Assembly (NCBI RefSeq): GCF_014695715.1 | Contig: NZ_JACJOT010000017.1 | Location: 124,001-188,000, forward strand | DNA: 64,000 bases | Reading direction: 5' to 3' | Origin: Microcoleus sp. FACHB-68 | GTDB lineage: Bacteria; Cyanobacteriota; Cyanobacteriia; Cyanobacteriales; Oscillatoriaceae | In this document: positions 1-64,000 of the stretch, in pieces | How the letters are laid out: every line of letters starts with the position of its first letter | Numbering within the stretch: the stretch's first letter is position 1 | The notes under the pieces: model-generated | Told to the model about the DNA's origin: nothing | Seen by the model: the letters and a program-made list of their open reading frames with translations, nothing else | Database searches by the model: none | Made by a program: the position numbers and the translations under genes

Positions 1-24
1 GCCCCATCCCCTGTGTTCCATTCG

Positions 25-50
25 CAACTGACAACTGACAACTGACAACT
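25..50. repeat. CAACTGA heptamer tandem repeat (STRR)
   Basis: Three full copies plus a partial copy of the heptamer CAACTGA. The tract ends 5 nt before the atpC start codon, so it occupies the place where a ribosome binding site would be. No Shine-Dalgarno sequence is visible there. Confidence 0.85.
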
Positions 51-55
51 AACCT

Positions 56-469
56 ATGACATTAACAGTTCGCGTAATTGCGCCCGGTACAACGGTTTGG
101 GATGCCACCGCTCAAGAAGTCATTCTGCCAAGCACCACCGGCCAACTCGGTATTTTATCGGGACACGCTCCCCTATTGACGGCTCTCGATACCGGCGTGA
201 TGCGAGTCCGTCCCGATAAAGAGTGGGTGGCAATTGCCTTGATGGGTGGCTTTGCAGAAGTTGAAAACGACGAAGTCACCATTCTGGTTAATGGCGCACA
301 GCGGGGCGAATCTATCGATCTTGAAGAAGCGCGTACAGCTTATAACCAAGCCCAAACCCGCGCCAATCAATCCCAGAGTGGCAACCGGCAAGAGCAAATT
401 CAAGCCACGCAAGCACTCAAACGCGCTCGCGCCCGCTTTCAGGCTGCCGGCGGCATGGTGCAAGCCTAA
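56..469 (+). CDS. atpC: F1Fo ATP synthase epsilon subunit
   Basis: 137 residues, the usual length of the epsilon subunit. It forms part of the F1 central stalk and acts as a regulatory subunit at the thylakoid membrane. The N-terminal beta-sandwich carries the family signature G[10 protein letters not shown] at residues 29-39. Residues from about 88 to the end are the helical hairpin, rich in Ala, Arg and Gln. In cyanobacteria atpC follows atpB, which should lie just left of the window. There is no evident Shine-Dalgarno sequence because a heptamer repeat fills the upstream region; translation may depend on coupling to atpB or on a leader without one. Confidence 0.97.
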
Positions 470-548
470 CGAAACTAAAAACAGAGGATAGAGGCATAAT
501 CACCCCTCTTCTCTCTGTTATTAGGCTCTTAGCCCTAGTCCCTATTTC

Positions 549-848
549 CTAAACTCCCGCTTCTGATAGCAAAGGCTCCATCGTTTCCCAAGATAGCCCC
601 TGCTGGATGTATTGGGGGTTATTTGGGTTGTAGGGACTTGCTAGCCGGTCAATCGTGAGAATTGTTGCTTGATCTGGCAACACCGGCACCTCTGGATCAA
701 AAGCTGTAGGGCGCATCAGTGAACTAGAAAAGCCCTTAAAAATCGCAATTTGATCCGCTTCCCCCTCTATTTCAGCCGTCACGATCAGAACTTCCTGCGG
801 TCGCTTGGCTGTATATTTTTCCAAACGCTGCTCAATAGAATTGTTCAT
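549..848 (-). CDS. Conserved cyanobacterial protein (DUF7734-like)
   Basis: About 99 residues. The sequence fits a small family conserved in cyanobacteria and plastid lineages, recognisable by the central FKGFSSSLMRPTAFDP and the C-terminal YIQQGLSWE. It is soluble, with no signal peptide or membrane segment. The function is unknown to me. An ATG at 848 or a GTG at 854 could be the start; I use the ATG. It lies on the opposite strand to atpC and runs codirectionally with the DUF3177 gene, about 70 bp away. Confidence 0.75.
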   Translation of the reverse strand: MNNSIEQRLEKYTAKRPQEVLIVTAEIEGEADQIAIFKGFSSSLMRPTAFDPEVPVLPDQATILTIDRLASPYNPNNPQYIQQGLSWETMEPLLSEAGV

Positions 849-917
849 TTCCACTGTTAATTGCTAACTGTTCAATAACTATTGGCAATTATCAAGCAAC
901 CAAGGACAAGGGATAAA

Positions 918-1514
918 TCAGTGACCCGTCGCAGATCGCCCCTGCAATTTTAGCTTGACCAGCACAAAGTAGCTCAGAGACACCACGTAAATCAACAAAC
1001 CCACAACACCCAGAAAGCCTAAAAACTGGACTGTCGTATTCGCGTGGAAATACTGTTTAAACAGCAACGGTGGATCGATCCAAACTTGACAAAACCGGCT
1101 ACTCAGTGCAGTTTTGTCTACCGCACAACGTAGGAAAGGAATTTGGAATAGCGCACCCAAAGCACTATAAACCGTAATCGCCCATCGCCAAGATGTAAAA
1201 GCCAACTTCAAAGGTGACGGGGATTGATCGTCAATTTCTTCATTAATATCCACCCAAAACCACAAAGATATGGGGATCAAGACGCGAGCAATCACCGTGG
1301 CGACAAAGCTAAGAGGGATCGACGCAATCATTAAGTAAAGCGTAATCGCTAGCAAGCTAGCCACCCGCCAGTAAATAATTAGCAACCGCACAATCGCCTC
1401 AGATTTTTGGACAAATGCCCAAAGTAGCAAAATCAAGGGAATAGCAATTGTAAATACAACCGCCAGCCGGTAATCTATCCAAACTAACGATTTAAACCAA
1501 GGTTCAGCAGGCAT
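918..1514 (-). CDS. DUF3177 family membrane protein
   Basis: 198 residues with four to five hydrophobic segments (about residues 15-35, 45-75, 110-130 and 160-185), so an integral membrane protein. The sequence resembles DUF3177, a cyanobacteria-specific family of unknown function. The N-terminus WFKSLVWIDYRLAV and the internal DINEEID stretch are the parts I recognise. The start is the ATG at 1514. No domain gives a biochemical role. Confidence 0.7.
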   Translation of the reverse strand: MPAEPWFKSLVWIDYRLAVVFTIAIPLILLLWAFVQKSEAIVRLLIIYWRVASLLAITLYLMIASIPLSFVATVIARVLIPISLWFWVDINEEIDDQSPSPLKLAFTSWRWAITVYSALGALFQIPFLRCAVDKTALSSRFCQVWIDPPLLFKQYFHANTTVQFLGFLGVVGLLIYVVSLSYFVLVKLKLQGRSATGH

Positions 1515-1687
1515 AGTTATTCAAAAAACAATCACAGAGGAATCTCTTGCCGATTCCCAGGCTAGCATTTTATTTTCACAATATCTCCTAGCACAAAAAA
1601 CAAGCAACTGGAATCTTTTATGCAGTATTCCAGTTGCTTGCCAGTTATCGGCTTTTCCGGAGTATTCGCCTAAAGCATTAACCGGCT

Positions 1688-1909
1688 TTATTCGTCATAG
1701 ATCCGGCATTCAGCCGCATCCGGGTTGTCATCGCAGTATTTCTCAAGGGAATTCTTTGGCTTACTTTGACGTTGATGGGAGGCTTCAGCTTGCAGTTCTT
1801 CAACGGCATCCCATGCAGCCGCACACTCACCGGAGGTTGCGCCATTAGTATCACAGGCGGCGCGAGCCTGTTCGCGCTCTTGTTCAATTTGTTTCTCGAT
1901 GTTGCTCAT
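1688..1909 (-). CDS. cp12: CP12, Calvin cycle redox regulator
   Basis: 73 residues, the normal size for CP12. Two cysteine pairs are present, C19/C29 near the N-terminus and C59/C68 near the C-terminus. The conserved AAWDAVEEL motif follows the first pair, and the protein ends in CRIYDE. In CP12 the oxidised disulphide form bridges GAPDH and phosphoribulokinase and shuts down both in the dark; reduction by thioredoxin in light releases them. Both redox switches are intact. It stands alone on the minus strand with its own upstream region of nearly 700 bp. Confidence 0.95.
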   Translation of the reverse strand: MSNIEKQIEQEREQARAACDTNGATSGECAAAWDAVEELQAEASHQRQSKPKNSLEKYCDDNPDAAECRIYDE

Positions 1910-2624
1910 AGATTTTGTGGTTTCAACAACGTTCTGTTAGTACCGGCAGAATTTCAAGATTTACTGCTCTTGAAATATCACTCAGGTGTTGCTCCAGCAG
2001 ACGTTGAAACGCTGAAATGCTAGCAAGCTAGAAAGCTGATTTTACAATCGTTCTAACCTACGCTGGCCGCTCGCCTTGCGGCTACAACTTTCAAACGTTC
2101 AAACGCTCTTCTAGATAGGCGCTCACTCATTATTGACACATGAATACAGCAGCCAGACTGTATCGTTCTGTATTTTTTAAGGTTTTGCCGTCAACCGAGC
2201 CTCGAAGTAAGTTTACACCTGAGTGCTGTCTCTATTAAATATGTTAACTCATGTTAAGAACGGATTTTCCCACTTCTTTACCCAGGCACGCTTGTCTGGC
2301 ACTCTATCTTCCTGAGCCGCTGTAGCCTACCATAGTCTGTGAGTCGCAAATACTTGCAGGCTAAACTAAAGCAGAGGTATAGCAGCCATCCTTCTCACAC
2401 TGGCGCTCCTCTTCGGTGTGGTTCAACCCATTTAATCCTTGGAAGCCCCCGAATTCAACCTTACCATTTTGCGTTAGATTTACAAAGGATGAAAAGTGAA
2501 TGCAAATCCTACAGCTATTAACTAGCCTAGGTAACAGACCATTGAACTCCAGTCCCAACTCTAAATTCTAAACTTTAAAATGGTATAACCCTACGCTGTG
2601 AGAATTTCTCCGAGGGTAGAACCG
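1910..2624. other. Intergenic region between CP12 and the FIST gene
   Basis: About 700 bp without a supported gene. It must contain the divergent promoters of CP12 and the FIST gene. A small GC-rich hairpin (GCCGC-N7-GCGGC) lies near 2068-2084, and an AT-rich tract of the STRR kind (AACTCTAAATTCTAAAC) precedes the FIST gene. The short open frames here overlap each other and look non-coding. Confidence 0.5.
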
Positions 2625-3863
2625 ATGGCAGACCAGATGAAGTGGACAAACGCCTTATCAACCCGTTCTTCGTTGGAAGCGGCAGTCAAAGAAGTTGTAG
2701 AACAAGCGCAACAGTCGTTGGACGCACCGGCAGATTTAGGGCTGGTATTTATTTCATCGGCCTTTGCCAGTGAGTATTCCCGGCTAATGCCCTTATTGCA
2801 AGAGTATTTATCAGTGCCGGCCTTAATTGGCTGTGGTGGCGGCGGCATCATCGGCATGAACCGGCAAAACACGACCCAAGAAATCGAAGGAGAACCCGCC
2901 CTGAGTCTGACTCTAGCGCATTTACCTGGAGTGACCGTCAGGGCCTTTCATATCGCTAGCGAAGACTTGCCCGACTTAGATAGCGCCCCAAACACCTGGG
3001 TCAATCTTATCGGCGTTGAGCCGGCAGATCAGCCTCAATTCATCCTCCTGTCAGATCCCTTCACATCTGGCATTAACGACCTGATCGAAGGACTCGATTA
3101 TGCCTACCCCGGTGCCTCCAAAATTGGGGGTTTGGCTAGCGGCAGTGGCATGGGTGCCGGCATCGGATTGTTCTCTGACTACCAGCTGCACCGAGATGGC
3201 ACCGTTGGCCTCGCCCTCAGCGGCAATATCATCATGGAAACCATCGTGGCCCAAGGATGCCGGCCCATTGGCCAAACTTACCGCGTCAGTGCCGGTGAAC
3301 GGAATGTTGTGCTAGGACTTGAAGAGCAAGCCATTGGGTGCGGCAAATCTCGAACCCCCTTAGAAGTGCTGCGAGAATTGATTCAAAGCCTTAGCGAAGA
3401 AGACCGACAACTCGCTCAAAACTCCCTATTTGTTGGCGTAGCGCGGGATGAATTCAAACAAGAACTGGATCGCGGCGACTTCTTAATCCGGACTTTGCTA
3501 GGAGTTGAACCCAAAGCCGGTGCCATCGCCATTGGCGATCGCGTCAGACCCGGACAGCGCATTCAATTCCACCTGCGCGACGCCCGTACCTCAGCCGAAG
3601 ACCTGGAAATGCTCCTAGAACGCTATCAGAGACAGGCTTCCTCAACAGGTCTTCCTGCCGGCGTCGGCGCTTTAATGTTCTCCTGTGTAGGGCGTGGAGA
3701 AGGGCTTTACGGCAAAGCCAATTTTGACTCCCAACTGTTTAGCCAGTATCTCAACAACATCCCACTCAGCGGCTTTTTCTGCAACGGTGAAATAGGACCC
3801 GTCTGCGGCAGCACCTTCTTGCACGGCTATACCTCAGTCTTTGGGATTTGCCGGCAAGCGTGA
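2625..3863 (+). CDS. FIST-domain sensory protein
   Basis: 412 residues. FIST N (about 40-230) and FIST C (about 235-395) domains are recognisable from VGLALSGNI, the CGKSRTPLEVL segment and the C-terminal GFFCNGEIGPVCG motif near the end. FIST domains are predicted small-ligand (amino acid type) sensors found with signalling proteins. The ATG at 2625 is preferred over the in-frame GTG at 2598 because a GAGG lies upstream of it and conserved sequence begins there. The next gene, on the same strand about 110 bp away, is CheC-like, so the pair probably works in one signalling pathway. No receiver, kinase or transmitter domain is fused. Confidence 0.85.
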   Translation: MADQMKWTNALSTRSSLEAAVKEVVEQAQQSLDAPADLGLVFISSAFASEYSRLMPLLQEYLSVPALIGCGGGGIIGMNRQNTTQEIEGEPALSLTLAHLPGVTVRAFHIASEDLPDLDSAPNTWVNLIGVEPADQPQFILLSDPFTSGINDLIEGLDYAYPGASKIGGLASGSGMGAGIGLFSDYQLHRDGTVGLALSGNIIMETIVAQGCRPIGQTYRVSAGERNVVLGLEEQAIGCGKSRTPLEVLRELIQSLSEEDRQLAQNSLFVGVARDEFKQELDRGDFLIRTLLGVEPKAGAIAIGDRVRPGQRIQFHLRDARTSAEDLEMLLERYQRQASSTGLPAGVGALMFSCVGRGEGLYGKANFDSQLFSQYLNNIPLSGFFCNGEIGPVCGSTFLHGYTSVFGICRQA

Positions 3864-3974
3864 GAAAGGATAAAAAGTAAATAGTCAACCATCTAAGGAG
3901 GAATTTCCCATTTCCCTTTCCCTGTCCAAGCGCTCCAATTCCCTCCCCTAACTACACACAACTGACCCCCGACA

Positions 3975-4580
3975 ATGACCATTAAACCAACATCTGAGCA
4001 GATAAATACTTTGCAAAAGCTGTTCAACACCGGCGTTGAGCGAGCCAATACAATGTTGAATTATCTGACAGAATGGCCGCTTCACTTGCAGATGTCTGCG
4101 ATTGAAATATTGTCGTCTCAGCAGTTGCAAGCAAAACTAGAGCAGCGAGTTAACACGGAATACGTCGCCGCAATGGAACTTGCCGTCAGAGGAGAATTTG
4201 AGGCAGTCGCTCAGCTAATTTTTCCCGCAGATAGTGCCGCCACCCTTGTAGAAGTGCTCGCCGATCCCGACCGACGAAACCTTGACCAAGACGCCCTCAA
4301 AATGAAAACCCTCAGCGAAGTCGGGAATATCTTCTTCAATGGGGTAATGGGTTCTCTGAGTAATGTGATTAATGGCGGCATTACTTATATGGCTCCCACC
4401 TACAAAGAAAATACAGTCAAACACTTGTTGGCATCAAGCGATTCAAATGTCAACGCAACTGCAATATTAGGAAGAATTCAATTTAAAATTGAACAAATTC
4501 AAGTGAAAGGAGATATTATTTTATTTTTTAAAATTTATCCGTTTGAGAATTTACTAGAAGACATCACTCATGTTAAATAG
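3975..4580 (+). CDS. CheC/CheX-like protein
   Basis: 201 residues. It carries the CheC-type active-site pattern E-x2-N-x22-P: E115, N118 and P141 in LSEVGN...APT. A weaker first half-site E22-x2-N25 is present in the N-terminal helix. CheC and CheX dephosphorylate CheY-P. The position normally Asp/Ser four residues before the Glu is Lys here, so activity is uncertain. It follows a FIST sensor gene on the same strand, which supports a signalling role. No hydrophobic segment is seen. The family assignment is from motif and context only. Confidence 0.6.
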   Translation: MTIKPTSEQINTLQKLFNTGVERANTMLNYLTEWPLHLQMSAIEILSSQQLQAKLEQRVNTEYVAAMELAVRGEFEAVAQLIFPADSAATLVEVLADPDRRNLDQDALKMKTLSEVGNIFFNGVMGSLSNVINGGITYMAPTYKENTVKHLLASSDSNVNATAILGRIQFKIEQIQVKGDIILFFKIYPFENLLEDITHVK

Positions 4581-4730
4581 CATCCAGCTTCCTGCGAGAA
4601 AATTAGTAAGGTTAAAGTTAGAGTTTTTAAAGAATTTTGCAAACAATCTGTTTTGATAAATTTGTTGCAGCAATCGATACTTTTTGCCGGCACTTAAATT
4701 TCCTCGCTCTACCTAAAAAAATGCGAATAA

Positions 4731-4790
4731 GGGCGAATTGAGCTAGTAAAATTTTCCATTAGACAAATAACCTTAGCTCAAAACTCGCCC
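4731..4790 (-). terminator. Probable terminator of the metallophosphoesterase gene
   Basis: Imperfect inverted repeat: GGGCGAATTGAGCTA at 4731 pairs with TAGCTCAAAACTCGCCC ending at 4790. Read on the minus strand it is followed, after about 10 nt, by a run of seven T. It lies about 34 bp beyond the stop codon at 4824. Confidence 0.5.
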
Positions 4791-4823
4791 GTGCCATCAA
4801 AAAAATCTTCGCTGCGTGGAGAT

Positions 4824-5912
4824 TTAAAGCATAAGAGTTGCGTGGTTGTCGATGCTGTCAGTCGCACTAAACGCTTCAAAATATCGGCGCACGGGTGAGG
4901 GAAAATCAGAGAAATCAAAAATTGCATCGCCCATCGCGATATCTGCCCAAAAATAGCGCAGACTGGCAACCAGCGGTTCTGCCTGTGCCGGCGGTAAATT
5001 TAAAGGCGCTTCTGTTAAAAGTCGCATCATAAAAGGATAACTGCGCTCACCCATCCACTCGCGTGATTGCTGTGGCAACGCCGGCATATCAGGCACAGCA
5101 TCCACCCGATGAGTTTCAATTTGCAACTGCTTTTTACCTTCCCCGTCCATTTTAAATTGCAAAACTCGATAGGGATGCGGATAGCTAACTAAAGAGCCGG
5201 TTGTGATATCGTAAATTCCGTGATTTTCCGCAACATCCTGAACGTGCAAATGGCCGGTAAATACCAACTGCGCCCCCGCCTGCCGCAGCAATTCTAACAG
5301 TGCCGGTGCATTTTCCAGCATATAGCGCCGGCCTAAAGAATGGCGCGATTGCCCTGGTAGATGCTCCACAACATTGTGATGCACCATCACCATCACCACT
5401 GGCTCATCAGCAGCACTTAAAACTTCCTTCAGCCACGCTATTTGCTCATCATCCAAGCGCCCAAAAGGCAGTTGTTTACCCTCCCCATCAAACTGGTTAG
5501 AATTCAAACTGATCAGCCGCACTCCCGGCAAAATTTCGCGGGTGTAATAAAGCTGCTGGGGGTTGTCATAACCTTGGCGCAGATAGTAACTTGGAAAATC
5601 TGCCAAACCAATGGATCGCTCATTTGGCAGCAGTTGCGGGACATCATGATTTCCCGGCACCACGTAAACTGGAAAAGGCAGTTGAGCAAGCCGATCAGAC
5701 AGCCAAGCATGATTCTCCGGTTCACCATGTTGTGTCAAGTCCCCCGGTAGCAACAGAAAATCAAGATCCAGCTTAGCTAGATGGTTGAAGACAATTTCCA
5801 ACGCCGGAATACTGACTTCTACCAGATGAAAGCGGCTAGGATGATCCCAGATCGTGTGAGGAAGCCCAATGTGGGGATCGCTCACGACCGCAAAGCGAAA
5901 ATTTAGATTCAT
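4824..5912 (-). CDS. Calcineurin-like metallophosphoesterase
   Basis: 362 residues. All blocks of the dinuclear metallophosphoesterase fold are visible in order: SDPHIG (near residue 12), LPGDLTQHGE, VVPGNHDVP, VMVHHNVV and FTGHLHVQD. The layout is that of the CpdA/class III cyclic-nucleotide phosphodiesterase-like group, but the substrate cannot be read from sequence. The ATG at 5912 is preferred over the TTG two codons upstream. It is monocistronic and divergent from the coiled-coil gene at 6213. Confidence 0.9.
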   Translation of the reverse strand: MNLNFRFAVVSDPHIGLPHTIWDHPSRFHLVEVSIPALEIVFNHLAKLDLDFLLLPGDLTQHGEPENHAWLSDRLAQLPFPVYVVPGNHDVPQLLPNERSIGLADFPSYYLRQGYDNPQQLYYTREILPGVRLISLNSNQFDGEGKQLPFGRLDDEQIAWLKEVLSAADEPVVMVMVHHNVVEHLPGQSRHSLGRRYMLENAPALLELLRQAGAQLVFTGHLHVQDVAENHGIYDITTGSLVSYPHPYRVLQFKMDGEGKKQLQIETHRVDAVPDMPALPQQSREWMGERSYPFMMRLLTEAPLNLPPAQAEPLVASLRYFWADIAMGDAIFDFSDFPSPVRRYFEAFSATDSIDNHATLML

Positions 5913-6212
5913 AATCAAAAGTTAACAAAATGAGATGCTGTAAATTTCCCGCTCTCCAGCAAGGATAGGGCTAGGAACGTTAGGCTAGGGAAGATATTCC
6001 TGTAACAATTTTTACTGCTAACAGTGGAATTTGGTCTTTCCAATAGTCTTAACCGGCGCACTGCCGGCGGAAAATTCACACAAAGCTGATTTTATGTCTT
6101 GCTGAGTAAGAAGCTGTTGGCGCAAAAAAAGTAGTAGCGGGTTTAGCTGGAAAACAATTGACAAAATCACACAAGTCTGTACATAGAATTTTAAAATCTC
6201 CGGATCGGATCG
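5913..6212. other. Divergent intergenic region
   Basis: About 300 bp between two divergently transcribed genes. It presumably holds both promoters. I see no repeat, RNA or operator that I could name. Confidence 0.4.
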
Positions 6213-7691
6213 ATGAGTGAAACTGATATGTCTAACAACCAACATTTCCCAGAGGCAAACGACTCAGAGCGTTTACTCACATCCCAACAGACGGATGAAC
6301 CGGCTAACCTGTCAGAACAGGATGCAGAAGATTGGCTAACCGTTAATTTCCCGAACGCCATCAGCATCGATGAAATTGAGGGCAAAATAGTTGAGGAACC
6401 GGCCTCGCCCCCCGTGTCGGAACAGCCCCAGACAACAGCCATTGCACCTTGGTCAACTTCTGCACCGTTTTTATCAGAAAGTGATGCCGGCATAACGAAT
6501 CTTGGCGATTTAATCGCACTGGTTCAGCAACTTCGCCAGCGCAACTATGAACTAAGCCAGCGCGTGATTTCTGTCGAAAATGCACTTCATAACTGTCAGA
6601 ATGCAGTGCAGTTGCAGCAAACGCTCTCCCAATCCCAAGAAACTTTATTAACCCAAAGAACCCAAGATTTAGAAGCCGCTCAAGCCCACATCATCCAGCT
6701 TACTCACAAACTCGAAACCGCCTATCAAGAATCCCAGTGCCAGAAACAATTAATTTATAGCTTGTCAGAGCAGTTAGAAATCAGTCAGCAACGACTGGCT
6801 CAAATCGAGCGGGAATGCACCGTCACACAGCAGCGCTACAGCGAACAATCTCACCGGCTTCTGCAAACAGAAACCACCTGCCGGGATTTACGAGCACGTC
6901 TACACCGGCAGCAACGCCACACCTTGCAATTAAAAGCCGCCCTGGAAAAATGTTTAGAGATGCCTGAGTCCTCCAATGCAGCGAAAGAAGCTGCGCTTAG
7001 GGAACACAGGAATAGCGAAATCATTACAGCAGGGGAAGAGGAACTCAAGGAACTACAAGAGCAAGAAAGAACACTAGAAGCGCTTACTCAACAACTCAAC
7101 ATCCAACCTCCCACCGTTGATGCGCCGGTGCCTATTGCCAGCAAAGCAGATCCCATCAAACCTTGGGCGGCACCACCGGCAGAGATCAGTGAGCCGGCAG
7201 CCTCTCAACCTGTAGATTCCCCAAGCGCACCCGCAACCCCCGATCTGCCGGAGAATTATTATCTAACCACCCCAACCGAGCCGGCAGACTCTGGCGACTC
7301 AAGCCCAGCAGCCAATAACACCGAAATTCGTCTGTGGCAAGAGTTAGCCCAACTGATTGACTCAGCCGCCTCCCTGGCGAATCTCCACGCACCGGCTGCC
7401 TTTACCCCAGCAGAGCCGGCATTCGCACCTGCTGCCAATCAAAACAGTGAAGTTGGAGAACCTGCAAACACACAAGTAGAAAACCCAGCAGGGGAACGGG
7501 GCCAAAATTTAATCTTCAACCCCCCCAATCCAAAATCCGACGCTGTCGAACCCCAGCCGGCAGCCACCAGCAAGGCTTCAGACCCCGCACTCCCAAATTG
7601 GCCATCGCCAATCGTTTATCCCCAGCAGCCCCCCAAAAAGCGGCAATCACTCGCGGCAATTGACCTGCCAACCTTTCCCAGAATCCAGTAA
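6213..7691 (+). CDS. Coiled-coil protein with Pro/Ala-rich tail, unknown function
   Basis: 492 residues of low-complexity character. Residues 1-100 are acidic and disordered. About 100-285 is a long heptad-rich coiled coil, full of Gln, Leu and Glu. From about 290 to the end the protein is Pro/Ala/Glu-rich and probably disordered, closing with a short basic segment PPKKRQSLAAIDLPTF. There is no signal peptide or membrane helix. I recognise it only as a cyanobacteria-type hypothetical protein. A structural or scaffolding role is possible but is inference. Confidence 0.7.
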   Translation: MSETDMSNNQHFPEANDSERLLTSQQTDEPANLSEQDAEDWLTVNFPNAISIDEIEGKIVEEPASPPVSEQPQTTAIAPWSTSAPFLSESDAGITNLGDLIALVQQLRQRNYELSQRVISVENALHNCQNAVQLQQTLSQSQETLLTQRTQDLEAAQAHIIQLTHKLETAYQESQCQKQLIYSLSEQLEISQQRLAQIERECTVTQQRYSEQSHRLLQTETTCRDLRARLHRQQRHTLQLKAALEKCLEMPESSNAAKEAALREHRNSEIITAGEEELKELQEQERTLEALTQQLNIQPPTVDAPVPIASKADPIKPWAAPPAEISEPAASQPVDSPSAPATPDLPENYYLTTPTEPADSGDSSPAANNTEIRLWQELAQLIDSAASLANLHAPAAFTPAEPAFAPAANQNSEVGEPANTQVENPAGERGQNLIFNPPNPKSDAVEPQPAATSKASDPALPNWPSPIVYPQQPPKKRQSLAAIDLPTFPRIQ

Positions 7692-7886
7692 AAATTGGCG
7701 AGTGGAAGATGAGAGGGAGATGGGGTGAAGGATAAGACAGTCAGAAAATTTCACTGTTTTGTCTGTGACTTCAACACTGCCGATAGGCTATATACAAAAC
7801 CTATGCTTGTCAGGGAGAAGGGAAAGGAATAAAGGTGATGGTGCATTTCTCCCACTCTCCCACTCTCCCCCTCTGCGGTTTTGCCC

Positions 7887-10049
7887 CTACAAAAACTCTC
7901 CTTCACACTTTGCGACTCGCCTCTCCCTGCCCAGCGCTGACAGCGGAGCACTCTTTTGAGGACGCCCTAAGCCATCAGTAAGCGCGTAGCTGGTAGCTAG
8001 GAGCCACAGCCAAAGCGCAGGATAACGCGGTTCTAGCCAAGGCTGAATCCGCCGGCTGAACTGTGGCACCCACCACCACAGCCAGCTATTGAGGGACTCA
8101 AGGGTAAAGCTTAGGTATGCACCTCCCCAGCGCAGCACATCTTTTAGGTTGACAAAATTAAGAATCCATAGTAAAAGAAATGGATTTTTCCAAGCGGCTT
8201 CTAGGGCGAGCCGGTTAAATGTCAGCCAATCTACTCGGTCTTTAATAAACCTCTCGGCTACAACTTCTTTTTGCTGGGCCAGAATTCCGAAAAAGGTATT
8301 TAAGATGGCGTTAATCTGCTGGGGTTGGATGAATTTACCCGTCGGCACCATCATGCCTTTAGAAAACAGCCAGGTTACGGAGACGTTGCTTTGATAGGCA
8401 CGAATTTGGTTCAAGTGACCGGCAGTAAGGAGATCGTGCTTGAGTGCAGTATCCAGCAGCTCAGTTAAGCGCGGCAAATTGCGAACCAAAGAACCAAAGC
8501 CGGTGAAGACAAGGGGAGATTGGAGAGAGGCGGCATCGCCAATCGCAATCAGCCGGTCAACGGCCACTTTGCGATCATTGCTGCCCATACTAAAATGACC
8601 GGGAATATAACCAAACGTCGCTTTTTTCCAAACCAGCTTGTCCATATCGCACCGGCGATACTCTGGCAGAATTGTGAAAAAGTCCTCGTACATCTCCAGC
8701 AAGGAACCGGGATTTGTGGCGTTTACTTGATGGTAGTGAAACAAGTAAACCGTCAGTTCCTCACCGGCAGCCGGAAATAACTCCCAAATCAGCTGCCGGC
8801 CTCGTGAGATATCCCCGTGAGTGTTCAGCACATCCCCATACTGGGAATCCCACACTCCCGGCTCAAATCCGCTATCAATCACTGCACCTACGGTTGGGCA
8901 AACACTGTCAAAGGTGCGCCCGCCATTGAGCTGCCAAGCAATGGGAGAAGCCGTTCCCATCGCATCCACCAGCAAACGACCCGTCGCCTGCCGTTCGCTG
9001 CCGGTGGGCAAATGCTTGGTTTGAACTGTAACTTGAGCCGGTTCCACATCCGCCCGGATAAACTCGGTTTCATCCCAAATCTCACCGCCGGCAGACTTAA
9101 GTTTTTCCCCACACAAGCGCAGCAGATGTTCAGCATCCAGCGCTACATTCAGCACCTTGGGGGTGTGCAGAACTGGCGATTTTGCGATGGGTGGGTTATT
9201 CGCATCAAAAAACTTGTGGAACCCATCTTTGTATTCCCGTGCGATTATACTTTCCACCTCAACCGGGGTAAACAAACCCAAGTCGATTAAGCTTTGAATC
9301 TCATTGCGGGAAATATTCCACTCCCGATTCATGCGCCCAAACGGCAGCCGTTCCAGTAGCAACACCCGGTAGCCTAGCTTCGCCATGACTGCCGCGTGGA
9401 TAATGCCCAAAGCGCCCCCCACATAGATTAGGTCATAAGTAGAGTTCGGAGAAGATCGCTCTCCTTCTCCGCCTCGTCCTCTCTCCCTCTGTTGCCCAGA
9501 GAACACAACCTGCCGGGGTTCTTGCGGATTCCGCACCCCCTCTCGCCAGCGTTGTTCCCACCAATAGACGCGCTTGAGGTCATATTCTCCGTTGGGGAAT
9601 TTCTGAAAGAATTTAACGGTTTGTGGGTAAGCCGGTGCAAGTGCTTCAAAGATAGACTGCTGCGACAGATCGACCGCCGGCGGTTCGGGATATTGATGGG
9701 GGAACTGCTGTCTTAGGCCGGCAGTCAGATGTTCCAACAGTTGGCTTTCTCGAACTACCGGCTTTTCCGCCCAGCGAAACACCTTCAAATACGTTGTTCG
9801 CTGCACCGACCAAACAAAGACGGACAGTTCCTCAGTTGGTGAGGGCATAGTTGAAGGGGTTTGAGAAATTTGACTCTCCCCCTCTGCAACTCGCCCCCTC
9901 TCTCCGCCTTGCTTCTGGGAAAACTGCACTCGGATGCCATCAGGGGTGAGCAGTTTCTCCCCAGTTCCTGGCTGAAAATCTTCTTGCAACCAGCGTCTTA
10001 CGGCATCTCTATCCGGGGTTGGAATTTCCAAGTAGAGGATTTCTTTCAT
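7887..10049 (-). CDS. CruA/CruP-type lycopene cyclase family flavoprotein
   Basis: 720 residues. A dinucleotide-binding motif (YVGGALGIIHAAVMAKLG) is followed by LLLERLPFGRMNREWNISR, typical of the CruA/CruP branch of FAD-dependent carotenoid enzymes. Further family blocks are VDAMGTASPIAWQLNGGRTF and GDAASLQSPLVFTGFG. CruA-type proteins are candidate lycopene cyclases; the paralogue CruP has no cyclase activity. The sequence looks more like CruA to me, without certainty. It carries three stretches with the composition of the local intergenic purine-rich repeats: about residues 51-66, 190-201 and the last 20 residues. The C-terminus is hydrophobic around 620-690. The ATG at 10049 is the start. 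Confidence 0.8.
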   Translation of the reverse strand: MKEILYLEIPTPDRDAVRRWLQEDFQPGTGEKLLTPDGIRVQFSQKQGGERGRVAEGESQISQTPSTMPSPTEELSVFVWSVQRTTYLKVFRWAEKPVVRESQLLEHLTAGLRQQFPHQYPEPPAVDLSQQSIFEALAPAYPQTVKFFQKFPNGEYDLKRVYWWEQRWREGVRNPQEPRQVVFSGQQRERGRGGEGERSSPNSTYDLIYVGGALGIIHAAVMAKLGYRVLLLERLPFGRMNREWNISRNEIQSLIDLGLFTPVEVESIIAREYKDGFHKFFDANNPPIAKSPVLHTPKVLNVALDAEHLLRLCGEKLKSAGGEIWDETEFIRADVEPAQVTVQTKHLPTGSERQATGRLLVDAMGTASPIAWQLNGGRTFDSVCPTVGAVIDSGFEPGVWDSQYGDVLNTHGDISRGRQLIWELFPAAGEELTVYLFHYHQVNATNPGSLLEMYEDFFTILPEYRRCDMDKLVWKKATFGYIPGHFSMGSNDRKVAVDRLIAIGDAASLQSPLVFTGFGSLVRNLPRLTELLDTALKHDLLTAGHLNQIRAYQSNVSVTWLFSKGMMVPTGKFIQPQQINAILNTFFGILAQQKEVVAERFIKDRVDWLTFNRLALEAAWKNPFLLLWILNFVNLKDVLRWGGAYLSFTLESLNSWLWWWVPQFSRRIQPWLEPRYPALWLWLLATSYALTDGLGRPQKSAPLSALGRERRVAKCEGEFL

Positions 10050-10202
10050 CTAGGGTGTATTAACTCCGATAAATAACCTAAAGACAGAGTAGACAAGGGT
10101 ACAAAGTGCGCTACACTTCCGGATACTGAATTAAAACAGCTTAAAAAAAGTTTACACAGTTCTCATAGTTTCTTAACCGAAAATAAATTGCTTTAACTTG
10201 CC

Positions 10203-10436
10203 ATGAATTATCCCATTCCCAGCAATCAACAAGAAATTGTGGCGATGCAAACCGAGCCGGTCGATGAAGAGTTGGTCGCGGCTGCCATCGCCGGCGTGAT
10301 TAAAATTACTCGATCTGAGGGTCGTTCCTTAGACCAATTAATGGCTGAAGTGCTAGCTGACGACAATCTCCTCGACAAGGTACAAAGACGCTGGCTTAGT
10401 GATGTGGTGGCTCAAGCTTGGGACTGTCTGACTTAA
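10203..10436 (+). CDS. Small conserved cyanobacterial protein
   Basis: 77 residues, soluble and acidic, predicted mostly helical (DEELVAAAIAGVIKI, then SLDQLMAEVL and VQRRWLSDVVAQAW). It resembles short hypothetical proteins common in cyanobacteria. No function is known to me. It is divergent from the CruA/CruP-like gene, with about 150 bp between them. Confidence 0.65.
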   Translation: MNYPIPSNQQEIVAMQTEPVDEELVAAAIAGVIKITRSEGRSLDQLMAEVLADDNLLDKVQRRWLSDVVAQAWDCLT

Positions 10437-10485
10437 GTGCTGAGTTCTGACGAATGAGGAATGAGTGGGGAAGAGAGTTTTGAGT

Positions 10486-10546
10486 GCCCCATGCCCCTAC
10501 CTTTAGGTTGGCGAAGCCTTGACCCATGCCCCATGCCCCATGCCCC
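10486..10546. repeat. GGGGCAT / CTTCGCCAACCTAAAGGTA composite repeat (inverted copy)
   Basis: Reverse-complement copy of an interspersed repeat made of ATGGGGC heptamers flanking a unique core that reads CTTCGCCAACCTAAAGGTA on the other strand. Two related copies lie at 49.75-49.89 kb and one at 57.0 kb. The heptamer part alone occurs inside priA. Confidence 0.85.
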
Positions 10547-10548
10547 TA

Positions 10549-10986
10549 TCACTTTTCCAGTAGCTTAAATATCCTGAGAATCAACAAACACAGGATGAAG
10601 CCAATTAATCCCAGCTGCCATAAGCCACAGCCGGCAGTAACACCCAAAGCCGCTGAAACCCAAATTGCAGCCGCTGAGGTTAAGCCACGAATTTTAAACT
10701 TTCCAGTTTCCTGCTGAGACTGGCTCACAATTTCCCCAGCCCCAAGAAAACCTATGCCGGTTGAAACTCCCTGCATCACCCGGCTGATAGTGTCGGAAAC
10801 ATCCTCTGCGGTTCCGAGTTGGAGAGGTACGATCACAAAAATTGCAGCCCCAAGGCTAACCAGCGTATGTGTTCTTAAACCCGCCGGTTTTCCCTTGAGT
10901 TGACGTTCCCAACCAATGCCGGCACCGAAAAGCATCGCAAGGCCGAGCCGGAAAATTATACCGATCCAGTCATTAGGGGCTAGCAC
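10549..10986 (-). CDS. MgtC/SapB family membrane protein
   Basis: 145 residues with four hydrophobic segments. The MgtC signature is clear: GAGIGWERQLKGKPAGLRTHTL (quoted in parts: GAGIGWERQ, KPAGLRTHTL), then VSLGAAIFV and GIGFLGAGEI. MgtC proteins sit in the cytoplasmic membrane and are linked to magnesium limitation and to inhibition of ATP synthase. The soluble C-terminal domain of the longer MgtC proteins is absent, as is common for the short SapB-like form. The ATG at 10986 is the start. Confidence 0.88.
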   Translation of the reverse strand: MLAPNDWIGIIFRLGLAMLFGAGIGWERQLKGKPAGLRTHTLVSLGAAIFVIVPLQLGTAEDVSDTISRVMQGVSTGIGFLGAGEIVSQSQQETGKFKIRGLTSAAAIWVSAALGVTAGCGLWQLGLIGFILCLLILRIFKLLEK

Positions 10987-11100
10987 GGTGCAAACTAAAC
11001 CTGTGAAGAAGAACTGATAGCGGCATCGGTTGAGTTTATGGCAATTGTTGGTGCAATTGCTGTAAATCGTCTGAAATGGTAAACCATTGAGCGCTTAAAA

Positions 11101-12207
11101 TTATTGGAGTTCGACTTCTCGCTTCACATCAATTAATACGCGATCACCCCGCATCAACTGATATTCGCCACGCCAAACGCCTGGAATTAGCGGGCGCTCT
11201 TTATTATTGCGTTTGCCGGCATAGTTCATCCACACCCGATTTGATTCATTAACCTCTCGTTTGTCGTCCACAATGGTTTTACCATCAGGAGCAAATATCC
11301 GGACTTGCTGAGTATCTCCTTTGAGGACGCCATAGGCTTGCACCCAAAATAATAAGGCAGGACTATCTTGTGGGAAGGTTGTCTCAGTAAAGCGTCCTTC
11401 CCACAGCTCATTCATTTTGGGCGGTTGAGTGGAAAAGCCGGCACGAATCAGGCCGGTGGGTGTGTAAGTAATGGGTTGATCCCAGATTGGGCGAGGCTTG
11501 ATTTTGCAGCCGGTTTCATCGGTTGGCCCAACAAATGGGTCTACAACTTTACCTTGGTAACGAACACTGAGGTGTACGTGGGGGAAGGAAGCTAAGCCTG
11601 ATGAGCCGATCATGCCCAATACAGCGCCTTTTTCAACCTCACTTCCCGGCTGGGCAACCACGCTACCATTGCGGAGGTGGCAGTATTGAGTTTGCCAACC
11701 GTTAGCGTGTTCAATTACCACACCATTGCCACACTCTTTGCCTTCTACGGCGTCTTTGGTCGTCTGATCTTCAACTCGCCGGTCGGCTTCTCCATCGCGT
11801 ACCCGCAGCACTTTACCGGCTGCTGAGGCTTTGACGGCAACACCGGCAGCCATCGTCTTTTCGTCGGGAATGGCAAAGTCTGTGCCATTGTGTTCGTCAT
11901 AGGTTAAGCGACCGCAATTAAAATCAACGGCTTCTGGGCCTGGATCGCGGTCTAGATGGTGCATGATAAAGCAATCTTTGCCCAGCTTGCAGTCAATAGG
12001 GATACCTAATTGGAAATCGCTATTCGATTGGGCAATCGTGGGTGCTGAGGTGGCTGCCGGTTTGGCATTTGATTGCGCGATAGTGGGTGTTGAGGTAGCT
12101 GCCGGTTTGGCAATTGTAGTTGACTGTTGACCGAGGCAGCTGGGCAGACTAGCCAGCGCAACGGTGAGAAGGAAGATAAAAAAATGTTTTTTGGATACTG
12201 AAATCAT
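11101..12207 (-). CDS. M23 family peptidase-like lipoprotein
   Basis: 368 residues. The N-terminal signal peptide ends in a lipobox (ASLPSC), so it is a predicted lipoprotein. A linker follows with two near-identical copies of KPAATSxPTIAQSN (about residues 33-61). The peptidase M23 core has HNGTDFAIPD, GNGVVIEHANGWQTQYCHL and FPHVHLSV, giving the expected metal and catalytic H...D, H and HxH residues. M23 enzymes cut peptidoglycan cross-bridges. The C-terminal 110 residues form an extra beta-rich domain of unknown role. It is divergent from the PAP2 gene. Confidence 0.85.
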   Translation of the reverse strand: MISVSKKHFFIFLLTVALASLPSCLGQQSTTIAKPAATSTPTIAQSNAKPAATSAPTIAQSNSDFQLGIPIDCKLGKDCFIMHHLDRDPGPEAVDFNCGRLTYDEHNGTDFAIPDEKTMAAGVAVKASAAGKVLRVRDGEADRRVEDQTTKDAVEGKECGNGVVIEHANGWQTQYCHLRNGSVVAQPGSEVEKGAVLGMIGSSGLASFPHVHLSVRYQGKVVDPFVGPTDETGCKIKPRPIWDQPITYTPTGLIRAGFSTQPPKMNELWEGRFTETTFPQDSPALLFWVQAYGVLKGDTQQVRIFAPDGKTIVDDKREVNESNRVWMNYAGKRNNKERPLIPGVWRGEYQLMRGDRVLIDVKREVELQ

Positions 12208-12472
12208 TGTCGCTATGACCGTTTGGGTAGGAAGCTTTGACGAAGGTTGTTGAAGCAGGTTTCGTTTAAGCCAAGATTGAAGCGTCTGCCGGTGTGGTCA
12301 ATCTGCTAAGGTTTTCGGCAGGATAAATAAAAGAGATTACCACTTTCGGTCAGCTAAACGCCCACTGCCGCAATGCGGATACAGAAGGCTGGCTAAGCGC
12401 CGGTGTTATCGAAGTTTGGGCTAATTCGCTGTAGACGATCCACCCCTGTGCTCACCCTAGCTACTACAGATC

Positions 12473-13162
12473 ATGCGCTATAAGCTTTTATCATTGCTCT
12501 CGACAATTCGGATTGTGGGACTGCTAGTTGCCGCCTTTGCGATGTGGGGTTTTGTCCAGATCGCCGATGAAGTGCTCGATAAAGAAACCCAAGCCATTGA
12601 CACGGCAATTTTACTCGCTCTGAAGCGCTCCCACACTCCGCTGCTCGACCAGTTGATGCTGGGTGTGACGTTTTTGGGGGAACCGACTTTTTTGCTGGTA
12701 ATCTGTCTTTGCTTAGGAGTTTTGTTGCTATTCGTCAAGCGCCAGACAGAAGCCACAACTTTAGCGATTGGGGCTGCCGGCGCAGTTGGCTTAAATTATT
12801 TGCTTAAGGTTCTATTTTCCCGTGATAGGCCGGCTTTGTGGGATCGCGTGATTGATGTGGGTCAATATAGTTTTCCTAGCGGTCATGCAATGGTTTCAAT
12901 GGTGATTTACGGTTTGATTGGGTTTTTGTTGGCGAATCGCTTTCCCAGGTGGCGTTGGTTGATTGTGACGTTAACCATTGGGTTAATTACGGCGATTGGG
13001 TTAAGCCGGCTTTATCTAGGCGTTCACTGGCCAACTGACGTGATTGCGGGATATTCAGCCGGCTTGGTGTGGCTGCTGACTTGTATTCTCAGCTTAGAAG
13101 TTTGGAGTTTTTATCGTTCTGCTGCCGGTGAAGATGAGGATCAATCTCTTAATCCAAATTAA
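12473..13162 (+). CDS. PAP2 family phosphatase
   Basis: 229 residues, with about five to six membrane segments. All three acid-phosphatase motifs are present: KVLFSRDRP, SFPSGHA and SRLYLGVHWPTDVIAGY. Such enzymes dephosphorylate lipid phosphates such as undecaprenyl pyrophosphate or phosphatidate; which one is not readable here. It starts at ATG 12473 and is followed by a rho-independent terminator. Confidence 0.92.
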   Translation: MRYKLLSLLSTIRIVGLLVAAFAMWGFVQIADEVLDKETQAIDTAILLALKRSHTPLLDQLMLGVTFLGEPTFLLVICLCLGVLLLFVKRQTEATTLAIGAAGAVGLNYLLKVLFSRDRPALWDRVIDVGQYSFPSGHAMVSMVIYGLIGFLLANRFPRWRWLIVTLTIGLITAIGLSRLYLGVHWPTDVIAGYSAGLVWLLTCILSLEVWSFYRSAAGEDEDQSLNPN

Positions 13163-13243
13163 AAGACTTTTGTCAAGTTTCTGAGGGAGTAATCTTTAAT
13201 CTCTCGCTCTCGCTAAGCCTCATTCTCTGGTTCATTAACTTTC

Positions 13244-13279
13244 AGGAAACCTTTATATGGTAAGGGTTTCCTGTTTTTT
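13244..13279 (+). terminator. Rho-independent terminator after PAP2
   Basis: Stem AGGAAACC / GGGTTTCCT with a 12-nt loop, followed by G and six T. Confidence 0.85.
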
Positions 13280-13421
13280 ATGAAAATGTTAAGAATTTCT
13301 TATATTTAGATAGTCTCAAAAAAAAACAGTAACGTTCGTAACAAATTTATAAGTCTTCATGACTTTTTCATATTTAACCGTTAACTTAATAATAGATAGT
13401 CAGCTTGGTGAGGAAGAAGTT

Positions 13422-13724
13422 ATGGTTGCGGTACAAATCAGGATGGATGAAGATTTAGACCAGGAAGAAGCGATTAAATATCGCTCTGGCCAAAAGGTTG
13501 AGCTAAAGCAGCGTCCTGGTGTTGTCCATACAATTGCTGAGTATGATCCGATGATGGTGCCGCCCATCTGGTTAGAAAATGACCCTCAGCCCAGATATCC
13601 TGAAGAATTAAGATTAGTTCGTCATTCTCCTGTAAGCGTCGGTTCGGTGCAGCTACCAGGAGGTTGCAAGGTTCGGTATTTAGATGTGCAAGGGCGTGTG
13701 CGGGTGATCAGCAAAACCTGCTGA
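13422..13724 (+). CDS. Hypothetical cyanobacterial protein
   Basis: 100 residues from the ATG at 13422, chosen because GAGGAAG lies just upstream; the frame is open further upstream but has no such signal. It is small, soluble and charged, with a beta-rich C-terminal part (VGSVQLPGGCKVRYLDVQGRVRV, quoted in parts: SVQLPGGCKVRYLD, GRVRV). I do not recognise the family. It is followed by a strong terminator and then by the island boundary. Confidence 0.65.
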   Translation: MVAVQIRMDEDLDQEEAIKYRSGQKVELKQRPGVVHTIAEYDPMMVPPIWLENDPQPRYPEELRLVRHSPVSVGSVQLPGGCKVRYLDVQGRVRVISKTC

Positions 13725-13788
13725 TAAATTAAGTATTTTTGCTGGCTATCGGTGCCGTGCGTGAACCAAGCCGACGGCACTCATTATT

Positions 13789-13829
13789 AAACCGCAGATA
13801 AACGGATAGTACGTTTATCTGCGGTTTTT
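13789..13829. terminator. Strong bidirectional terminator
   Basis: Perfect 15-bp inverted repeat AAACCGCAGATAAAC / GTTTATCTGCGGTTT with a 9-nt loop, a T run on the plus strand and an A run on the left. It separates the 13.4-kb gene from the accessory island. Confidence 0.88.
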
Positions 13830-13855
13830 GCTTTGGAATGTTGTTAAAGGGTGTG

Positions 13856-13972
13856 ATACCAAATCCGGTTAGGGTTAGCGACCCAAAAATCGGGTGCGAC
13901 AGACACACCTGCCCGAATTGCCGACTGTGTTTCACTCCCAAAAAAAGAGTTACAGTTAACCGGATTGGGTAT
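13856..13972. mobile_element. MITE-like inverted-repeat element
   Basis: A 117-bp segment bounded by 16-bp inverted repeats: ATACCAAATCCGGTTA at 13856-13871 and TAACCGGATTGGGTAT at 13957-13972, with one mismatch between arms. There is no coding capacity inside. Short ATACCAA-ended elements are common non-autonomous elements in cyanobacteria. It sits 25 bp beyond the alcohol dehydrogenase stop, at the left edge of the island. No clear target duplication can be seen. Confidence 0.6.
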
Positions 13973-13996
13973 TACTCCTTCGAGGTTCCACCTCGG

Positions 13997-15058
13997 TTAT
14001 TCAGATTTAAGAGATGCCATATCGATACAGAAGCGGTACTTCACATCGGACTTGAGCAGTCGCTCGTAGGCTTCGTTGACCTTCTGGATGGGGATAACTT
14101 CTACATCGGCAGTGATGTTATGTTCGCCGCAGAAGTCGAGCATTTCCTGGGTTTCCGCGATGCCGCCAATGCTAGAGCCGGAGAGACTGCGGCGACCCAT
14201 AATCAGGCTGAATGCCGCGACCTCCAGGGGCTTCTCAGGTGCTCCGACAAGGGTGATGTTGCCGTCGCGGCGGAGCAGGTTGAGATAAGCGTTGATGTCG
14301 TGCTTGGCGGAGACGGTATCGAGGATGAAATCGAAACTGCCAGCGTGCTGCTGCATCTCGTCGGCATTGCGGGAGACGACCACTTCATCGGCACCGAGGC
14401 GGAGTGCATCTTCCTTCTTATCGGGCGAAGTGGTGAAGACGACGACGTGTGCCCCGAACGCACGAGCGAACTTCACGCCCATGTGCCCCAGCCCGCCGAG
14501 ACCGACAACGCCAACTTTTTTACCCTTAGTAACACCCCAGTGGCGCAGGGGTGAGTAGGTGGTGATGCCGGCGCAGAGGAGCGGCGCAACCCCGGCAAGG
14601 TCAAGGTTATCTGGAACGCGCAGAACGAAGCGTTCATCGACGACGACGCTATCAGAGTAGCCACCATAGGTGACTGGAGCAGTCTTGTGCTTGTCTGGGG
14701 AGTTGTAGGTGAGGGTCGGGTTTGGGCAGAACTGCTCAAGACCAGTTTTGCAATGCGGGCAAGTACCGTCCGAATCTACAAGGCAGCCGACCCCGGCTAG
14801 GTCGCCGGGCTTATACTTGGTAACTGCCGAGCCGACCTTGGTGACACGGCCCACGATCTCATGACCGGGAACGATCGGGTAGGTAGTAGACATGAAGTCG
14901 CTCCACTCATTACGCACCGAATGGACATCGGAGTGACAGATGCCACAGAAGAGGATTTCGATTTGAACGTCGTGTTCGGTTGGATCGCGCCGTGCGATCG
15001 TGTCGGAAGCGAGCGGTGATGTTGCACTGGCTGCGGAATAAGCTTTGGCGTTGTACAT
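13997..15058 (-). CDS. Zinc-dependent alcohol dehydrogenase / aldehyde reductase (YahK/CAD type)
   Basis: 353 residues, full length. The catalytic zinc site is present (CGICHSDVH, PGHEIVG), as are the structural-zinc cysteines (CPHCKTGLEQFC) and the cofactor fold motif GLGGLGHMG. The type is the cinnamyl-alcohol-dehydrogenase-like NAD(P)H aldehyde reductase group. Its base composition is unlike the backbone: few CCGG words and many CGCC/GCGG words. It lies on the minus strand at the left end of the island, downstream of the SDR gene and a cupin remnant. The neighbours suggest a role in aldehyde reduction under the AraC regulator; that is inference. Confidence 0.93.
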   Translation of the reverse strand: MYNAKAYSAASATSPLASDTIARRDPTEHDVQIEILFCGICHSDVHSVRNEWSDFMSTTYPIVPGHEIVGRVTKVGSAVTKYKPGDLAGVGCLVDSDGTCPHCKTGLEQFCPNPTLTYNSPDKHKTAPVTYGGYSDSVVVDERFVLRVPDNLDLAGVAPLLCAGITTYSPLRHWGVTKGKKVGVVGLGGLGHMGVKFARAFGAHVVVFTTSPDKKEDALRLGADEVVVSRNADEMQQHAGSFDFILDTVSAKHDINAYLNLLRRDGNITLVGAPEKPLEVAAFSLIMGRRSLSGSSIGGIAETQEMLDFCGEHNITADVEVIPIQKVNEAYERLLKSDVKYRFCIDMASLKSE

Positions 15059-15097
15059 AATATTGATGCTCCAATCTGGAAGATAAGCTGGTTTACT

Positions 15098-15214
15098 TCT
15101 ACTCGGTCTTGAATCTGTCCTGGTATTGTTCGTCGCTGACTTTTTCCAGCCAGTCCACGGGTTTGCCGTCGAGTACCTCCTGAGTAGCGATATGAGTCAT
15201 CGCCGTTGGCGGTG
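15098..15214 (-). pseudogene. C-terminal remnant of a cupin gene
   Basis: In the gap between the SDR and alcohol dehydrogenase genes the minus strand encodes about 35 residues, including [25 protein letters not shown] and a stop. They match the end of the cupin domain of the gene at 23363-24307, which has [19 protein letters not shown] followed by MEQVSDEQY. The rest of the domain is missing. An N-terminal piece of a similar cupin is found at 24.4 kb, next to the other AraC copy. Confidence 0.75.
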
Positions 15215-15283
15215 AAGGTGACGATGGCGACTATGCTTTGTTGTCGTGCGTTTAGGGTTCGATCGGGTTGGCGACGAACATCA

Positions 15284-16054
15284 CTACACCGTTTGACCGC
15301 CATCGACGACCAGGGCGTGCCCAACAGCGAAGGAGGACGCATCCGAACACAGCCAGACGACGGCATTGGCGATCTCTTCGGGCTGACCCATCCTGCCAAT
15401 TGGTTCCTGCGAGATCACTCGCTCTCGTCCTTCGGAAGTGCCGCCGCTGAAGCGATCCATCATCGGGGTGTCGATGATTCCGGGACACACAGCGTTGATG
15501 CGAATGTTCTGCGCGGCGTAGTCGAGTGCCGCCGCCTTGGTCAGTCCGACCACGCCGTGCTTTGCAGCCACGTAAGCAGCTTGACCTTTGAAGCCTTTGA
15601 CTCCAGCACCTGAAGAGGTATTCACGATCGCGCCGCTGCCTTGCTTGAGCATCAGCGGGATTTCGTGCTTCAGGCACAGGAACACGCCCCGCAGGTTGAT
15701 GTTGACGATGCGGTCCCACTCCTCCTCTGTAAGGTCGGCTGTCGCCGCTATCTTCTGTTCCACGCCGGCGTTGTTGAAGGCAAAGTCCAGTCGCCCGAAG
15801 CTCTCAATGGTCTTATCCAGGGCTGCCTTCACGTCCTCGTCCCGCGTCACGTCACACCTGACGGCGAGCGCCCGCCCGCCGAGTTCCTCGATCATGCGGG
15901 CCGTTTCCTGATTGCCCTGTTCTGAGATGTCAGCGACCACCACATGAGCGTCGTCGCGTGCAAACGCTAGCGCTGTAGCTCGACCAATGCCGTTTGCTGC
16001 TCCGGTCACAAACGCAACTTTTCCTGTGTAGTTTTCATTCTTTTTCATCGTCAT
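15284..16054 (-). CDS. SDR family NAD(P)-dependent oxidoreductase
   Basis: 256 residues from the ATG at 16054, chosen because AAGGAA lies upstream and family sequence starts there. Classical SDR features are present: cofactor motif TGAANGIG, NNAG, catalytic Ser in the SSGAG segment, the YVAAK active site, and the C-terminal VDGGQTV. It oxidises or reduces alcohol/carbonyl groups; the substrate is unknown. It is the first gene leftward from the divergent AraC promoter region, so it is probably controlled by that regulator. Its composition is GC-rich and unlike the host backbone. Confidence 0.92.
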   Translation of the reverse strand: MTMKKNENYTGKVAFVTGAANGIGRATALAFARDDAHVVVADISEQGNQETARMIEELGGRALAVRCDVTRDEDVKAALDKTIESFGRLDFAFNNAGVEQKIAATADLTEEEWDRIVNINLRGVFLCLKHEIPLMLKQGSGAIVNTSSGAGVKGFKGQAAYVAAKHGVVGLTKAAALDYAAQNIRINAVCPGIIDTPMMDRFSGGTSEGRERVISQEPIGRMGQPEEIANAVVWLCSDASSFAVGHALVVDGGQTV

Positions 16055-16080
16055 TATTTTTTCCTTATGAATAGGGATGG

Positions 16081-16592
16081 ATTTTTTAACAAGCAAGGTT
16101 AGCTTTGATGGCATTTTGGTTGTCAGTTGGCGAGTCTTTTGCCCAATCAAACCTGAGTTTTCTTTTGTATAAAAGTCTAGACGTTTGTAATTCGCCGGAA
16201 TCACTTTTCATTGCTTTAGCCTCATTCTAAGGATTCTTAACGGCAAGCAATAGGACGATCGTCTAAGATTGTTGTACAATCCTGCAAACTTAGAAATTAA
16301 CGCTGCCAAAACGAGTGAAACGTCCGCTATGGAGTTAATGAACGACCAGCCGGCAAAGCGCGAGGCAGACAGAGCGCAAGCCCACAGAGACGAACTGACT
16401 CAGCGGATTGCCCAGGCGATTCGTCAGGATGGGACGATTGAGCCGCTCAAAGGATTGCACTTCTACCGCTCCTCCTCACCTTCGGAATGCGTTCATAGTG
16501 TCTCTATCCCTGCCTTTTGTGTGATTGCTCAAGGCAGCAAAGAAGTCCTTCTAGGCAGCGATCGCTATCAGTACGACCCGATGCATTATCTG
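16081..16592. repeat. Direct repeat copy A (about 512 bp)
   Basis: Matches 24509-25020. It comprises the whole intergenic segment between SDR and AraC plus the first part of the AraC gene. The non-coding half differs at a single base as far as I can see. The coding half differs at roughly fifteen or more positions. Similarity stops near 16592, where SufU-like sequence begins on the other strand. Confidence 0.92.
16252..16288. promoter_or_regulatory. Candidate AraC operator, copy A
   Basis: Contains the perfect palindrome GACGATCGTC, the inverted repeat ATTGT-TGT-ACAAT, and the words AGGACGAT and ACAATCCTGCAAA. Both words recur at 24680-24716 and upstream of the xdhC-like gene at 18782-18826. 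It lies 40-80 bp upstream of the AraC start. Confidence 0.5.
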
Positions 16593-16646
16593 CGGCTAAA
16601 ACTGAGTATTTCCCGCTACCATCTCGCGGAACTCTTCTACCATTAA
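16329..16646 (+). pseudogene. Truncated AraC-family regulator (copy A)
   Basis: The first about 88 residues match the AraC regulator at 24757-25731. The frame then runs into unrelated sequence (antisense of the SufU-like gene) and stops after about 18 more residues. The whole DNA-binding helix-turn-helix domain is missing. The break is the end of the direct repeat at about 16592. Confidence 0.88.
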
Positions 16647-16919
16647 AAGCACCTGTGAAATAGTTTTACCTTTGATAGCGATCGCCATCAAGTCAGCAGA
16701 AGCAAGGCACAAAGCACAACCTGCACCTTCAAATTTAATGTCTGCAATTTTACTTTCTGCTTCATCTAGTACCAGCGTTAAATCAACCACATCACCGCAA
16801 TAGGGATTTTCTTCTCGGTGTTGACAATGTACTGGGTTAGTTTTTCCTTTGTTTTGCGGTTTTCTGGCGTGTGTTAAAATTACTTGTTGATAAATTTGGC
16901 AATCGTTAGTTTTCAGAAT
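16596..16919 (-). pseudogene. SufU/IscU-like iron-sulphur scaffold, C-terminally truncated
   Basis: The reading frame on the minus strand is open from about 16919 and reads as a U-type scaffold: YQQVILTHARKPQNKG, then NPYCGDVVDL with the first ligand Cys, then FEGAGCALCLASADLMA with the second. It ends after VEEFREMVAGNTQF, about 107 residues. Family members are nearer 140-150 and carry a third ligand Cys in the missing part. There is no ATG upstream in frame; ATT at 16919 or CTG at 16916 would follow the mocA stop within a few bases. The truncation coincides with the end of direct repeat A. Confidence 0.75.
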
Positions 16920-16923
16920 CTCT

Positions 16924-17529
16924 TCACTCTTGAAAATTCTTTAATAGCAACTGCTTGTAATCGTCCGGGGTATCAATATCAATCGCTGCTTCGGGTATTA
17001 GCAGAATCACTCCTGTATCTATATATTTTTGTATTAACGCTTTTGCACCTTTATCTCCTTCAAGCTGCAGCAGTTCTGGAAATAAGGCATTGCTAAACAG
17101 GGCAGGTACGCCTGTAGTTTCGTTATACTTTGAGGAAATAATTACTTTTTGCGTTTCTTGATAAGACTGAATCAATTGATTGAAAATCTGGGGAGAAACT
17201 AGCGGTTGATCTGCAAGTGAGATGATAACTGCATCAAGTTTAGAGTTAGTTTTCAGTAGCATACTAATACCAGCGCGAATAGAAGAAGACATTCCCTCTT
17301 GCCATTGGGAGTTCTCTACAACTTGCACTGCCTTTGGCATTAGTTGCGGTTTAATTTGTTCTGCATAAGCTCCCAGGACTACTATGATAGGTTGGCTCAT
17401 AGAAGCTAAGGCAACTTCAACCGCATGGAGTATCAGGCTGCGTCCTTGATAAGAAAGCAATTGTTTTGGTCTTCCCATGCGGGTTGCAGAGCCAGCAGCG
17501 AGAATAATTAGACCAATTTTAAATACCAT
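16924..17529 (-). CDS. mocA: MocA-like molybdopterin nucleotidyltransferase
   Basis: 201 residues. The nucleotidyltransferase signature LAAGSATRMGRPKQLL is at the N-terminus, with VVLGAYAEQI, SLADQPLVSPQIF and TGVPALFS further on. Family MobA/MocA/IspD-like. MocA attaches CMP to molybdopterin to make the dinucleotide cofactor required by the PaoABC/xanthine-dehydrogenase family. That fits the PaoABC genes upstream on the same strand. The ATG at 17529 is preferred to a TTG two codons earlier. It follows the xdhC-like gene by about 60 bp and is probably cotranscribed with it. It is more AT-rich than paoC. Confidence 0.85.
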   Translation of the reverse strand: MVFKIGLIILAAGSATRMGRPKQLLSYQGRSLILHAVEVALASMSQPIIVVLGAYAEQIKPQLMPKAVQVVENSQWQEGMSSSIRAGISMLLKTNSKLDAVIISLADQPLVSPQIFNQLIQSYQETQKVIISSKYNETTGVPALFSNALFPELLQLEGDKGAKALIQKYIDTGVILLIPEAAIDIDTPDDYKQLLLKNFQE

Positions 17530-17589
17530 ACCCAAGTTTTGAATTTTTGATTATTAAGAACATACTCGTATTAGCCATTAATTTTTTGA

Positions 17590-18717
17590 TTATTGACTAT
17601 TGATTGAAGCATGAATTGGTACAGTGCGGTTTCTTAAAAAACCACCTTGATGCTTTGCTGCTACTGCTTGAATTTCGGCGATAATCGCCAGAGCAATCTC
17701 TTCGGAATTATCTGCCCCAATGTCGAGTCCCACCGGACTATATAAATTTTGTTGCTGTTGTGGAGTGGGGATAACTCCTTCTTGTTGTAGTTCTTGCAAT
17801 AATCGGGCTGTTCTTTTCTTAGGGCCAAGTACACCTAAGTATTTTAAGCCAGAAGGCAATAACACTCTCAGCAATTCCAGGTCGTCTAAATAATTATGAG
17901 TCATAACTACAGCAACAGTACGCTCATCTATCTCGATGTTTTTTAATACATCCTGAGGAGAACAAAATTTAACTCGATCGGCTTCTTGAAAACGCTTTCG
18001 GCTTGCTTCCCGTTGGCGGTTATCAACTACAGTAATATGCCATCCTAACTGTTTGCCAAAGCGAACAACGGGAAGAACGTCATACCCAGCACCCAAAATT
18101 ACCAGCGACAGTGGCGGCTGAATGACTTGAATAAAAACTTCAACTTTCCCGCCTATTAACTGATATTGTTTCCCTACCGAGGTTTTGTGTTGAAGTGCTG
18201 CTTGTGTATCCTTTAAAACCGCTGCTGCTAATTCCTCATCGCTGATGTGATTGATGATATCTGAATTTAGTAGCAAGCGATCGCCTATTTGAGATTTGCT
18301 TTCACCCTCTATATTAAATACAGTTGCAATAGCACTCTCAAACCGAGCATCAAGGCATTTGTGGAGAAAACTAAATTGGTTCGGCTCGTTTACTGGCAAC
18401 GATTCAATCAAAACATAAGCAATGCCTTGACAGCCAAGCCCCAGTCCCCAAATTAAATCTTCCTCGGAGGTGGAGTCATACTTAACCACACAAGGACTAC
18501 CAGTGTTCATTACCTGCTGTGCTTTCTCAAATACATCACTTTCCAAACAGCCACCGCTAATTGCACCTACTATCAAGCCATCTGCACTCATCAACATTCG
18601 CGCACCAGGCCGGCGATAAGTTGAACCTTCCACTTTAACTAAAGTTGCCAAGGCTAGCTTTTTCGTGGGGTCTTTTACTTGCTCTAAAGCAGCCTTAATA
18701 TCGTGTAGTTCTTTCAT
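17590..18717 (-). CDS. XdhC/PaoD-like molybdenum cofactor insertion protein
   Basis: 375 residues, full length. The XdhC/CoxI N-terminal domain is recognisable from STYRRPGARMLMS and GAISGGCLESDVF. A Rossmann domain follows (VILGAGYDVLPVVRFGKQLG) with the block MTHNYLDDLELL and the conserved KYLGVLGPKKRTARLL. The C-terminus has SPVGLDIGADNSEEIALAI. These proteins bind the molybdenum cofactor, mediate its sulphuration and insert it into xanthine-dehydrogenase-type enzymes; PaoD does this for PaoABC. A candidate AraC operator lies at 18782-18826, about 65-110 bp upstream, suggesting a separate promoter for this gene plus mocA. Confidence 0.93.
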   Translation of the reverse strand: MKELHDIKAALEQVKDPTKKLALATLVKVEGSTYRRPGARMLMSADGLIVGAISGGCLESDVFEKAQQVMNTGSPCVVKYDSTSEEDLIWGLGLGCQGIAYVLIESLPVNEPNQFSFLHKCLDARFESAIATVFNIEGESKSQIGDRLLLNSDIINHISDEELAAAVLKDTQAALQHKTSVGKQYQLIGGKVEVFIQVIQPPLSLVILGAGYDVLPVVRFGKQLGWHITVVDNRQREASRKRFQEADRVKFCSPQDVLKNIEIDERTVAVVMTHNYLDDLELLRVLLPSGLKYLGVLGPKKRTARLLQELQQEGVIPTPQQQQNLYSPVGLDIGADNSEEIALAIIAEIQAVAAKHQGGFLRNRTVPIHASINSQ

Positions 18718-18781
18718 TGCTCAGCCTAAAAATTTTTGTATCTCACTGTGTTTAAGTTTGATTATAAGGACTTCAGCATAA

Positions 18782-18826
18782 AGGACGATATAACGATAAG
18801 TGCAATTTATTGGACAATCCTGCAAA
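18782..18826. promoter_or_regulatory. Candidate operator upstream of the xdhC-like gene
   Basis: Carries AGGACGAT (18782) and ACAATCCTGCAAA (18814), both identical to words in the AraC promoter region at 16252-16288 and 24680-24716. The spacing between them is 24 nt here and 16 nt there. Confidence 0.5.
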
Positions 18827-18858
18827 ATCCTTCTTGCAGAATGCCGATAACAAGCTAT

Positions 18859-19110
18859 TTACTCCGCTGCCATAACTAGGCGAAAACCGATGTTGATACC
18901 CCGATAATCCGGTTCATAGGATTTGCGGAAAGAGCTGCGCCAACTGTTGGGGGTTTGATGCCAACTACCACCACCCACGACGCGCTGGCTGCCGCTGGCT
19001 GGTCCTTTAGGGTCGGTAGATGGGCTTTGTGCAAGTATCGCCATACCAGTCTTGCACCCATTCCCATGCGTTTCCGTGTACGTCAGAACTCCCCACCGTT
19101 GCCAGCGCCC
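18859..19110 (-). pseudogene. Frameshifted C-terminal remnant of a formylglycine-generating-enzyme (SUMF1) family gene
   Basis: Two minus-strand frames together rebuild the end of an FGE-sulfatase/SUMF1 domain. One frame gives SSDVHGNAWEWVQDWYGD. After a shift near 19030 the other gives STDPKGPASGSQRV, VGGGSWHQTPNSWRSSFRKS and YRGINIGFRLV, then a stop. The N-terminal two thirds are absent; the sequence merges into the paoC 3' end. It lies downstream of paoC and is likely a relic of the locus into which one block was joined. Confidence 0.8.
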
Positions 19111-19159
19111 ACCGTTCCCCCTGACTACTGCTGGCACTTCATTCAATAAATGACCTGAC

Positions 19160-21376
19160 TCAAAGCAGCTTGTCCGGCGTAATCGGCAGATCCCTGATGC
19201 GTTTGCCCGTGGCATGAAAGACAGCATTGGCGATCGCCGCCGGGATGCCCACCATGCCGAGTTCGCCCATGCCCTTGACACCGAGCGGATTGACGACTTT
19301 ATCCTCCTCCTCAACGAATATCGTATCGATCTCCAAGACATCGGCATTAACCGGCACGTGATAGTGCTGCAAATTCGGATTCATAATCCGCCCGTAACGG
19401 TGGTCGATTTCAGTCGCCTCTTGCAGCGCCATACCAATGCCCCAGACAACGCCGCCGATTTCCTGACTGTGCGAGGCCTTCGGATTCATAATCTTGCCGC
19501 AGGCAGTCACTTCAATGGCGCGCGTAACGTGGACAGTCCCCACATCCGGATCGACCTTCACTTCAATGAACTGCGCGCCGTGCGCCAACGTCGCATACTT
19601 CTCGCGCTCCTCTGAGGGACGCGACTCGAATGTTTCCGTGATTGCGGTGAGACCATTACGCTTCATCACTGCGGAGATGTTGACGAAACGATCCGGGTCG
19701 CTTTTTAGTCGCAGTTGCCCGTCGAGCATCTCGACATCGGAAGAGGCAGCCCCCTTGAGCGGAGAATTCGGTTCCTGGTTCGCGAGGGCGAGCAACTTCG
19801 TGCCGATCGCCAGAGCCGCCCCGCGCACCGCCGAGCCGACGCTCGCCGTCGTCCAAGAGCCCCCCTGCGACGGTGCCCGAGGGAACTTCGTGTCGCCGAG
19901 TTCAAATTTCACCTGCTCCAACTTCAGCCCCAGATACTCGGCAGCGATCATCGTCATCACCGTGTAGGTGCCGGGGCCGATGTCGCTGGTCGCACTTGCG
20001 ACTTTGGCCGTGCCGTCCACCTGCAGCGTGACGAGGGCGGCAGCAGGCCTCTGGAAAGCGCCCCAGACGCCGGTCGCCATTCCCCAACCGACGAGTAGGC
20101 GTCCGTCACGCATTGATCGCGGCTCGAACTTGCGATTCTTCCAACCGAATTTTTCCGCGCCGAGCCGGTAGCACTCCCGCAACGCCTTACTCGAAAATGG
20201 CTTGCCGCTCTCGGGGTCTACTTCGGCATAGTTGATCAGCCGAAGTTCGAGCGGGTCGATCCGCAGCGCGTAGGCCAGCTCGTCCATCGCGCATTCGAGC
20301 GCGAACATACCGCTAACGGCCCCCGGTGCGCGCATCCAGGTCGGGGTGGGGAGGTCCGTGTTGGTAATCTTCAGCGGCGCGTAGAGATTCGGGCACGCGT
20401 AGACCTGACGCGTGAAACGCGTGGTGTCGTCTGAGAACTCCTCGAGGGTGGAGGTGTTGTGCACGGCTTCATGAATCATCGCGGAGAGCTTTCCCGATCG
20501 CTCCGCGCCGAGCGCGATCTTCTGAATCGTGTGCGGACGATAACCGTGGCCAGTGAACATTTGCGTGCGCGTATAGACAACCTTGACTGGGCGCCTGAGT
20601 TCGCGGGCTGCCATCGCTGTCAGCGCCGGATAATAGTTCGGGCGCAGCGACGATCCAAAGGCCCCGCCGACGAAGGGCGAGACCACACTCACGTTTTCCT
20701 CGGGCACGCCGAAGCTCGAAGCCAAATGTGTGCGTACGCTATAGACCCCCTGCGTCTTGTCGAAGACCGTTAGCTTGTCGCCTTGCCAGACCGCGATCGC
20801 CGCGTGCGGCTCCATGGGGTTGTGGTGTTCGATCGGGATGCGGTACTCGACCTCTACCTTCACGGCCGCTGCGCGCATCGCCTCTTCGGGATTACCGCGC
20901 CGCTTCGGAGGCGGCTCTTTAGTGGGGACGCGCGCGCTCGCGCGCACCGCCTCAGTGTCGGTCATGTGCTGCTGTGAGTTGTAGGAGACTTTAACGAGAC
21001 GTGCCGCATAACGTGCCTGCTCGTAGGTCTCGGCGACGACGAGTGCCACGGGCTGCATATTGAAGAAGATTTTGTCGGACTGGAGCGCCCGAAACGACTT
21101 GTCTTCCTCCTCGGTGGCGCGGGGCGGGGCCTGCTCCGTGGAAGACTTCGGACCAAGCTTCGGTGCGTTCAGGTGGGTGAAGACGCGAATTACGCCTGCG
21201 GCGCCTTCAGCCTCACGCGTGTTGATCGATTTAATCGTGCCTTTTGCTACGGTTCCCAGCACGATAAAACCGTAAGCGAGATTGGGAACCTGGAATTCCG
21301 CCGCGTATTTAGCCTTGCCCGTCACTTTGGCTGCGCCGTCCACGCGGCTCATTTCTTTTCCGATGTATCTTGCCAT
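19160..21376 (-). CDS. paoC: Aldehyde oxidoreductase molybdenum-binding subunit PaoC
   Basis: 738 residues, the size of the large subunit of the xanthine oxidase family in its YagR/PaoC form. The N-terminus GKEMSRVDGAAKVTGKAKYA is the start of the a/b hammerhead domain. The molybdopterin-binding segments include GGAFGSSLRP, RAPGAVSGMFALECAMDELA and GGSWTTASVGSAVRGAAL. The catalytic Glu lies in KGMGELGMVG (about residue 705), equivalent to the catalytic Glu of PaoC and xanthine oxidase. The ATG at 21376 has a strong GGAGG 10 nt upstream. The gene is markedly GC-rich and poor in the host CCGG words, unlike the neighbouring xdhC and mocA genes. It is the last intact gene of the paoABC run. Confidence 0.95.
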   Translation of the reverse strand: MARYIGKEMSRVDGAAKVTGKAKYAAEFQVPNLAYGFIVLGTVAKGTIKSINTREAEGAAGVIRVFTHLNAPKLGPKSSTEQAPPRATEEEDKSFRALQSDKIFFNMQPVALVVAETYEQARYAARLVKVSYNSQQHMTDTEAVRASARVPTKEPPPKRRGNPEEAMRAAAVKVEVEYRIPIEHHNPMEPHAAIAVWQGDKLTVFDKTQGVYSVRTHLASSFGVPEENVSVVSPFVGGAFGSSLRPNYYPALTAMAARELRRPVKVVYTRTQMFTGHGYRPHTIQKIALGAERSGKLSAMIHEAVHNTSTLEEFSDDTTRFTRQVYACPNLYAPLKITNTDLPTPTWMRAPGAVSGMFALECAMDELAYALRIDPLELRLINYAEVDPESGKPFSSKALRECYRLGAEKFGWKNRKFEPRSMRDGRLLVGWGMATGVWGAFQRPAAALVTLQVDGTAKVASATSDIGPGTYTVMTMIAAEYLGLKLEQVKFELGDTKFPRAPSQGGSWTTASVGSAVRGAALAIGTKLLALANQEPNSPLKGAASSDVEMLDGQLRLKSDPDRFVNISAVMKRNGLTAITETFESRPSEEREKYATLAHGAQFIEVKVDPDVGTVHVTRAIEVTACGKIMNPKASHSQEIGGVVWGIGMALQEATEIDHRYGRIMNPNLQHYHVPVNADVLEIDTIFVEEEDKVVNPLGVKGMGELGMVGIPAAIANAVFHATGKRIRDLPITPDKLL

Positions 21377-21501
21377 TTCGTTTATCCTCCCTAATATCAA
21401 ATCCGCCCTTCATCGGAATTATTCATCTCTCTGTTCTCTTCCTCTGCGTTCTCTGCGTACTCTGCGGTTTAATCATTCCAATGCAACCGGAATTGATATA
21501 A

Positions 21502-22494
21502 TTAGGCCGCACCGCTCGTCATCGCTTGCTGCAAAGCCAGAACAATGGCGCGTTTTCCGAGTTCGACTTTATAACCGTTATGTTCAAGCGGTTTCGCATC
21601 TTTCAGAGCCGCTTCGGCAGCAGCCTGAAAAGTTGTTTCCGTCGCAGGTTTGCCGATCAGAACTCTTTCGGCTTCGGGTGAACGCCAAGGTTTATGCGCG
21701 ACGCTGCCCAAAACAACGCGTGCCTGTTTGATGGTGTTGCCGCTTGTTTCTAAAGCAGCAGCCACGGCAAGCAGTGCGAAAGCATAGGAAGCGCGATCGC
21801 GAACTTTTAGGTAATAAGACTTATTGGCGAAGTTATTCTTCGGCATTTCGATCGCGACGATCAATTCCCCATGCTGAAGATTGTTATCTTTTTCAGGCGT
21901 GTTGCCCGGCAAGCGATGAAAATCCTGGAGGGGGATTGTGCGTTCTTGCCCGTTCGTGCCGCGAATCCTCACTACCGCGTCCAGCGCATAAAGCGCATTC
22001 GCCATATCGCCCGGGTAAGTCGCCACGCATTTGTCGCTGTAGCCAAAAATGGCATGAATGCGATTAAGGCCCTCAAGCGCTCCGCATCCGCTGCCGGGTT
22101 CGCGTTTGTTGCACGGCATAGCGATGTCGTAAAAATACTGGCATCGGGTGCGCTGCATTAAATTTCCCCCGTTGGTCGCCATATTGCGAAGCTGCGCGGA
22201 GGCACCGGCTAAAATCGCCATTGACAGAAGCGGGTAATTTTGCCGGATGAGCGGATGGTTAGCCGTGTCGGTATTTTTGGCTAACGCGCCGATCGAAATT
22301 CCGTTCGAGGTCGATCGAATTTCCGCCAGATTCAAACCTGAGATGTCAACAAGTTCGCTGGGACGCTCGACGTATTCTTTCATCAAATCAATCAGATTTG
22401 TCCCGCCTGCGAGAAACTTTGCCGTTTGATTAGCGGAAACGGTGCCAACGGCACTTGCCGCGTCGGTTGCACTTGAATATTTAAACGATTGCAT
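21502..22494 (-). CDS. paoB: Aldehyde oxidoreductase FAD-binding subunit PaoB
   Basis: 330 residues from the ATG at 22494, with GAGG about 10 nt upstream. The PCMH-type FAD domain motif is FLAGGTNLIDLMK, and ATNGGNLMQRTRCQYF follows. The segment TRCQYFYDIAMPCNKR and PGSGCGALEG supplies the cysteines that bind the extra [4Fe-4S] cluster characteristic of the PaoB branch. The CO dehydrogenase flavoprotein C-terminal domain occupies the last about 100 residues. The start overlaps the paoA stop by 14 nt, so the two are probably translationally coupled. Electron transfer goes from the molybdenum centre via Fe-S clusters to FAD. Confidence 0.94.
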   Translation of the reverse strand: MQSFKYSSATDAASAVGTVSANQTAKFLAGGTNLIDLMKEYVERPSELVDISGLNLAEIRSTSNGISIGALAKNTDTANHPLIRQNYPLLSMAILAGASAQLRNMATNGGNLMQRTRCQYFYDIAMPCNKREPGSGCGALEGLNRIHAIFGYSDKCVATYPGDMANALYALDAVVRIRGTNGQERTIPLQDFHRLPGNTPEKDNNLQHGELIVAIEMPKNNFANKSYYLKVRDRASYAFALLAVAAALETSGNTIKQARVVLGSVAHKPWRSPEAERVLIGKPATETTFQAAAEAALKDAKPLEHNGYKVELGKRAIVLALQQAMTSGAA

Positions 22495-23299
22495 CGGCTT
22501 TGCCCTCCTCATTCAATGCAACGGCAATTTCTTCATCGCTCGCGAAATGCCAGGTATGGGCTGTTTCGCGCCCGGACTGAACTTCTCTGACTGCCGCAAC
22601 GATTCCCGGATACGCGCCGCAACGGCAAATATTGCCGCTCATGCGTTCTCTGATTTCTTCATCAGAGAGACTTAAATTCTGCGTGCTCGTCCGCAAATTG
22701 TTAGTGACGTGACTCGCGTCGCCGTTTTTGGCTTCCTGCAGCAGCGCCACCGCCGAACATATCTGCCCCGGCGTGCAGTAGCCGCACTGGAAGCCGTCGT
22801 GTTTGATGAACGCCGCCTGCATCGGATGAAGATTGTCGCCGTCAGCGAGTCCTTCGATCGTCGTCACCTCTTTCCCCTCGCAGCTAGCGGCAAGTGTCAG
22901 ACAAGAAAGCACGCGGCGCCCGTCAACGATCACCGTACAAGCGCCGCACTGTCCTTGATCGCATCCTTTTTTAGTGCCGGTCAATCCCAGTGTTTCGCGC
23001 AGGGTGTCGAGCAGCGCCATGCGCGAATCCACTTCCAGGCGTTGGGTCGAGCCGTTGATTTTCAAAAGAACCTTAACGGCGTTTTCAACCCCAGGGGCCG
23101 GGGCGAACACGGCCTCGGGCGCAGCGGCGAGCGTGGCAAAGGCCTCCTCTTTAGCCAGCAGATGGAAGGCGAAGGTGCCGAGTAGGGCAGCCATGCTTTG
23201 CCCCAAGAATTTGCGGCGAGCAGCGCCGACAATACCGAGTTGGTCGAGCAGTGTTTCTTCGTCCCTACTCAAATCGTTCTGTTCTTGATTATCGTCCAT
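22481..23299 (-). CDS. paoA: Aldehyde oxidoreductase [2Fe-2S] subunit PaoA with Tat signal
   Basis: 272 residues from the ATG at 23299, which has AAGGAG a few nt upstream. A twin-arginine signal ARRKFLGQS is at residues 27-35, followed by a hydrophobic stretch and an Ala-rich region, so the folded PaoABC complex should be exported to the periplasm. The two [2Fe-2S] clusters are bound by CDQGQCGACTV...C and by CGYCTPGQ...CRCGAYPG. PaoA has the long N-terminal extension seen in E. coli PaoA/YagT. It is the first gene of the overlapping paoABC run. Confidence 0.94.
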   Translation of the reverse strand: MDDNQEQNDLSRDEETLLDQLGIVGAARRKFLGQSMAALLGTFAFHLLAKEEAFATLAAAPEAVFAPAPGVENAVKVLLKINGSTQRLEVDSRMALLDTLRETLGLTGTKKGCDQGQCGACTVIVDGRRVLSCLTLAASCEGKEVTTIEGLADGDNLHPMQAAFIKHDGFQCGYCTPGQICSAVALLQEAKNGDASHVTNNLRTSTQNLSLSDEEIRERMSGNICRCGAYPGIVAAVREVQSGRETAHTWHFASDEEIAVALNEEGKADAIV

Positions 23300-23362
23300 G
23301 ATTCTCCTTGCAAAATTCTCAAACAACCCCTGGACAAGTGTTTGTTTTTCGCGCCGGCTCTT

Positions 23363-24307
23363 CTAACGATCTGCATCCACCGAAGGCGCAGAAGCGCCTT
23401 CGCTCGGGCGTCCTTTGTTCTCGAAGACTTCCTTAGCCACGGCAATCGCGGTAACTGCGTTAGGCCAGCCCGCGTAAAACGCCAAGTGGGTGATGGTCTC
23501 TATCAACTCCTCCTGCGTCACGCCGTTTTCGCGCGCCCTGACGAGGTGAGAACGAAGCTGGTCCGGTCTGTTCATGGCAATGAGCGCGGCCACCGTCACC
23601 AGGCTGCGATCGCGCTTCGATAGCTCAGGACGTTCCCAGACATCACCAAACAGCACGTTGTCGGTAAGCTCGACTAACTTGGGAGCGATATCGCCGATCG
23701 CTCTTTGGGCCGGCGTCTGTTGCACACTGACAGCGGGGACGGAGCGTGCAGGCACAGCGGATGCCGACCGTTGCGCCTGGACTGGCGTGCCGTACTGCTC
23801 GTCGCTGACCTGTTCCATCCAGTCGGTGCTCTTGCCGTCGAGCTGTTCCACGATGGCGATATGCGTCATCGCAGAGTTTGGCGAGGCTCCGTGCCAGTGT
23901 TTTACACCTGGCGGAATCCGGACGACATCTCCTGGCCGGATCTCCTCGACCGGCCCCCCCCAGCCCTGCACCCGCCCGACGCCCGCTGTCACGATCAGGA
24001 TCTGACCAAGCGGATGGGTGTGCCATGCCGAGCGAGCACCGGACTCAAACGTGACGTAGGCACCGGATGCGCGTGCTGGATCGTTCGCCTGGAACAGAGG
24101 ATCGACGCGCACGGAACCCGTGAAGTTTTCGGCTGGTCCCTTCCGCGAGGGCACAGAGCCGCTTCGCATGATGTTGATTGTCTGCGAATCTTGCATTGGC
24201 GCGGTCTGGGGAGCGCCGGACCCCTCGGCGGCTCCTGCCTGATTTGCTTGGGCCGAGGCCGAAGCGAGCAGAGAAAGCGATATGACCGTTGCGGTGAGCA
24301 GTTTCAT
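23363..24307 (-). CDS. Exported cupin-carboxymuconolactone decarboxylase fusion protein
   Basis: 314 residues. A signal peptide ([21 protein letters not shown]) shown here as about 21 residues directs export; its cleavage is likely after ASA or AQA. Residues about 45-165 are a cupin: WHTHPLGQ, then PPGVKHWHG with the metal-binding histidines. Residues about 190-295 are a CMD/AhpD-like domain: [20 protein letters not shown] and [15 protein letters not shown]. The CMD domain lacks an obvious CxxC pair, so AhpD-type disulphide chemistry is not supported. It is upstream of paoA on the same strand, with about 60 bp between them, and may be cotranscribed. Substrate unknown; a role on quinone, lactone or aldehyde-derived compounds would be inference. 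Confidence 0.85.
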
Positions 24308-24360
24308 TTTCGTCCTGTCGATTCAGTGTGAGCAGCAAACAGACCCTTTTGCGACCGAAC

Positions 24361-24432
24361 GCCCTGGACAGTGCCGGTAAAATACTCGGCTGATCCCTTG
24401 GCAGAAGGCTGTGCGCCACTTCGTTTGATGTT
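24361..24432 (-). pseudogene. N-terminal remnant of a second cupin gene
   Basis: The minus strand from the ATG at 24432 reads MNIKRSGAQPSAKGSAEYFT then GTVQ. This parallels [20 protein letters not shown] in the intact cupin. After about 24 residues the similarity ends and the frame runs into the region upstream of the cupin-CMD gene, stopping near its start codon. The matching C-terminal part is at 15098-15214. Confidence 0.65.
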
Positions 24433-24508
24433 CATTGTCTGAATTCCTTTGGCTACCCCAATTGTAGAGATGGAGCACTTAGCGCCTGCTCTATCAAAAG
24501 GGATGAGA

Positions 24509-25020
24509 ATTTTTTAACAAGCAAGGTTAGCTTTGATGGCATTTTGGTTGTCAGTTGGCGAGTCTTTTGCCCAATCAAACCTGAGTTTTCTTTTGTATAA
24601 AAGTCTAGACGTTTGTAATTCGCCGGAATCACTTTTCATTGCTTTAGCCTCATTCTAAGGATTCTTAACGGCAAGCAATAGGACGATCGTCTAAGATTGT
24701 TGTACAATCCTGCAAACTTAGAAATGAACGCTGCCAAAACGAGTGAAACGTCCGCTATGGAGTTAATGAACGACCAGCCGGCAAAGCGCGAGGCAGACAG
24801 AGGGCAAGCCCACAGAGACGAACTGACCCAGCGGATTGCCCAGGCGATTCGTCAGGATGGGACGATTGAGCCGCTCAAAGGATTGCACTTCAACCGTTCC
24901 TCTTCCCCTTCGGAATGCTTTCATAATGTCTCTATCCCTGCCTTTTGTGCGATTGCTCAGGGCAGCAAAGAAGTGCTTCTGGGCAATGATCGCTATCAGT
25001 ACGACCCTTTGCATTATTTG
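24509..25020. repeat. Direct repeat copy B (about 512 bp)
   Basis: Second copy of the segment at 16081-16592, offset by 8428 bp in the same orientation. This copy continues into an intact AraC gene. Confidence 0.92.
24680..24716. promoter_or_regulatory. Candidate AraC operator, copy B
   Basis: Identical to the copy at 16252-16288: palindrome GACGATCGTC, inverted repeat ATTGT-TGT-ACAAT and the words AGGACGAT and ACAATCCTGCAAA. It lies between the intact AraC gene and the divergent cupin/pao genes. Confidence 0.5.
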
Positions 25021-25731
25021 CTGGCTACGATCGAACTGCCCGTTGCCAGCCAAATTCTGGAAGCGTCCAAGGCGCAACCGTACCTGGGCCTTCGCCTCGA
25101 TCTCGACCCCACCCTCGTTGGCTCAGTGATGGTCGAGGCGGGCGATCCCTCATCGCGCAGCCGTGCTGATGTGAAAGCGATTGACGTAAGTCCGTTGGAT
25201 GCAAATCTTTTGGACGCTGTGGTGCGGCTCGTCAGGCTTCTAGATTCCCCTGCTGAAGCTCATGTTCTCGCACCACTGATTAAGCGGGAAATCATCTACC
25301 GGCTCCTCATGGGAGAACAAGGTAACCGGCTCCGTCATATTGCAGTTCTGGGTGGCTCTACCCACCAAATTGCTAGAGCCGTTGATCGACTTCGTAAAGA
25401 CTTTAACCAGCCGCTTCGGATTGAAAGCATTGCACGAGAGCTTGGCATGAGCGTCTCAGGCTTCCACCATCACTTCAAGTCTGTCACTGCCATGAGTCCC
25501 TTGCAGTTCCAGAAGCAGCTGCGGCTCCAGGAGGCTCGTCGTCTGATGCTGGGGGAAAAGCTTGACGCTAGCAGTGCTGCCTACCGTGTGGGTTATGACG
25601 ATGCCTCGCACTTCAACCGGGAGTACAAGCGGCTCTTTGGTGCACCACCGATGCGCGATGTGGAGCGGTTGCGAGAAGCTACTAGGGAGAGTGCTATTGC
25701 AGTTGAAGGGTTAGTTACGACAAAGACTTGA
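24757..25731 (+). CDS. AraC family transcriptional regulator (YqhC-type N-terminus)
   Basis: 324 residues from the ATG at 24757, the first Met conserved between both repeat copies; the frame is open upstream from a TTG. The N-terminal domain (about 35-190; LKGLHFNRSSSPSECFHNVS, QGSKEVLLGNDRYQYDP) is the AraC_N type seen in YqhC. The C-terminal double helix-turn-helix (about 215-310) has ESIARELGMSVSGFHHHFK and AYRVGYDDASHFNREYKRLF. YqhC-type regulators activate aldehyde-reductase genes, so this is the probable regulator of the island. It is divergent from the cupin/paoABC genes. Its truncated twin is at 16.3 kb. Confidence 0.93.
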   Translation: MELMNDQPAKREADRGQAHRDELTQRIAQAIRQDGTIEPLKGLHFNRSSSPSECFHNVSIPAFCAIAQGSKEVLLGNDRYQYDPLHYLLATIELPVASQILEASKAQPYLGLRLDLDPTLVGSVMVEAGDPSSRSRADVKAIDVSPLDANLLDAVVRLVRLLDSPAEAHVLAPLIKREIIYRLLMGEQGNRLRHIAVLGGSTHQIARAVDRLRKDFNQPLRIESIARELGMSVSGFHHHFKSVTAMSPLQFQKQLRLQEARRLMLGEKLDASSAAYRVGYDDASHFNREYKRLFGAPPMRDVERLREATRESAIAVEGLVTTKT

Positions 25732-26029
25732 AGGTATTATCCACGCTATCCCAGAAATTCTCAAAGAGGCGCTTGCTGTCAAGGGTAGGCATTGTCAGGA
25801 GCCATCGCTCTGTGAATTCTCTTGATTATATGTCCTAACTATTCCTTCAATTGCTCTACGCCAGCGATTTCATTTAATTAACTTGACCGACTTAATCAGT
25901 TGCTTTAGCTTTATGCCGGCAGTTAGGGCAATTCATTCTGCCCAGATATCAACTCAGTCTGCGAATATTATCTGGCGGCGTGGTATTTTGCCTCGTATTC
26001 TGGAAAAGACTTGAAACCGGCATCAGCGA
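25732..26029. other. Right edge of the island, intergenic
   Basis: About 300 bp between the AraC gene and the HGSNAT-like gene. The first about 90 bp still have coding-like composition on both strands; on the minus strand a 25-residue frame MPTLDSKRLFENFWDSV... overlaps the AraC end. I cannot assign it. Host-like CCGG words return from about 25915. Confidence 0.4.
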
Positions 26030-27211
26030 ATGACAACAGACGAGCAATTTTTACCCACGGCGAAACAACCCCCGCGCCTAATGTCTCTGGATGTGTTTCG
26101 AGGCATTGCAATCACCGGCATGATTTTAGTCAACAATCCCGGTAGCTGGGATTATGTTTATGCTCCCCTAAAGCACGCAGAATGGCACGGCTGCACCCCG
26201 ACAGACTTAGTTTTTCCCTTCTTCCTCTTCATTGTCGGTGTGGCAATGGCTTTCTCCCTCTCCAAATACACCCCAGAAAATCGCCCAACTGCCGCCGTTT
26301 ACACGCGGATTGTCCGCAGATGCGTCTTTTTATTCGCCCTTGGTTTATTACTAGCCGTTATTTCTTTAATTTTTGACTGGCTATTTAACGCAAAAACCCT
26401 TGATTTGAGCACCCTTCGGATTATGGGTGTCTTGCAGCGCATCAGTCTGTGTTACTTGATCTCTAGCGCGATCATCCTTCACCTGCCGCGCAAAACTCAA
26501 TGGGTGCTTGCAGCCGTGATTTTGCTGGGATATTGGGCGCTAATGCAACTCATTCCCGTACCCGGATATGGTGCCGGCAACTTCTCCCCCCACGGCGAAG
26601 GCAGCTTAGCTGCTTACATTGATCGGCTGATCTTCACCCCTGCACACTTGCTAAAGCGTGACATCGGATTCGATCCCGAAGGACTATTCAGCACCTTTCC
26701 TGCCGTTGTTAGTGTCCTTATTGGTTACTTTACAGGGGAGTGGCTGCGCCGGCACAAAGTACAAACAGAAATTAGTGTGCAATTGGCGATTGCCGGCCTT
26801 TGTTGTCTAATTGTCGGGCATTTGTGGGGGTTTCTCTTTCCTATCAATAAGCAGCTTTGGACAAGTTCCTACGTCGTTTTTACCAGTGGTTGGGCGTTAC
26901 TGTTGCTTGCCGGCTTGTACTATATCCTAGAAGTCCGTAACTGGCGTAAGTGGGCATGGCCATTTGAAGTAATGGGGTTGAATGCTATTTTCCTTTTCGT
27001 TGCCTCTGGTACTGTTGCCCGCTTTCTAATTAAGACTCATATTGGTGCCGGTAAAGACGCTCCCACAACTTACACTTGGCTCTACGAGAACTTATTTCGA
27101 CCGTGGGCCGGCGCACTGAACGGTTCCCTCGCTTTTGCCCTCACCACCGTCTTTTTGTGGTGGTTAATTCTTTACCTCATGTACAGAAATAAATGGTTTT
27201 TAAAGCTCTAA
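26030..27211 (+). CDS. HGSNAT-like membrane acyltransferase (DUF5009 type)
   Basis: 393 residues with about ten membrane segments. The N-terminus SLDVFRGIAITGMILVNNPG and the loop HAEWHGCTPTDLVFPFFLF are diagnostic of the heparan-alpha-glucosaminide N-acetyltransferase/DUF5009 family; the His in the loop is the candidate acetyl-carrying residue. In bacteria the acceptor is unknown. Host-like codon use and CCGG content mark the return to backbone. It is monocistronic. Confidence 0.88.
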   Translation: MTTDEQFLPTAKQPPRLMSLDVFRGIAITGMILVNNPGSWDYVYAPLKHAEWHGCTPTDLVFPFFLFIVGVAMAFSLSKYTPENRPTAAVYTRIVRRCVFLFALGLLLAVISLIFDWLFNAKTLDLSTLRIMGVLQRISLCYLISSAIILHLPRKTQWVLAAVILLGYWALMQLIPVPGYGAGNFSPHGEGSLAAYIDRLIFTPAHLLKRDIGFDPEGLFSTFPAVVSVLIGYFTGEWLRRHKVQTEISVQLAIAGLCCLIVGHLWGFLFPINKQLWTSSYVVFTSGWALLLLAGLYYILEVRNWRKWAWPFEVMGLNAIFLFVASGTVARFLIKTHIGAGKDAPTTYTWLYENLFRPWAGALNGSLAFALTTVFLWWLILYLMYRNKWFLKL

Positions 27212-27580
27212 AAAACTGGCTTTTAATTCTATTATTTTATAAATAAACCGTTTTTCAAAATAGTTAAAATTTTTAATGTTTTAAACTTCCGACTTCTGAC
27301 AGAATAAGGCTTGTAAGCGCTGCTCATACAAAGTTTAAAACATATTTTTCCTTAGGCCGGTTAGTAGTAATGGCATCTTGAGATAGACCCAACGCGCACG
27401 CACTCCCAAAAAAGATCACGAATGATTTAGATTGCTATATCTGCGTATGCTTATGCCTACGGCACGCTGCGCTATCGTCTGTGGTTTTAATCCAAAAACT
27501 TTATTTTATCTCCTCAAATAATACAAAAAAAGCAAAAGAAAAAATTCCTTCTTTTGCCTTGTGTATTTTTAATTGTGCCT
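27212..27580. other. Convergent intergenic region
   Basis: About 370 bp, AT-rich at both ends. The right part holds the terminator of the PHP gene at 27523-27557. Nothing else is recognised. Confidence 0.4.
27523..27557 (-). terminator. Terminator of the PHP gene
   Basis: Inverted repeat GCAAAAGAA / TTCTTTTGC (27532-27557). On the minus strand it is followed directly by seven T. Confidence 0.75.
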
Positions 27581-28345
27581 TTAAAGTCGTTGGAGCAAAT
27601 TTTTCCCGTGAGTATCGGTGCCGCAGGTTTTTAATAACCCGTAAGTGGCGCTAAATTGTTCCACCACCTGAGTTTGTTTGGGGCTAGCACGCCAAGGATT
27701 TGGATTATTGTAAGCGTAGTAAGTTTCCACACCATCCATCCCTAATTCAGCCGCCGCTGGAATTAGCTTGGTTTCTGAGATGCGATACCGTGCGGGATGC
27801 GCTAAAACTGCTAACCCCCCAGCTTCCTGAATTGCAGAAATTACAGAGCCGGCTTCATAATCACTTCCCTGTACTCCCTTTCCTTGTAAATAAGGCTGCA
27901 TACGCGGGTGTTCGGGGTCAAAAGCATAGCCTAAAATGTGTACCTCACATCCTAGTAAATCAGCATTCACTTCAACGCCAACCCACAGGTGGGGCGCTTG
28001 TGGGTATTCAGAATTAAGAATTGAGGAATGAGAATGATTTTTCTCATAATTCACTTTCAATTCTTCCTGATTTTGTTGCCATTGGTCTAACCAGTGCTGA
28101 GCCAGCTTATAGCCATTAACACTGTGGTGATCTGTAATTGCCAGCCCTTTAAGACCAATTGCGATGGCTTGTTCAATCAACACCTCTGGCTGCAGTTGGC
28201 CGTCAGAGTGGACTGTATGCATATGAAAGTTATAGGAACGCGGACAACTTTCTGCATGAATCGTTTTAAAGACTTGCTTTAGTGCCGGCATATTCTGTGC
28301 TGCCGGCTTGGGCGAAGCATAAGCCTGAGCAAGATTGACTGCCAT
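27581..28345 (-). CDS. PHP-domain metal-dependent phosphoesterase
   Basis: 254 residues from the ATG at 28345, which has GAGG 5 nt upstream; a GTG at 28411 would add 22 residues. The PHP motifs are FHMHTVHSDG, LAITDHHSVNG, GVEVNADLLGCEVHILGY, LAHPARYR and the C-terminal CGTDTHGKNL, giving the histidines and aspartates of a trinuclear metal site. Stand-alone PHP proteins act on nucleotides or phosphorylated small molecules; the substrate is not readable. It is divergent from the ABC ATPase gene with a very short intergenic gap. Confidence 0.9.
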   Translation of the reverse strand: MAVNLAQAYASPKPAAQNMPALKQVFKTIHAESCPRSYNFHMHTVHSDGQLQPEVLIEQAIAIGLKGLAITDHHSVNGYKLAQHWLDQWQQNQEELKVNYEKNHSHSSILNSEYPQAPHLWVGVEVNADLLGCEVHILGYAFDPEHPRMQPYLQGKGVQGSDYEAGSVISAIQEAGGLAVLAHPARYRISETKLIPAAAELGMDGVETYYAYNNPNPWRASPKQTQVVEQFSATYGLLKTCGTDTHGKNLLQRL

Positions 28346-28414
28346 GACTGCCTCAAAAGGAGTGGGTTCTTGTCTAATATATCTAAATATTTCTAAAACG
28401 GGAGCGACCACAGG

Positions 28415-29143
28415 ATGCTGAAAGTCGCCTTTACCAAAAAGTTGTCTAATGCGTCCGGCCCAACAGCCCCTCCATTCCGGTTGGATATTGAATTTGAGGT
28501 TCCTAATGGCTTGATTGTGCTGTTTGGACAGTCTGGCTGTGGAAAAAGTTCCACCCTCATGGCGATCGCCGGCTTAATGCATCCAGACTGGGGCTATATA
28601 AAAGTAGCAGAGACAACATTTTTAGATACAGACCGGCGCATCAATTTACCAGCGTATCGGCGACAAGTCGGATATGTTTTTCAAAATTATGCATTATTTC
28701 CACATCTAAATGTTGCTGAAAATATCAGTTTTGGGTTAAATCACTGGCACCGGCACCACCGCCAACAGCGAATTGTAGAATTAGTTGAGCTGTTAGAACT
28801 TCAAGACTTAGTGCATCTGCCGGTGGGGCAAATCTCTGGGGGACAGGCTCAACGAGTTGCCATTGCCCGTGCTGTTGCACCCTACCCAAAAATCCTTTTA
28901 TTAGATGAACCGTTCAGTGCCCTTGATGATGAGTTGAGAGCGACTCTGAGAGCGGAGTTGAAAATTATTCAGCATCGATTAAATTTACCCATTGTACTGG
29001 TCACACATTCACGTTCAGAGGCGATGGAACTTGCTGATCATGTCGTTACTTTAGGGGCTGGTAAAGTTATCGAAGTCGGTTTAGCAAAGCAATTGCTCGA
29101 TTCTCGTTCAGATCAAATTCACTCTAATTTCCGTTGGGGTTAG
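28415..29143 (+). CDS. ABC transporter ATP-binding protein (ModC-like)
   Basis: 242 residues. Walker A FGQSGCGKSSTL, Q-loop FQNYALFPHL, signature ISGGQAQRVAIARA, Walker B ILLLDEPFSALDDE and H-loop VLVTHSRSEAME are all intact. The sequence is closest in character to molybdate (ModC) or sulphate-type importers, but it stops right after the ATPase domain without a TOBE domain. No permease or binding protein is adjacent. The start is the ATG at 28415, 3 bp from the furthest possible start of the divergent PHP gene. Confidence 0.9.
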   Translation: MLKVAFTKKLSNASGPTAPPFRLDIEFEVPNGLIVLFGQSGCGKSSTLMAIAGLMHPDWGYIKVAETTFLDTDRRINLPAYRRQVGYVFQNYALFPHLNVAENISFGLNHWHRHHRQQRIVELVELLELQDLVHLPVGQISGGQAQRVAIARAVAPYPKILLLDEPFSALDDELRATLRAELKIIQHRLNLPIVLVTHSRSEAMELADHVVTLGAGKVIEVGLAKQLLDSRSDQIHSNFRWG

Positions 29144-29154
29144 ACGAGGTTAGA

Positions 29155-29195
29155 TTTTGGATTTTGGATTTTAAAATTATCCAAAATCCAAACCT
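29155..29195. terminator. Possible bidirectional terminator built from repeats
   Basis: TTTGGATTTT faces AAAATCCAAA between the convergent ABC and HetZ-like genes. The tract is made of GGATTTT heptamers. Confidence 0.45.
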
Positions 29196-29208
29196 AGCTT
29201 CCTGTTCA

Positions 29209-30480
29209 TCATTCGGCCACCAGTCCTGAGTTGCGGGCTTCCCAGGCCAGGTTTAACAGCTGAGTCCAACGCTTTTGCAACTGTTTCGGTGTGCACTTTA
29301 AGACTTGGGCAATTTCTTGTTCACTCTTTTGGGCGCACTTAAGGTCTAATAGCTGCCGGTCTTGGGGCGTGAGTTTGTTCACAAACGTTTCCCACTGTTG
29401 GGGAGGCATTCCCAAATTTTGATCCAGATCCGCACCCAACCACTGATGCACCAATTTCCAATTGTGAGAGCGAGCAAACTTTTCAACGTGGTACTTAAAG
29501 CGCTGTTGCAGGTAGTCCCGCTGACGAGCACTAAGATTGAGGACTTCATCAATCTCTTGAGCAGCCATGTCTTGAAGTTTTAACACCAGGTAATCTACAC
29601 AGTCCGATTGACCTTGAGATTCCAGATATTGTACGAGTTCGGCGACAACCCGATCCCGCAAAACGGCCTCAGCCGGGTCAATGGTTTCGGAGATCATCTG
29701 TTCCCGCACTTGTTGGGCGGCGTGAGAGCGATTTTGTACTTCTGCATCTTCGCCTTTGGGGAATTCGATCGCTTGTTCGATATCAAGGACTGTCTCAGCC
29801 GGCTGGTTGTTGGCGAACCCTTGAGCACGCAGCACTACCAACTGTTGGGCACCCCGACCGGGCAAGTTGATCCGGCGCTTGGCAAAGTGTTCGGTAAAGG
29901 CCATATACTCGGCCAGTTCCAGCTGAGTGCGCGGCGTGTAATCTTCAGTGAGTTGGTTTTCCCGACGGAAAGCTCGCAAAGATTCCATATAAAAGCCTTG
30001 CAGGAAGTCTTCGATCAGGTTGTAGCGGCCTTGAAAGCCCAAGCGTGAGCGCAATGGAGCAACATGGCGATAAACCATTGAACTGAGGGTGCTGTGCAGT
30101 TCCACGCGGCCTTGTTTGGAACCGAGTTGATAGTAATCTAGGCATTTTTGCATCCGGTGCCGTGCCAAGACTTGCTGCCAAGAGTGAACTTGACCGGAGT
30201 TTTGGATGCGGGCGCTTTTCTGACAAATCCGCTCGATTTCCTTGGCAATTCGCATGGCGACTGCCGGCACGCTTCTGGAAGATGATTGGATTTTTTCGTG
30301 CAGTTCCCGGACAAGCTGGTTGGCTAGGGTTTGGGTGTCGATTCCTCCTAGGGAATTCATTTCTAGGGGTTCTGACTCGTTGCCCTGCCGAGGAGCATTA
30401 TTGGGAGCACCGGATGGTGCGGGGTTGATGCTGAAGTTGTTGGAAGTTTGGTAGAAGGAATTTGCAAGTGGGGAGTTCAT
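29209..30480 (-). CDS. HetZ-like cyanobacterial regulatory protein
   Basis: 423 residues. It belongs to a cyanobacteria-specific family that I associate with HetZ, a regulator of cell differentiation in heterocyst formers and also present in non-heterocystous filaments. Conserved blocks are GRYNLIEDFLQGFYMESLRA, AKRRINLPGRGAQQLVVL and FKYHVEKFARSHNWKLVHQW. The C-terminus (about 375-415; SEQEIAQVLKCTPKQLQKRW) looks like a helix-turn-helix of the sigma region-4 kind. The first 50 residues are disordered and Asn-rich. DNA binding is inferred from the helix-turn-helix. The HetZ name is from memory and moderately certain. Confidence 0.6.
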   Translation of the reverse strand: MNSPLANSFYQTSNNFSINPAPSGAPNNAPRQGNESEPLEMNSLGGIDTQTLANQLVRELHEKIQSSSRSVPAVAMRIAKEIERICQKSARIQNSGQVHSWQQVLARHRMQKCLDYYQLGSKQGRVELHSTLSSMVYRHVAPLRSRLGFQGRYNLIEDFLQGFYMESLRAFRRENQLTEDYTPRTQLELAEYMAFTEHFAKRRINLPGRGAQQLVVLRAQGFANNQPAETVLDIEQAIEFPKGEDAEVQNRSHAAQQVREQMISETIDPAEAVLRDRVVAELVQYLESQGQSDCVDYLVLKLQDMAAQEIDEVLNLSARQRDYLQQRFKYHVEKFARSHNWKLVHQWLGADLDQNLGMPPQQWETFVNKLTPQDRQLLDLKCAQKSEQEIAQVLKCTPKQLQKRWTQLLNLAWEARNSGLVAE

Positions 30481-30786
30481 GATTTTGCCTCTGGGGACGC
30501 ACCGTAGCGACGAGCAGTAATAAAGTCGTAGGCAGTTAGGGGGGAAGCGTGTGAGGAGTGAGTTTCACCCGCCCCGCCGTCTTAACTTTCTACTCTTCGA
30601 CTGTATGAAACTGCCATTGTCTGCGGTGACGCCGCTGTGGCACTAACCCAACCTATGCGATATCGAGTTGCCACCCTCGAAAGTAACTGTTTGCCGGTCT
30701 TATACGGATATCCGAAATCCCTGTCGGTTCCAGGGGCGCAAACCCTTGCTGGATAATCACTCTCTGCCATAAAGACCGCTTGCCAA

Positions 30787-30845
30787 CCAGTTAGCTAGGT
30801 GGGGGGTTTCACCCCTCAGTGTAGTGGACGATTCCCCAACTGGTC
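30787..30845. ncRNA. Structured segment, possible small RNA or leader element
   Basis: Outer arms ACCAGTT and AACTGGT enclose an inner stem GGGGGGTTTCACCCCTC-like (GGGG-TTTCA-CCCC). Together they form a nested hairpin of about 58 nt. I know no family for it. Confidence 0.25.
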
Positions 30846-31099
30846 TACGTTCCCTAATCCGGCACAACAACTGTCACATTTACGAAAGGAATTCAAAAAG
30901 GTAATTGTAGTGATTGAATGTGGCCGGTCAGCTTCAACGAAAAAAGCCTGTTGATTCAATCCTCTGTGAGTTAGAGGTTGCTCGCCTTTGTGTGTTGCCG
31001 GTGCTCTCCAACCGTGTCTAGCTTGACCCTTAGTATCGCTGAATACAAAGCTTCTCTTCCTTCTGTTGACCCACCCATCAGGATATCTAGCAAAGAAGT

Positions 31100-31190
31100 G
31101 AGTGCTGAGCTTTTGAGTGCTGAGTGCTGAGTGCTGAGTGCTGAGTGAAAGAAAGGCACAAGGGGAGTGATGAGTGCTGAGTGTTGAGGG
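31100..31190. repeat. GAGTGCT heptamer repeat (STRR)
   Basis: Many tandem and near-tandem copies of GAGTGCT, with GAGTGTT variants, downstream of the Sua5 gene. The related GAGTGTT/GAGTTGA repeat occurs upstream of the same gene at 31911-31935. Confidence 0.85.
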
Positions 31191-31240
31191 AGAGAAGGGG
31201 AGAGGGTAGGATGAGGAGAGAAAAGCCCCATTCTTAGTTC

Positions 31241-31903
31241 CTACTCGCTGACGCCTGATACCCAATTAGCTACGGCTTGCCATCCTAAACCTTGTCGCAC
31301 AACCACGGCTTCTGGGCCGGTTAAATCTAAAATGGTGGAAACCTGATATCCTGGCTCTTGGCCATTGTCCACGATCACATCCACTAATTTGTCTAGCTGG
31401 TCGAACAGTTCTGCCCGCCCAGGGGGGTTATCGAGCGCCGGCTTTGTTTCATCATCATTCAGCAAGTGAGCTGAGGTGGAAATGATGGGATTGCCCAGCG
31501 ACTGTAACAGCGACTGACACACTGCATGATCGGGAACCCGAATGCCGGTGGTTTTACGCTTGGGGTTCATCACGAGCTTGGGCACTAACTTGGTTCCCGG
31601 CAACAAGAATGTGTAGGTTCCGGGTATCAAATGCTTCATGAGGCGATAGGCTTCATCTGTCACCACCGCATAGTGAGCCACATTAGAGAGCGAAGGACAC
31701 AGGAAGGTGAGGGGCTTGTCGTTGGATAGCTGCTTGATGCGCCGCACGCGCTCTACTGCTGCTTTAACGTTGAGGTCGCAACCGATGGCATACACTGTAT
31801 CGGTGGGATATAGCATGACTGCTCCATTCCGAAGCGCATCCTTAATTTCCTCGATTTTGCGTGCTTGGGGTGTGTCGGGATGAATTTCGTAAAGAGTAGC
31901 CAT
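31241..31903 (-). CDS. Sua5/YciO/YrdC family threonylcarbamoyl-AMP synthase-like protein
   Basis: 220 residues from the ATG at 31903. The frame is open upstream, but that part only encodes the heptamer repeat. Core motifs are GAVMLYPTDTVYAIGCDL, RRIKQLSNDKPLTFLCPSL, PGTYTFLLPGTK and KRKTTGIRVPDH. TsaC-type enzymes make threonylcarbamoyl-AMP for the t6A modification of tRNA; the shorter YciO branch may not, and this single-domain protein cannot be split between the two with certainty. It is divergent from larC. Confidence 0.88.
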   Translation of the reverse strand: MATLYEIHPDTPQARKIEEIKDALRNGAVMLYPTDTVYAIGCDLNVKAAVERVRRIKQLSNDKPLTFLCPSLSNVAHYAVVTDEAYRLMKHLIPGTYTFLLPGTKLVPKLVMNPKRKTTGIRVPDHAVCQSLLQSLGNPIISTSAHLLNDDETKPALDNPPGRAELFDQLDKLVDVIVDNGQEPGYQVSTILDLTGPEAVVVRQGLGWQAVANWVSGVSE

Positions 31904-31959
31904 AACAATAGAGTTGAGTGTTGAGTGTTGAGTGCAGTTCTCCCCATTCTCAATGAACA

Positions 31960-33420
31960 ATGAAGAAAATCGCTTACCTCGAATGTCCCACCGGCATTGC
32001 TGGTGATATGTGCCTGGGTGCTCTCGTTAGTGCGGGCGTTCCTTTAGATTACCTAATCGAAAAGTTGAACAATTTGGGCATTTCTGAAGAGTACCAGTTA
32101 CGCGCTGAACTTGTCCATCGCAATGGTCAGCAAGCCACTAAAGTTTATGTTGACTTAAAACAGACACTTTTGCATTCTGTATCAGCGGATTCTGCGGTAG
32201 TCGCGCCCCTGGCAAGTGACGAACCGGCTGAACCCCCAACGTTTAGCAATCATCACCACCCCCACGGCGAAAACCACAACCCGGATCGCCGGCACGAGGC
32301 TAATGCTAACCATACGCACACGCGTCATCTGCCAGAGATTGAGCGGATGATTGCCTCAGCTCGATTGCCGGCGCGGGCGCAAGCATGGAGTTTAGCGGTA
32401 TTTCGCAAGCTGGCAGAGGCGGAAGGGGCGGTGCATGGCATTCCTCCTGAACGGGTGCATTTCCATGAGGTGGGTGCCACGGATGCGATTGTGGATATTG
32501 TGGGCACCTGTTTGGGATTAGATTGGCTGGGAATTGATGAGCTTTATTGCTCTGCTTTACCCACCGGCGGCGGTACAGTGAGGGCAGCACATGGCGAGTT
32601 GCCGGTGCCAACACCGGCAGTGTTGAAGTTGTGGGAAATGAGGCAGGTGCCGGTTTACAGCAATGGTGTTGAGCGGGAGTTGGTAACGCCGACGGGTGCG
32701 GCGATTGCGGTTAGTTTAGCAAAAGGTTTTGGTTCAGTGCCGGCTATGGCGATTTATCGCCTAGGATCGGGTGCCGGTACTCGCCAGTTGGCCATTCCAA
32801 ATATCCTGCGTTTGTGGATTGGAAAAAAAGTCAAAGGGAAAAAGTTAAAAGTCAAAATAAAAGGGAAAAAAGGCAAAGCTGAACAGGTCATTGCTTCTCC
32901 TTTACCTATCGGAAACTCAATGGTTCCGCGTCCTTTGCCTTTGGCAAATGGCTACAAAGAAAGGGCAAATGAGAGCCAAAATGTTTCGGTGCTGGAAACA
33001 CAAATTGACGATCTAAGTCCGCAAGCGATTGGTTATGTCTTTGATGCGTTATTTGATGCCGGCGCGTTGGATGTGTTCACGCAATCAATCGGAATGAAAA
33101 AATGCCGACCTGGGATTTTGCTAACAGTGATTTGTTTGCCAGAAAATCAGGCTGCTTGTGAGGCGACAATTTTTCGAGAAACAACAACCTTGGGTATTCG
33201 CCGGCAGACTCAAGAACGAGCAATTTTGCAGCGAGAAATAAAGCCGGTGCAGACACCTTTAGGAGAGGTACGCGTCAAGGTTGCCAAGTCTGGGGATACG
33301 ATTACCAACGTGCAACCTGAATACGAAGATTGCGCTCAGTTGGCAAAACAGCACAATCTCAGTTGGCGTGAAGTACATCGCATTGTTTTACAAACTTGGT
33401 ATAGCCAAAGTCAGCAGTAA
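31960..33420 (+). CDS. larC: LarC, nickel-pincer cofactor biosynthesis protein
   Basis: 486 residues. The N-terminus AYLECPTGIAGDMCLGALV is the LarC (DUF111) signature. HFHEVGATDAIVDIVGTCL and LPTGGGTVRAAHGELPVPTP follow, and the C-terminal domain has LETQIDDLSPQAIGYVFDAL. A His-rich loop (NHHHPHGENH and later NHTHTRH, about residues 90-125) fits metal binding. LarC inserts Ni into the pincer cofactor of lactate racemase-type enzymes. Residues about 289-346 form a linker rich in Lys and then Pro, encoded by AAAGTCAAAGGG-like repeat DNA. No larB or larE is nearby. It is followed by a clear terminator. Confidence 0.93.
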   Translation: MKKIAYLECPTGIAGDMCLGALVSAGVPLDYLIEKLNNLGISEEYQLRAELVHRNGQQATKVYVDLKQTLLHSVSADSAVVAPLASDEPAEPPTFSNHHHPHGENHNPDRRHEANANHTHTRHLPEIERMIASARLPARAQAWSLAVFRKLAEAEGAVHGIPPERVHFHEVGATDAIVDIVGTCLGLDWLGIDELYCSALPTGGGTVRAAHGELPVPTPAVLKLWEMRQVPVYSNGVERELVTPTGAAIAVSLAKGFGSVPAMAIYRLGSGAGTRQLAIPNILRLWIGKKVKGKKLKVKIKGKKGKAEQVIASPLPIGNSMVPRPLPLANGYKERANESQNVSVLETQIDDLSPQAIGYVFDALFDAGALDVFTQSIGMKKCRPGILLTVICLPENQAACEATIFRETTTLGIRRQTQERAILQREIKPVQTPLGEVRVKVAKSGDTITNVQPEYEDCAQLAKQHNLSWREVHRIVLQTWYSQSQQ

Positions 33421-33456
33421 AACCCAAGTAAAACGCAAAAGTTATCTTGATAGAAA

Positions 33457-33490
33457 CAACTCCGCCCTTCTTAGCAAGAGCGGAGTTTTT
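33457..33490 (+). terminator. Rho-independent terminator of larC
   Basis: Stem AACTCCGC / GCGGAGTT with a 14-nt loop, followed by a run of T. Confidence 0.88.
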
Positions 33491-33579
33491 CGTCTCCCTG
33501 TCTTTCTGTCAAGCTTCAGTTGTTAGTGAATGTCCCGACAACCAGTGCTCAAGAAACTAAATTTTTATCGCTTCCGGAC

Positions 33580-33948
33580 TTACTGCCGGTCGTACTTGGT
33601 AGGAGTTCTTGTGCCAGGAGCGCTGGGGTTATCAGGATTCAGCGTTTCTTCAGCATTCTGTTTGATGACTTTAGGGATATTCTTGCCCAAATTCTTAAGG
33701 TTTTTCAGGCCGGTGTCACCGATTTTGTCGCTATTGATATCTTCGGCCTTGTCTTGAATTCTCTTGACAGTGCCGCTGTCTACTTGCTCAGCCGAAGCAT
33801 CGGTACGATTGAGTAAGGGAATAGCTTGGGCTTGAAGATCGTTGCTGGTACCAAAAGCAGAACTCACAAAAATTGTAACGGCTGCCAAAACAACTGTAAC
33901 GATTTGACGCAAGCGAATGCTTTGTATCCAAGAAATTAATCGATTCAT
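33580..33948 (-). CDS. Exported small protein, paralogue 1 of 3 (DUF6658-like)
   Basis: 122 residues from the ATG at 33948. The N-terminal signal-like segment NRLISWIQSIRLRQIVTVVL is shared in pattern with the two next genes on the same strand: basic start, then IRLRQI, then a hydrophobic stretch. The mature part is charged, with predicted amphipathic helix (TGLKNLKNLGKNIPKVIKQ). I associate the N-terminus with cyanobacterial DUF6658-type proteins; function unknown. The gene has its own AT-rich upstream region. Confidence 0.65.
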   Translation of the reverse strand: MNRLISWIQSIRLRQIVTVVLAAVTIFVSSAFGTSNDLQAQAIPLLNRTDASAEQVDSGTVKRIQDKAEDINSDKIGDTGLKNLKNLGKNIPKVIKQNAEETLNPDNPSAPGTRTPTKYDRQ

Positions 33949-34446
33949 GGGGTTTCTCCTAATAAGGTTTGTTGGATGTAGAGAGAAGGCTCTTTGACTC
34001 AACTCTCCTCTTCTTTTCTACTTTCATTTAAGCATAATTTAAAAAATTTGTATATTTAATTTTAATTTAATTTGAAGTTTTATAGGAATAAAATTTTATC
34101 TTTTATCTAAGTAATTTATAATTTAATCTCTTCCCACTATAACTTTTTTTGAAGGGTTTTCGTGGTCTTACTTATCTTTAAGTTAATCGTTAATAATCTA
34201 GGAATTCGCCGTTTATTATTTAGAAAATTTTTATTGATAAAACTTTTTTTAAAGTTTCTTTAGTTGCTGGGTTATGCCGGCATCCTCTTTTTACCTGATA
34301 TTTGCTGAATAGAATCAGGCACTTTGAGTTTTTCAACCTAGACAAAACACTTTGAAAAAATCTCAGGCAAGTTTGGATAGTCACTAGGCAAACTTGCCTG
34401 TTCCGGAAAGAGATTTTTTATTGCACTCGTTAATTAATCGAGTTAA
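33949..34446. other. AT-rich intergenic region
   Basis: About 500 bp, strongly AT-rich, presumably with the promoter of paralogue 1. It contains the terminator of paralogue 2 at 34365-34399. No gene is supported. Confidence 0.45.
34365..34399 (-). terminator. Terminator of exported paralogue 2
   Basis: Perfect 11-bp inverted repeat AGGCAAGTTTG / CAAACTTGCCT with a 13-nt loop. On the minus strand it is followed by GAGA and six T. Confidence 0.75.
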
Positions 34447-35103
34447 TTAATCGAGATTGTCAACAGCTTTGTCTACGGCTTGCTTGGTATTAGAAACGTC
34501 TTCGCTGACTTTAGATTTAACACCACTAGCAGCCTTATCTACAGCTTGCTTTGTATTAGAAACGTCTTCACTGACTTTGGACTTAACCTTACCGGCAGTC
34601 TCGCTGGCTGCATCTTTGCTTCCATCAAGGGCATCTTGAGTATTTTCTTTTAAATTCTCCGTACCCTTTTGAGTTCTGTCGGCGAAACTTTCGGCATTAC
34701 GCTGAACCCTATTGACCACCTTATCAGCGCCTTCTTTCACATTCTCGGCTGCTTCTGGCGCATCATTAACGGCACGTTTGATTGCTTCTGCGGGATTGCC
34801 GGTTCTGTTCTTTATGTTCTGCTGAGCATTGTCCACCAAACCTTTGGCTTTGGCGTCGGCTGCGGTGGGATCTCTTCTGGGATCGGTATCGCGGTAATCA
34901 TTCATACCGCCTTTGTATTCGTTCCCCATCACCTGATCAGGAACTTCTTCCCTGATTTTGTCGGCAGTGTTGCCACTGTCGCCAAAGCCGAAGATCCCAG
35001 CATTAGCCGCAGGCATCGTAACAAATACCATCAAGCCGGCTAGAAAAACACTTAAAATGTGGCTCAGTCGCAGGCTTTTCACGAATGCAATCACTTTCTT
35101 CAT
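34447..35103 (-). CDS. Exported LEA-like protein, paralogue 2 of 3
   Basis: 218 residues from the ATG at 35103, with GGAG 7 nt upstream. The signal peptide ends in PAANA, so it is predicted to be exported and cleaved. The C-terminal half is a repetitive amphipathic helix rich in Lys, Asp, Ala and Ser, with the unit SKVSEDVSNTKQAVDKA present twice in tandem at the very end. This composition is LEA-like and resembles low-temperature- or desiccation-induced proteins; that function is inference. The N-terminus KKVIAFVKSLRLSHILSVFL matches the paralogues on either side. Confidence 0.75.
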   Translation of the reverse strand: MKKVIAFVKSLRLSHILSVFLAGLMVFVTMPAANAGIFGFGDSGNTADKIREEVPDQVMGNEYKGGMNDYRDTDPRRDPTAADAKAKGLVDNAQQNIKNRTGNPAEAIKRAVNDAPEAAENVKEGADKVVNRVQRNAESFADRTQKGTENLKENTQDALDGSKDAASETAGKVKSKVSEDVSNTKQAVDKAASGVKSKVSEDVSNTKQAVDKAVDNLD

Positions 35104-35538
35104 AGACATACTCCGTGGTTGAGGTTGATCGAATCAAACCGCCTTAGAATCTTTTCTTTCGCGGTATTATGTAGTAACTTTGTACTAATTTTGTGGTAAA
35201 AGCGCTTTCGGTCTCTTACACCTCTCAAGCATAATGTTATAAGTGTGTTTGCTGCCTCTATCGAAAGTCACATTCTTGCCGGCGACTCGATTTAGCTTTG
35301 GTGTGACGCTAAAAAACACTTAAGATGCACAGGGCAGTTTTCGCCCAAATTCAGCTTGGGGATCAACCCATAAAGCAGACTAAACCTCTAACATCGGCAC
35401 GTTCGTTTTCTCATGCCAGATTACGCGCCTACCAAAAATAGGACTAGAAACAACCAAAAGTAAAGAAACCCGTTCTGTAAAAAAACGGGTTCCTCACATT
35501 CATTTCCGATTACTGAGATGAAGAGACAAGATGATTGC
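35104..35538. other. Intergenic region between exported paralogues 2 and 3
   Basis: About 430 bp. It holds the promoter region of paralogue 2 and the terminator of paralogue 3. No gene is supported. Confidence 0.4.
35467..35491 (-). terminator. Terminator of exported paralogue 3
   Basis: Stem AACCCGTT / AACGGGTT, followed on the minus strand by a T-rich stretch. Confidence 0.75.
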
Positions 35539-36183
35539 TTATCTTGCCGGTGATTTATATTCCTTGGGTGCTGCTTTGGCTGGCGTGCTGGAATTACCAG
35601 TCAAATTCTCGATAGCGCTCATTACCGGCGATTTGGGTTGCATTTCCGCGCCGCTTGCCGATTCTTCAACACCTTCTGTGATGAATTGAGAGGCATCTTT
35701 AAACGTTGCACCGACTCTTTCTAAAATTTTGGCATCTGGATCAGTGCGGTTAAATACTGGTTGAGGCTTTGCAGGAATCTGAGGGGCTTCTAGGAGCGAT
35801 TGATCTCCGCCCAGTTCCTTGTCGAATTTATCGGTTTCAAGGGGTCCAGAGCCAGGGTAGAGTAACCTTGAGGCATTACTCTCACCGTTGCTGACAGCGA
35901 TCAGTCGATCCGAAGGTTGCGGCAGATCGGCCCGATCACGCTCAGATTTGACTGGAGTATTCACTTTCGGGTCAGTGGACATCTTGTAGTTGCTGGAATT
36001 ATCTCCACCACCCACGTGTGGGTTGTTTTGGCCTCCAGCTTGAACCGGCGGATTGATTGGACGTGCGCCTGTCGCGTCCCCGGCATTACAAGCGGTGCTA
36101 GTCAGCAGTAGCACCCCTGCTAAAAATGCGGTCAAAATTTGAACGACCCGCAGTTTTTTTAAAAAAGCAGTTAACTTTTTCAC
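35539..36183 (-). CDS. Exported lipoprotein, paralogue 3 of 3
   Basis: 214 residues, GTG start at 36183. The N-terminus KKLTAFLKKLRVVQILTAFL parallels paralogues 1 and 2, but here it ends in a lipobox, LTSTAC (Cys about residue 32), so a lipoprotein is predicted. The mature part is hydrophilic and Pro/Asn-rich (NNPHVGGGDNSSNYKMS), with no domain I recognise. The three genes share only the export segment and have different tails. Confidence 0.7.
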   Translation of the reverse strand: MKKLTAFLKKLRVVQILTAFLAGVLLLTSTACNAGDATGARPINPPVQAGGQNNPHVGGGDNSSNYKMSTDPKVNTPVKSERDRADLPQPSDRLIAVSNGESNASRLLYPGSGPLETDKFDKELGGDQSLLEAPQIPAKPQPVFNRTDPDAKILERVGATFKDASQFITEGVEESASGAEMQPKSPVMSAIENLTGNSSTPAKAAPKEYKSPAR

Positions 36184-36723
36184 GAATTACTTCCCATTTG
36201 CTTTCAACAATTGTCAACAAGTTTATAGATAAGAGGGCAACCATTTCCTCTAGCCCAAGTCACATTTTGACTACCAGTTATTATTAAGGTTGTCTAACCT
36301 TAGAGAGATTTAAATAAATAACCAAGTTCATCAATAAAATTGCGTTGTGCCTGAAGCTTTATACTATGTTTGATTTTGATTTGGGATTTTAAATTAAAAA
36401 GTTCCCTCTATAAATAAAGACTTTCGCTGTTTGTTAAATCTGCAAACTTTTCGCAAAATACTATAGCATTGTTTCTCATGCAACTACATAATATAAAGAT
36501 ATAAAGAGATAAATAGATGAGGAGATTAATGGAATTGTATTTGCAACCGGCTACCAAGGAAAAAGGTTAAGTTTAAAAGATGAGTTTGCTTATTTTTAAC
36601 TCAGCATCAACAAAAGAGTGTGTCTTGACACCGGCATCGCACAGATTGCTTTTAAAAGTAAATGCCGGTGAGCTTTTGGCTATGAAGCGTTTCGCTTGGT
36701 GCCAGTGGAATTCCCATTCACTT
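36184..36723. other. AT-rich intergenic region
   Basis: About 540 bp, strongly AT-rich up to 36580. It includes an imperfect GATATAAAGA-type repeat near 36500. Open frames present are short and not protein-like. Nothing else is recognised. Confidence 0.4.
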
Positions 36724-37077
36724 CTAGCCGAAGGTTGAGCTATTCCAGCCCCACATCGAACCCTTGGCATCCGCAAATTCAATGTAGATGCGATTAGACG
36801 GCACACCGAGGGTTTGGTTGATCTCTTGGCAAAAATCCTGGCTCATAGACTTGGTTTGAGCTGGGTTCATGCTGCCAACACTTTTAATTTCGATATAACA
36901 AACAGGCTCAACAGTGCCGGCAAATGTCATCGCCACATCCGGTTCAAAAGCAGTCATTACATAAGATTCTGGTTTGCCGGTATGCTTAGCCAACTTAGCA
37001 GAAAGGCTTTTGAGCAATCCCTGCACCGCAGACTTTTCTGGGGCGGAAATGGAAGTTTGAACTTTGATTAAAGGCAT
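36724..37077 (-). CDS. MIF-like phenylpyruvate tautomerase
   Basis: 117 residues, the family size. Met is followed by Pro (MPLIKVQTS), the catalytic N-terminal proline of the tautomerase superfamily. The C-terminal NRIYIEFADAKGSMWGWN is typical of MIF homologues. It would act as a keto-enol tautomerase; the physiological substrate in cyanobacteria is unknown. Start ATG 37077. Confidence 0.92.
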   Translation of the reverse strand: MPLIKVQTSISAPEKSAVQGLLKSLSAKLAKHTGKPESYVMTAFEPDVAMTFAGTVEPVCYIEIKSVGSMNPAQTKSMSQDFCQEINQTLGVPSNRIYIEFADAKGSMWGWNSSTFG

Positions 37078-37197
37078 AATATTTTCGCACTCAGGGATTA
37101 GTAAGGGCGAGTGTAATTAACCCGCCCACACAACAGACAGCTAACCAAAGACTAATTGCAAACGCGCATCTGGCAGATAGCAGTTGAGACTTCGCAA

Positions 37198-37680
37198 TTA
37201 GCCACCATATTGCCAGCCGGTGCTTTCGAGTAAGAGCGGTTCGCCCTCCCGGTGGATGCCGGCACCAACTACTTCACCGACATAAACGGTGTGATCGCCA
37301 TGTTCCACCGATCCCACAACTCTGCACTCTACATAACCGAGGGAGTCTGAGATGATGGGGCAGCCGGTTTCTTCTCCCGGATAAAATTCCACATCCTCAA
37401 ACTTGTTGCCTACCCGGCGCTGTGGCTTAAAGAATTTTTGAGCGACTTCTTTTTGTCCCGCCTCCAAAAAGCTGAGCGCAAAGACTCCACTCGCCTTAAT
37501 CATGGCGTGAGATTTAGAATCCTGCTTCACACAATTCACAACCAGCGGGGGTTGAAAAGAAGCTTGCATCACCCAACTGGCGGTGAAGCCGTTAACATCT
37601 TCGCCATCCTTAACGCCGCACACATAGAGTCCGTGGGGAATCTTGCGTAGAATTGTTTTTTTCGCTTGTTCGTCCAGCAA
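37198..37680 (-). CDS. Flavin reductase-like FMN-binding protein
   Basis: 160 residues with a TTG start at 37680. Features of the flavin reductase-like domain are NGFTASWVMQASFQPPLVV and SFLEAGQKEVAQKF, then GDHTVYVGEVV. It resembles the C-terminal flavodoxin-reductase part of cyanobacterial flavodiiron proteins but stands alone. It uses FMN/FAD and NAD(P)H; the partner is unknown. It is codirectional with the MIF gene, about 120 bp upstream of it. Confidence 0.88.
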   Translation of the reverse strand: MLDEQAKKTILRKIPHGLYVCGVKDGEDVNGFTASWVMQASFQPPLVVNCVKQDSKSHAMIKASGVFALSFLEAGQKEVAQKFFKPQRRVGNKFEDVEFYPGEETGCPIISDSLGYVECRVVGSVEHGDHTVYVGEVVGAGIHREGEPLLLESTGWQYGG

Positions 37681-37841
37681 AGGTCTACACGCCGATACTA
37701 CACCGCTCAGTGTATCAATCTGGTGCCGGCAAACTCAAGTCCACTTCAAGCCTGATGGGAACGATCCGCTTGCCCTCACCTGAGTGACACCGGCAGGTAT
37801 GTTCCCCTCAAACCGCCCAAACACGGGCTGCCGGTTCCAAC

Positions 37842-38225
37842 TTAGCGTCTTTCCCTGCCAAACAGCCCTTTGACTGCATCCATAAAATTTTCTTCCTTAT
37901 AATCCTTAAACTCACCCGCATCAAACCAGATGCCATAGCACACCGGGCATTTTTCATACCAAATGTGAGGCTGGTTAAGTTCCACCATCTTCGTCATTTT
38001 TGTGCGACATTTTGGGCAATTGATATCGCCGACTTCATTAAACTTACTGCCAGTTTCTGGCTGGCCAACATCCAACGTTTCCGAGCCTTCTATTTCTTTT
38101 AGCGTTTGGGCTTCAAGAGAATCAAACCAAATTCCTTTACACTCGACACACCGCTCCACTTCAATATTTGCATAAACAACTTGTTCTAAGTCTCCTTGAC
38201 ATTTGGGGCAGTTTAACTCGTTCAT
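37842..38225 (-). CDS. Protein with two TFIIB-type zinc ribbons
   Basis: 127 residues. Two zf-TFIIB units are seen: CPKCQGDLEQ...CVECKGIWFD and CPKCRTKMTK...CPVCYGIWFD, giving two CxxC/CxxC metal sites. Each ends in the G-[IV]-WFD signature followed by an acidic helix. The function is unknown; nucleic-acid or protein binding is possible. Start ATG 38225. Confidence 0.85.
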   Translation of the reverse strand: MNELNCPKCQGDLEQVVYANIEVERCVECKGIWFDSLEAQTLKEIEGSETLDVGQPETGSKFNEVGDINCPKCRTKMTKMVELNQPHIWYEKCPVCYGIWFDAGEFKDYKEENFMDAVKGLFGRERR

Positions 38226-38258
38226 TTTTTTGTCCTTTAAATTACAATTATCTGGATT

Positions 38259-39104
38259 TCATGCAGATGGCGATAGTTTATCAGTTCGGATGCTAGCCGG
38301 TCGAAATAGGTGGGCGTGTTCTGGATTGTAAAGACGAGAACGCGCTGTTTCTGCTGTTTCTGCCGTTGCTAATGCCGGACTGATGACATAAAGTGTGGTG
38401 CGAATCAAGTCTTCCTGCTGGGTGAGCGCTGCCATTTGGTGCAGGGGAACCTGGAAAATTTTCTCATCCGGCCAACCCAGCCGGTAACAAATGGCCACCG
38501 GCATCTCGGCGGGGTAATGCTCCATTAATTTCTGCTGGGCGTCTTCGACATGGCGGGCGCTGAGATAAAGGCATAAGCTAGCTTTATGCGCTGCGAGTGA
38601 GGCTAATTCCTCAGATTCTGGGACGCCGGTGCGACCGGCAATGCGAGTTAGAATAATCGTCTGCACCAGTCCCGGCACTGTTAGCTCAACTTTTAGCTTG
38701 GCTGCTGCTGCTTGAAAAGCGCTAATTCCAGGGATGACTTCAAAAGGAATACCGGCTTCTGCTAAGGCTTGCATTTGCTCATGCACAGCACCGTAAAGGC
38801 AAGGATCGCCAGAATGGAGTCTCACGACAGACTGCTGCGCTTGCACCCGCGAAATCATCACCGGCAGAATTTCTTCTAGGGTTTTATTGGCGGTTCGGAT
38901 AATTTCCGCATCAGCACGGACGCCCTGCAAAATTTGTTTGGGCACCAAAGAATCGGCAAACAAAATAACATCGGCCTCAGCCAATATTTTCTGAGCTTTC
39001 ACCGTCAGTAAATCGGGATCGCCAGGGCCGGCACCCACAATATAAACTGCCGGTGCCAAGGAAACTTTTGAACCTGTGACTTCGTTAGAATTTTGAATCT
39101 TCAA
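38259..39104 (-). CDS. cobM: Precorrin-4 C11-methyltransferase
   Basis: 281 residues. The tetrapyrrole methylase start VYIVGAGPGDPDLLTVKAQ, then ADVILFADSLVP and RLHSGDPCLYGAVHEQM, identify CobM/CbiF: an S-adenosylmethionine-dependent enzyme that methylates C11 of precorrin-4 in cobalamin synthesis. There is no ATG near the family start; the TTG at 39104 or a second TTG at 39059 must serve. It is followed 33 bp downstream by the zinc-ribbon gene on the same strand. I found no convincing B12 riboswitch upstream. Confidence 0.93.
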   Translation of the reverse strand: MKIQNSNEVTGSKVSLAPAVYIVGAGPGDPDLLTVKAQKILAEADVILFADSLVPKQILQGVRADAEIIRTANKTLEEILPVMISRVQAQQSVVRLHSGDPCLYGAVHEQMQALAEAGIPFEVIPGISAFQAAAAKLKVELTVPGLVQTIILTRIAGRTGVPESEELASLAAHKASLCLYLSARHVEDAQQKLMEHYPAEMPVAICYRLGWPDEKIFQVPLHQMAALTQQEDLIRTTLYVISPALATAETAETARSRLYNPEHAHLFRPASIRTDKLSPSA

Positions 39105-39578
39105 GAGTTTGGGATTTGGAATGAGGATATGGCTGGGTTTAAGGCGAGTGAGACTAAAAACATTTTTCCGGTTAGCGCCCGTTCAGATTTCTAAGTTTCG
39201 AGACCCGCACCAGAAGATAGATTACTGGATCGTGGTTCTTCGCTGACACCTCTAGAGCGTCCTCCGAAACAAATGCCGGGAACCCGCTAGCACCCTAGCC
39301 ACGGCACAAAACGGTAGCCACAGTCTCAACAGCTTTAAGCCCAGCCCTTTAAATTCAGCAGTTTCAGAGCCGGTAAACTTCTAGCACTTAGTATTTTTTG
39401 CTGAGCGCTCAACATTTAACATGAAGTTAATCTCACTGGACGGGAACTGGAAGTGAACTTTGAAATTCTTCACAAATAGAGACCCTGTGATAGTATCTGG
39501 ATGGTTTAAGGCGGCTAATGGCTGCCGAAAGGCTAAAGCTTTGTGGTGGAGGAGGAGAATCCAGGAGTGCAAGATCGC
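39105..39578. other. Divergent intergenic region upstream of cobM
   Basis: About 470 bp between divergent cobM and the Gfo/Idh/MocA gene. I looked for a cobalamin riboswitch (B12 box) on the minus strand and did not find a convincing one. Promoters for both genes are expected here. Confidence 0.4.
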
Positions 39579-40649
39579 ATGTCAGTGGGATGTTCAAACG
39601 CTTATGTACCGCGAAATCAACCCGAACCCATCCGCATTGGGGTGATTGGGGTTGGGAACATGGGACAGCATCACACCCGCGTTCTTAGCTTGTTGAAAGA
39701 CGTAGAGCTAGTGGGTGTGGCCGACATTAGTGTAGAGCGGGGTCTAGACACTGCCAGTAAATATCGGATTCGCTTTTTTGAAGATTATCGTGACCTCCTC
39801 CCCCATGTGGAGGCCGTTTGTATTGCTGTTCCAACAAGACTACATCATGCGGTAGGCATGACTTGTCTCCATGCCGGTGTCCATGTCTTGATTGAAAAGC
39901 CGATTGCTGCCAGCATTACTGAGGCTGAATCTCTGGTCAATGCTGCCGCTGAATCAGGTTGCATTCTACAAGTGGGGCATATTGAACGCTTTAACCCAGC
40001 CTTCCAAGAACTCAGCAAGGTACTAAAGACAGAAGAATTGCTGGCTTTAGAAGCTCATCGCATGAGTCCTTATTCTCACCGGGCTAACGATGTGTCTGTT
40101 GTCTTGGATCTGATGATTCATGACATTGACCTGCTCTTAGAGCTTGCAGAGGCTCCTGTGGTTAAGCTAACGGCTAGTGGCAGTCGCGCTTCTGGCTCTG
40201 GATATTTAGATTATGTGACCGCAACCCTTGGCTTTGCGAATGGGATTGTGGCCACGCTGACGGCGAGCAAAGTGACTCACCGAAAACTGCGGCGAATTGT
40301 GGCTCATTGTAAGAATTCGCTGACGGAGGCGGATTTTCTCAATAATGAAATCTTGATTCACCGGCAAACAACTGCCAACTACATGACGGACTATGGCCAA
40401 GTGCTTTACCGGCAGGATGGTCTGATTGAAAAGGTCTATACCAGCAATATTGAGCCGCTTCATGCAGAGCTAGAGCATTTTGTCAACTGCGTCAGGGGGG
40501 GAAATCAACCTTCTGTCGGCGGGCAGCAAGCTCTCAAAGCTTTGCGTTTAGCTAGTGTGATTGAGCAAATGGCCCTAGATGGTAAGGTGTGGTACTCCTC
40601 AGATTCGGATCGGGGTTCCTTGCATCCTTCCACCGTTACGGTTATGTGA
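39579..40649 (+). CDS. Gfo/Idh/MocA family oxidoreductase
   Basis: 356 residues from the ATG at 39579; a GTG at 39543 would add 12. The Rossmann motif GVIGVGNMGQHH is at the N-terminus, and the catalytic-site block EKPIAASITEAE follows, then QVGHIERFNPAF and LMIHDIDLLLELA. It is an NAD(P)-dependent sugar- or cyclitol-type oxidoreductase; the substrate is not known. AGGAG lies 12 nt before the ATG. Confidence 0.9.
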   Translation: MSVGCSNAYVPRNQPEPIRIGVIGVGNMGQHHTRVLSLLKDVELVGVADISVERGLDTASKYRIRFFEDYRDLLPHVEAVCIAVPTRLHHAVGMTCLHAGVHVLIEKPIAASITEAESLVNAAAESGCILQVGHIERFNPAFQELSKVLKTEELLALEAHRMSPYSHRANDVSVVLDLMIHDIDLLLELAEAPVVKLTASGSRASGSGYLDYVTATLGFANGIVATLTASKVTHRKLRRIVAHCKNSLTEADFLNNEILIHRQTTANYMTDYGQVLYRQDGLIEKVYTSNIEPLHAELEHFVNCVRGGNQPSVGGQQALKALRLASVIEQMALDGKVWYSSDSDRGSLHPSTVTVM

Positions 40650-40691
40650 TGAAATCGGCTAGAAGGGAAGAATGGCTAGTGGCTTGGGGCA

Positions 40692-41651
40692 TTAATCCTG
40701 GGCTTCTAGCTGTTTTTGCTGCAATAGCCGGCTCAGTTCCTTGCTGATCAGTTCACTGACTTTTTGGTTGCCGGTGGGACTGAGGTGAATGTGATCTCGG
40801 TAGAGGGTTTCTGGCTGCGGGGCTGCATTGAAAATCGGTAGAAAATCAATGTAAGTGACTTGCTCGTTTTGAGTAAAGTCCGTGAGACGCAGACGCGCCT
40901 TTTTTTCGTAATCCAACGAACCGGGCTGTCCAATTTCACGCAATAAAGGAGTCATGGCCAGTAAAAATTGGCCTTTATTTTTATTGACAATTTCCTTAAC
41001 TTGTTGTATTGCTTCCAAGTTGCGACCGGCCCGATCGCCGGTTTCTGCCTGCACGGCTTGTAATTCCGGGGATACCGGCGGGGAAGGCAACACATAGCGG
41101 CTCAATACTTCCACCAAGGCTAAAGGAGGTTGCCGGCTCGGATAGTTGCGATCTTGGCCCACCGGCAGCGAAGTCGGTGCGGTGGCAAACAAATCATCGG
41201 TATTAATCAGCAACACGACAGCCTGAGCGTCAAACGTGCCAAACCGTTGTAAATAAGCCAATTCATTTCTCGGTCCCCAAGAATTGGCAGAAGCATTGAG
41301 GACTTCAACTGCTCCCTCTCCCCCTTCTAACTCACGAGCAATCATCGCGGAAATCGTCTCCTCCCGATCCGTCCACCAGCCGCCATTTGCCACAGAATCT
41401 CCCAGCAGTAACACCCGCAAGGTAGAAGCCGGTCGAGTTGGCGATACCGGCGCACTTCGCATGGAATACTGATTAATTTCAATTCGGTTGCCAAACCGGC
41501 GAGTGCGCTGGTTCGGCGCTAAAAGATAGCCAATTCGCTCATCTGGAATATAAATCAGGGGCTGGCCAAAACCAAATAGCAGGCGCAGGCTCACCTCTAA
41601 TAGCGTCAAAAGGCCAAGGCCGATGGCCAAAATGAGCAGCGCAATTTTCAT
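40692..41651 (-). CDS. SGNH/GDSL family hydrolase
   Basis: 319 residues. One N-terminal membrane anchor (residues about 3-22). The SGNH blocks are RVLLLGDSVANGGWW (catalytic Ser), the NSWGPRNELAY region, and YRDHIHLSPTGNQ with the Asp-x-x-His dyad. It would be an envelope-anchored esterase or acetylhydrolase; substrate unknown. Start ATG 41651. Confidence 0.88.
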   Translation of the reverse strand: MKIALLILAIGLGLLTLLEVSLRLLFGFGQPLIYIPDERIGYLLAPNQRTRRFGNRIEINQYSMRSAPVSPTRPASTLRVLLLGDSVANGGWWTDREETISAMIARELEGGEGAVEVLNASANSWGPRNELAYLQRFGTFDAQAVVLLINTDDLFATAPTSLPVGQDRNYPSRQPPLALVEVLSRYVLPSPPVSPELQAVQAETGDRAGRNLEAIQQVKEIVNKNKGQFLLAMTPLLREIGQPGSLDYEKKARLRLTDFTQNEQVTYIDFLPIFNAAPQPETLYRDHIHLSPTGNQKVSELISKELSRLLQQKQLEAQD

Positions 41652-41980
41652 TTCATATCCGCTGAGACAATTAATTAAAAAAAGAAAAATATTCTAAGTG
41701 CCGGCTATAGGAAAATTGCTCACGGCGAATTAATCGGGTGACAACCAAATCAGACCAGAGGCTAAATACTTAACAGAGCAAGCTGGAAAATTACCAACTT
41801 TGGTGCCGGCAAATTCTGTATCAAACTGGTTATAGGGTGCCCGCTCTCAGTTATAGTACAGTACAGGAGACTTGCTCTAAGCTCTATAGCAGAGATGAAC
41901 GGCAAGCGTGAATCTCATTGCCTGTATTTAGAAGTGTATGTGGTTGACTCAATTTACTGCCGAGTCCGAATCGTAAAATT
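41652..41980. other. Upstream region of btpA
   Basis: About 330 bp between divergent genes. A TATAGT -10-like element occurs near 41853, and the sequence around 41840-41880 has the usual look of a promoter. Nothing else is recognised. Confidence 0.4.
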
Positions 41981-42826
41981 GTGGACTTAAATCAGATATT
42001 CAAAACACCAAATCCAATTATTGGGGTGGTACATTTATTGCCGCTACCGACATCTCCCCGGTGGGGTGGCAGCCTTAGAGCTGTGATTGATCGAGCGGAA
42101 CAAGAAGCGACAGCCTTGGCTTCCGGTGGCGTTAACGCCTTGATCGTGGAAAATTTTTTCGACGCGCCGTTTACCAGTGGGCGAGTCGATCCGGCTGTGG
42201 TTAGTGCGATGACACTGATCATTGGGCATCTGATGAATTTGGTGACGCTGCCGGTGGGGATCAATGTCTTACGCAACGACGCCCATAGCGCCTTGGCCAT
42301 TGCCTCCAATGTCGGAGCCAAATTTATCCGCGTCAACGTCTTAACCGGCGTCATGGCCACAGATCAAGGGTTAATCGAAGGGCAAGCCCATCAACTCCTG
42401 CGCTACCGGCGGGAATTGGGCAGTGATGTCAAAATACTGGCAGATGTACTGGTCAAGCACGCTCGGCCTTTGGGTTCCCCCAATCTCACCACAGCCGTGC
42501 AAGAGACAATACAACGGGGTTTAGCCGATGGCGTGATACTCTCTGGTTGGGCAACCGGCAGTCCCCCCAATTTAGAAGACCTAGAATTGGCCACAGCAGC
42601 CGCGAATGGCACGCCGGTGTTCATTGGCAGTGGGGCCAATTGGGAAAATATCCCCACCCTGATGCAAGCAGCAGACGGCGTAATTGTCTCCAGTTCCCTG
42701 AAGCGACATGGACGCATCGAACAACCCATCGATCCGATTCGGGTTAGCCAATTTGTGGAAGCCACGCGCCGTAGCGTCTCGGAAAAGCCAGCCCCCAAAC
42801 CCGTTTCCTCGTTTACCGTTCATTAG
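41981..42826 (+). CDS. btpA: BtpA family photosystem I biogenesis protein
   Basis: 281 residues, GTG start at 41981. A TIM-barrel-like protein with PIIGVVHLLPLPTSPRWGGS at the start, GGVNALIVENFFDAPF, and a C-terminal GSGANWENIPTLMQAADGVI block; matches the BtpA/SgcQ family. BtpA is a thylakoid-associated factor needed for photosystem I accumulation. The next gene is VKOR, about 75 bp downstream on the same strand, separated by an AATCTAA-type repeat. Confidence 0.93.
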   Translation: MDLNQIFKTPNPIIGVVHLLPLPTSPRWGGSLRAVIDRAEQEATALASGGVNALIVENFFDAPFTSGRVDPAVVSAMTLIIGHLMNLVTLPVGINVLRNDAHSALAIASNVGAKFIRVNVLTGVMATDQGLIEGQAHQLLRYRRELGSDVKILADVLVKHARPLGSPNLTTAVQETIQRGLADGVILSGWATGSPPNLEDLELATAAANGTPVFIGSGANWENIPTLMQAADGVIVSSSLKRHGRIEQPIDPIRVSQFVEATRRSVSEKPAPKPVSSFTVH

Positions 42827-42866
42827 CGCCCAGGAACCAATCAAACACAAACGACAAACGACGCAC

Positions 42867-42899
42867 TAAAATCTAAACTCTAAATCTAAACTCTAAAGT
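42867..42899. repeat. CTAAACTCTAAAT tandem repeat (STRR)
   Basis: Short tandem repeat of AATCTAAACTCTA units between btpA and the VKOR gene. Similar AATCTAA tracts occur at 2560 and 47823. Confidence 0.7.
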
Positions 42900-42903
42900 T
42901 GAC

Positions 42904-43860
42904 ATGATTCGCCGACGTTCTACCCCCTGGATTCATCGCTGGTCGCGTGTCCTGATCGCGGCGATAGCAGCTGCCGGTGCTTTAGAAACGGCCTTTCTCA
43001 CAGTCGTCAAATTGACCGGCAATGTTAGTGCAGTCTGCCCTACAAGCGGCTGTAACCAGGTACTCAACAGCCCTTACGCTCAAGTTTTTGGCATACCTTT
43101 GACGCTGTTAGGTTTTTTGGCCTATACCGCTATGGCGGTGATGGCGGCTGCCCCTTTGGCCTTCAATCCCGCCAATCAGAAGGAACTGCGATCTAAGCTG
43201 GAAAACCTGACTTGGCCATTGCTATTTGCCGGTGGCATTGCAATGGTAATTTTCAGCGGCTACTTAATGTATCTGCTGATTTTTGTCATTAAAGAATTCT
43301 GTTTCTATTGCCTCGCCTCGGCTTTATTTTCACTCGCACTATTTGTGCTGGCCCTAATAGGGCGGGAATGGGAAGATATTGGTCAAATCGTTTTCACCGG
43401 CATCATCGTTGGGATGGTGACGCTGATTGGAACCTTGGGGATATACGCGAACGCCAACTCACCTGTGGCAACGGACTCTGCTGTTAATTCGTCAGGTTCC
43501 GGACAAGCCGGCCCACCCGTTACGACCACCTCTGGTGAAGCAGAAATTGCTTTAGCACGTCATCTTACCCAAGTCGGGGCCAAGGAATACGGGGCTTATT
43601 GGTGTCCACACTGCCACGATCAAAAGCAACTGTTTGGCAAAGAAGCATTTGCGCTGGCGGACTACGTTGAATGTGACCCCGAAGGCCGCAATGCTCGCGC
43701 TCAAATGTGCATAGACGCAAAAATTCAAGGCTACCCAACTTGGGAAATTAACGGCAAATTTTATCAGGGCGTCCAATCCCTAGAGAAATTAGCCGATCTC
43801 TCCGGTTACAACGGCCCGCGTAACTTTAAGAACACCATCGCCACCCCCACAGTGCCTTAA
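42904..43860 (+). CDS. Vitamin K epoxide reductase-thioredoxin fusion protein
   Basis: 318 residues. Residues about 15-185 are the VKOR membrane domain, with the loop CPTSGCNQVLNSPYAQ and the active site CFYCLASALFS (CxxC). Residues about 215-305 are a thioredoxin-like domain with GAYWCPHCHDQKQLF (CPHC). This is the standard cyanobacterial fusion that forms disulphides in the thylakoid lumen or periplasm and passes electrons to quinone. It follows btpA on the same strand. Start ATG 42904. Confidence 0.95.
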   Translation: MIRRRSTPWIHRWSRVLIAAIAAAGALETAFLTVVKLTGNVSAVCPTSGCNQVLNSPYAQVFGIPLTLLGFLAYTAMAVMAAAPLAFNPANQKELRSKLENLTWPLLFAGGIAMVIFSGYLMYLLIFVIKEFCFYCLASALFSLALFVLALIGREWEDIGQIVFTGIIVGMVTLIGTLGIYANANSPVATDSAVNSSGSGQAGPPVTTTSGEAEIALARHLTQVGAKEYGAYWCPHCHDQKQLFGKEAFALADYVECDPEGRNARAQMCIDAKIQGYPTWEINGKFYQGVQSLEKLADLSGYNGPRNFKNTIATPTVP

Positions 43861-43936
43861 AAGTCACTCAAGCTACAAAATTCTAGAATGGAAGCTGAAG
43901 TGCAGCTAATATTCTTTTGAGGAAGTAGAAGTTACT

Positions 43937-44248
43937 ATGGCTAACCTAAGTACCACACAAGCAATCGAAGAACTAGCGGCTGAGATTGGCGAGAACGTTT
44001 ACATGGATATCGCCAAGTGGCACCTCCATTTACGTGAAGCTCATCTTCACACCGTTCTCGCTGAACGTCTTTACCCGCTGCTGAGTGGTAGAACTATCGA
44101 CGAAGACCAGGTTCTACCCATCCTGCAAAATATCCCTGTGAAATTAGGGGGTGGCAAACGGGAAGTTTCTCTGTTGGATTTGCTGCCAATGCAATCTCAA
44201 GTTCAGCTGATGGATATCTTAGAAGAGTATCAGCGCAAGATTAGCTAA
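43937..44248 (+). CDS. DUF3181 family protein
   Basis: 103 residues, soluble and helical. The motif NVYMDIAKWHLHLREAHLHT, then LAERLYPLL and GGKREVSLLDLLP, is typical of the cyanobacterial DUF3181 family; function unknown. It follows the VKOR gene on the same strand, 76 bp downstream. Confidence 0.85.
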   Translation: MANLSTTQAIEELAAEIGENVYMDIAKWHLHLREAHLHTVLAERLYPLLSGRTIDEDQVLPILQNIPVKLGGGKREVSLLDLLPMQSQVQLMDILEEYQRKIS

Positions 44249-44376
44249 GTCTGATGACGAAAATGGCAGGGCTATGCGGTTCGACCTCTGGCTGAGGCTG
44301 ATTAACCGACAAGCTAAAACCTTGAGGCTAAAACAAAAGCCGCCTTGAATTTGAAAATCAATCAGACAACTCTTAG

Positions 44377-44426
44377 GGCAAGTTCAGTGTTCTGTCCGCA
44401 GATCAATCTGAGCCACTGAGCTTGCC
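44377..44426. other. Hairpin upstream of the TPR gene
   Basis: GGCAAGTTCAGTG at 44377 pairs with CACTGAGCTTGCC at 44414-44426 with one mismatch and a 24-nt loop. It is not followed by a clean T run. It could be a terminator of the DUF3181 gene or a leader structure of the TPR gene. Confidence 0.45.
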
Positions 44427-44527
44427 TTATATCATTTATATGCTATTTTGTCAAGGGCTTGATGAGATCGCAACCGGCGACTACTGTGATCGCAAGGGAC
44501 TTTTGCCCAGACAAGGAGCCAAAATGT

Positions 44528-46495
44528 ATGGCAAAAAAGAAAAGACTGCCAATCACCGGCAAAGGCTTCGGTGCCGGCACTCAACAACTCATGGCCGGCT
44601 TAGTCAAAGCCGAAAGCTTGATTCGCCAGAAAAATTGGCTCCAAGCGTTGGAAATCTTAGAAGCTTTGGAAAAGCGCTATCCCAACGAGCCAGACGTGCT
44701 GATTAGCCAAGTGAATCTCTACCTCGAAATTGGTGACATCAAGCACTATCAGCACACTTGCGAGCGCCTGCTTAAAATTGACCCAAATAATGCCAATGCC
44801 ACCCTAGGGTTAGCCGGCTCCTATCTGGCCAATCTTCGCCCCCTGTTGGCCATCAGAACCTTTCGCCGGTTTGTTGAGCGGTGGCCAAACGACCAGCGCG
44901 TTGCCGATGTCAACCAGACCATTGCGGAACTGGAACCCAAAATTACTGGAATGGTTGCAGAAATGGGGTTAACCGGCGAAGAGGCTATAGAACTGGCAAC
45001 TATACATGAACAAGCTCAATGCTGCTTAGAACTGGGGAAATATTTGGAATGCCGGCAGCTCGAAGAACAAATATTAGAACGCCGGCCCGATTTCACTTCT
45101 GCGCTCAACAACATCAGCCAAGCCTACGTGATGGAAGGCCAAATCGAGCCAGCGATTACCACCAGCCAGCGCGTCCTTGAAATCGATCCCAAAAACTATC
45201 ACGCCCTCTCCAACCTCAGCCGTTACCTGTGCCTGAGTGGCCGGCTTGAGGAAGCCAAACAGCAAGCTGAGCAACTTAAATCCCTTGAATCTGATGCCGC
45301 AGATATTTGGGTAAAAAAAGCAGAAGCCTTCAGTTTCCTGGGCGACGATCAAAGCGTTCTTGATGCCTTCGTCGGCGCTGAAAAAACCGGCAGCCTGGAA
45401 CCTGCCGTCTCTAGTCCCTTCCTTTATCATCTGGCAGCCGTTGCCCACCTACGGCAGGGAAACCAAGATCGCGCCCGTAAATACTGGCAGCAAGCGCTCA
45501 AAATCAACGCCGGATTTGAATTAGCCCAAGCCAACCTCAACGATCTCAACCAGCCGGTGAGTCAGCGCCATTGTCCCTGGCCGTTTCCTTTGGCCAACTG
45601 GGTCAGCCAGCACGCGATTAACGAACTCCTTGAACAAGTGAGGTTCGGGTTTCGTGAGGATGATGAAGAAGCCGCCACACAGACAACCCAACGCTATCTG
45701 CAACAGCATCCAGAGATGGTGAGCCTAGTGCCGATGCTGCTGGATCGGGGCGATCCCCCAGGACGCGAGTTTGCCCTGCGCCTTGCGAAAATGGCCAAGA
45801 CGCCGGAAATGCTGGAAGCGCTCAAAGATTTTGCCTTGAGTAATCGCGGGCCTGATGAAAGCCGGCATGAAGCGTCAATCGTTGTTTCAAGCGCCGGTCT
45901 TCTTTCTGCGGCTGAGCCGGTGCGGATGTGGATGCGAGGCAAATGGCAAGAACTAATACTTTTTGGCTTTGAAATTGATACTGAGCCGGTGGGAACGCAC
46001 GATCCCCAGGTTATGAAGTGGCTGGCTGCTGCAATTGAAGCTTTAAAACAGCAAAACCCTGATGAGGCCGAGCGCCTGCTCCAACAATGCCTGGAAATTG
46101 AACCCGACGATCCCTCGCTGTTAAATAATTTGGCGACTGCCTACGAACAGCAGAAGCGCAAAAAAGAAGCGTACGCACTGACGCACCAAATTTACGAGCG
46201 CTATCCAGATTATTTGTTCGCTCGTCTCTCTATTGCCTCACAGCATTTAGCCACGGGAGACATTGAGGCTGCTGAAGAATTACTGAACCCGTTGCTGTCC
46301 CGCCGGCGCTTTCATGTCAGCGAATTTGCCGCCTTTTGTATGGTTCAGATGGAACTTTCTGTGGCTAAAGGCTCTCCAGAGGCAGCACGTTCGTGGCTGG
46401 GAATGTTTGAGCAGACTTATCCAGAGCACCCAGCAATCGCTTCTTGGAAAAAGCGGTTAAGCCCACCCAGCCGGCAGCTAGGGACTAAGGGCTAG
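44528..46495 (+). CDS. TPR-repeat protein
   Basis: 655 residues from the ATG at 44528, which has AAGGAG 10 nt upstream; the longer open frame has no such signal. At least eight to ten tetratricopeptide-like units are seen, for example NNATLGLAGSYLANLRPLLA-type helices and LLNNLATAYEQQKRKKEAYA. A region at about 360-530 is less regular. There is no signal peptide, so it is cytosolic and likely a protein-interaction scaffold. The partner is unknown. The gene is followed by a GGGCTAGGGATTA repeat. Confidence 0.9.
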   Translation: MAKKKRLPITGKGFGAGTQQLMAGLVKAESLIRQKNWLQALEILEALEKRYPNEPDVLISQVNLYLEIGDIKHYQHTCERLLKIDPNNANATLGLAGSYLANLRPLLAIRTFRRFVERWPNDQRVADVNQTIAELEPKITGMVAEMGLTGEEAIELATIHEQAQCCLELGKYLECRQLEEQILERRPDFTSALNNISQAYVMEGQIEPAITTSQRVLEIDPKNYHALSNLSRYLCLSGRLEEAKQQAEQLKSLESDAADIWVKKAEAFSFLGDDQSVLDAFVGAEKTGSLEPAVSSPFLYHLAAVAHLRQGNQDRARKYWQQALKINAGFELAQANLNDLNQPVSQRHCPWPFPLANWVSQHAINELLEQVRFGFREDDEEAATQTTQRYLQQHPEMVSLVPMLLDRGDPPGREFALRLAKMAKTPEMLEALKDFALSNRGPDESRHEASIVVSSAGLLSAAEPVRMWMRGKWQELILFGFEIDTEPVGTHDPQVMKWLAAAIEALKQQNPDEAERLLQQCLEIEPDDPSLLNNLATAYEQQKRKKEAYALTHQIYERYPDYLFARLSIASQHLATGDIEAAEELLNPLLSRRRFHVSEFAAFCMVQMELSVAKGSPEAARSWLGMFEQTYPEHPAIASWKKRLSPPSRQLGTKG

Positions 46496-46517
46496 GGATT
46501 AGGGGCTAGGGATTAGC
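46481..46517. repeat. GGGCTAGGGATTA tandem repeat (STRR)
   Basis: Tandem copies of AGGGGCTAGGGATT starting inside the last codons of the TPR gene and running past its stop codon. Confidence 0.75.
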
Positions 46518-46945
46518 TCTGTCTCCTTCGCCCTTTTTCCTTAGCTCTCTAAAATCTACGCCAAATAGTATTCCGAAATTTAAACTGTTACATTAGATAT
46601 TCTGAACAATTAAAAATCCCTGAAACATAGATGCATTAAGGGTTTTAGCGTAAATTTACTAAAAGATGATATTTTGATTATTACAATCAATAAATTAATT
46701 TTGCTAGGAATTATTTAATAAATTTATGCTAGTCGAGCATCTTGCTCAACCCTATACTGTTCATACAGATTAGGTTCCAAATCTAGATGCAGCAATGATC
46801 CCAGCAACTAAGGCCCTCTACCCTGACATTGAGCTAAGCCGGCCACGCCAGTTCTTATGACAATTTGGCGAGTAGAACAAGGGATTTGCTGATATCTTAA
46901 TATTTTGTTACAAAAGAGCAAGAACTACTGGAAACGAGAAACCTC
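46496..46945. other. AT-rich intergenic region
   Basis: 450 bp with no supported gene. After the repeat at its left end it is AT-rich and should hold the promoter of the DUF2993 gene. Confidence 0.4.
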
Positions 46946-47740
46946 ATGTTTGGGACTCTCATTGGTCAAACAACCCCCCCTGGCACGGATTGGGGAGAGC
47001 GTATGCTCAACACCGTCGCCAGCCAATCCATTCGCCACCTGTTCAGTCAGAGTGAGTCCGTGGAGGTGGTTGTGCGCTGCCATCCCTCCAGCAAACTCTT
47101 ACAAGGCAGTATAGATAGCTTCAAAATGAGCGGTCGGGGTCTGGTCATTCGCCGGGATTTTCCGGTTGAAGAAATGGTATTTGAAACCGACGCTGTTTCC
47201 ATTGACTTTAGCTCTATTCTTAGCGGCCAAATTCGCCTCAAACAACCCACCCAAGCCATCGCCGACGTTATTCTCTCCGAAGACGGCATTAACCAGGCTT
47301 TTAAAGCTGAGCTAGTGAAAAAGCGGCTGCAAAACCTCGATCTGCCGGCATTAAACGAATTGAGCGGTGGCGCACCCGTTTCTTTTTCCGAGGTGCAAGT
47401 GCAGCTGCTGCCTGAAAACCGCCTTCGCATCTTCGCCAAGGCAGATTTAGGAGATCACGGGATCGTGCCCGTCGCCCTGACGGTAACATTAGGCATTGAG
47501 CGCCGGCGTCGGATTCTGTTTCAAAATCCCGAAATCGAGCTTGATGCTGTACCGGAATCGCTGCAAGAAACCTCTAAAACCCTGGCAATTGCTTTGGGAC
47601 AGATTTTGGATAATATGGTCGATCTTGATCGCTTTGATCTCGATGGCGTGACAATGCGGCTCAATCGTCTGGAAACCCAAGGCAAACAGCTAATTTTCAG
47701 CGGCTACGCTCAAATCGACCACTTCCCGCAGACTAAATAA
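46946..47740 (+). CDS. DUF2993 (LmeA-like) phospholipid-binding-type protein
   Basis: 264 residues. Family hallmarks are LLQGSIDSFKMSGRGLVIRR and FETDAVSIDFSSILSGQIRL, with LRIFAKADLG in the second half. DUF2993/LmeA proteins bind phospholipids and are usually exported or membrane-associated, but no clear signal peptide is visible at this N-terminus. Start ATG 46946. A strong terminator follows. Confidence 0.87.
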   Translation: MFGTLIGQTTPPGTDWGERMLNTVASQSIRHLFSQSESVEVVVRCHPSSKLLQGSIDSFKMSGRGLVIRRDFPVEEMVFETDAVSIDFSSILSGQIRLKQPTQAIADVILSEDGINQAFKAELVKKRLQNLDLPALNELSGGAPVSFSEVQVQLLPENRLRIFAKADLGDHGIVPVALTVTLGIERRRRILFQNPEIELDAVPESLQETSKTLAIALGQILDNMVDLDRFDLDGVTMRLNRLETQGKQLIFSGYAQIDHFPQTK

Positions 47741-47759
47741 TTGCATCTAGATTTTAGAT

Positions 47760-47812
47760 AGTCGTTTGCTAGGGTTCAAATTGCTGTTGACCCTTAGCAA
47801 ACGACTTTTAAT
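47760..47812 (+). terminator. Terminator of the DUF2993 gene
   Basis: Long stem AGTCGTTTGCTAGGGTT / GACCCTTAGCAAACGACT (two internal mismatches), then a T-rich tail. Confidence 0.85.
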
Positions 47813-47901
47813 TAATCAAAATTAAAAATCTAAAATCTAAAATAAGGTGCAAAATTGGTAAATTTAGATCCGCGAGAAATCTGTTCGCTGCCGGCGGGAT
47901 T

Positions 47902-48330
47902 GTGATGTTGCCACTGCTGGGACGGATTTTTCTGGCAGCACTGGAACTTGATTGCCCCTCTCCAGAGGATTTTCGCTTGGCGTTAGAGAGCGCGTCTCAG
48001 GCAGAGTTGCTGGTGATGCGCCGGTTTAATACCGTATTTGATACGATTATTGCGGTTTCGCCGTTGCTGGGTTTATTGGGAACTGTTTTAGGATTAATTC
48101 AATCTTTCAGTGCTTTACGCGTGGGTGATGTTGGGGGTAGCGATAGTGTTGGCGTTACTGCCGGCATTAGTGAGGCTCTGATTTCTACGGCTGCTGGATT
48201 AATTGTTGCTATTTTTACACTTTTATTTGCCAATCTGTTTCGGAGTTTCTATCGGACGCTGCGGGCTTTGATTCAGAAGTATGGGGGAAAGTTAGAGTTA
48301 CTTTACCGGAGCCAATATCAAAGCTTGTAA
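47902..48330 (+). CDS. Shortened ExbB/TolQ-type proton channel protein
   Basis: 142 residues from the GTG at 47902. The conserved C-terminal half is intact: AVSPLLGLLGTVLGLIQSF and GVTAGISEALISTAAGLIVA, both ExbB/TolQ/MotA signatures. Family-like sequence also precedes the start in frame (FAAGGIVMLPLLG), reaching an ATT at 47854 that has AAGG 7 nt upstream. Between MLPLLG and LELDCPSPEDFRLAL about 60-70 residues normally present (rest of helix 1 and the cytoplasmic domain) are missing. No exbD follows. It looks like an internally deleted, possibly non-functional relic. Confidence 0.75.
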   Translation: MMLPLLGRIFLAALELDCPSPEDFRLALESASQAELLVMRRFNTVFDTIIAVSPLLGLLGTVLGLIQSFSALRVGDVGGSDSVGVTAGISEALISTAAGLIVAIFTLLFANLFRSFYRTLRALIQKYGGKLELLYRSQYQSL

Positions 48331-48940
48331 GTGATCAATTATAGAATTATCTATAATTTTTGATATTTAAAACCCTAAATTTCTGTTGCCGGCAGCAAAC
48401 GTTATGCTGATTAGCATCTCATACCAATTTCAGAAAAGAAGGCGATAGATGGGTAATTTGGGGAGAGCAACCTGAATCTCAACACTGATAAGAATTTGAG
48501 TTACCTGCCTTCTGTGCTAAAGAGCGCACACTCTAGCAAGGCATGGGATCACTTAACCGTACAGCAACTTTTTATACCAAATCCATCTCAGTAACCCCTT
48601 TTTCCAGCTCTGTTCATTTGACTTTTTGGAAAGAGAAATCAAAAGCACTGTTTAATGAATTCTTCCCCTCACAACTGAGGAAGGGGTAATCAGGACTTAA
48701 CCTCACTCTCCTGTGCCCGTGCGGTGAAAGCAAAATTCCTGATCTAGAGTGGATTTAGCCGTATTAAAGAGTGATTTTATTGATTTTTGTTTATGATTGG
48801 GGAAACCTAACTGAGGGGTATGACCCCTCACCCCATGAAGGTCATCAGAAACGATGACCGTACAGTTCTGGATTGAGCAACTCCAAGAGCTGAGGTAGCA
48901 AGGGAAAAATAAGGTAGAAAATAGCACATAGGTAAAAAAT
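48331..48940. other. Intergenic region with ATACCAA words
   Basis: 610 bp with no supported gene. ATACCAATTT occurs at 48421 and ATACCAAATCC at 48574, resembling the ends of the MITE-like element at 13856. They could mark decayed copies, but no complete inverted-repeat element is seen. Confidence 0.4.
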
Positions 48941-49744
48941 ATGGCGGGAAATAGCGCACACGTCAAACGGTTGCTGCAAACGAAACAATGTCAGGGGGGC
49001 GATCTGAGCGAGGCAAACTTGGCTCAATTGAATTTGAGTGGTGCTGACCTCAGCGGTGCTAAGTTAATGTTTGCCAACCTGCATGGGGCCAATCTTAATA
49101 GTGCGAACTTGAGCGGTGCCGATCTCTGTTTTGCGAACCTCGTAGCAGCCGATCTAACGAATGCCGATCTCAGGGGGATCGATGGCAAAGGACTAAATTT
49201 GTTAGATGCCAAACTCCCTCGTGCTAATTTCAGCGGTGCTGATTTGGGGTTTTCCACATTTGTTAACAGCAATTTGCACGAAGCCAATCTCAGCGGTGCA
49301 GACTTGGATGGTGCCAATATGATAGGAGCCAAACTCAATAGTGCTAACCTCAGCGGTACTGACTTGGGAGGTGCCAATTTAGGTCATGCTGAGCTGATAG
49401 GGGCTAATCTGTCGAATGCTAACTTGAGTGATGCTCGGTTGGTGGGTGCTGACTTGAGTGATGCGAATTTGAGTGGGGCGAACTTAAGTAGCGCCAATTT
49501 GTTGAATGCGAATTTAAGTGGGGCGAATCTGAGTGGGGCGAATCTGAGTGGGGCGAATCTGGCGAACGCGCAACTAGAGGGTGCGATAGGACTCTACATG
49601 GACACTCAAGTTGGGACTCGCCGGCATGACACCCAGAGGTCAGGCACGCCCCAGTCAAGCCCAGCTTATGTTACTTTTTCCCAGCCTGGGGCATATCGCT
49701 CAGATTCGCCAACTTTAGGATTGCCACATCCGGGATTGCCTTAG
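48941..49744 (+). CDS. Pentapeptide repeat protein
   Basis: 267 residues. From about residue 25 to 215 it is an almost unbroken run of A(D/N)LSG-type pentapeptides, about 35 units, predicting a right-handed quadrilateral beta-helix. A short lead MAGNSAHVKRLLQTKQCQGG precedes it; the tail is Pro/Ser-rich. Such proteins are common in cyanobacteria and mostly of unknown function. The consensus drifts toward NLSGA at the C-terminal end, where the units are near-identical at DNA level, suggesting recent expansion. Confidence 0.93.
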   Translation: MAGNSAHVKRLLQTKQCQGGDLSEANLAQLNLSGADLSGAKLMFANLHGANLNSANLSGADLCFANLVAADLTNADLRGIDGKGLNLLDAKLPRANFSGADLGFSTFVNSNLHEANLSGADLDGANMIGAKLNSANLSGTDLGGANLGHAELIGANLSNANLSDARLVGADLSDANLSGANLSSANLLNANLSGANLSGANLSGANLANAQLEGAIGLYMDTQVGTRRHDTQRSGTPQSSPAYVTFSQPGAYRSDSPTLGLPHPGLP

Positions 49745-49887
49745 GGAATGGGGCATGGGGAATGGGGCATGGGGCATGGGTCAAGGCTTCGCCAACCTAA
49801 AGGTAGGGGCATGGGGCATGGGGCATGGGGCATGGGTCAAGGCTTCGCCAACCTAAAGGTAGGGGAATGGGGCATGGGGCATGGGGC
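49745..49887. repeat. GGGGCAT / CTTCGCCAACCTAAAGGTA composite repeat, two copies
   Basis: ATGGGGC heptamers surround two copies of the core CTTCGCCAACCTAAAGGTA (near 49786 and 49842). Same family as at 10.5 kb and 57.0 kb. Confidence 0.9.
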
Positions 49888-49990
49888 TATACCAATTCTG
49901 TGTGGATAGCCCGTTTTTAGGTTAGGTGCAGCACCGGCTTTCTTTGCCCACAGCCTGAGACTAAAGCCACCCTTTAAGTCTGTGTCCGAC

Positions 49991-51268
49991 TCAGGACTGA
50001 GGACTCAGGACTTGAGAAAACACTCGTTCAAGGGTTTGCAGGGCGCTGTCTACTTCCTGGGAACTAAGAATCAGTGGGGGGACAAAGCGCAGAACTTTGG
50101 GACCGGCTGGCACCAGCAGCAAGCCTTCATCCATCGCCGCTTTAACAACCGCAGGAGACGTTAGCTCGATGTCTGCTTTCAGTTCCATGCCGTTAATTAA
50201 ACCCCAGCCGCGCACCTCAGTAACCAGGTGAGGGTATTTCGCGGCTAGCGCCTGCAAGCCGGCTCGCAGTTGCTCACCCCGCGCCACAGCGTTAGCCAGC
50301 AGGTTCTCCCGTTCTATTGTCTGGCAGACAGCGAGCGCAACAGCACAAGCAAAGGGATTGCCGCCAAAGGTACTGGCGTGATCTCCGGGTTGGAAGACAT
50401 CGCAGAAGGACTTGCACAACATTGCACCAATGGGAATACCCCCGCCTAATCCCTTGGCAGAGGTAAAGATATCTGGCTCAATGCCGAGATTTTCGTAACC
50501 CCACAGCTTGCCGGTGCGTCCCATTCCGACTTGCACTTCATCTAAAATCAGCAGGATGCCCTTTTCATCGCAAATTTCCCGAATTCGCTGGAAATAAGCA
50601 ACTTCTCCCGGACGCACGCCGCCTTCTCCCTGTAAAGCTTCTAGGAGAATCGCCGCAACCCGCCGTTCGCCGCTATCGAGTTCTGCAATTACCGCCTCTA
50701 GTGCCTCAATATCGTTGTAAGGCACATATTGAAAACCGGGCATCAAGGGATCAAAATTTTTCTGATACTTGGGTTGACCCGTTGCCGTAATTGTCGCCAG
50801 CGTCCGTCCGTGGAAACTGGCATGAGCGGTTAAAATCACCGGCTCTTTAATATTTAAAACCGTATGCGCGTATTTTCGGGCCAGTTTAATCGCCCCTTCA
50901 TTCGCTTCCGCGCCGGAGTTACAGAAAAATGCCCGATCCGCACAGGAATGATCAACCAGCCATTGCGCCAGTTGACCTTGCACGGGAATGTAGTAAAGAT
51001 TGGAAACATGGTGCAGCGTTTGAATCTGCTGGGTTACGGCTTCCACCATTGCTGGGTGGGCGTGTCCCAAAGTACAAGTGGCAATGCCGGCAACAAAATC
51101 GAGATATTCGCGCCCTTGCGTGTCCCAAACCCGACAACCGACCCCTCGCTCTAAGGCTAGGGAAAATCGGGCGTATGTGGTCATCACATAGCTGTCAAAG
51201 TTCTCTGGGCTAAATGGGCTAGACTCTGCCACTCCAGATGTCTGCTCAATAAGAGTTTCTACGCTCAC
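49991..51268 (-). CDS. argD: Acetylornithine aminotransferase
   Basis: 425 residues, GTG start at 51268. Class III PLP-dependent aminotransferase: GVGCRVWDTQGREYLDFVAG, AFFCNSGAEANEGAIKLARK, ILDEVQVGMGRTGKLWGYE and the PLP-lysine block TSAKGLGGGIPIGAM. It converts N-acetylglutamate semialdehyde to N-acetylornithine in arginine synthesis. It stands alone, with a repeat-rich tail at the 3' side. Confidence 0.94.
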   Translation of the reverse strand: MSVETLIEQTSGVAESSPFSPENFDSYVMTTYARFSLALERGVGCRVWDTQGREYLDFVAGIATCTLGHAHPAMVEAVTQQIQTLHHVSNLYYIPVQGQLAQWLVDHSCADRAFFCNSGAEANEGAIKLARKYAHTVLNIKEPVILTAHASFHGRTLATITATGQPKYQKNFDPLMPGFQYVPYNDIEALEAVIAELDSGERRVAAILLEALQGEGGVRPGEVAYFQRIREICDEKGILLILDEVQVGMGRTGKLWGYENLGIEPDIFTSAKGLGGGIPIGAMLCKSFCDVFQPGDHASTFGGNPFACAVALAVCQTIERENLLANAVARGEQLRAGLQALAAKYPHLVTEVRGWGLINGMELKADIELTSPAVVKAAMDEGLLLVPAGPKVLRFVPPLILSSQEVDSALQTLERVFSQVLSPQS

Positions 51269-51570
51269 AACTGGTTCCTCTAATCCTGAATTTTCAAACA
51301 GCTGAGTTGAACTAGACTCGATTGTAGGTCAGCCCTGCTGCTATTTTGCCGGCTTTATAGAATCTGAAATTGTATTAAACACAACAATCTGTCTGGGCCG
51401 CTATCAGGTCGGGACTGGAATAAGCTACAACTATCAAGGGCAAAAGACTTTGTATTTTGGATAGAGTTGTAGCCGATTTAGGAAATGCCAAGAAATCAAG
51501 ACAAAGGCAAGTGAGTGTTTGAAAAGTTGTCCTGATGCAGAAACTCTAGAATTTAAATAATTAAAAGCTG

Positions 51571-52638
51571 GTGTATACGACTCTCGAACAAAAATATCGA
51601 CGCATCCAAAAAGAACTGCTTGGGGGGACGATCGCCTTCGCCGGCGTTCTGCTCATCGGCACGTTATGGTACTGGCTGGTCGAAAAATGGCCTTGGCCAG
51701 ATGCCGCTTACATGACCGTGATCACCTTAGCAACGGTTGGGTTTGGAGAAATTTACCCCCTCGGAGATCGCGGGCGGCTGTTTACCATCGCGTTGATTTT
51801 GATGGGGCTGATCAACATCGGCTATATTGTTAACCGATTTACAGAAGCCTTGATTCAAGGCTACTTTCAGGAAGGCATTCGATTAAGGCAAAAAAAACGC
51901 TTGATAGACTCTTTATCTGAGCATTACATCCTCTGCGGGTTCGGTCGCACGGGCCGGCAAATTGCCTATGAATTTAAGGCAGAAGGCATTGATTTTGTAA
52001 CGATTGATTCCGATTCCGAACAGATTTTAGAAGCTCAACAGCTAGGTTACACGGCCTTTCAAGGCGATGCGACGTTAGATGCCACCCTGCTTAAGGTTGG
52101 CGTTGAAAAGGCTGTCTGCTTAGTGGCGGCGCTGCCGTCTGATGCGGAAAATCTTTATACGGTTCTGTCTGCAAAAACACTCAATCCTAAAGTTAGGGCG
52201 ATCGCTCGCGCTAGTACAGAAGAAGCGGTTCAAAAGCTGCAACGTGGCGGTGCAGATGCAGTTGTCTCGCCCTATATCACCGGCGGCAGGCGCATGGCAG
52301 CAGCGGCACTGAGACCCCAGGTTATGGACTTTGTGGATGGAATTATTGCCGGCGCGGATCGGGCTTTTTATCTAGAAGAGTTCTTGATCGACCCGGAAAC
52401 TTGTCCTTGTGTGGGCCAATCTTTGAGAGAGGCTAAACTTCGTTCTCAGTCTGGGGCATTAGTTCTTGCTGTTCGCCGCGCTGATGGTACGCTCATAGGC
52501 GGCCCAACTGCTGATACCCAGTTAATACCGGGAGATTTGCTCATCTGCATGGGGACAGCTGAGCAACTGCGCCAACTCAATCAAATTCTTGGCCCGATTC
52601 GCTCGAAGGCGCTTCGCCGGCCTAAACAGGCACCGTGA
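51571..52638 (+). CDS. Potassium channel with RCK (TrkA-N/TrkA-C) domains
   Basis: 355 residues, GTG start at 51571. Two membrane helices flank a pore with selectivity filter TVGFGE. A TrkA-N domain follows (YILCGFGRTGRQIAYEF), and a TrkA-C domain near 265-345. This is a two-helix K+ channel of the MthK/GsuK kind gated by nucleotide or cation binding to RCK. TVGFGE departs slightly from the usual TVGYGD, as seen in some prokaryotic channels. Monocistronic. Confidence 0.93.
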   Translation: MYTTLEQKYRRIQKELLGGTIAFAGVLLIGTLWYWLVEKWPWPDAAYMTVITLATVGFGEIYPLGDRGRLFTIALILMGLINIGYIVNRFTEALIQGYFQEGIRLRQKKRLIDSLSEHYILCGFGRTGRQIAYEFKAEGIDFVTIDSDSEQILEAQQLGYTAFQGDATLDATLLKVGVEKAVCLVAALPSDAENLYTVLSAKTLNPKVRAIARASTEEAVQKLQRGGADAVVSPYITGGRRMAAAALRPQVMDFVDGIIAGADRAFYLEEFLIDPETCPCVGQSLREAKLRSQSGALVLAVRRADGTLIGGPTADTQLIPGDLLICMGTAEQLRQLNQILGPIRSKALRRPKQAP

Positions 52639-52738
52639 TGAGGGCCGCGTTAAGTGGGAGGTAAAATTGGGTGGGAATCTGCCTCAGATATTCTCCCCAT
52701 CTCCCCCTATTCTCGCGTTCACTGACGCTGATCAAATC

Positions 52739-52945
52739 TCAGGACAGCTTTAAGGCATTCACCGGCACCTCATCCCAAGAACTGACCGTCCGCAATCTTG
52801 CCATCCAACCGCTTGCTTTTTGGCTTTCAGTTAAATTCTGATCGAATGACTCGTGGCATTCCTTGGCTTGAGACTCATTGGCGCAGGCAATGCAAGCGAA
52901 TAGCATACCCGAAGGATCGATTTGTTCGTTTACCCAGATAGTCAT
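52739..52945 (-). CDS. Small hypothetical cyanobacterial protein
   Basis: 68 residues, soluble, with the conserved-looking core ACIACANESQAKECHESFD and the C-terminus SSWDEVPVNALKLS. I do not know the family. Start ATG 52945, about 100 bp from the K+ channel gene and convergent with it. Confidence 0.6.
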   Translation of the reverse strand: MTIWVNEQIDPSGMLFACIACANESQAKECHESFDQNLTESQKASGWMARLRTVSSWDEVPVNALKLS

Positions 52946-53441
52946 GGTAACCCCCTATTCCTCGATCATTTGCTTTTAATGCTAAGCAGTTATACTTATT
53001 TTTTACCAAAAACTTACAAGTTATAGCAAGGCAAACTTACCATTATTTACAATTCATACTTAAATGCTGTGTAAATCGTTACATTTCACTTCCCAATTTT
53101 ATAAAATTTACTTATTTTCTTTCAAACTAATCATGTAAACCTTAACTTTCAAGGGTGGAAAAGCTTTGATAGTAATCAGTTTAAACTATATCCCACCTTA
53201 AGCAACATCAAGTAATTTAACAGAAAAATTTTTATAACTTATTTTCTCCTAATTTTCCAACACGTACTTACTTGCGGATTTGTTTAAAGAGTCAGTGAAA
53301 GCCGGCCATTCAGCCAATTCTTCCCCTGAATGACCTTGAGAATTTTACTCCACTTCTCCTCAGCTATACCCGCAAGCATGGGCAGTGTAGCAGGAGAATG
53401 GGATAAGGTAAAATACATGGGCAAATTGCCCGTGAGTGTCA
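52946..53441. other. AT-rich intergenic region
   Basis: About 500 bp, AT-rich throughout. It should hold the promoter of the small gene at 52945. No gene or repeat is recognised. Confidence 0.4.
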
Positions 53442-54575
53442 TCAACTCAATTTGATGAAATTGTTGTAATCGTTTAAAGTTTGCTTTTCATAAGCTTCTC
53501 GCTGCTGAGCTTCCTTTTCTCCATATAAGAAGGAAAGAAGGACAAAACGACGACCGGCTGTTACATCTGTTGCTTCGTGCATGAGTGTGCAAGAGAAAAT
53601 CACAGCGCTTCCTGTCTCAGGCTTGTAAAGATGAGGGCCATATTCAGGAAATCTTAAATATCCTCCTTCATACTCATCCGCATTTAAATTTAGCGTCATC
53701 GCAAAGCGCCGGTGTGCAGTTCCTCCCGTCGTATTATCGCGGTGAGGTCTGAAAAAACCACCGCGACTTGCATCGTAGCAGGCTATGCGGTAATCTTCAC
53801 GCCGGCTCACTTCAAAATTAAAAGCTTTGTAAATTTCAGGGAAAATTCGCCGTTTTAAAATTCGATCCAAAACTGTTAGCCGTTCGGTTTTTTGGATAAA
53901 GTGATCTCGTCGAATTTTATGGTTGTAATTGATCACTCCTATTGTCTTGTCACCTTGCCGGCGCATTGAACCTGATTCTTCATTACCTTCTGTTTCCCAA
54001 ATATACATCAGTTCACGACAGAGCTTTAGATCCAGCACATTGGGAATTAACAAAACCGGCGCTTGCATCGTGAGGTGGCGAGGTTCTTCTCGCGGAAATA
54101 CTGTCTTAATGTCTTTCAATATTTCTCCCATAGCCGGCTGCAAATCTACAAGAGGATAAATTTTGACGACTCGCAGATTGATATCTAGGAGAAAGGCAAT
54201 CCGATTGTAAGTAAGAATTGAGCTATCATTCGCATCGGCTGGATAGCAAACTCCATACTGCTGGCTAATTTCGTTGTTAAAGTCAAAAAGAAGCGGATAG
54301 GGAATATTGTGTTGTTTCGCAAATACCTGACGCGACGGAGGAGGATTTGAGCTAATTGCAAATATCTGTACATCCAGCTCTTTAAAAGTTGGCATGACAT
54401 CTCTAAACGCACAAGCAATATCCCGGCAGCCTGGAATATCGTCATTTGCGTAAAATATCAGAAGTGAAGGTTTCCCCACCCCATCTCTTAAAACTACTAT
54501 GCTTTCATCTTGATTTTCTAAAGCAAAAAGAGGGGCATGATCTCCAACACTTATAGTTCTTGTTGAGTCTAGCAT
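53442..54575 (-). CDS. Peroxiredoxin-2OG-Fe(II) oxygenase fusion protein
   Basis: 377 residues. Residues about 8-150 are a BCP-like peroxiredoxin: GDHAPLFALENQDES, then YANDDIPGCRDIACAFRD with the peroxidatic and a nearby Cys. Residues about 170-360 are a prolyl-4-hydroxylase-like 2-oxoglutarate/Fe(II) oxygenase: FRPHRDNTTGG supplies H-x-D, HEATDV the distal His, and GRRFVLLSFLYG the 2OG-binding Arg. Two complete domains are therefore fused, linking peroxide reduction or sensing to an oxygenase. The substrate is unknown. Start ATG 54575. Confidence 0.9.
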   Translation of the reverse strand: MLDSTRTISVGDHAPLFALENQDESIVVLRDGVGKPSLLIFYANDDIPGCRDIACAFRDVMPTFKELDVQIFAISSNPPPSRQVFAKQHNIPYPLLFDFNNEISQQYGVCYPADANDSSILTYNRIAFLLDINLRVVKIYPLVDLQPAMGEILKDIKTVFPREEPRHLTMQAPVLLIPNVLDLKLCRELMYIWETEGNEESGSMRRQGDKTIGVINYNHKIRRDHFIQKTERLTVLDRILKRRIFPEIYKAFNFEVSRREDYRIACYDASRGGFFRPHRDNTTGGTAHRRFAMTLNLNADEYEGGYLRFPEYGPHLYKPETGSAVIFSCTLMHEATDVTAGRRFVLLSFLYGEKEAQQREAYEKQTLNDYNNFIKLS

Positions 54576-54763
54576 TGTTATTTGTGCTGGCTAAGAAAAT
54601 TCAGGGCAATTATTGTGCTGCATTTGAACTGTTATACATAATAACAAAGCTTAGTTATCCAAAAATAATGTTTTTTCAAAATTTTAAATAAAATTATTTT
54701 TTAAAAAAAGCTTAAACGTTGCTTTTTTGTCTGGCGATTATTTTTCGATAAAATTTCAATAAT

Positions 54764-55732
54764 TTACGTTTGGGACGCTAAGTTAAGGATAGAATCACCG
54801 GCAACGCGACAAATTCGCCAGTCTGGCAATACAGAAGCGCCCAAATTCTGATAAAAATTAATCGCCGGCTCGTTCCAAATCGCAACTGTCCATTCCAACC
54901 TCCCGCAATCGCGAATAACAGCTTGTTGAGCCAAATAAGTTAATATCGCTTTCCCGATACCTTTCTGCCGATATTCTGGGAAAATGAAGAGGTCTTCGAT
55001 ATAAATTCCCGGTTTTGTTAAAAAAGTGGAATAGTTATAAAAAAATAAAGCAAAGCCAACCACTTGATCTGCGTGTTCTGCAATAATTGCTTCAGCATAG
55101 GGCCGCAAACCGAACAGGTGTTCTGAGAGACTGCCGGCATTTCCTGTGAATGTGTGCGATTGCTGATCAAACTCAGCTTTTGCTTGAATTAATTGAAATA
55201 AGACAGGTACATCTGCCGGCACAGATGAACGCAAAATTGCCGATGAGTTTCCTGCTGCCAGTTGAGTGAGAGATTCGCCACTGACTCGGCAAATCCGGCT
55301 ATTTTCTCGAATTGAAGCACCCATGCGCCGGTAAAAAGCAATTGCCGGCTCATTCCAATCTAAAACACTCCAATCCAGCCGGCCACAACCCCGCGTAATT
55401 GCCAACTGCGCCAGGTAAGACAGCAGCGCTTTGCCAATACCTTGATTGCGATATTCTGGGAGAACAAATAGATCTTCTAAATAAATTCCCGGCTTGGTAA
55501 GAAAAGTCGAATAATTGTGGAAAAACAAAGCAAATCCCACAGCTTGACCCGCATATTCTGCGAGAATTGCTTCAGCATAAGGACGCGTGCCAAAAAGGTG
55601 AGCTTCCAGAGACTCAGGCGTGCCGGTGACAGCGTGAGATAACTTCTCATACTCAGCCAAAGCCTGAATTAGCTGAAAGATTGCCGGCATATCAGCCGGG
55701 GTTGCCGGTCGTAAATTGAGAGCAGGATTCAT
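54764..55732 (-). CDS. Tandem GNAT acetyltransferase
   Basis: 322 residues from the ATG at 55732. Two GNAT domains of about 155 residues each are arranged head to tail and are strikingly alike: both contain YAEAI, VGFALFF, YSTFLTKPGIY, a P-EYR-GIGKA acetyl-CoA block and WNEPAI-FY. The domain resembles diamine (spermidine/spermine) N-acetyltransferases. The pair arose by intragenic duplication. Whether both halves are active is not readable; both keep the acetyl-CoA motif. Confidence 0.92.
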   Translation of the reverse strand: MNPALNLRPATPADMPAIFQLIQALAEYEKLSHAVTGTPESLEAHLFGTRPYAEAILAEYAGQAVGFALFFHNYSTFLTKPGIYLEDLFVLPEYRNQGIGKALLSYLAQLAITRGCGRLDWSVLDWNEPAIAFYRRMGASIRENSRICRVSGESLTQLAAGNSSAILRSSVPADVPVLFQLIQAKAEFDQQSHTFTGNAGSLSEHLFGLRPYAEAIIAEHADQVVGFALFFYNYSTFLTKPGIYIEDLFIFPEYRQKGIGKAILTYLAQQAVIRDCGRLEWTVAIWNEPAINFYQNLGASVLPDWRICRVAGDSILNLASQT

Positions 55733-55810
55733 GAGCAATCGTTCGCAGTTGATGGTTTAAGGTTCATGGCAGTATAACAATCAACCAGGAACCCTGAACA
55801 GGAGAAAATT

Positions 55811-56809
55811 CTATCGCAGCCAACTTTTTAAGCGTTTTGCAACATTCGGCAACCGAAGTTTCCGCATGGCTCTAGCTTGAATTTGACGCACCCGCTCACA
55901 GGATAAGTCGAACAGCCGGCTCACCTCATCTAAGGTGCGGGGTTCACCATTCATCAATCCATAACGTAAAGCAATAATCTCTTGTTCCCGCTGCGTCAGC
56001 ACCTCGCCTAAAACCTCCCACACATCCTGCCGGCGCATTCTTTCACTCACTTGCGCTTCAGGTGATGGCGTCTGAGCATCTTCCAGCACATCCATCAATT
56101 CTGTAGACTCTTCCTGACCAATTTGGTGGTTAAGAGAGAGTGATTGCATTCGCAACTGTTGCAGTTGTTGTAACTTTTCTGGAGAAATTTCTAAAGCTTT
56201 TGTTAGTTCCGCTTCTGTCGGATTGCGATGCAGCGTTCCCTTAAGTTCGCGCATCGCGTATTTAAGTTTATTAAGCTGTTCAACAATATGAATGGGCAAA
56301 CGAATTGTTCGAGAATTATTAGCGAGGTTTCGGGTAATTCCCTGACGAATCCACCAATAAGCATAGGTAGAAAACTTATAACCTTTATCGGGATCGAACT
56401 TTTCCGCCGCCCGATTTAGTCCTAAAGCGCCTTCCTGAATCAAATCCTGAAACGGCACTCCCCGATTGAGATATCGCTTAGCCAGGGAGACAACTAACCT
56501 TAAATTCGAGCGAATCATCTTCTGTTTCGCACTACGGCAGCGATGGAGCCGGTATTGTAGCTGGGTTTCACTTAACCCGACCTCTGCTGCTAATTCTGCC
56601 GGCGTTGGTGCGCGATCTAATTGATTTGCTAATTTTTCCTGTAGCGCTTCTAGGGCAACTAATTCTTGAACGGAACGCGCTAGCGTCGCCTCTTCCTCCT
56701 GCGTCAGGAGTGGGTAGCGGCCCATTTCCTTAAAAAATGCGCCGATTGAATCATCTGTAGCCGTTTTGTAATAACCGGATGAAGGTTTAGTCGCTGTCAT
56801 TTCAGCCAC
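55811..56809 (-). CDS. Group 2 sigma-70 factor
   Basis: 332 residues from the GTG at 56809, chosen because AGGAGG lies 8 nt upstream; the ATG at 56800 would be too far from it. Region 1.2 GAFFKEMGRYPLLTQEEE, region 2 (NLRLVVSLAKRYLNRGVPFQ, GYKFSTYAYWWIRQGITR) and region 4 (RTLDEVSRLFDLSCERVRQI) are complete; region 1.1 is absent. Group 2 sigma factors direct stress- or nutrient-responsive transcription in cyanobacteria. The exact Sig letter cannot be assigned. Confidence 0.94.
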   Translation of the reverse strand: MAEMTATKPSSGYYKTATDDSIGAFFKEMGRYPLLTQEEEATLARSVQELVALEALQEKLANQLDRAPTPAELAAEVGLSETQLQYRLHRCRSAKQKMIRSNLRLVVSLAKRYLNRGVPFQDLIQEGALGLNRAAEKFDPDKGYKFSTYAYWWIRQGITRNLANNSRTIRLPIHIVEQLNKLKYAMRELKGTLHRNPTEAELTKALEISPEKLQQLQQLRMQSLSLNHQIGQEESTELMDVLEDAQTPSPEAQVSERMRRQDVWEVLGEVLTQREQEIIALRYGLMNGEPRTLDEVSRLFDLSCERVRQIQARAMRKLRLPNVAKRLKSWLR

Positions 56810-57168
56810 TTCGCTTTCCTCCTACTAATGGTAATTGAGCTTAGAAGCTTCCTGCCGGCGCTGTTTTTAGCTTAATTGTTTTAAAACTTCTTTCAGTTCA
56901 CCATCGGCACCGCGCCGCAAAAGCAGTTGGGTCTAGTTAATTGGGATTCCCCTTGTAATGATAACATACGCATCGTTTATGCTTTGTTGGGGGATTGGGC
57001 ATGGGGCATGGGGCATGGGGGATTGGGCAAGGCTGCGCCAACCTAAAGGTATGGGCATGGGACTCAGGACTCAGGACTCAGGACTCAAGATAAAGTAAAG
57101 AGGGTCTAGCTTAGGGTTGAGTTTTCTGTGCGCCATGCAATGCTCACTTCACACTTCACTGTTGCGCT
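56810..57168. other. Upstream regions of the sigma factor and priA, with repeats
   Basis: 360 bp between divergent genes. The left half should hold the sigma promoter. The right half is filled by the composite repeat at 56989-57087, which ends about 80 bp from the priA start. Confidence 0.5.
56989..57087. repeat. GGGGCAT composite repeat plus GGACTCA heptamers
   Basis: ATGGGGC units around a core variant GGCTGCGCCAACCTAAAGG, followed by four copies of GACTCAG. Same family as at 10.5 and 49.8 kb. Confidence 0.88.
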
Positions 57169-59715
57169 ATGTATAAATATAAATGTGATTTTGATGTCAT
57201 CACCGGCATCGTCGCGGAACCAGGGGAATCTTATCGAGCCGGCACAGCGCAACAGCAGTGGATAGAAGTTCTAGTAGATTGTCCCGGTGCCCAAGGACTT
57301 TTTACTTACCGGCTGCCGGCAGGTTTAGAAATCCAACCTGGAGATATTTTAACGGTTCCCTTTGGCTCACAAAGCCTTGGCGCGATCGCTGTGCGATTCG
57401 TTGATCACCTACCGGCTGATTTAACACCCGATCAAATTCGAGAAGTCGAGGATGTCGTCAGCACCGGCTTCTTCCCCATCACTTATTGGCAACTCCTCGA
57501 ACAAGTTGCAAATTACTACTACACTCCCCTGATTCAAGTCATTCGCGCCGCCCTGCCTCCAGGTTTGCTAGGGCGAGCACAGCGCCGCATTCGCCTCAGC
57601 AGAACACAATTACCCAATCCATCGGCAACTGAAGCCTTCCTCTCACCCGTTGCCCGTCAGATTCTAGAATTACTGCAAGCCTCAAAAACCGGCGATTATA
57701 CATGGCAGTATATCCAGCGCCAAATCAGAGGTGCCAACCGAGGACTGCGAGAATTATTGAAACGGGGTTGGGTGGAAAGCTACTTAGAACCTCCCACCCA
57801 GGCTAAACCCAAGCAACAGCAAGCCGTAACTCTGGTGACAGAGACTTTTCCCACCGATCTCACTGCGCGGCAGCGGGAAGTTTTAGAAGTGCTGAGGCGT
57901 CGTGGTGGCGAATTATCGGTGACTGAATTGCTGCAAACGTGCAGTACCAGTTCATCTACCATCAAGAAGCTAGAGGAAAAAGGCTGCGTTGTGATTCAAC
58001 TGCGCGAAGTGTTGCGAATCCCCGTCGAGCCGGCGCAACCAGCAGACCAACCCAAAGAATTGACAGATCATCAAAGATGTGCAGTCGAAGCAATTGCCGG
58101 CATAAATGGATTCGCTCAAGTTTTGTTGCATGGCGTCACCGGCTCAGGCAAAACAGAAGTTTACCTACAAGCAATCGCGCCGGTTTTGCAACGCGGTGAA
58201 TCCGCCCTCGTGCTTGTCCCCGAAATTGGCCTTACGCCCCAACTCACTGACCGATTCCGGGCACGATTTGGCCAGAAAGTTTGTGTTTATCACAGCGCCC
58301 TTTCTGATGGGGAGAGATACGACACCTGGCGACAAATGCTCACCGGCACCCCTCAAGTCGTCATCGGCACCCGTTCTGCGATTTTTGCGCCGTTGCCCCA
58401 AATCGGACTAATCGTCTTAGATGAAGAGTACGATTCCAGTTTCAAACAAGATCAGCCGGCACCTACCTACCACGCTCGAACCGTCGCCCAATGGCGAGCA
58501 GAACTCACTAACTGCCCCTTAATATTAGGTTCTGCCACGCCTGCTTTAGAGACTTGGATAGAGGTAAAAGGGAAAGAGGGAGAGAATGCCCCATGCCCCA
58601 TGCCCCATTCCCCATCCCCCACCCACTATTTATCTTTACCAGAGCGTGTCCACTCGCGCCCAATGCCGCCGGTGGAAGTGGTGGATATGCGCCTAGAATT
58701 GCGTGCCGGCAATCGTTCCATTTTTAGCCGGTCGCTTCAAGACGCTTTGAGCCGGCTTCAGGCAACAGGTGAGCAAGGCATCCTATTCATTCACCGGCGA
58801 GGACACAGCACCTTCGTTTCTTGCCGCAGCTGCGGGTATGTGATTGAGTGCCCAAACTGTGACGTGTCTCTGTCTTATCACTACACCCATGAAGGTGCGG
58901 CAGAAGTGTTGCGCTGTCACTACTGCAACTATGGACAACTGCACCCGGAACGATGTCCAGAATGCAGTTCACCTTACCTAAAAAACTTCGGCAGTGGCAC
59001 TCAGCGGGTTGAGGAAGAATTAGGCAAGCAGTTTCCCCAATTGCGCGTGATTCGGTTTGATAGCGATACCACGCGCACGAAGGGCGCACACCGCAACCTA
59101 TTAACCCGATTTGCCAACCGGGAAGCTGATCTTTTAGTGGGGACGCAAATGCTCACAAAAGGCTTGGATCTGCCACAGGTGACGTTAGTGGGGGTTGTGG
59201 CGGCTGATGGGTTGCTAAATTTGGCGGATTTTCGGGCAGCGGAAAGGGCGGTGCAAACGCTGATGCAAGTAGCCGGTCGTGCCGGCAGAGGGGACGATCC
59301 AGGGCGCGTGATTGTTCAAACCTACTCGCCCGAACATCCAGCCCTCACAGCGGTGCGCCGGCATGATTATGAGCAGTTTATTGCGGCGGAATTGGAACAA
59401 CGGGCGGCGCTGAATTACCCACCCTACGGGCGTTTGATTTTGTTGCGATTAAGTGGTGCGGATGAGGCGGAAGTTGAGGCAACTGCTGAGCGTTTGGTTT
59501 CTGTATTGCAGCCGGCATCCGAAGTTCCTGTTTTTGAAATTTTAGGGCCGGCACCGGCACCGATCATGCGGGTGGCGAATCGCTATCGGTGGCATATTTT
59601 GCTAAAGTTTCCCCTTGATCTGCCGTTTGATCTGCCGGCTTTCGAGAGTTTACGCGCCGTTTGTCCAGGTTCGGTTAGTTTAACAATTGATGTTGACCCG
59701 TTAAATTTAGGGTAA
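57169..59715 (+). CDS. priA: Primosomal protein N' (PriA helicase)
   Basis: 848 residues, full length. The 3'-DNA-binding domain (WIEVLVDCPGAQGLFTYRLP), Walker A VTGSGKTEVYLQ, the DEEYD Walker B and the QVAGRAGRG helicase motif are intact. The zinc-binding cysteines are in CRSCGYVIECPNCD and CHYCNYGQLHPERCPEC. PriA restarts stalled replication forks. Residues about 465-484 (KGKEGENAPCPMPHSPSPTH) are an in-frame insertion encoded by the ATGCCCC heptamer repeat. It sits in the region after GSATPALETW, where homologues have a short variable loop. Confidence 0.96.
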   Translation: MYKYKCDFDVITGIVAEPGESYRAGTAQQQWIEVLVDCPGAQGLFTYRLPAGLEIQPGDILTVPFGSQSLGAIAVRFVDHLPADLTPDQIREVEDVVSTGFFPITYWQLLEQVANYYYTPLIQVIRAALPPGLLGRAQRRIRLSRTQLPNPSATEAFLSPVARQILELLQASKTGDYTWQYIQRQIRGANRGLRELLKRGWVESYLEPPTQAKPKQQQAVTLVTETFPTDLTARQREVLEVLRRRGGELSVTELLQTCSTSSSTIKKLEEKGCVVIQLREVLRIPVEPAQPADQPKELTDHQRCAVEAIAGINGFAQVLLHGVTGSGKTEVYLQAIAPVLQRGESALVLVPEIGLTPQLTDRFRARFGQKVCVYHSALSDGERYDTWRQMLTGTPQVVIGTRSAIFAPLPQIGLIVLDEEYDSSFKQDQPAPTYHARTVAQWRAELTNCPLILGSATPALETWIEVKGKEGENAPCPMPHSPSPTHYLSLPERVHSRPMPPVEVVDMRLELRAGNRSIFSRSLQDALSRLQATGEQGILFIHRRGHSTFVSCRSCGYVIECPNCDVSLSYHYTHEGAAEVLRCHYCNYGQLHPERCPECSSPYLKNFGSGTQRVEEELGKQFPQLRVIRFDSDTTRTKGAHRNLLTRFANREADLLVGTQMLTKGLDLPQVTLVGVVAADGLLNLADFRAAERAVQTLMQVAGRAGRGDDPGRVIVQTYSPEHPALTAVRRHDYEQFIAAELEQRAALNYPPYGRLILLRLSGADEAEVEATAERLVSVLQPASEVPVFEILGPAPAPIMRVANRYRWHILLKFPLDLPFDLPAFESLRAVCPGSVSLTIDVDPLNLG
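58584..58625. repeat. ATGCCCC heptamer repeat inside priA
   Basis: Five ATGCCCC/ATTCCCC/ATCCCCC units in reverse orientation to the intergenic copies, in frame with the priA coding sequence. Confidence 0.88.
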
Positions 59716-59750
59716 GTTCATCTCAAATGAATTTCTGAGGAAAGCCTAAC

Positions 59751-59790
59751 AAAAAATGAGAGGACAAGCTTCCTTACCTCTCACTTTTTG
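59751..59790. terminator. Bidirectional terminator between priA and the 59.8-kb gene
   Basis: Stem TGAGAGG / CCTCTCA with T run on the plus side and A run on the minus side, between convergent genes. Confidence 0.8.
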
Positions 59791-59800
59791 CTTCTCACTT

Positions 59801-59983
59801 TTACCCGATTTGAGCGTCAGGGAAAGTGCGCTTGAATTCGTCAATTAAATCATCCATTTCTTCAAGCGCCTGGTTAACATCGATTCGCAGGGTTCCCAAG
59901 TCTGGTTTTTCTAGAAGTCGCAGCAGCACTTCCCGTTGGCTCTCGATTTTGGCCATCCGCTCTTGCAATGTTTGTCGATCCAT
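59801..59983 (-). CDS. Small conserved cyanobacterial coiled-coil protein
   Basis: 60 residues from the ATG at 59983, which has AAGGAA 6 nt upstream; longer upstream frames have no such signal. Entirely helical and charged (MDRQTLQERMAKIESQREVL, ALEEMDDLIDEFKRTFPDA). Function unknown. Confidence 0.65.
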   Translation of the reverse strand: MDRQTLQERMAKIESQREVLLRLLEKPDLGTLRIDVNQALEEMDDLIDEFKRTFPDAQIG

Positions 59984-60171
59984 GATATATTTCCTTGTTA
60001 TGCTTTTCGCTTCAACGAGCGTTTTTAGGGTCAGAGCGCACCGGCAGTGCTTTCCAAACGCCTTGGCTGAGGGAAATTGACCCACAGGCATTTAGAAAAC
60101 GTGCTCTCGTGTTCTTAACTAGAAGAAATTATTTTAGCAACAGTTGAGTAGTAATGAATTTACGTGGGCGC

Positions 60172-60429
60172 TTAACGCATGAAAGGAGGGCGTTTGCTAT
60201 CTGCCGGTTTATTCTTGATCATTTCAGCTAGAAAGCGTTTGAGCGCTTTTTCGCGATTTTTCATAAAAGCTGCCCAGAACCCCGGTTGAAACTCATCCAT
60301 CGTTTTCGCTAGCGCCCACACATCCACTGCCAAGATGTTGTACAGCATTTCGTCTTCTCGCTTGAGAGATTTGAGTTCATCGATTAAGGCGCTTTTTCCA
60401 GAGGCTTCGCCATTTTGGTCTTTAATCAT
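60172..60429 (-). CDS. Small hypothetical protein
   Basis: 85 residues, helical and charged. The middle MLYNILAVDVWALAKTMDEF and FWAAFMKNREKALKRFLAEM are the most structured parts. I do not know the family. Start ATG 60429; it lies about 190 bp upstream of the other small gene on the same strand. Confidence 0.6.
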   Translation of the reverse strand: MIKDQNGEASGKSALIDELKSLKREDEMLYNILAVDVWALAKTMDEFQPGFWAAFMKNREKALKRFLAEMIKNKPADSKRPPFMR

Positions 60430-60786
60430 GTCAAATACTCAGTTAAACAGCAATTATAGAAGCCGGCGATAGAGCGAGTTGATCTCGGATCTACCTTGAT
60501 AATACTGGTTGTCTCTGTGGCTGTCGTTAGGTTTTTATACGACATTAAATTCCGTGATATTGCCGAGTTCGCTCCCTTTGTGGCAGAGAAATGCCGGTGA
60601 AAACACGTAAAGCCGGCATTATTTGATGGGCTAGGGTGAACCCTCACTCAGGCAAAAAGTTCGCGTTCGTTAATAGATGCCAATAACAGAGGCTCATTTA
60701 ATGTTCCACCTACTCGCGCATCTTTAATGCCCCCAAAAGGCGACAATAATGGCTGAAGTAATTGTAAATTAAACCATCTGACAGAT
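60430..60786. other. Intergenic region
   Basis: About 360 bp between divergent genes. No gene, repeat or RNA is recognised. Confidence 0.35.
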
Positions 60787-61347
60787 ATGTTACGTCAAAC
60801 GTCTTTGGGAAGCTTGGGTTTATGGATTGGCGGGTTCCTCACCATTGTTGGCTTCGGTGCCTATTTTTCTGACAATGCCACATTAAATTTAGCCGGCTTT
60901 TTTTATGGAATTCCCCTCCTGTTGGGAGGCTTAGCGCTGAAAGCCTCAGAACTCAAGCCAGTTCCTTTCACTCAGCCAACTGCGGCAAACGTCGAGACAC
61001 TGCGGGAGAATTTTGCCACCCCAATTCAAAATCAGATTCGCAAAGACGTGACTCGATATCGTTACGGTCAACAAGCCCATCTTGATGATACGCTTGAGCG
61101 TTTAGGACTTAGCGCCACCGACGAGGAACGTCCTCTGCTACAGGGCTTAAGGGAAGCCGAGGTTGCCGGTAGCTACGCTTTAATTTTAGAATTTGACTCG
61201 CCGTTCGTTTCCTTAGAAACTTGGCAGCAAAAACAGGAGAAAATTGAGAAATTCTTCGGCCCTGGCATCCGAGTGGAATTGACCCAGCCATCTGAAAAGT
61301 ATATTGACCTTGCTTTAATTGCCACTGCCAAGGAAAAACAGATGTAG
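60787..61347 (+). CDS. DUF2854 family membrane protein
   Basis: 186 residues. Two N-terminal membrane helices (about 8-30 and 36-52) are followed by a soluble domain with FATPIQNQIRKDVTRYRYGQ and LLQGLREAEVAGSYALILEF. This pattern is the cyanobacteria/plastid DUF2854 family; function unknown. Start ATG 60787. Confidence 0.85.
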   Translation: MLRQTSLGSLGLWIGGFLTIVGFGAYFSDNATLNLAGFFYGIPLLLGGLALKASELKPVPFTQPTAANVETLRENFATPIQNQIRKDVTRYRYGQQAHLDDTLERLGLSATDEERPLLQGLREAEVAGSYALILEFDSPFVSLETWQQKQEKIEKFFGPGIRVELTQPSEKYIDLALIATAKEKQM

Positions 61348-61558
61348 ATTCACAAAGGTGAGAAGTATGGATTCACCTTAGTGATAACGCAAGGTAAACC
61401 ATTAAATTTTTCACCCTTGTCCTTTCTTCTGGCATTAAAGCAATTCCCCAGCCTAGAGGGAGAAGCATGAGCAGATAACTATTGGCTTTATCCCCTCTTT
61501 TAGGCGCTCATGCTATGCCCCAACAAGGAACTACAAACGGCTGGGGTTCGCTTTTACA

Positions 61559-61816
61559 TTACTTTTCTAGACGAACTGCATACCACTGCAAAAATTCTCC
61601 AGGGCCAACATCTAACTCACAGCTGGTGTCTAGCAAATACTCGGCTTGCGTATCCACAGACGTAAACTTCTGTAGATCCCGTGGCAGTTCGTGCTGACGC
61701 TGGGACAAGATTTTTTTAAGCTTATCTAAAAGTTCCTCAGGAGTCAGAAACTTTTCGGGTTGGTTCGTTTCTAAAACCACAAAATGGTCTTCTTGAAACA
61801 GTAAAGGATTTGACAT
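61559..61816 (-). CDS. crr7: CRR7 (chlororespiratory reduction 7) family protein
   Basis: 85 residues from the ATG at 61816. The conserved FVVLETNQPEKFLTPEELL, then LPRDLQKFTSVDTQAEYLLD and the C-terminal GPGEFLQWYAVRLEK identify the CRR7 family. In plants CRR7 is needed for chloroplast NDH complex assembly; the cyanobacterial homologue is presumed to act with NDH-1. Monocistronic. Confidence 0.85.
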   Translation of the reverse strand: MSNPLLFQEDHFVVLETNQPEKFLTPEELLDKLKKILSQRQHELPRDLQKFTSVDTQAEYLLDTSCELDVGPGEFLQWYAVRLEK

Positions 61817-62188
61817 CTTGACCACTTGATTGTGCGTATATGAAAGGATGAGTTAATGGCGAGTGAACGTACAACTCTAGCACCGGCAGCCACCACGATT
61901 CCGTAACGGATGATGCCGGCACTCGGCGCTCAGCCTTACTAAACTTTAGATTGTATATTCAATTCAAAATCAGAGCTACAGCACATGGCCCCAAGGGGGT
62001 GCCGGCTGACACTGATTGCTCAGCCGGCGCACACCCACCTAAGCGCTTTGTCCAATTCTCCACAGAGGCATCAGCGAGAATAAAAGCGCAGATCCTTAAA
62101 AACACCCTTTTGTTTGGGATAACTAAAGAATAGGACTTCTTTTGGCAAAGTAAGCCTTAAGTGTGGCTGCGTAACAGGGAACTCGATT
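61817..62188. other. Upstream region of the PAS sensor gene
   Basis: About 370 bp. It contains the GC-rich hairpin at 61999-62032. Otherwise no gene or element is recognised. Confidence 0.4.
61999..62032. other. GC-rich hairpin
   Basis: Stem GTGCCGGCTGA / TCAGCCGGCGCAC built from two facing GCCGGC words, with a 10-nt loop and no T run. Confidence 0.5.
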
Positions 62189-64000
62189 GTGGAATTAATA
62201 AAGACCTTTTTTGCAAACAACTTTCTTCCTCAAGGTGATTGCTACCTGTGGAATAGCGGACTGGTATGGCTGCACGTGCTTTCACAATTGCTGATCGCCC
62301 TGTCCTATTACGCAATTCCGCTGTTGCTCGTTTATTTTATCCGCAAGCGACAGGATGCGCCGTTTCGATGGATCTTCTTGCTCATCGGCAGTTTTATCCT
62401 TGCCGGTGGCACCACCCATCTAATATCAGTTTGGGTACTTTGGCACCCAGATTACTGGATTGCAGCTTTCATCAACGCGATCACCGCAGCCATATCGTTG
62501 CTGACAGCAGCATTGCTTGTGCCATTAATGCCCAAAGCTTTAGCCCTTTCCAGCCCGATCCAGCTTGAGTTAGTTAACAAAACCCTGCAAAAAGAAGTCA
62601 GCGAACGCCGGCAAGCAGAAGAACGCATTCGCACCCTTAACGCTCAATTAGAAGAACGGGTGACAGAACGCACAGTCGAGTTAGAGACAGCCAACGAGCA
62701 ATTAATCAAAGAAATCCAAGAAAAACAGCGAGCTGAAGCAGCACGGCAAGAAAGTGAATCCACGCTTCGCACGGTTGTCACCAACGCCCCGATTATTCTG
62801 TATGCCTTAGATAATAACGGCGTGATCGCGCTTTCAGAAGGAAAGGGGCTGGAATCGTTGGGACTTAGCTCTGGCGAACTCGTCGGCCATTCTATCTTTG
62901 AGATATACCGCAATCAGCCGGAAATTTTGGCCCATCTTCAGCGCGTTTTGCAGGGCGAAGAAGGCACTTGGATTTCAGCAGTCCAGACGCCTCAAGGCAC
63001 GTCTGTACATTATGAAAATCGAGCGACGCCGGTGGGCGATCTCGGCCAGGGATTGATCTGGATCGCCACAGATATCACCGAAAGTAAACAAGCGGAGGCA
63101 GCACTTCGAGAAAGTGAATCCACGCTTCGCAGTTTCTTTGATAGTGCCACCATGATGATGGGCATTGTCGAGTTGCGGGATGATGACATCCTCCATATTT
63201 CTGATAATGCAGCAACGGCTGAGTTTTTCGGCCTGACTTCAGAAACAATGCGTAACCGGCTAGCAACCGAAATGGGGGCATCAAAAGAGTATGTGCGCCT
63301 GTGGATTAGCTACTATCGACAAAGCCAGCACAATGGCTGTCCAGTCCGCTTTGAATATACGCACAATACGGGTATCAGCAGCAGGTGGTTGTCTGCAACA
63401 GTTTGCTCCATCCCCACAGCAGCCGGTGGTCAAGAACGGTTCTCTTATGTTGTTGAGGACGTTACCGAACGCAAGCAGGCAGAGGAAGATCGGGATCGGT
63501 TTTTCACCCTCTCTGTGGATATGCTTGGCGTGGCTGGGTTTGATGGCTATTTCAAGCAGCTAAACCCAGCCTGGAAAGAAACCTTGGGTTACCCCATAGA
63601 AACCCTAAAAAGTCAACCTTATCTGGAATTTGTACATCCCGACGACCGGGAAGCCACAAAAGCTGAAAGTGAAAAACTGGCGCAAAGGTCGATCACGGTT
63701 GCTTTTGAAAATCGCTACCGCTGCAAAGATGGCTCCTACAGATGGCTGTCATGGAACGCCACTCCATTTGTAGAACAGGGGCTGATCTACGCGGTTGCTC
63801 ACGACATTACCAAGCGCAAACAAGCAGAGGCGGCGCTGCGGGAGAGCGAAACCCAATACCGCTCTGTCGTTGAGAGCGTCAGAGAAGTGATTTTCCAGAC
63901 AGACGCAACCGGCTTGTGGACATTTCTCAACCCGGCTTGGAGTGAAATTACAGGGTTTTCACTTGAAGAAAGCTTAGGCACTGACTTTTTAAGGTACGTT
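62189..64000 (+). CDS. Multi-PAS sensor protein with degenerate ethylene-binding-like membrane domain (truncated by window end)
   Basis: GTG start at 62189; the frame is open to the last base (604 codons seen), so the C-terminus lies outside. Residues about 20-120 have three membrane helices like the ethylene receptor sensor domain: LIALSYYAIPLLLVYFIRKR, then LAGGTTHLISVWVLWHPDYW. A coiled coil follows (about 130-185), then PAS domains at about 195-310, 315-430 and 435-555 and the start of another. PAC-like endings recur as ITESKQAEAAL, VTERKQAEED and ITKRKQAEAAL. A histidine kinase or GGDEF output beyond the window is likely but unseen. The Asp and Cys positions expected for copper/ethylene binding are Gln and Gly here. 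Confidence 0.88.
   Translation, partial: MELIKTFFANNFLPQGDCYLWNSGLVWLHVLSQLLIALSYYAIPLLLVYFIRKRQDAPFRWIFLLIGSFILAGGTTHLISVWVLWHPDYWIAAFINAITAAISLLTAALLVPLMPKALALSSPIQLELVNKTLQKEVSERRQAEERIRTLNAQLEERVTERTVELETANEQLIKEIQEKQRAEAARQESESTLRTVVTNAPIILYALDNNGVIALSEGKGLESLGLSSGELVGHSIFEIYRNQPEILAHLQRVLQGEEGTWISAVQTPQGTSVHYENRATPVGDLGQGLIWIATDITESKQAEAALRESESTLRSFFDSATMMMGIVELRDDDILHISDNAATAEFFGLTSETMRNRLATEMGASKEYVRLWISYYRQSQHNGCPVRFEYTHNTGISSRWLSATVCSIPTAAGGQERFSYVVEDVTERKQAEEDRDRFFTLSVDMLGVAGFDGYFKQLNPAWKETLGYPIETLKSQPYLEFVHPDDREATKAESEKLAQRSITVAFENRYRCKDGSYRWLSWNATPFVEQGLIYAVAHDITKRKQAEAALRESETQYRSVVESVREVIFQTDATGLWTFLNPAWSEITGFSLEESLGTDFLRYV

Follow-up and report, generated by a model that had tools for sequence, protein, structure and literature searches.

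Tandem repeats of different kinds lie in frame in one predicted disordered loop of cyanobacterial PriA

Introduction

How does a repeat that lies mostly between genes come to be read as part of a conserved replication protein? The question is raised by priA (primosomal protein N′, replication restart helicase) of Microcoleus sp. FACHB-68, located in the 64,000-nt stretch of DNA analysed here (hereafter, the window), which carries tandem ATGCCCC heptamers inside its coding sequence. Heptamer arrays in cyanobacteria have long been known. The priA tract is very probably an STRR-type array of the host's own dispersed family, which entered and was turned over in a disordered, tolerant loop that other lineages filled independently.

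Results

An in-frame heptamer array within priA

The host gene is well assigned: its product scores 1099.1 bits against NF004066 (cut-off 813) and 655.6 bits against TIGR00595 (cut-off 230.35; both NCBIfam), homologues are present in 40/40 relatives, and the best named PriA loci are eight cyanobacterial ones at 57-70% identity, followed by Firmicutes at 41% or less. The original prediction of an ATGCCCC array in frame in the loop after GSATPALETW holds. TRF returns 5.1 copies of ATGCCCC at period 7 with 93% matches, that is, tandem 7-bp units, five of which can be counted directly in the sequence, and the reading frame stays open throughout the array, which occupies residues 473-484 of a loop (464-486) flanked by motif III GSATPALETW before and YLSLPERV after (Table 1). 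The insert is real, though the 15-20 extra residues first attributed to it are slightly too many: the array itself accounts for 12, and phmmer leaves 14 query residues unmatched at the loop against Klebsiella PriA (4NL4). The GSATP-to-VDMR span is 50 aa here, with medians of 43.5 in cyanobacteria and 36 in the outgroup.

Table 1. Coordinates of priA, its loop and related repeats (positions in the window)
Feature	Position	Strand	Basis
priA, the gene that hosts the array (product 848 aa)	57169..59715	+	ORF list; NCBIfam NF004066/TIGR00595; homologues
Variable inter-lobe loop, codons 464-486, recurrent repeat site	58558..58626	+	Alignment of 24 PriA; loop extraction; pLDDT
(ATGCCCC)5 array in priA loop, residues 473-484, peptide APCPMPHSPSPT	58586..58621	+	TRF; pattern search
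Intergenic ATGCCCC arrays flanking one core copy (24-mer on minus strand, 10498-10521)	10484..10546	+	TRF, pattern search, core search
Intergenic ATGCCCC arrays alternating with two 28-bp core copies (plus-strand 24-mers 49782-49805, 49838-49861)	49743..49889	-	TRF, pattern search, core search
Intergenic composite element upstream of priA: GGGGCAT array, 28-bp core (24-mer 57028-57051), (GGACTCA)4	56988..57087	+	TRF; core position

A palindromic stem-loop of the RPE/REP type was not found in the priA loop, whose DNA folds just as its shuffles do (z 0.12). Secondary structure was likewise discarded as a feature of the array, the upstream core and the composite element of the congener G002, none of which folds better than shuffles. 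At the protein level, an AlphaFold2 model built from 24 sequences (mean pLDDT 75.5, pTM 0.64) gives residues 468-482 a pLDDT below 50, the longest such internal stretch of the model, bounded by the helix that follows motif III and by a strand at 485-490. The insert thus modelled probably sits in an unconserved, exposed linker joining the two helicase lobes. Comparison with solved chains, used only to check that the model is PriA-like, listed PriA 4nl4 (Z 27.0, 610 aligned residues, rmsd 4.9) as well as helicases such as Mfd and RecG.

The heptamer as a dispersed repeat of its own genome

With up to two mismatches allowed, the ATGCCCC 14-mer is found 25 times in the window (0.60 expected), a count reached in 0/100 shuffles, and exact copies number 278 in the whole genome (6.53 Mb), where the reversed control has 0. 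Period-7 arrays were then classified in a 1.264-Mb sample of this genome (1-400 kb of contig C1, 1-800 kb of C6 and the window) with mechanically called ORFs: 55 out of 69 are fully intergenic, 4 run across ORF edges and 10 lie inside a called ORF. The view that the repeat is otherwise found between genes is mostly right, except that four arrays are clearly interior to three recognisable genes, namely priA, mutM (two arrays) and an Orn/Lys/Arg decarboxylase-like gene; the remaining in-ORF arrays are either close to the start of an ORF or in short ORFs that may not be real. Since ORFs cover 77-81% of the sequence and yet few arrays fall inside them, coding DNA is strongly depleted of heptamer arrays, as expected. 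With its tandem 7-bp units, dispersed and mostly non-coding copies and cyanobacterial host, the priA array has the defining traits of an STRR. Elsewhere in the window, an ACTCAGC-type heptamer array (31099-31188) lies within a 149-aa minus-strand ORF (30819-31265) of doubtful gene status.

ATGCCCC had been proposed as a protein-permissive element, a special status that we reject: about half of all heptamer classes (592/1172) can be read without a stop in either orientation, and 428 more in just one.

Congeners and the 28-bp core

In the own genome (G000) and two congeners (G001 and G002), priA has common flanks around the loop insert and a frame open through the array. Because these flanks are common to all three, the site would have been occupied before the three split. 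Between AATGCCC and CACCCA(C/T) the loop holds 5, 8 and 11 heptamer equivalents in G000, G001 and G002, respectively (divided by hand from the loop sequences); these are frame-keeping steps of three units, with a chance of 1 in 9 if there were no selection on frame. The loop of G002 contains a whole composite element, with a 28-bp core in place of four heptamer units.

This core consists of the 24-mer CAAGGCTNCGCCAACCTAAAGGTA followed by TGGG. The 24-mer is present in 123 copies in G000, 56 in G001 and 60 in G002 (one of these in priA), with 0 copies in the 37 other relatives, and is hence genus-specific; a composite element carrying it in the same priA loop bears out the proposal that an intergenic repeat has entered coding DNA. 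Of the 30 cores sampled in G000, 27 are flanked within 21 bp by heptamer-like units on each side, and another 2 on a single side only. Core-to-core spacings in that sample are multiples of 7 in 9/9 cases, with at least one exception in a longer list of cores (79 bp, G000:C8:976184 to 976263).

The intergenic array upstream of priA (core 24-mer at G000:C17:181028-181051) has both a core and (GGACTCA)4 in G000, both missing from G001 and G002. It shows a 42-bp difference in G002, which, like the 1 in 9 chance, weakens the case for frame selection behind the 5, 8 and 11 units of the loop. The presence of the core is therefore reversed between loop and upstream array, so that heptamer tracts gain and lose cores in both places. 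At 57060-57087, (GGACTCA)4 is found only in G000, where the congeners have unrepeated sequence beginning GGACTCG; by this comparison it is likely a recent birth of a heptamer array.

The same loop across cyanobacterial PriA

PriA was gathered from relatives and more widely across the class, using those of 154 matched genomes that had loci or fetched sequence, and the loop was located in 130 cyanobacterial and 46 non-cyanobacterial proteins. Calling arrays by a DNA-level tandem self-match score of at least 13 at lags 4-21, we found them in the loops of 21/130 cyanobacterial PriA, from about 17 genera (counted from genus codes plus two named records, L063 and L066), and in 0/46 non-cyanobacterial ones. 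The insertion is then not the one-off that it had appeared to be. A period of 7 is seen in 15 of the 21, 8 in five (three of them also with 7) and 9 in two; in L157 and L207 the only lag is 18, hits at lags 14, 16 and 21 reflect multiples of other periods, and no loop array among the 130 proteins was found at lags 4-6, 10-13, 15, 17, 19 or 20. Codon shuffling predicts at most 0.005 loops per lag, against the 15 observed at period 7. Since a 7-base period does not correspond to whole codons, the repeat originated at the DNA level, not through selection of a peptide.

The initial loop pattern failed for 35/216 PriA-like loci. Fourteen cyanobacterial ones among them were read separately, with a scored array in one of the 14 (L228), visible but imperfect repeats in L227 and none in L229; the remaining 21 belong to the outgroup range, one picocyanobacterium included. 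Five picocyanobacterial loci with a located loop (L094, L095, L123, L125, L129) were excluded from both groups.

Arrays outside the loop occur in only 7/130 cyanobacterial PriA. Four (L006, L062, L165 and L222) have tandem repeats in a second loop 300-320 residues before motif III, corresponding to about residues 140-157 here; L061 has an array near the N-terminus, and L171 and L175 have one each. An insert of about 60 bp in the second loop of G001 (near residues 145-157; L003:1408-1505) was considered as a dispersed repeat and rejected, being single copy in G001; in the congeners it has just a 24-bp match in G000 and no match in G002.

Loop peptides show no residue conservation and have opposite compositions by lineage (Gly/Arg/Glu-rich, Pro/Ser-rich or Asn/Ser/Lys-rich), and very short loops are kept in some lineages (e.g. 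L029, L172, L194). An insertion conserved at the residue level in many genera, the outcome that an alignment of PriA might have revealed, is thus not what we see: residues and motifs differ by lineage. The same data bear on the idea of a functional linker: the loop peptide (a Pro-rich binding segment, for instance) would be under selection for length or composition, with the repeats incidental to it. The longer GSATP-VDMR region of cyanobacteria fits such a linker, which is nevertheless quite improbable considering the unconserved residues, the opposite compositions, the very short loops of some lineages and a DNA period of 7.

Loop motifs and the host repertoire

Repeats in the loop vary by lineage, with ATGCCCC in G000 and G001, GGGGAGC plus GACTCAG in G021, CCCCAATC in G018, period-7 repeats of NHQSPIT type in G126 (L166) and of NSKFKIQ and STQNSEL types in G155 (L220), and nonamers in Hassallia (L063). 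Where tested, the loop motifs come from the local genome repertoire. Among 40 genomes the CCCCAAT motif CCCCAATCCCCAAT is richest in G018 (331 copies), whose loop holds CCCCAAT, and the GACTCAG motif GACTCAGGACTCAG is richest in G021 (129 copies), whose loop holds GACTCAG; the backward control for CCCCAAT is itself frequent in G003, G006 and G007, and that for GACTCAG is uninformative, being a member of the same repeat class. Copies of the ATGCCCC motif ATGCCCCATGCCCC in the same set number 311 in G006, 287 in G003, 278 in G000, 120 in G008, 116 in G007, 112 in G001 and 76 in G002. Local abundance is insufficient for a loop array, some repeat-rich genomes having none in PriA: no loop array was found in G010 (274 CCCCAAT copies) or G008 (120 ATGCCCC copies).

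The fillers are not restricted to tandem arrays. GTAG-type palindromes lie in frame in the PriA loop of two distant f45 genomes: two exact palindromes in G180 (G180:C1:2217545-2217616), out of 67 genomic copies, and one with a mismatch in G174 (G174:C34:195778-195798), which has 57 genomic copies.

Is priA special?

Two unselected genes, Mfd and CarB, served as controls in nearly the same relatives as PriA, with 30 loci per gene, fetched from just 30 of the 38-40 genomes matched in each gene search; no ORF was obtained for four CarB loci (L390, L399, L409, L411) nor for MutM L350. Arrays were found in 8/29 PriA loci (own genome excluded), in 2/30 Mfd loci, at two different places, and in 0/26 CarB loci (Fisher p 0.0023, computed over related genomes that are not independent). 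MutM, picked for the arrays it carries here, shows them in 4/29 loci, all in one loop; three belong to the own genus and one to G038. The mutM/Fpg gene of the own genome (L302:12023-12958; G000:C6:712023-712958) has two different heptamer arrays in that loop, with repeats also in congeners and G038.

In G155, a 0.4-Mb sample chosen to include its priA (one of its 'arrays' being a run of N) has seven arrays well inside six recognisable genes: PBP1C, priA (two arrays), a ClC/USP-like gene, LL-diaminopimelate aminotransferase, a U32 peptidase-like gene and a UvrD/Rep-like helicase, where the ClC/USP and U32 names rest on sequence reading and weak family matches. Tolerance of such repeats, which had been called uncommon, is so only in relative terms, as arrays occur in other genes both here and in G155, and the GGGGA(T/C)T arrays of Nostoc PCC 7120 are only 68% intergenic according to PMC4692102.

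Compared with the two controls, priA is enriched in arrays, yet it is not unique, and the evidence for a hot spot is thin. A genuine insertion hot spot, arising by targeting or repair-linked capture and with replication/repair genes preferred by repeats, would agree with the enrichment, with priA, mutM and the UvrD/Rep-like helicase being among the repeat-bearing genes of the samples, and with PMC3733652, which puts many intragenic REPs in replication/repair genes and doubts that this is chance. We regard it as unlikely: unrelated repeat types and variable boundaries at one protein position speak against a DNA target, the comparison relies on two unselected control genes and on genomes that share ancestry, and PBP1C, LL-diaminopimelate aminotransferase, the U32 peptidase-like protein and the decarboxylase are bearers outside repair.

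Frame breaks and assembly

Entry into a tolerant loop supposes that the frame is kept, and in two single draft assemblies, G022 (L227) and G029 (L228), the priA frame is broken inside the loop repeats. These breaks may be sequence errors, a split PriA or an off or broken allele, i.e. a possible exception to frame-keeping. In G036 (L229), the frame breaks just after a loop without repeats. In G042, G069 and G075 the PriA match runs into a contig edge in or near the loop, which suggests that loop repeats break these assemblies.

Two further readings turn on such cases. The array could be a contingency (phase-variation) tract in which heptamer gain or loss shifts the frame and switches PriA off: the 7-bp unit is not a multiple of 3 and lies inside a gene, so any single-unit change breaks the frame, as G022 and G029 might illustrate. 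It is a highly improbable reading, given that with about three consecutive perfect units here slippage should be slow, that the broken cases are single draft assemblies, and that the break without repeats in G036 makes assembly error plausible. Alternatively, repeat copies might have been misjoined into priA during assembly, as the contig edges in G042, G069 and G075 would allow; this is scarcely credible, however, with the frame open through the array in three congeners having the same flanks and with repeats in the loops of genomes in one or few contigs (G155, G126, G161, G180).

Discussion

Insertion and turnover in a tolerant loop is the reading that we prefer. The array and its open frame, its dispersed copies, the variety of repeats that this one site holds across about 17 genera, the whole element in a congener and the predicted disorder are all accommodated by the following course. 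Repeats would reach the loop by insertion or by recombination with dispersed copies, and arrays would lengthen or shorten in 7-base steps. Surviving alleles would be stop-free with a net change that is a multiple of 3 bases, only such alleles persisting because PriA must be made full length. A disordered surface loop would tolerate nearly any peptide, presumably at no cost to PriA activity, and would for that reason be filled independently in many lineages with the locally abundant repeat, be it heptamers, octamers, nonamers, a heptamer-plus-core element or GTAG palindromes. We infer that insertion and turnover of selfish repeats recur here, and that they do so because the loop is tolerant and not because it is targeted. 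On this best reading, the PriA loop is neither a targeted site nor a new domain. A more elaborate proposal, in which unrelated repeats are preferentially captured at the PriA loop phylum-wide and act in some lineages as a 7-base reversible frame switch on replication restart, is very improbable.

The loop amounts to a natural experiment on selfish DNA becoming protein, with one helicase loop, different repeats and origins readable from the host genome, and it reveals which parts of a core enzyme are free. It also calls for caution with draft assemblies, in which the repeats may break priA. The suggested bias of intragenic repeats to replication/repair genes becomes testable by counting.

Relation to known repeats

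Like other cyanobacterial STRR arrays, the heptamers described here are tandem, dispersed and mostly intergenic, with some inside genes. A heptamer array of this class was reportedly described by Vioque in 1997 within rnpB. Another STRR lies in the hoxW promoter (PMC2670836). What sets the present case apart from known STRRs is the ATGCCCC motif, a genus-specific 28-bp core nested in register with the heptamers, and repeated occurrence in a single loop of a conserved protein. In its placement the core resembles the small dispersed repeats of Nostoc punctiforme, which Elhai et al. reportedly described in 2008 as tiny elements beside or inside heptamer arrays.

Rickettsia palindromic elements (RPE), in-frame insertions in ORFs that are palindromic and about 150 bp long (PMC10969869), are similar in being small dispersed repeats read through in frame in conserved proteins; they differ in that ours is a simple heptamer array and that the repeat occupying the site changes from lineage to lineage. 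Intragenic GTAG/CGTC REPs, often in replication/repair genes and with loop tolerance proposed (PMC3733652), are a further parallel, given the GTAG-like palindromes in the PriA loop of G180 and G174, although the priA array of the window is not palindromic. PriA has 0 occurrences in the main text of that article, and no report of repeats in cyanobacterial PriA was found in the open-licence PMC literature. In-frame repeats in genes are thus already known from Rickettsia RPE, intragenic REPs and Nostoc heptamers; what is new is that unrelated repeat families have colonised one PriA loop repeatedly and independently.
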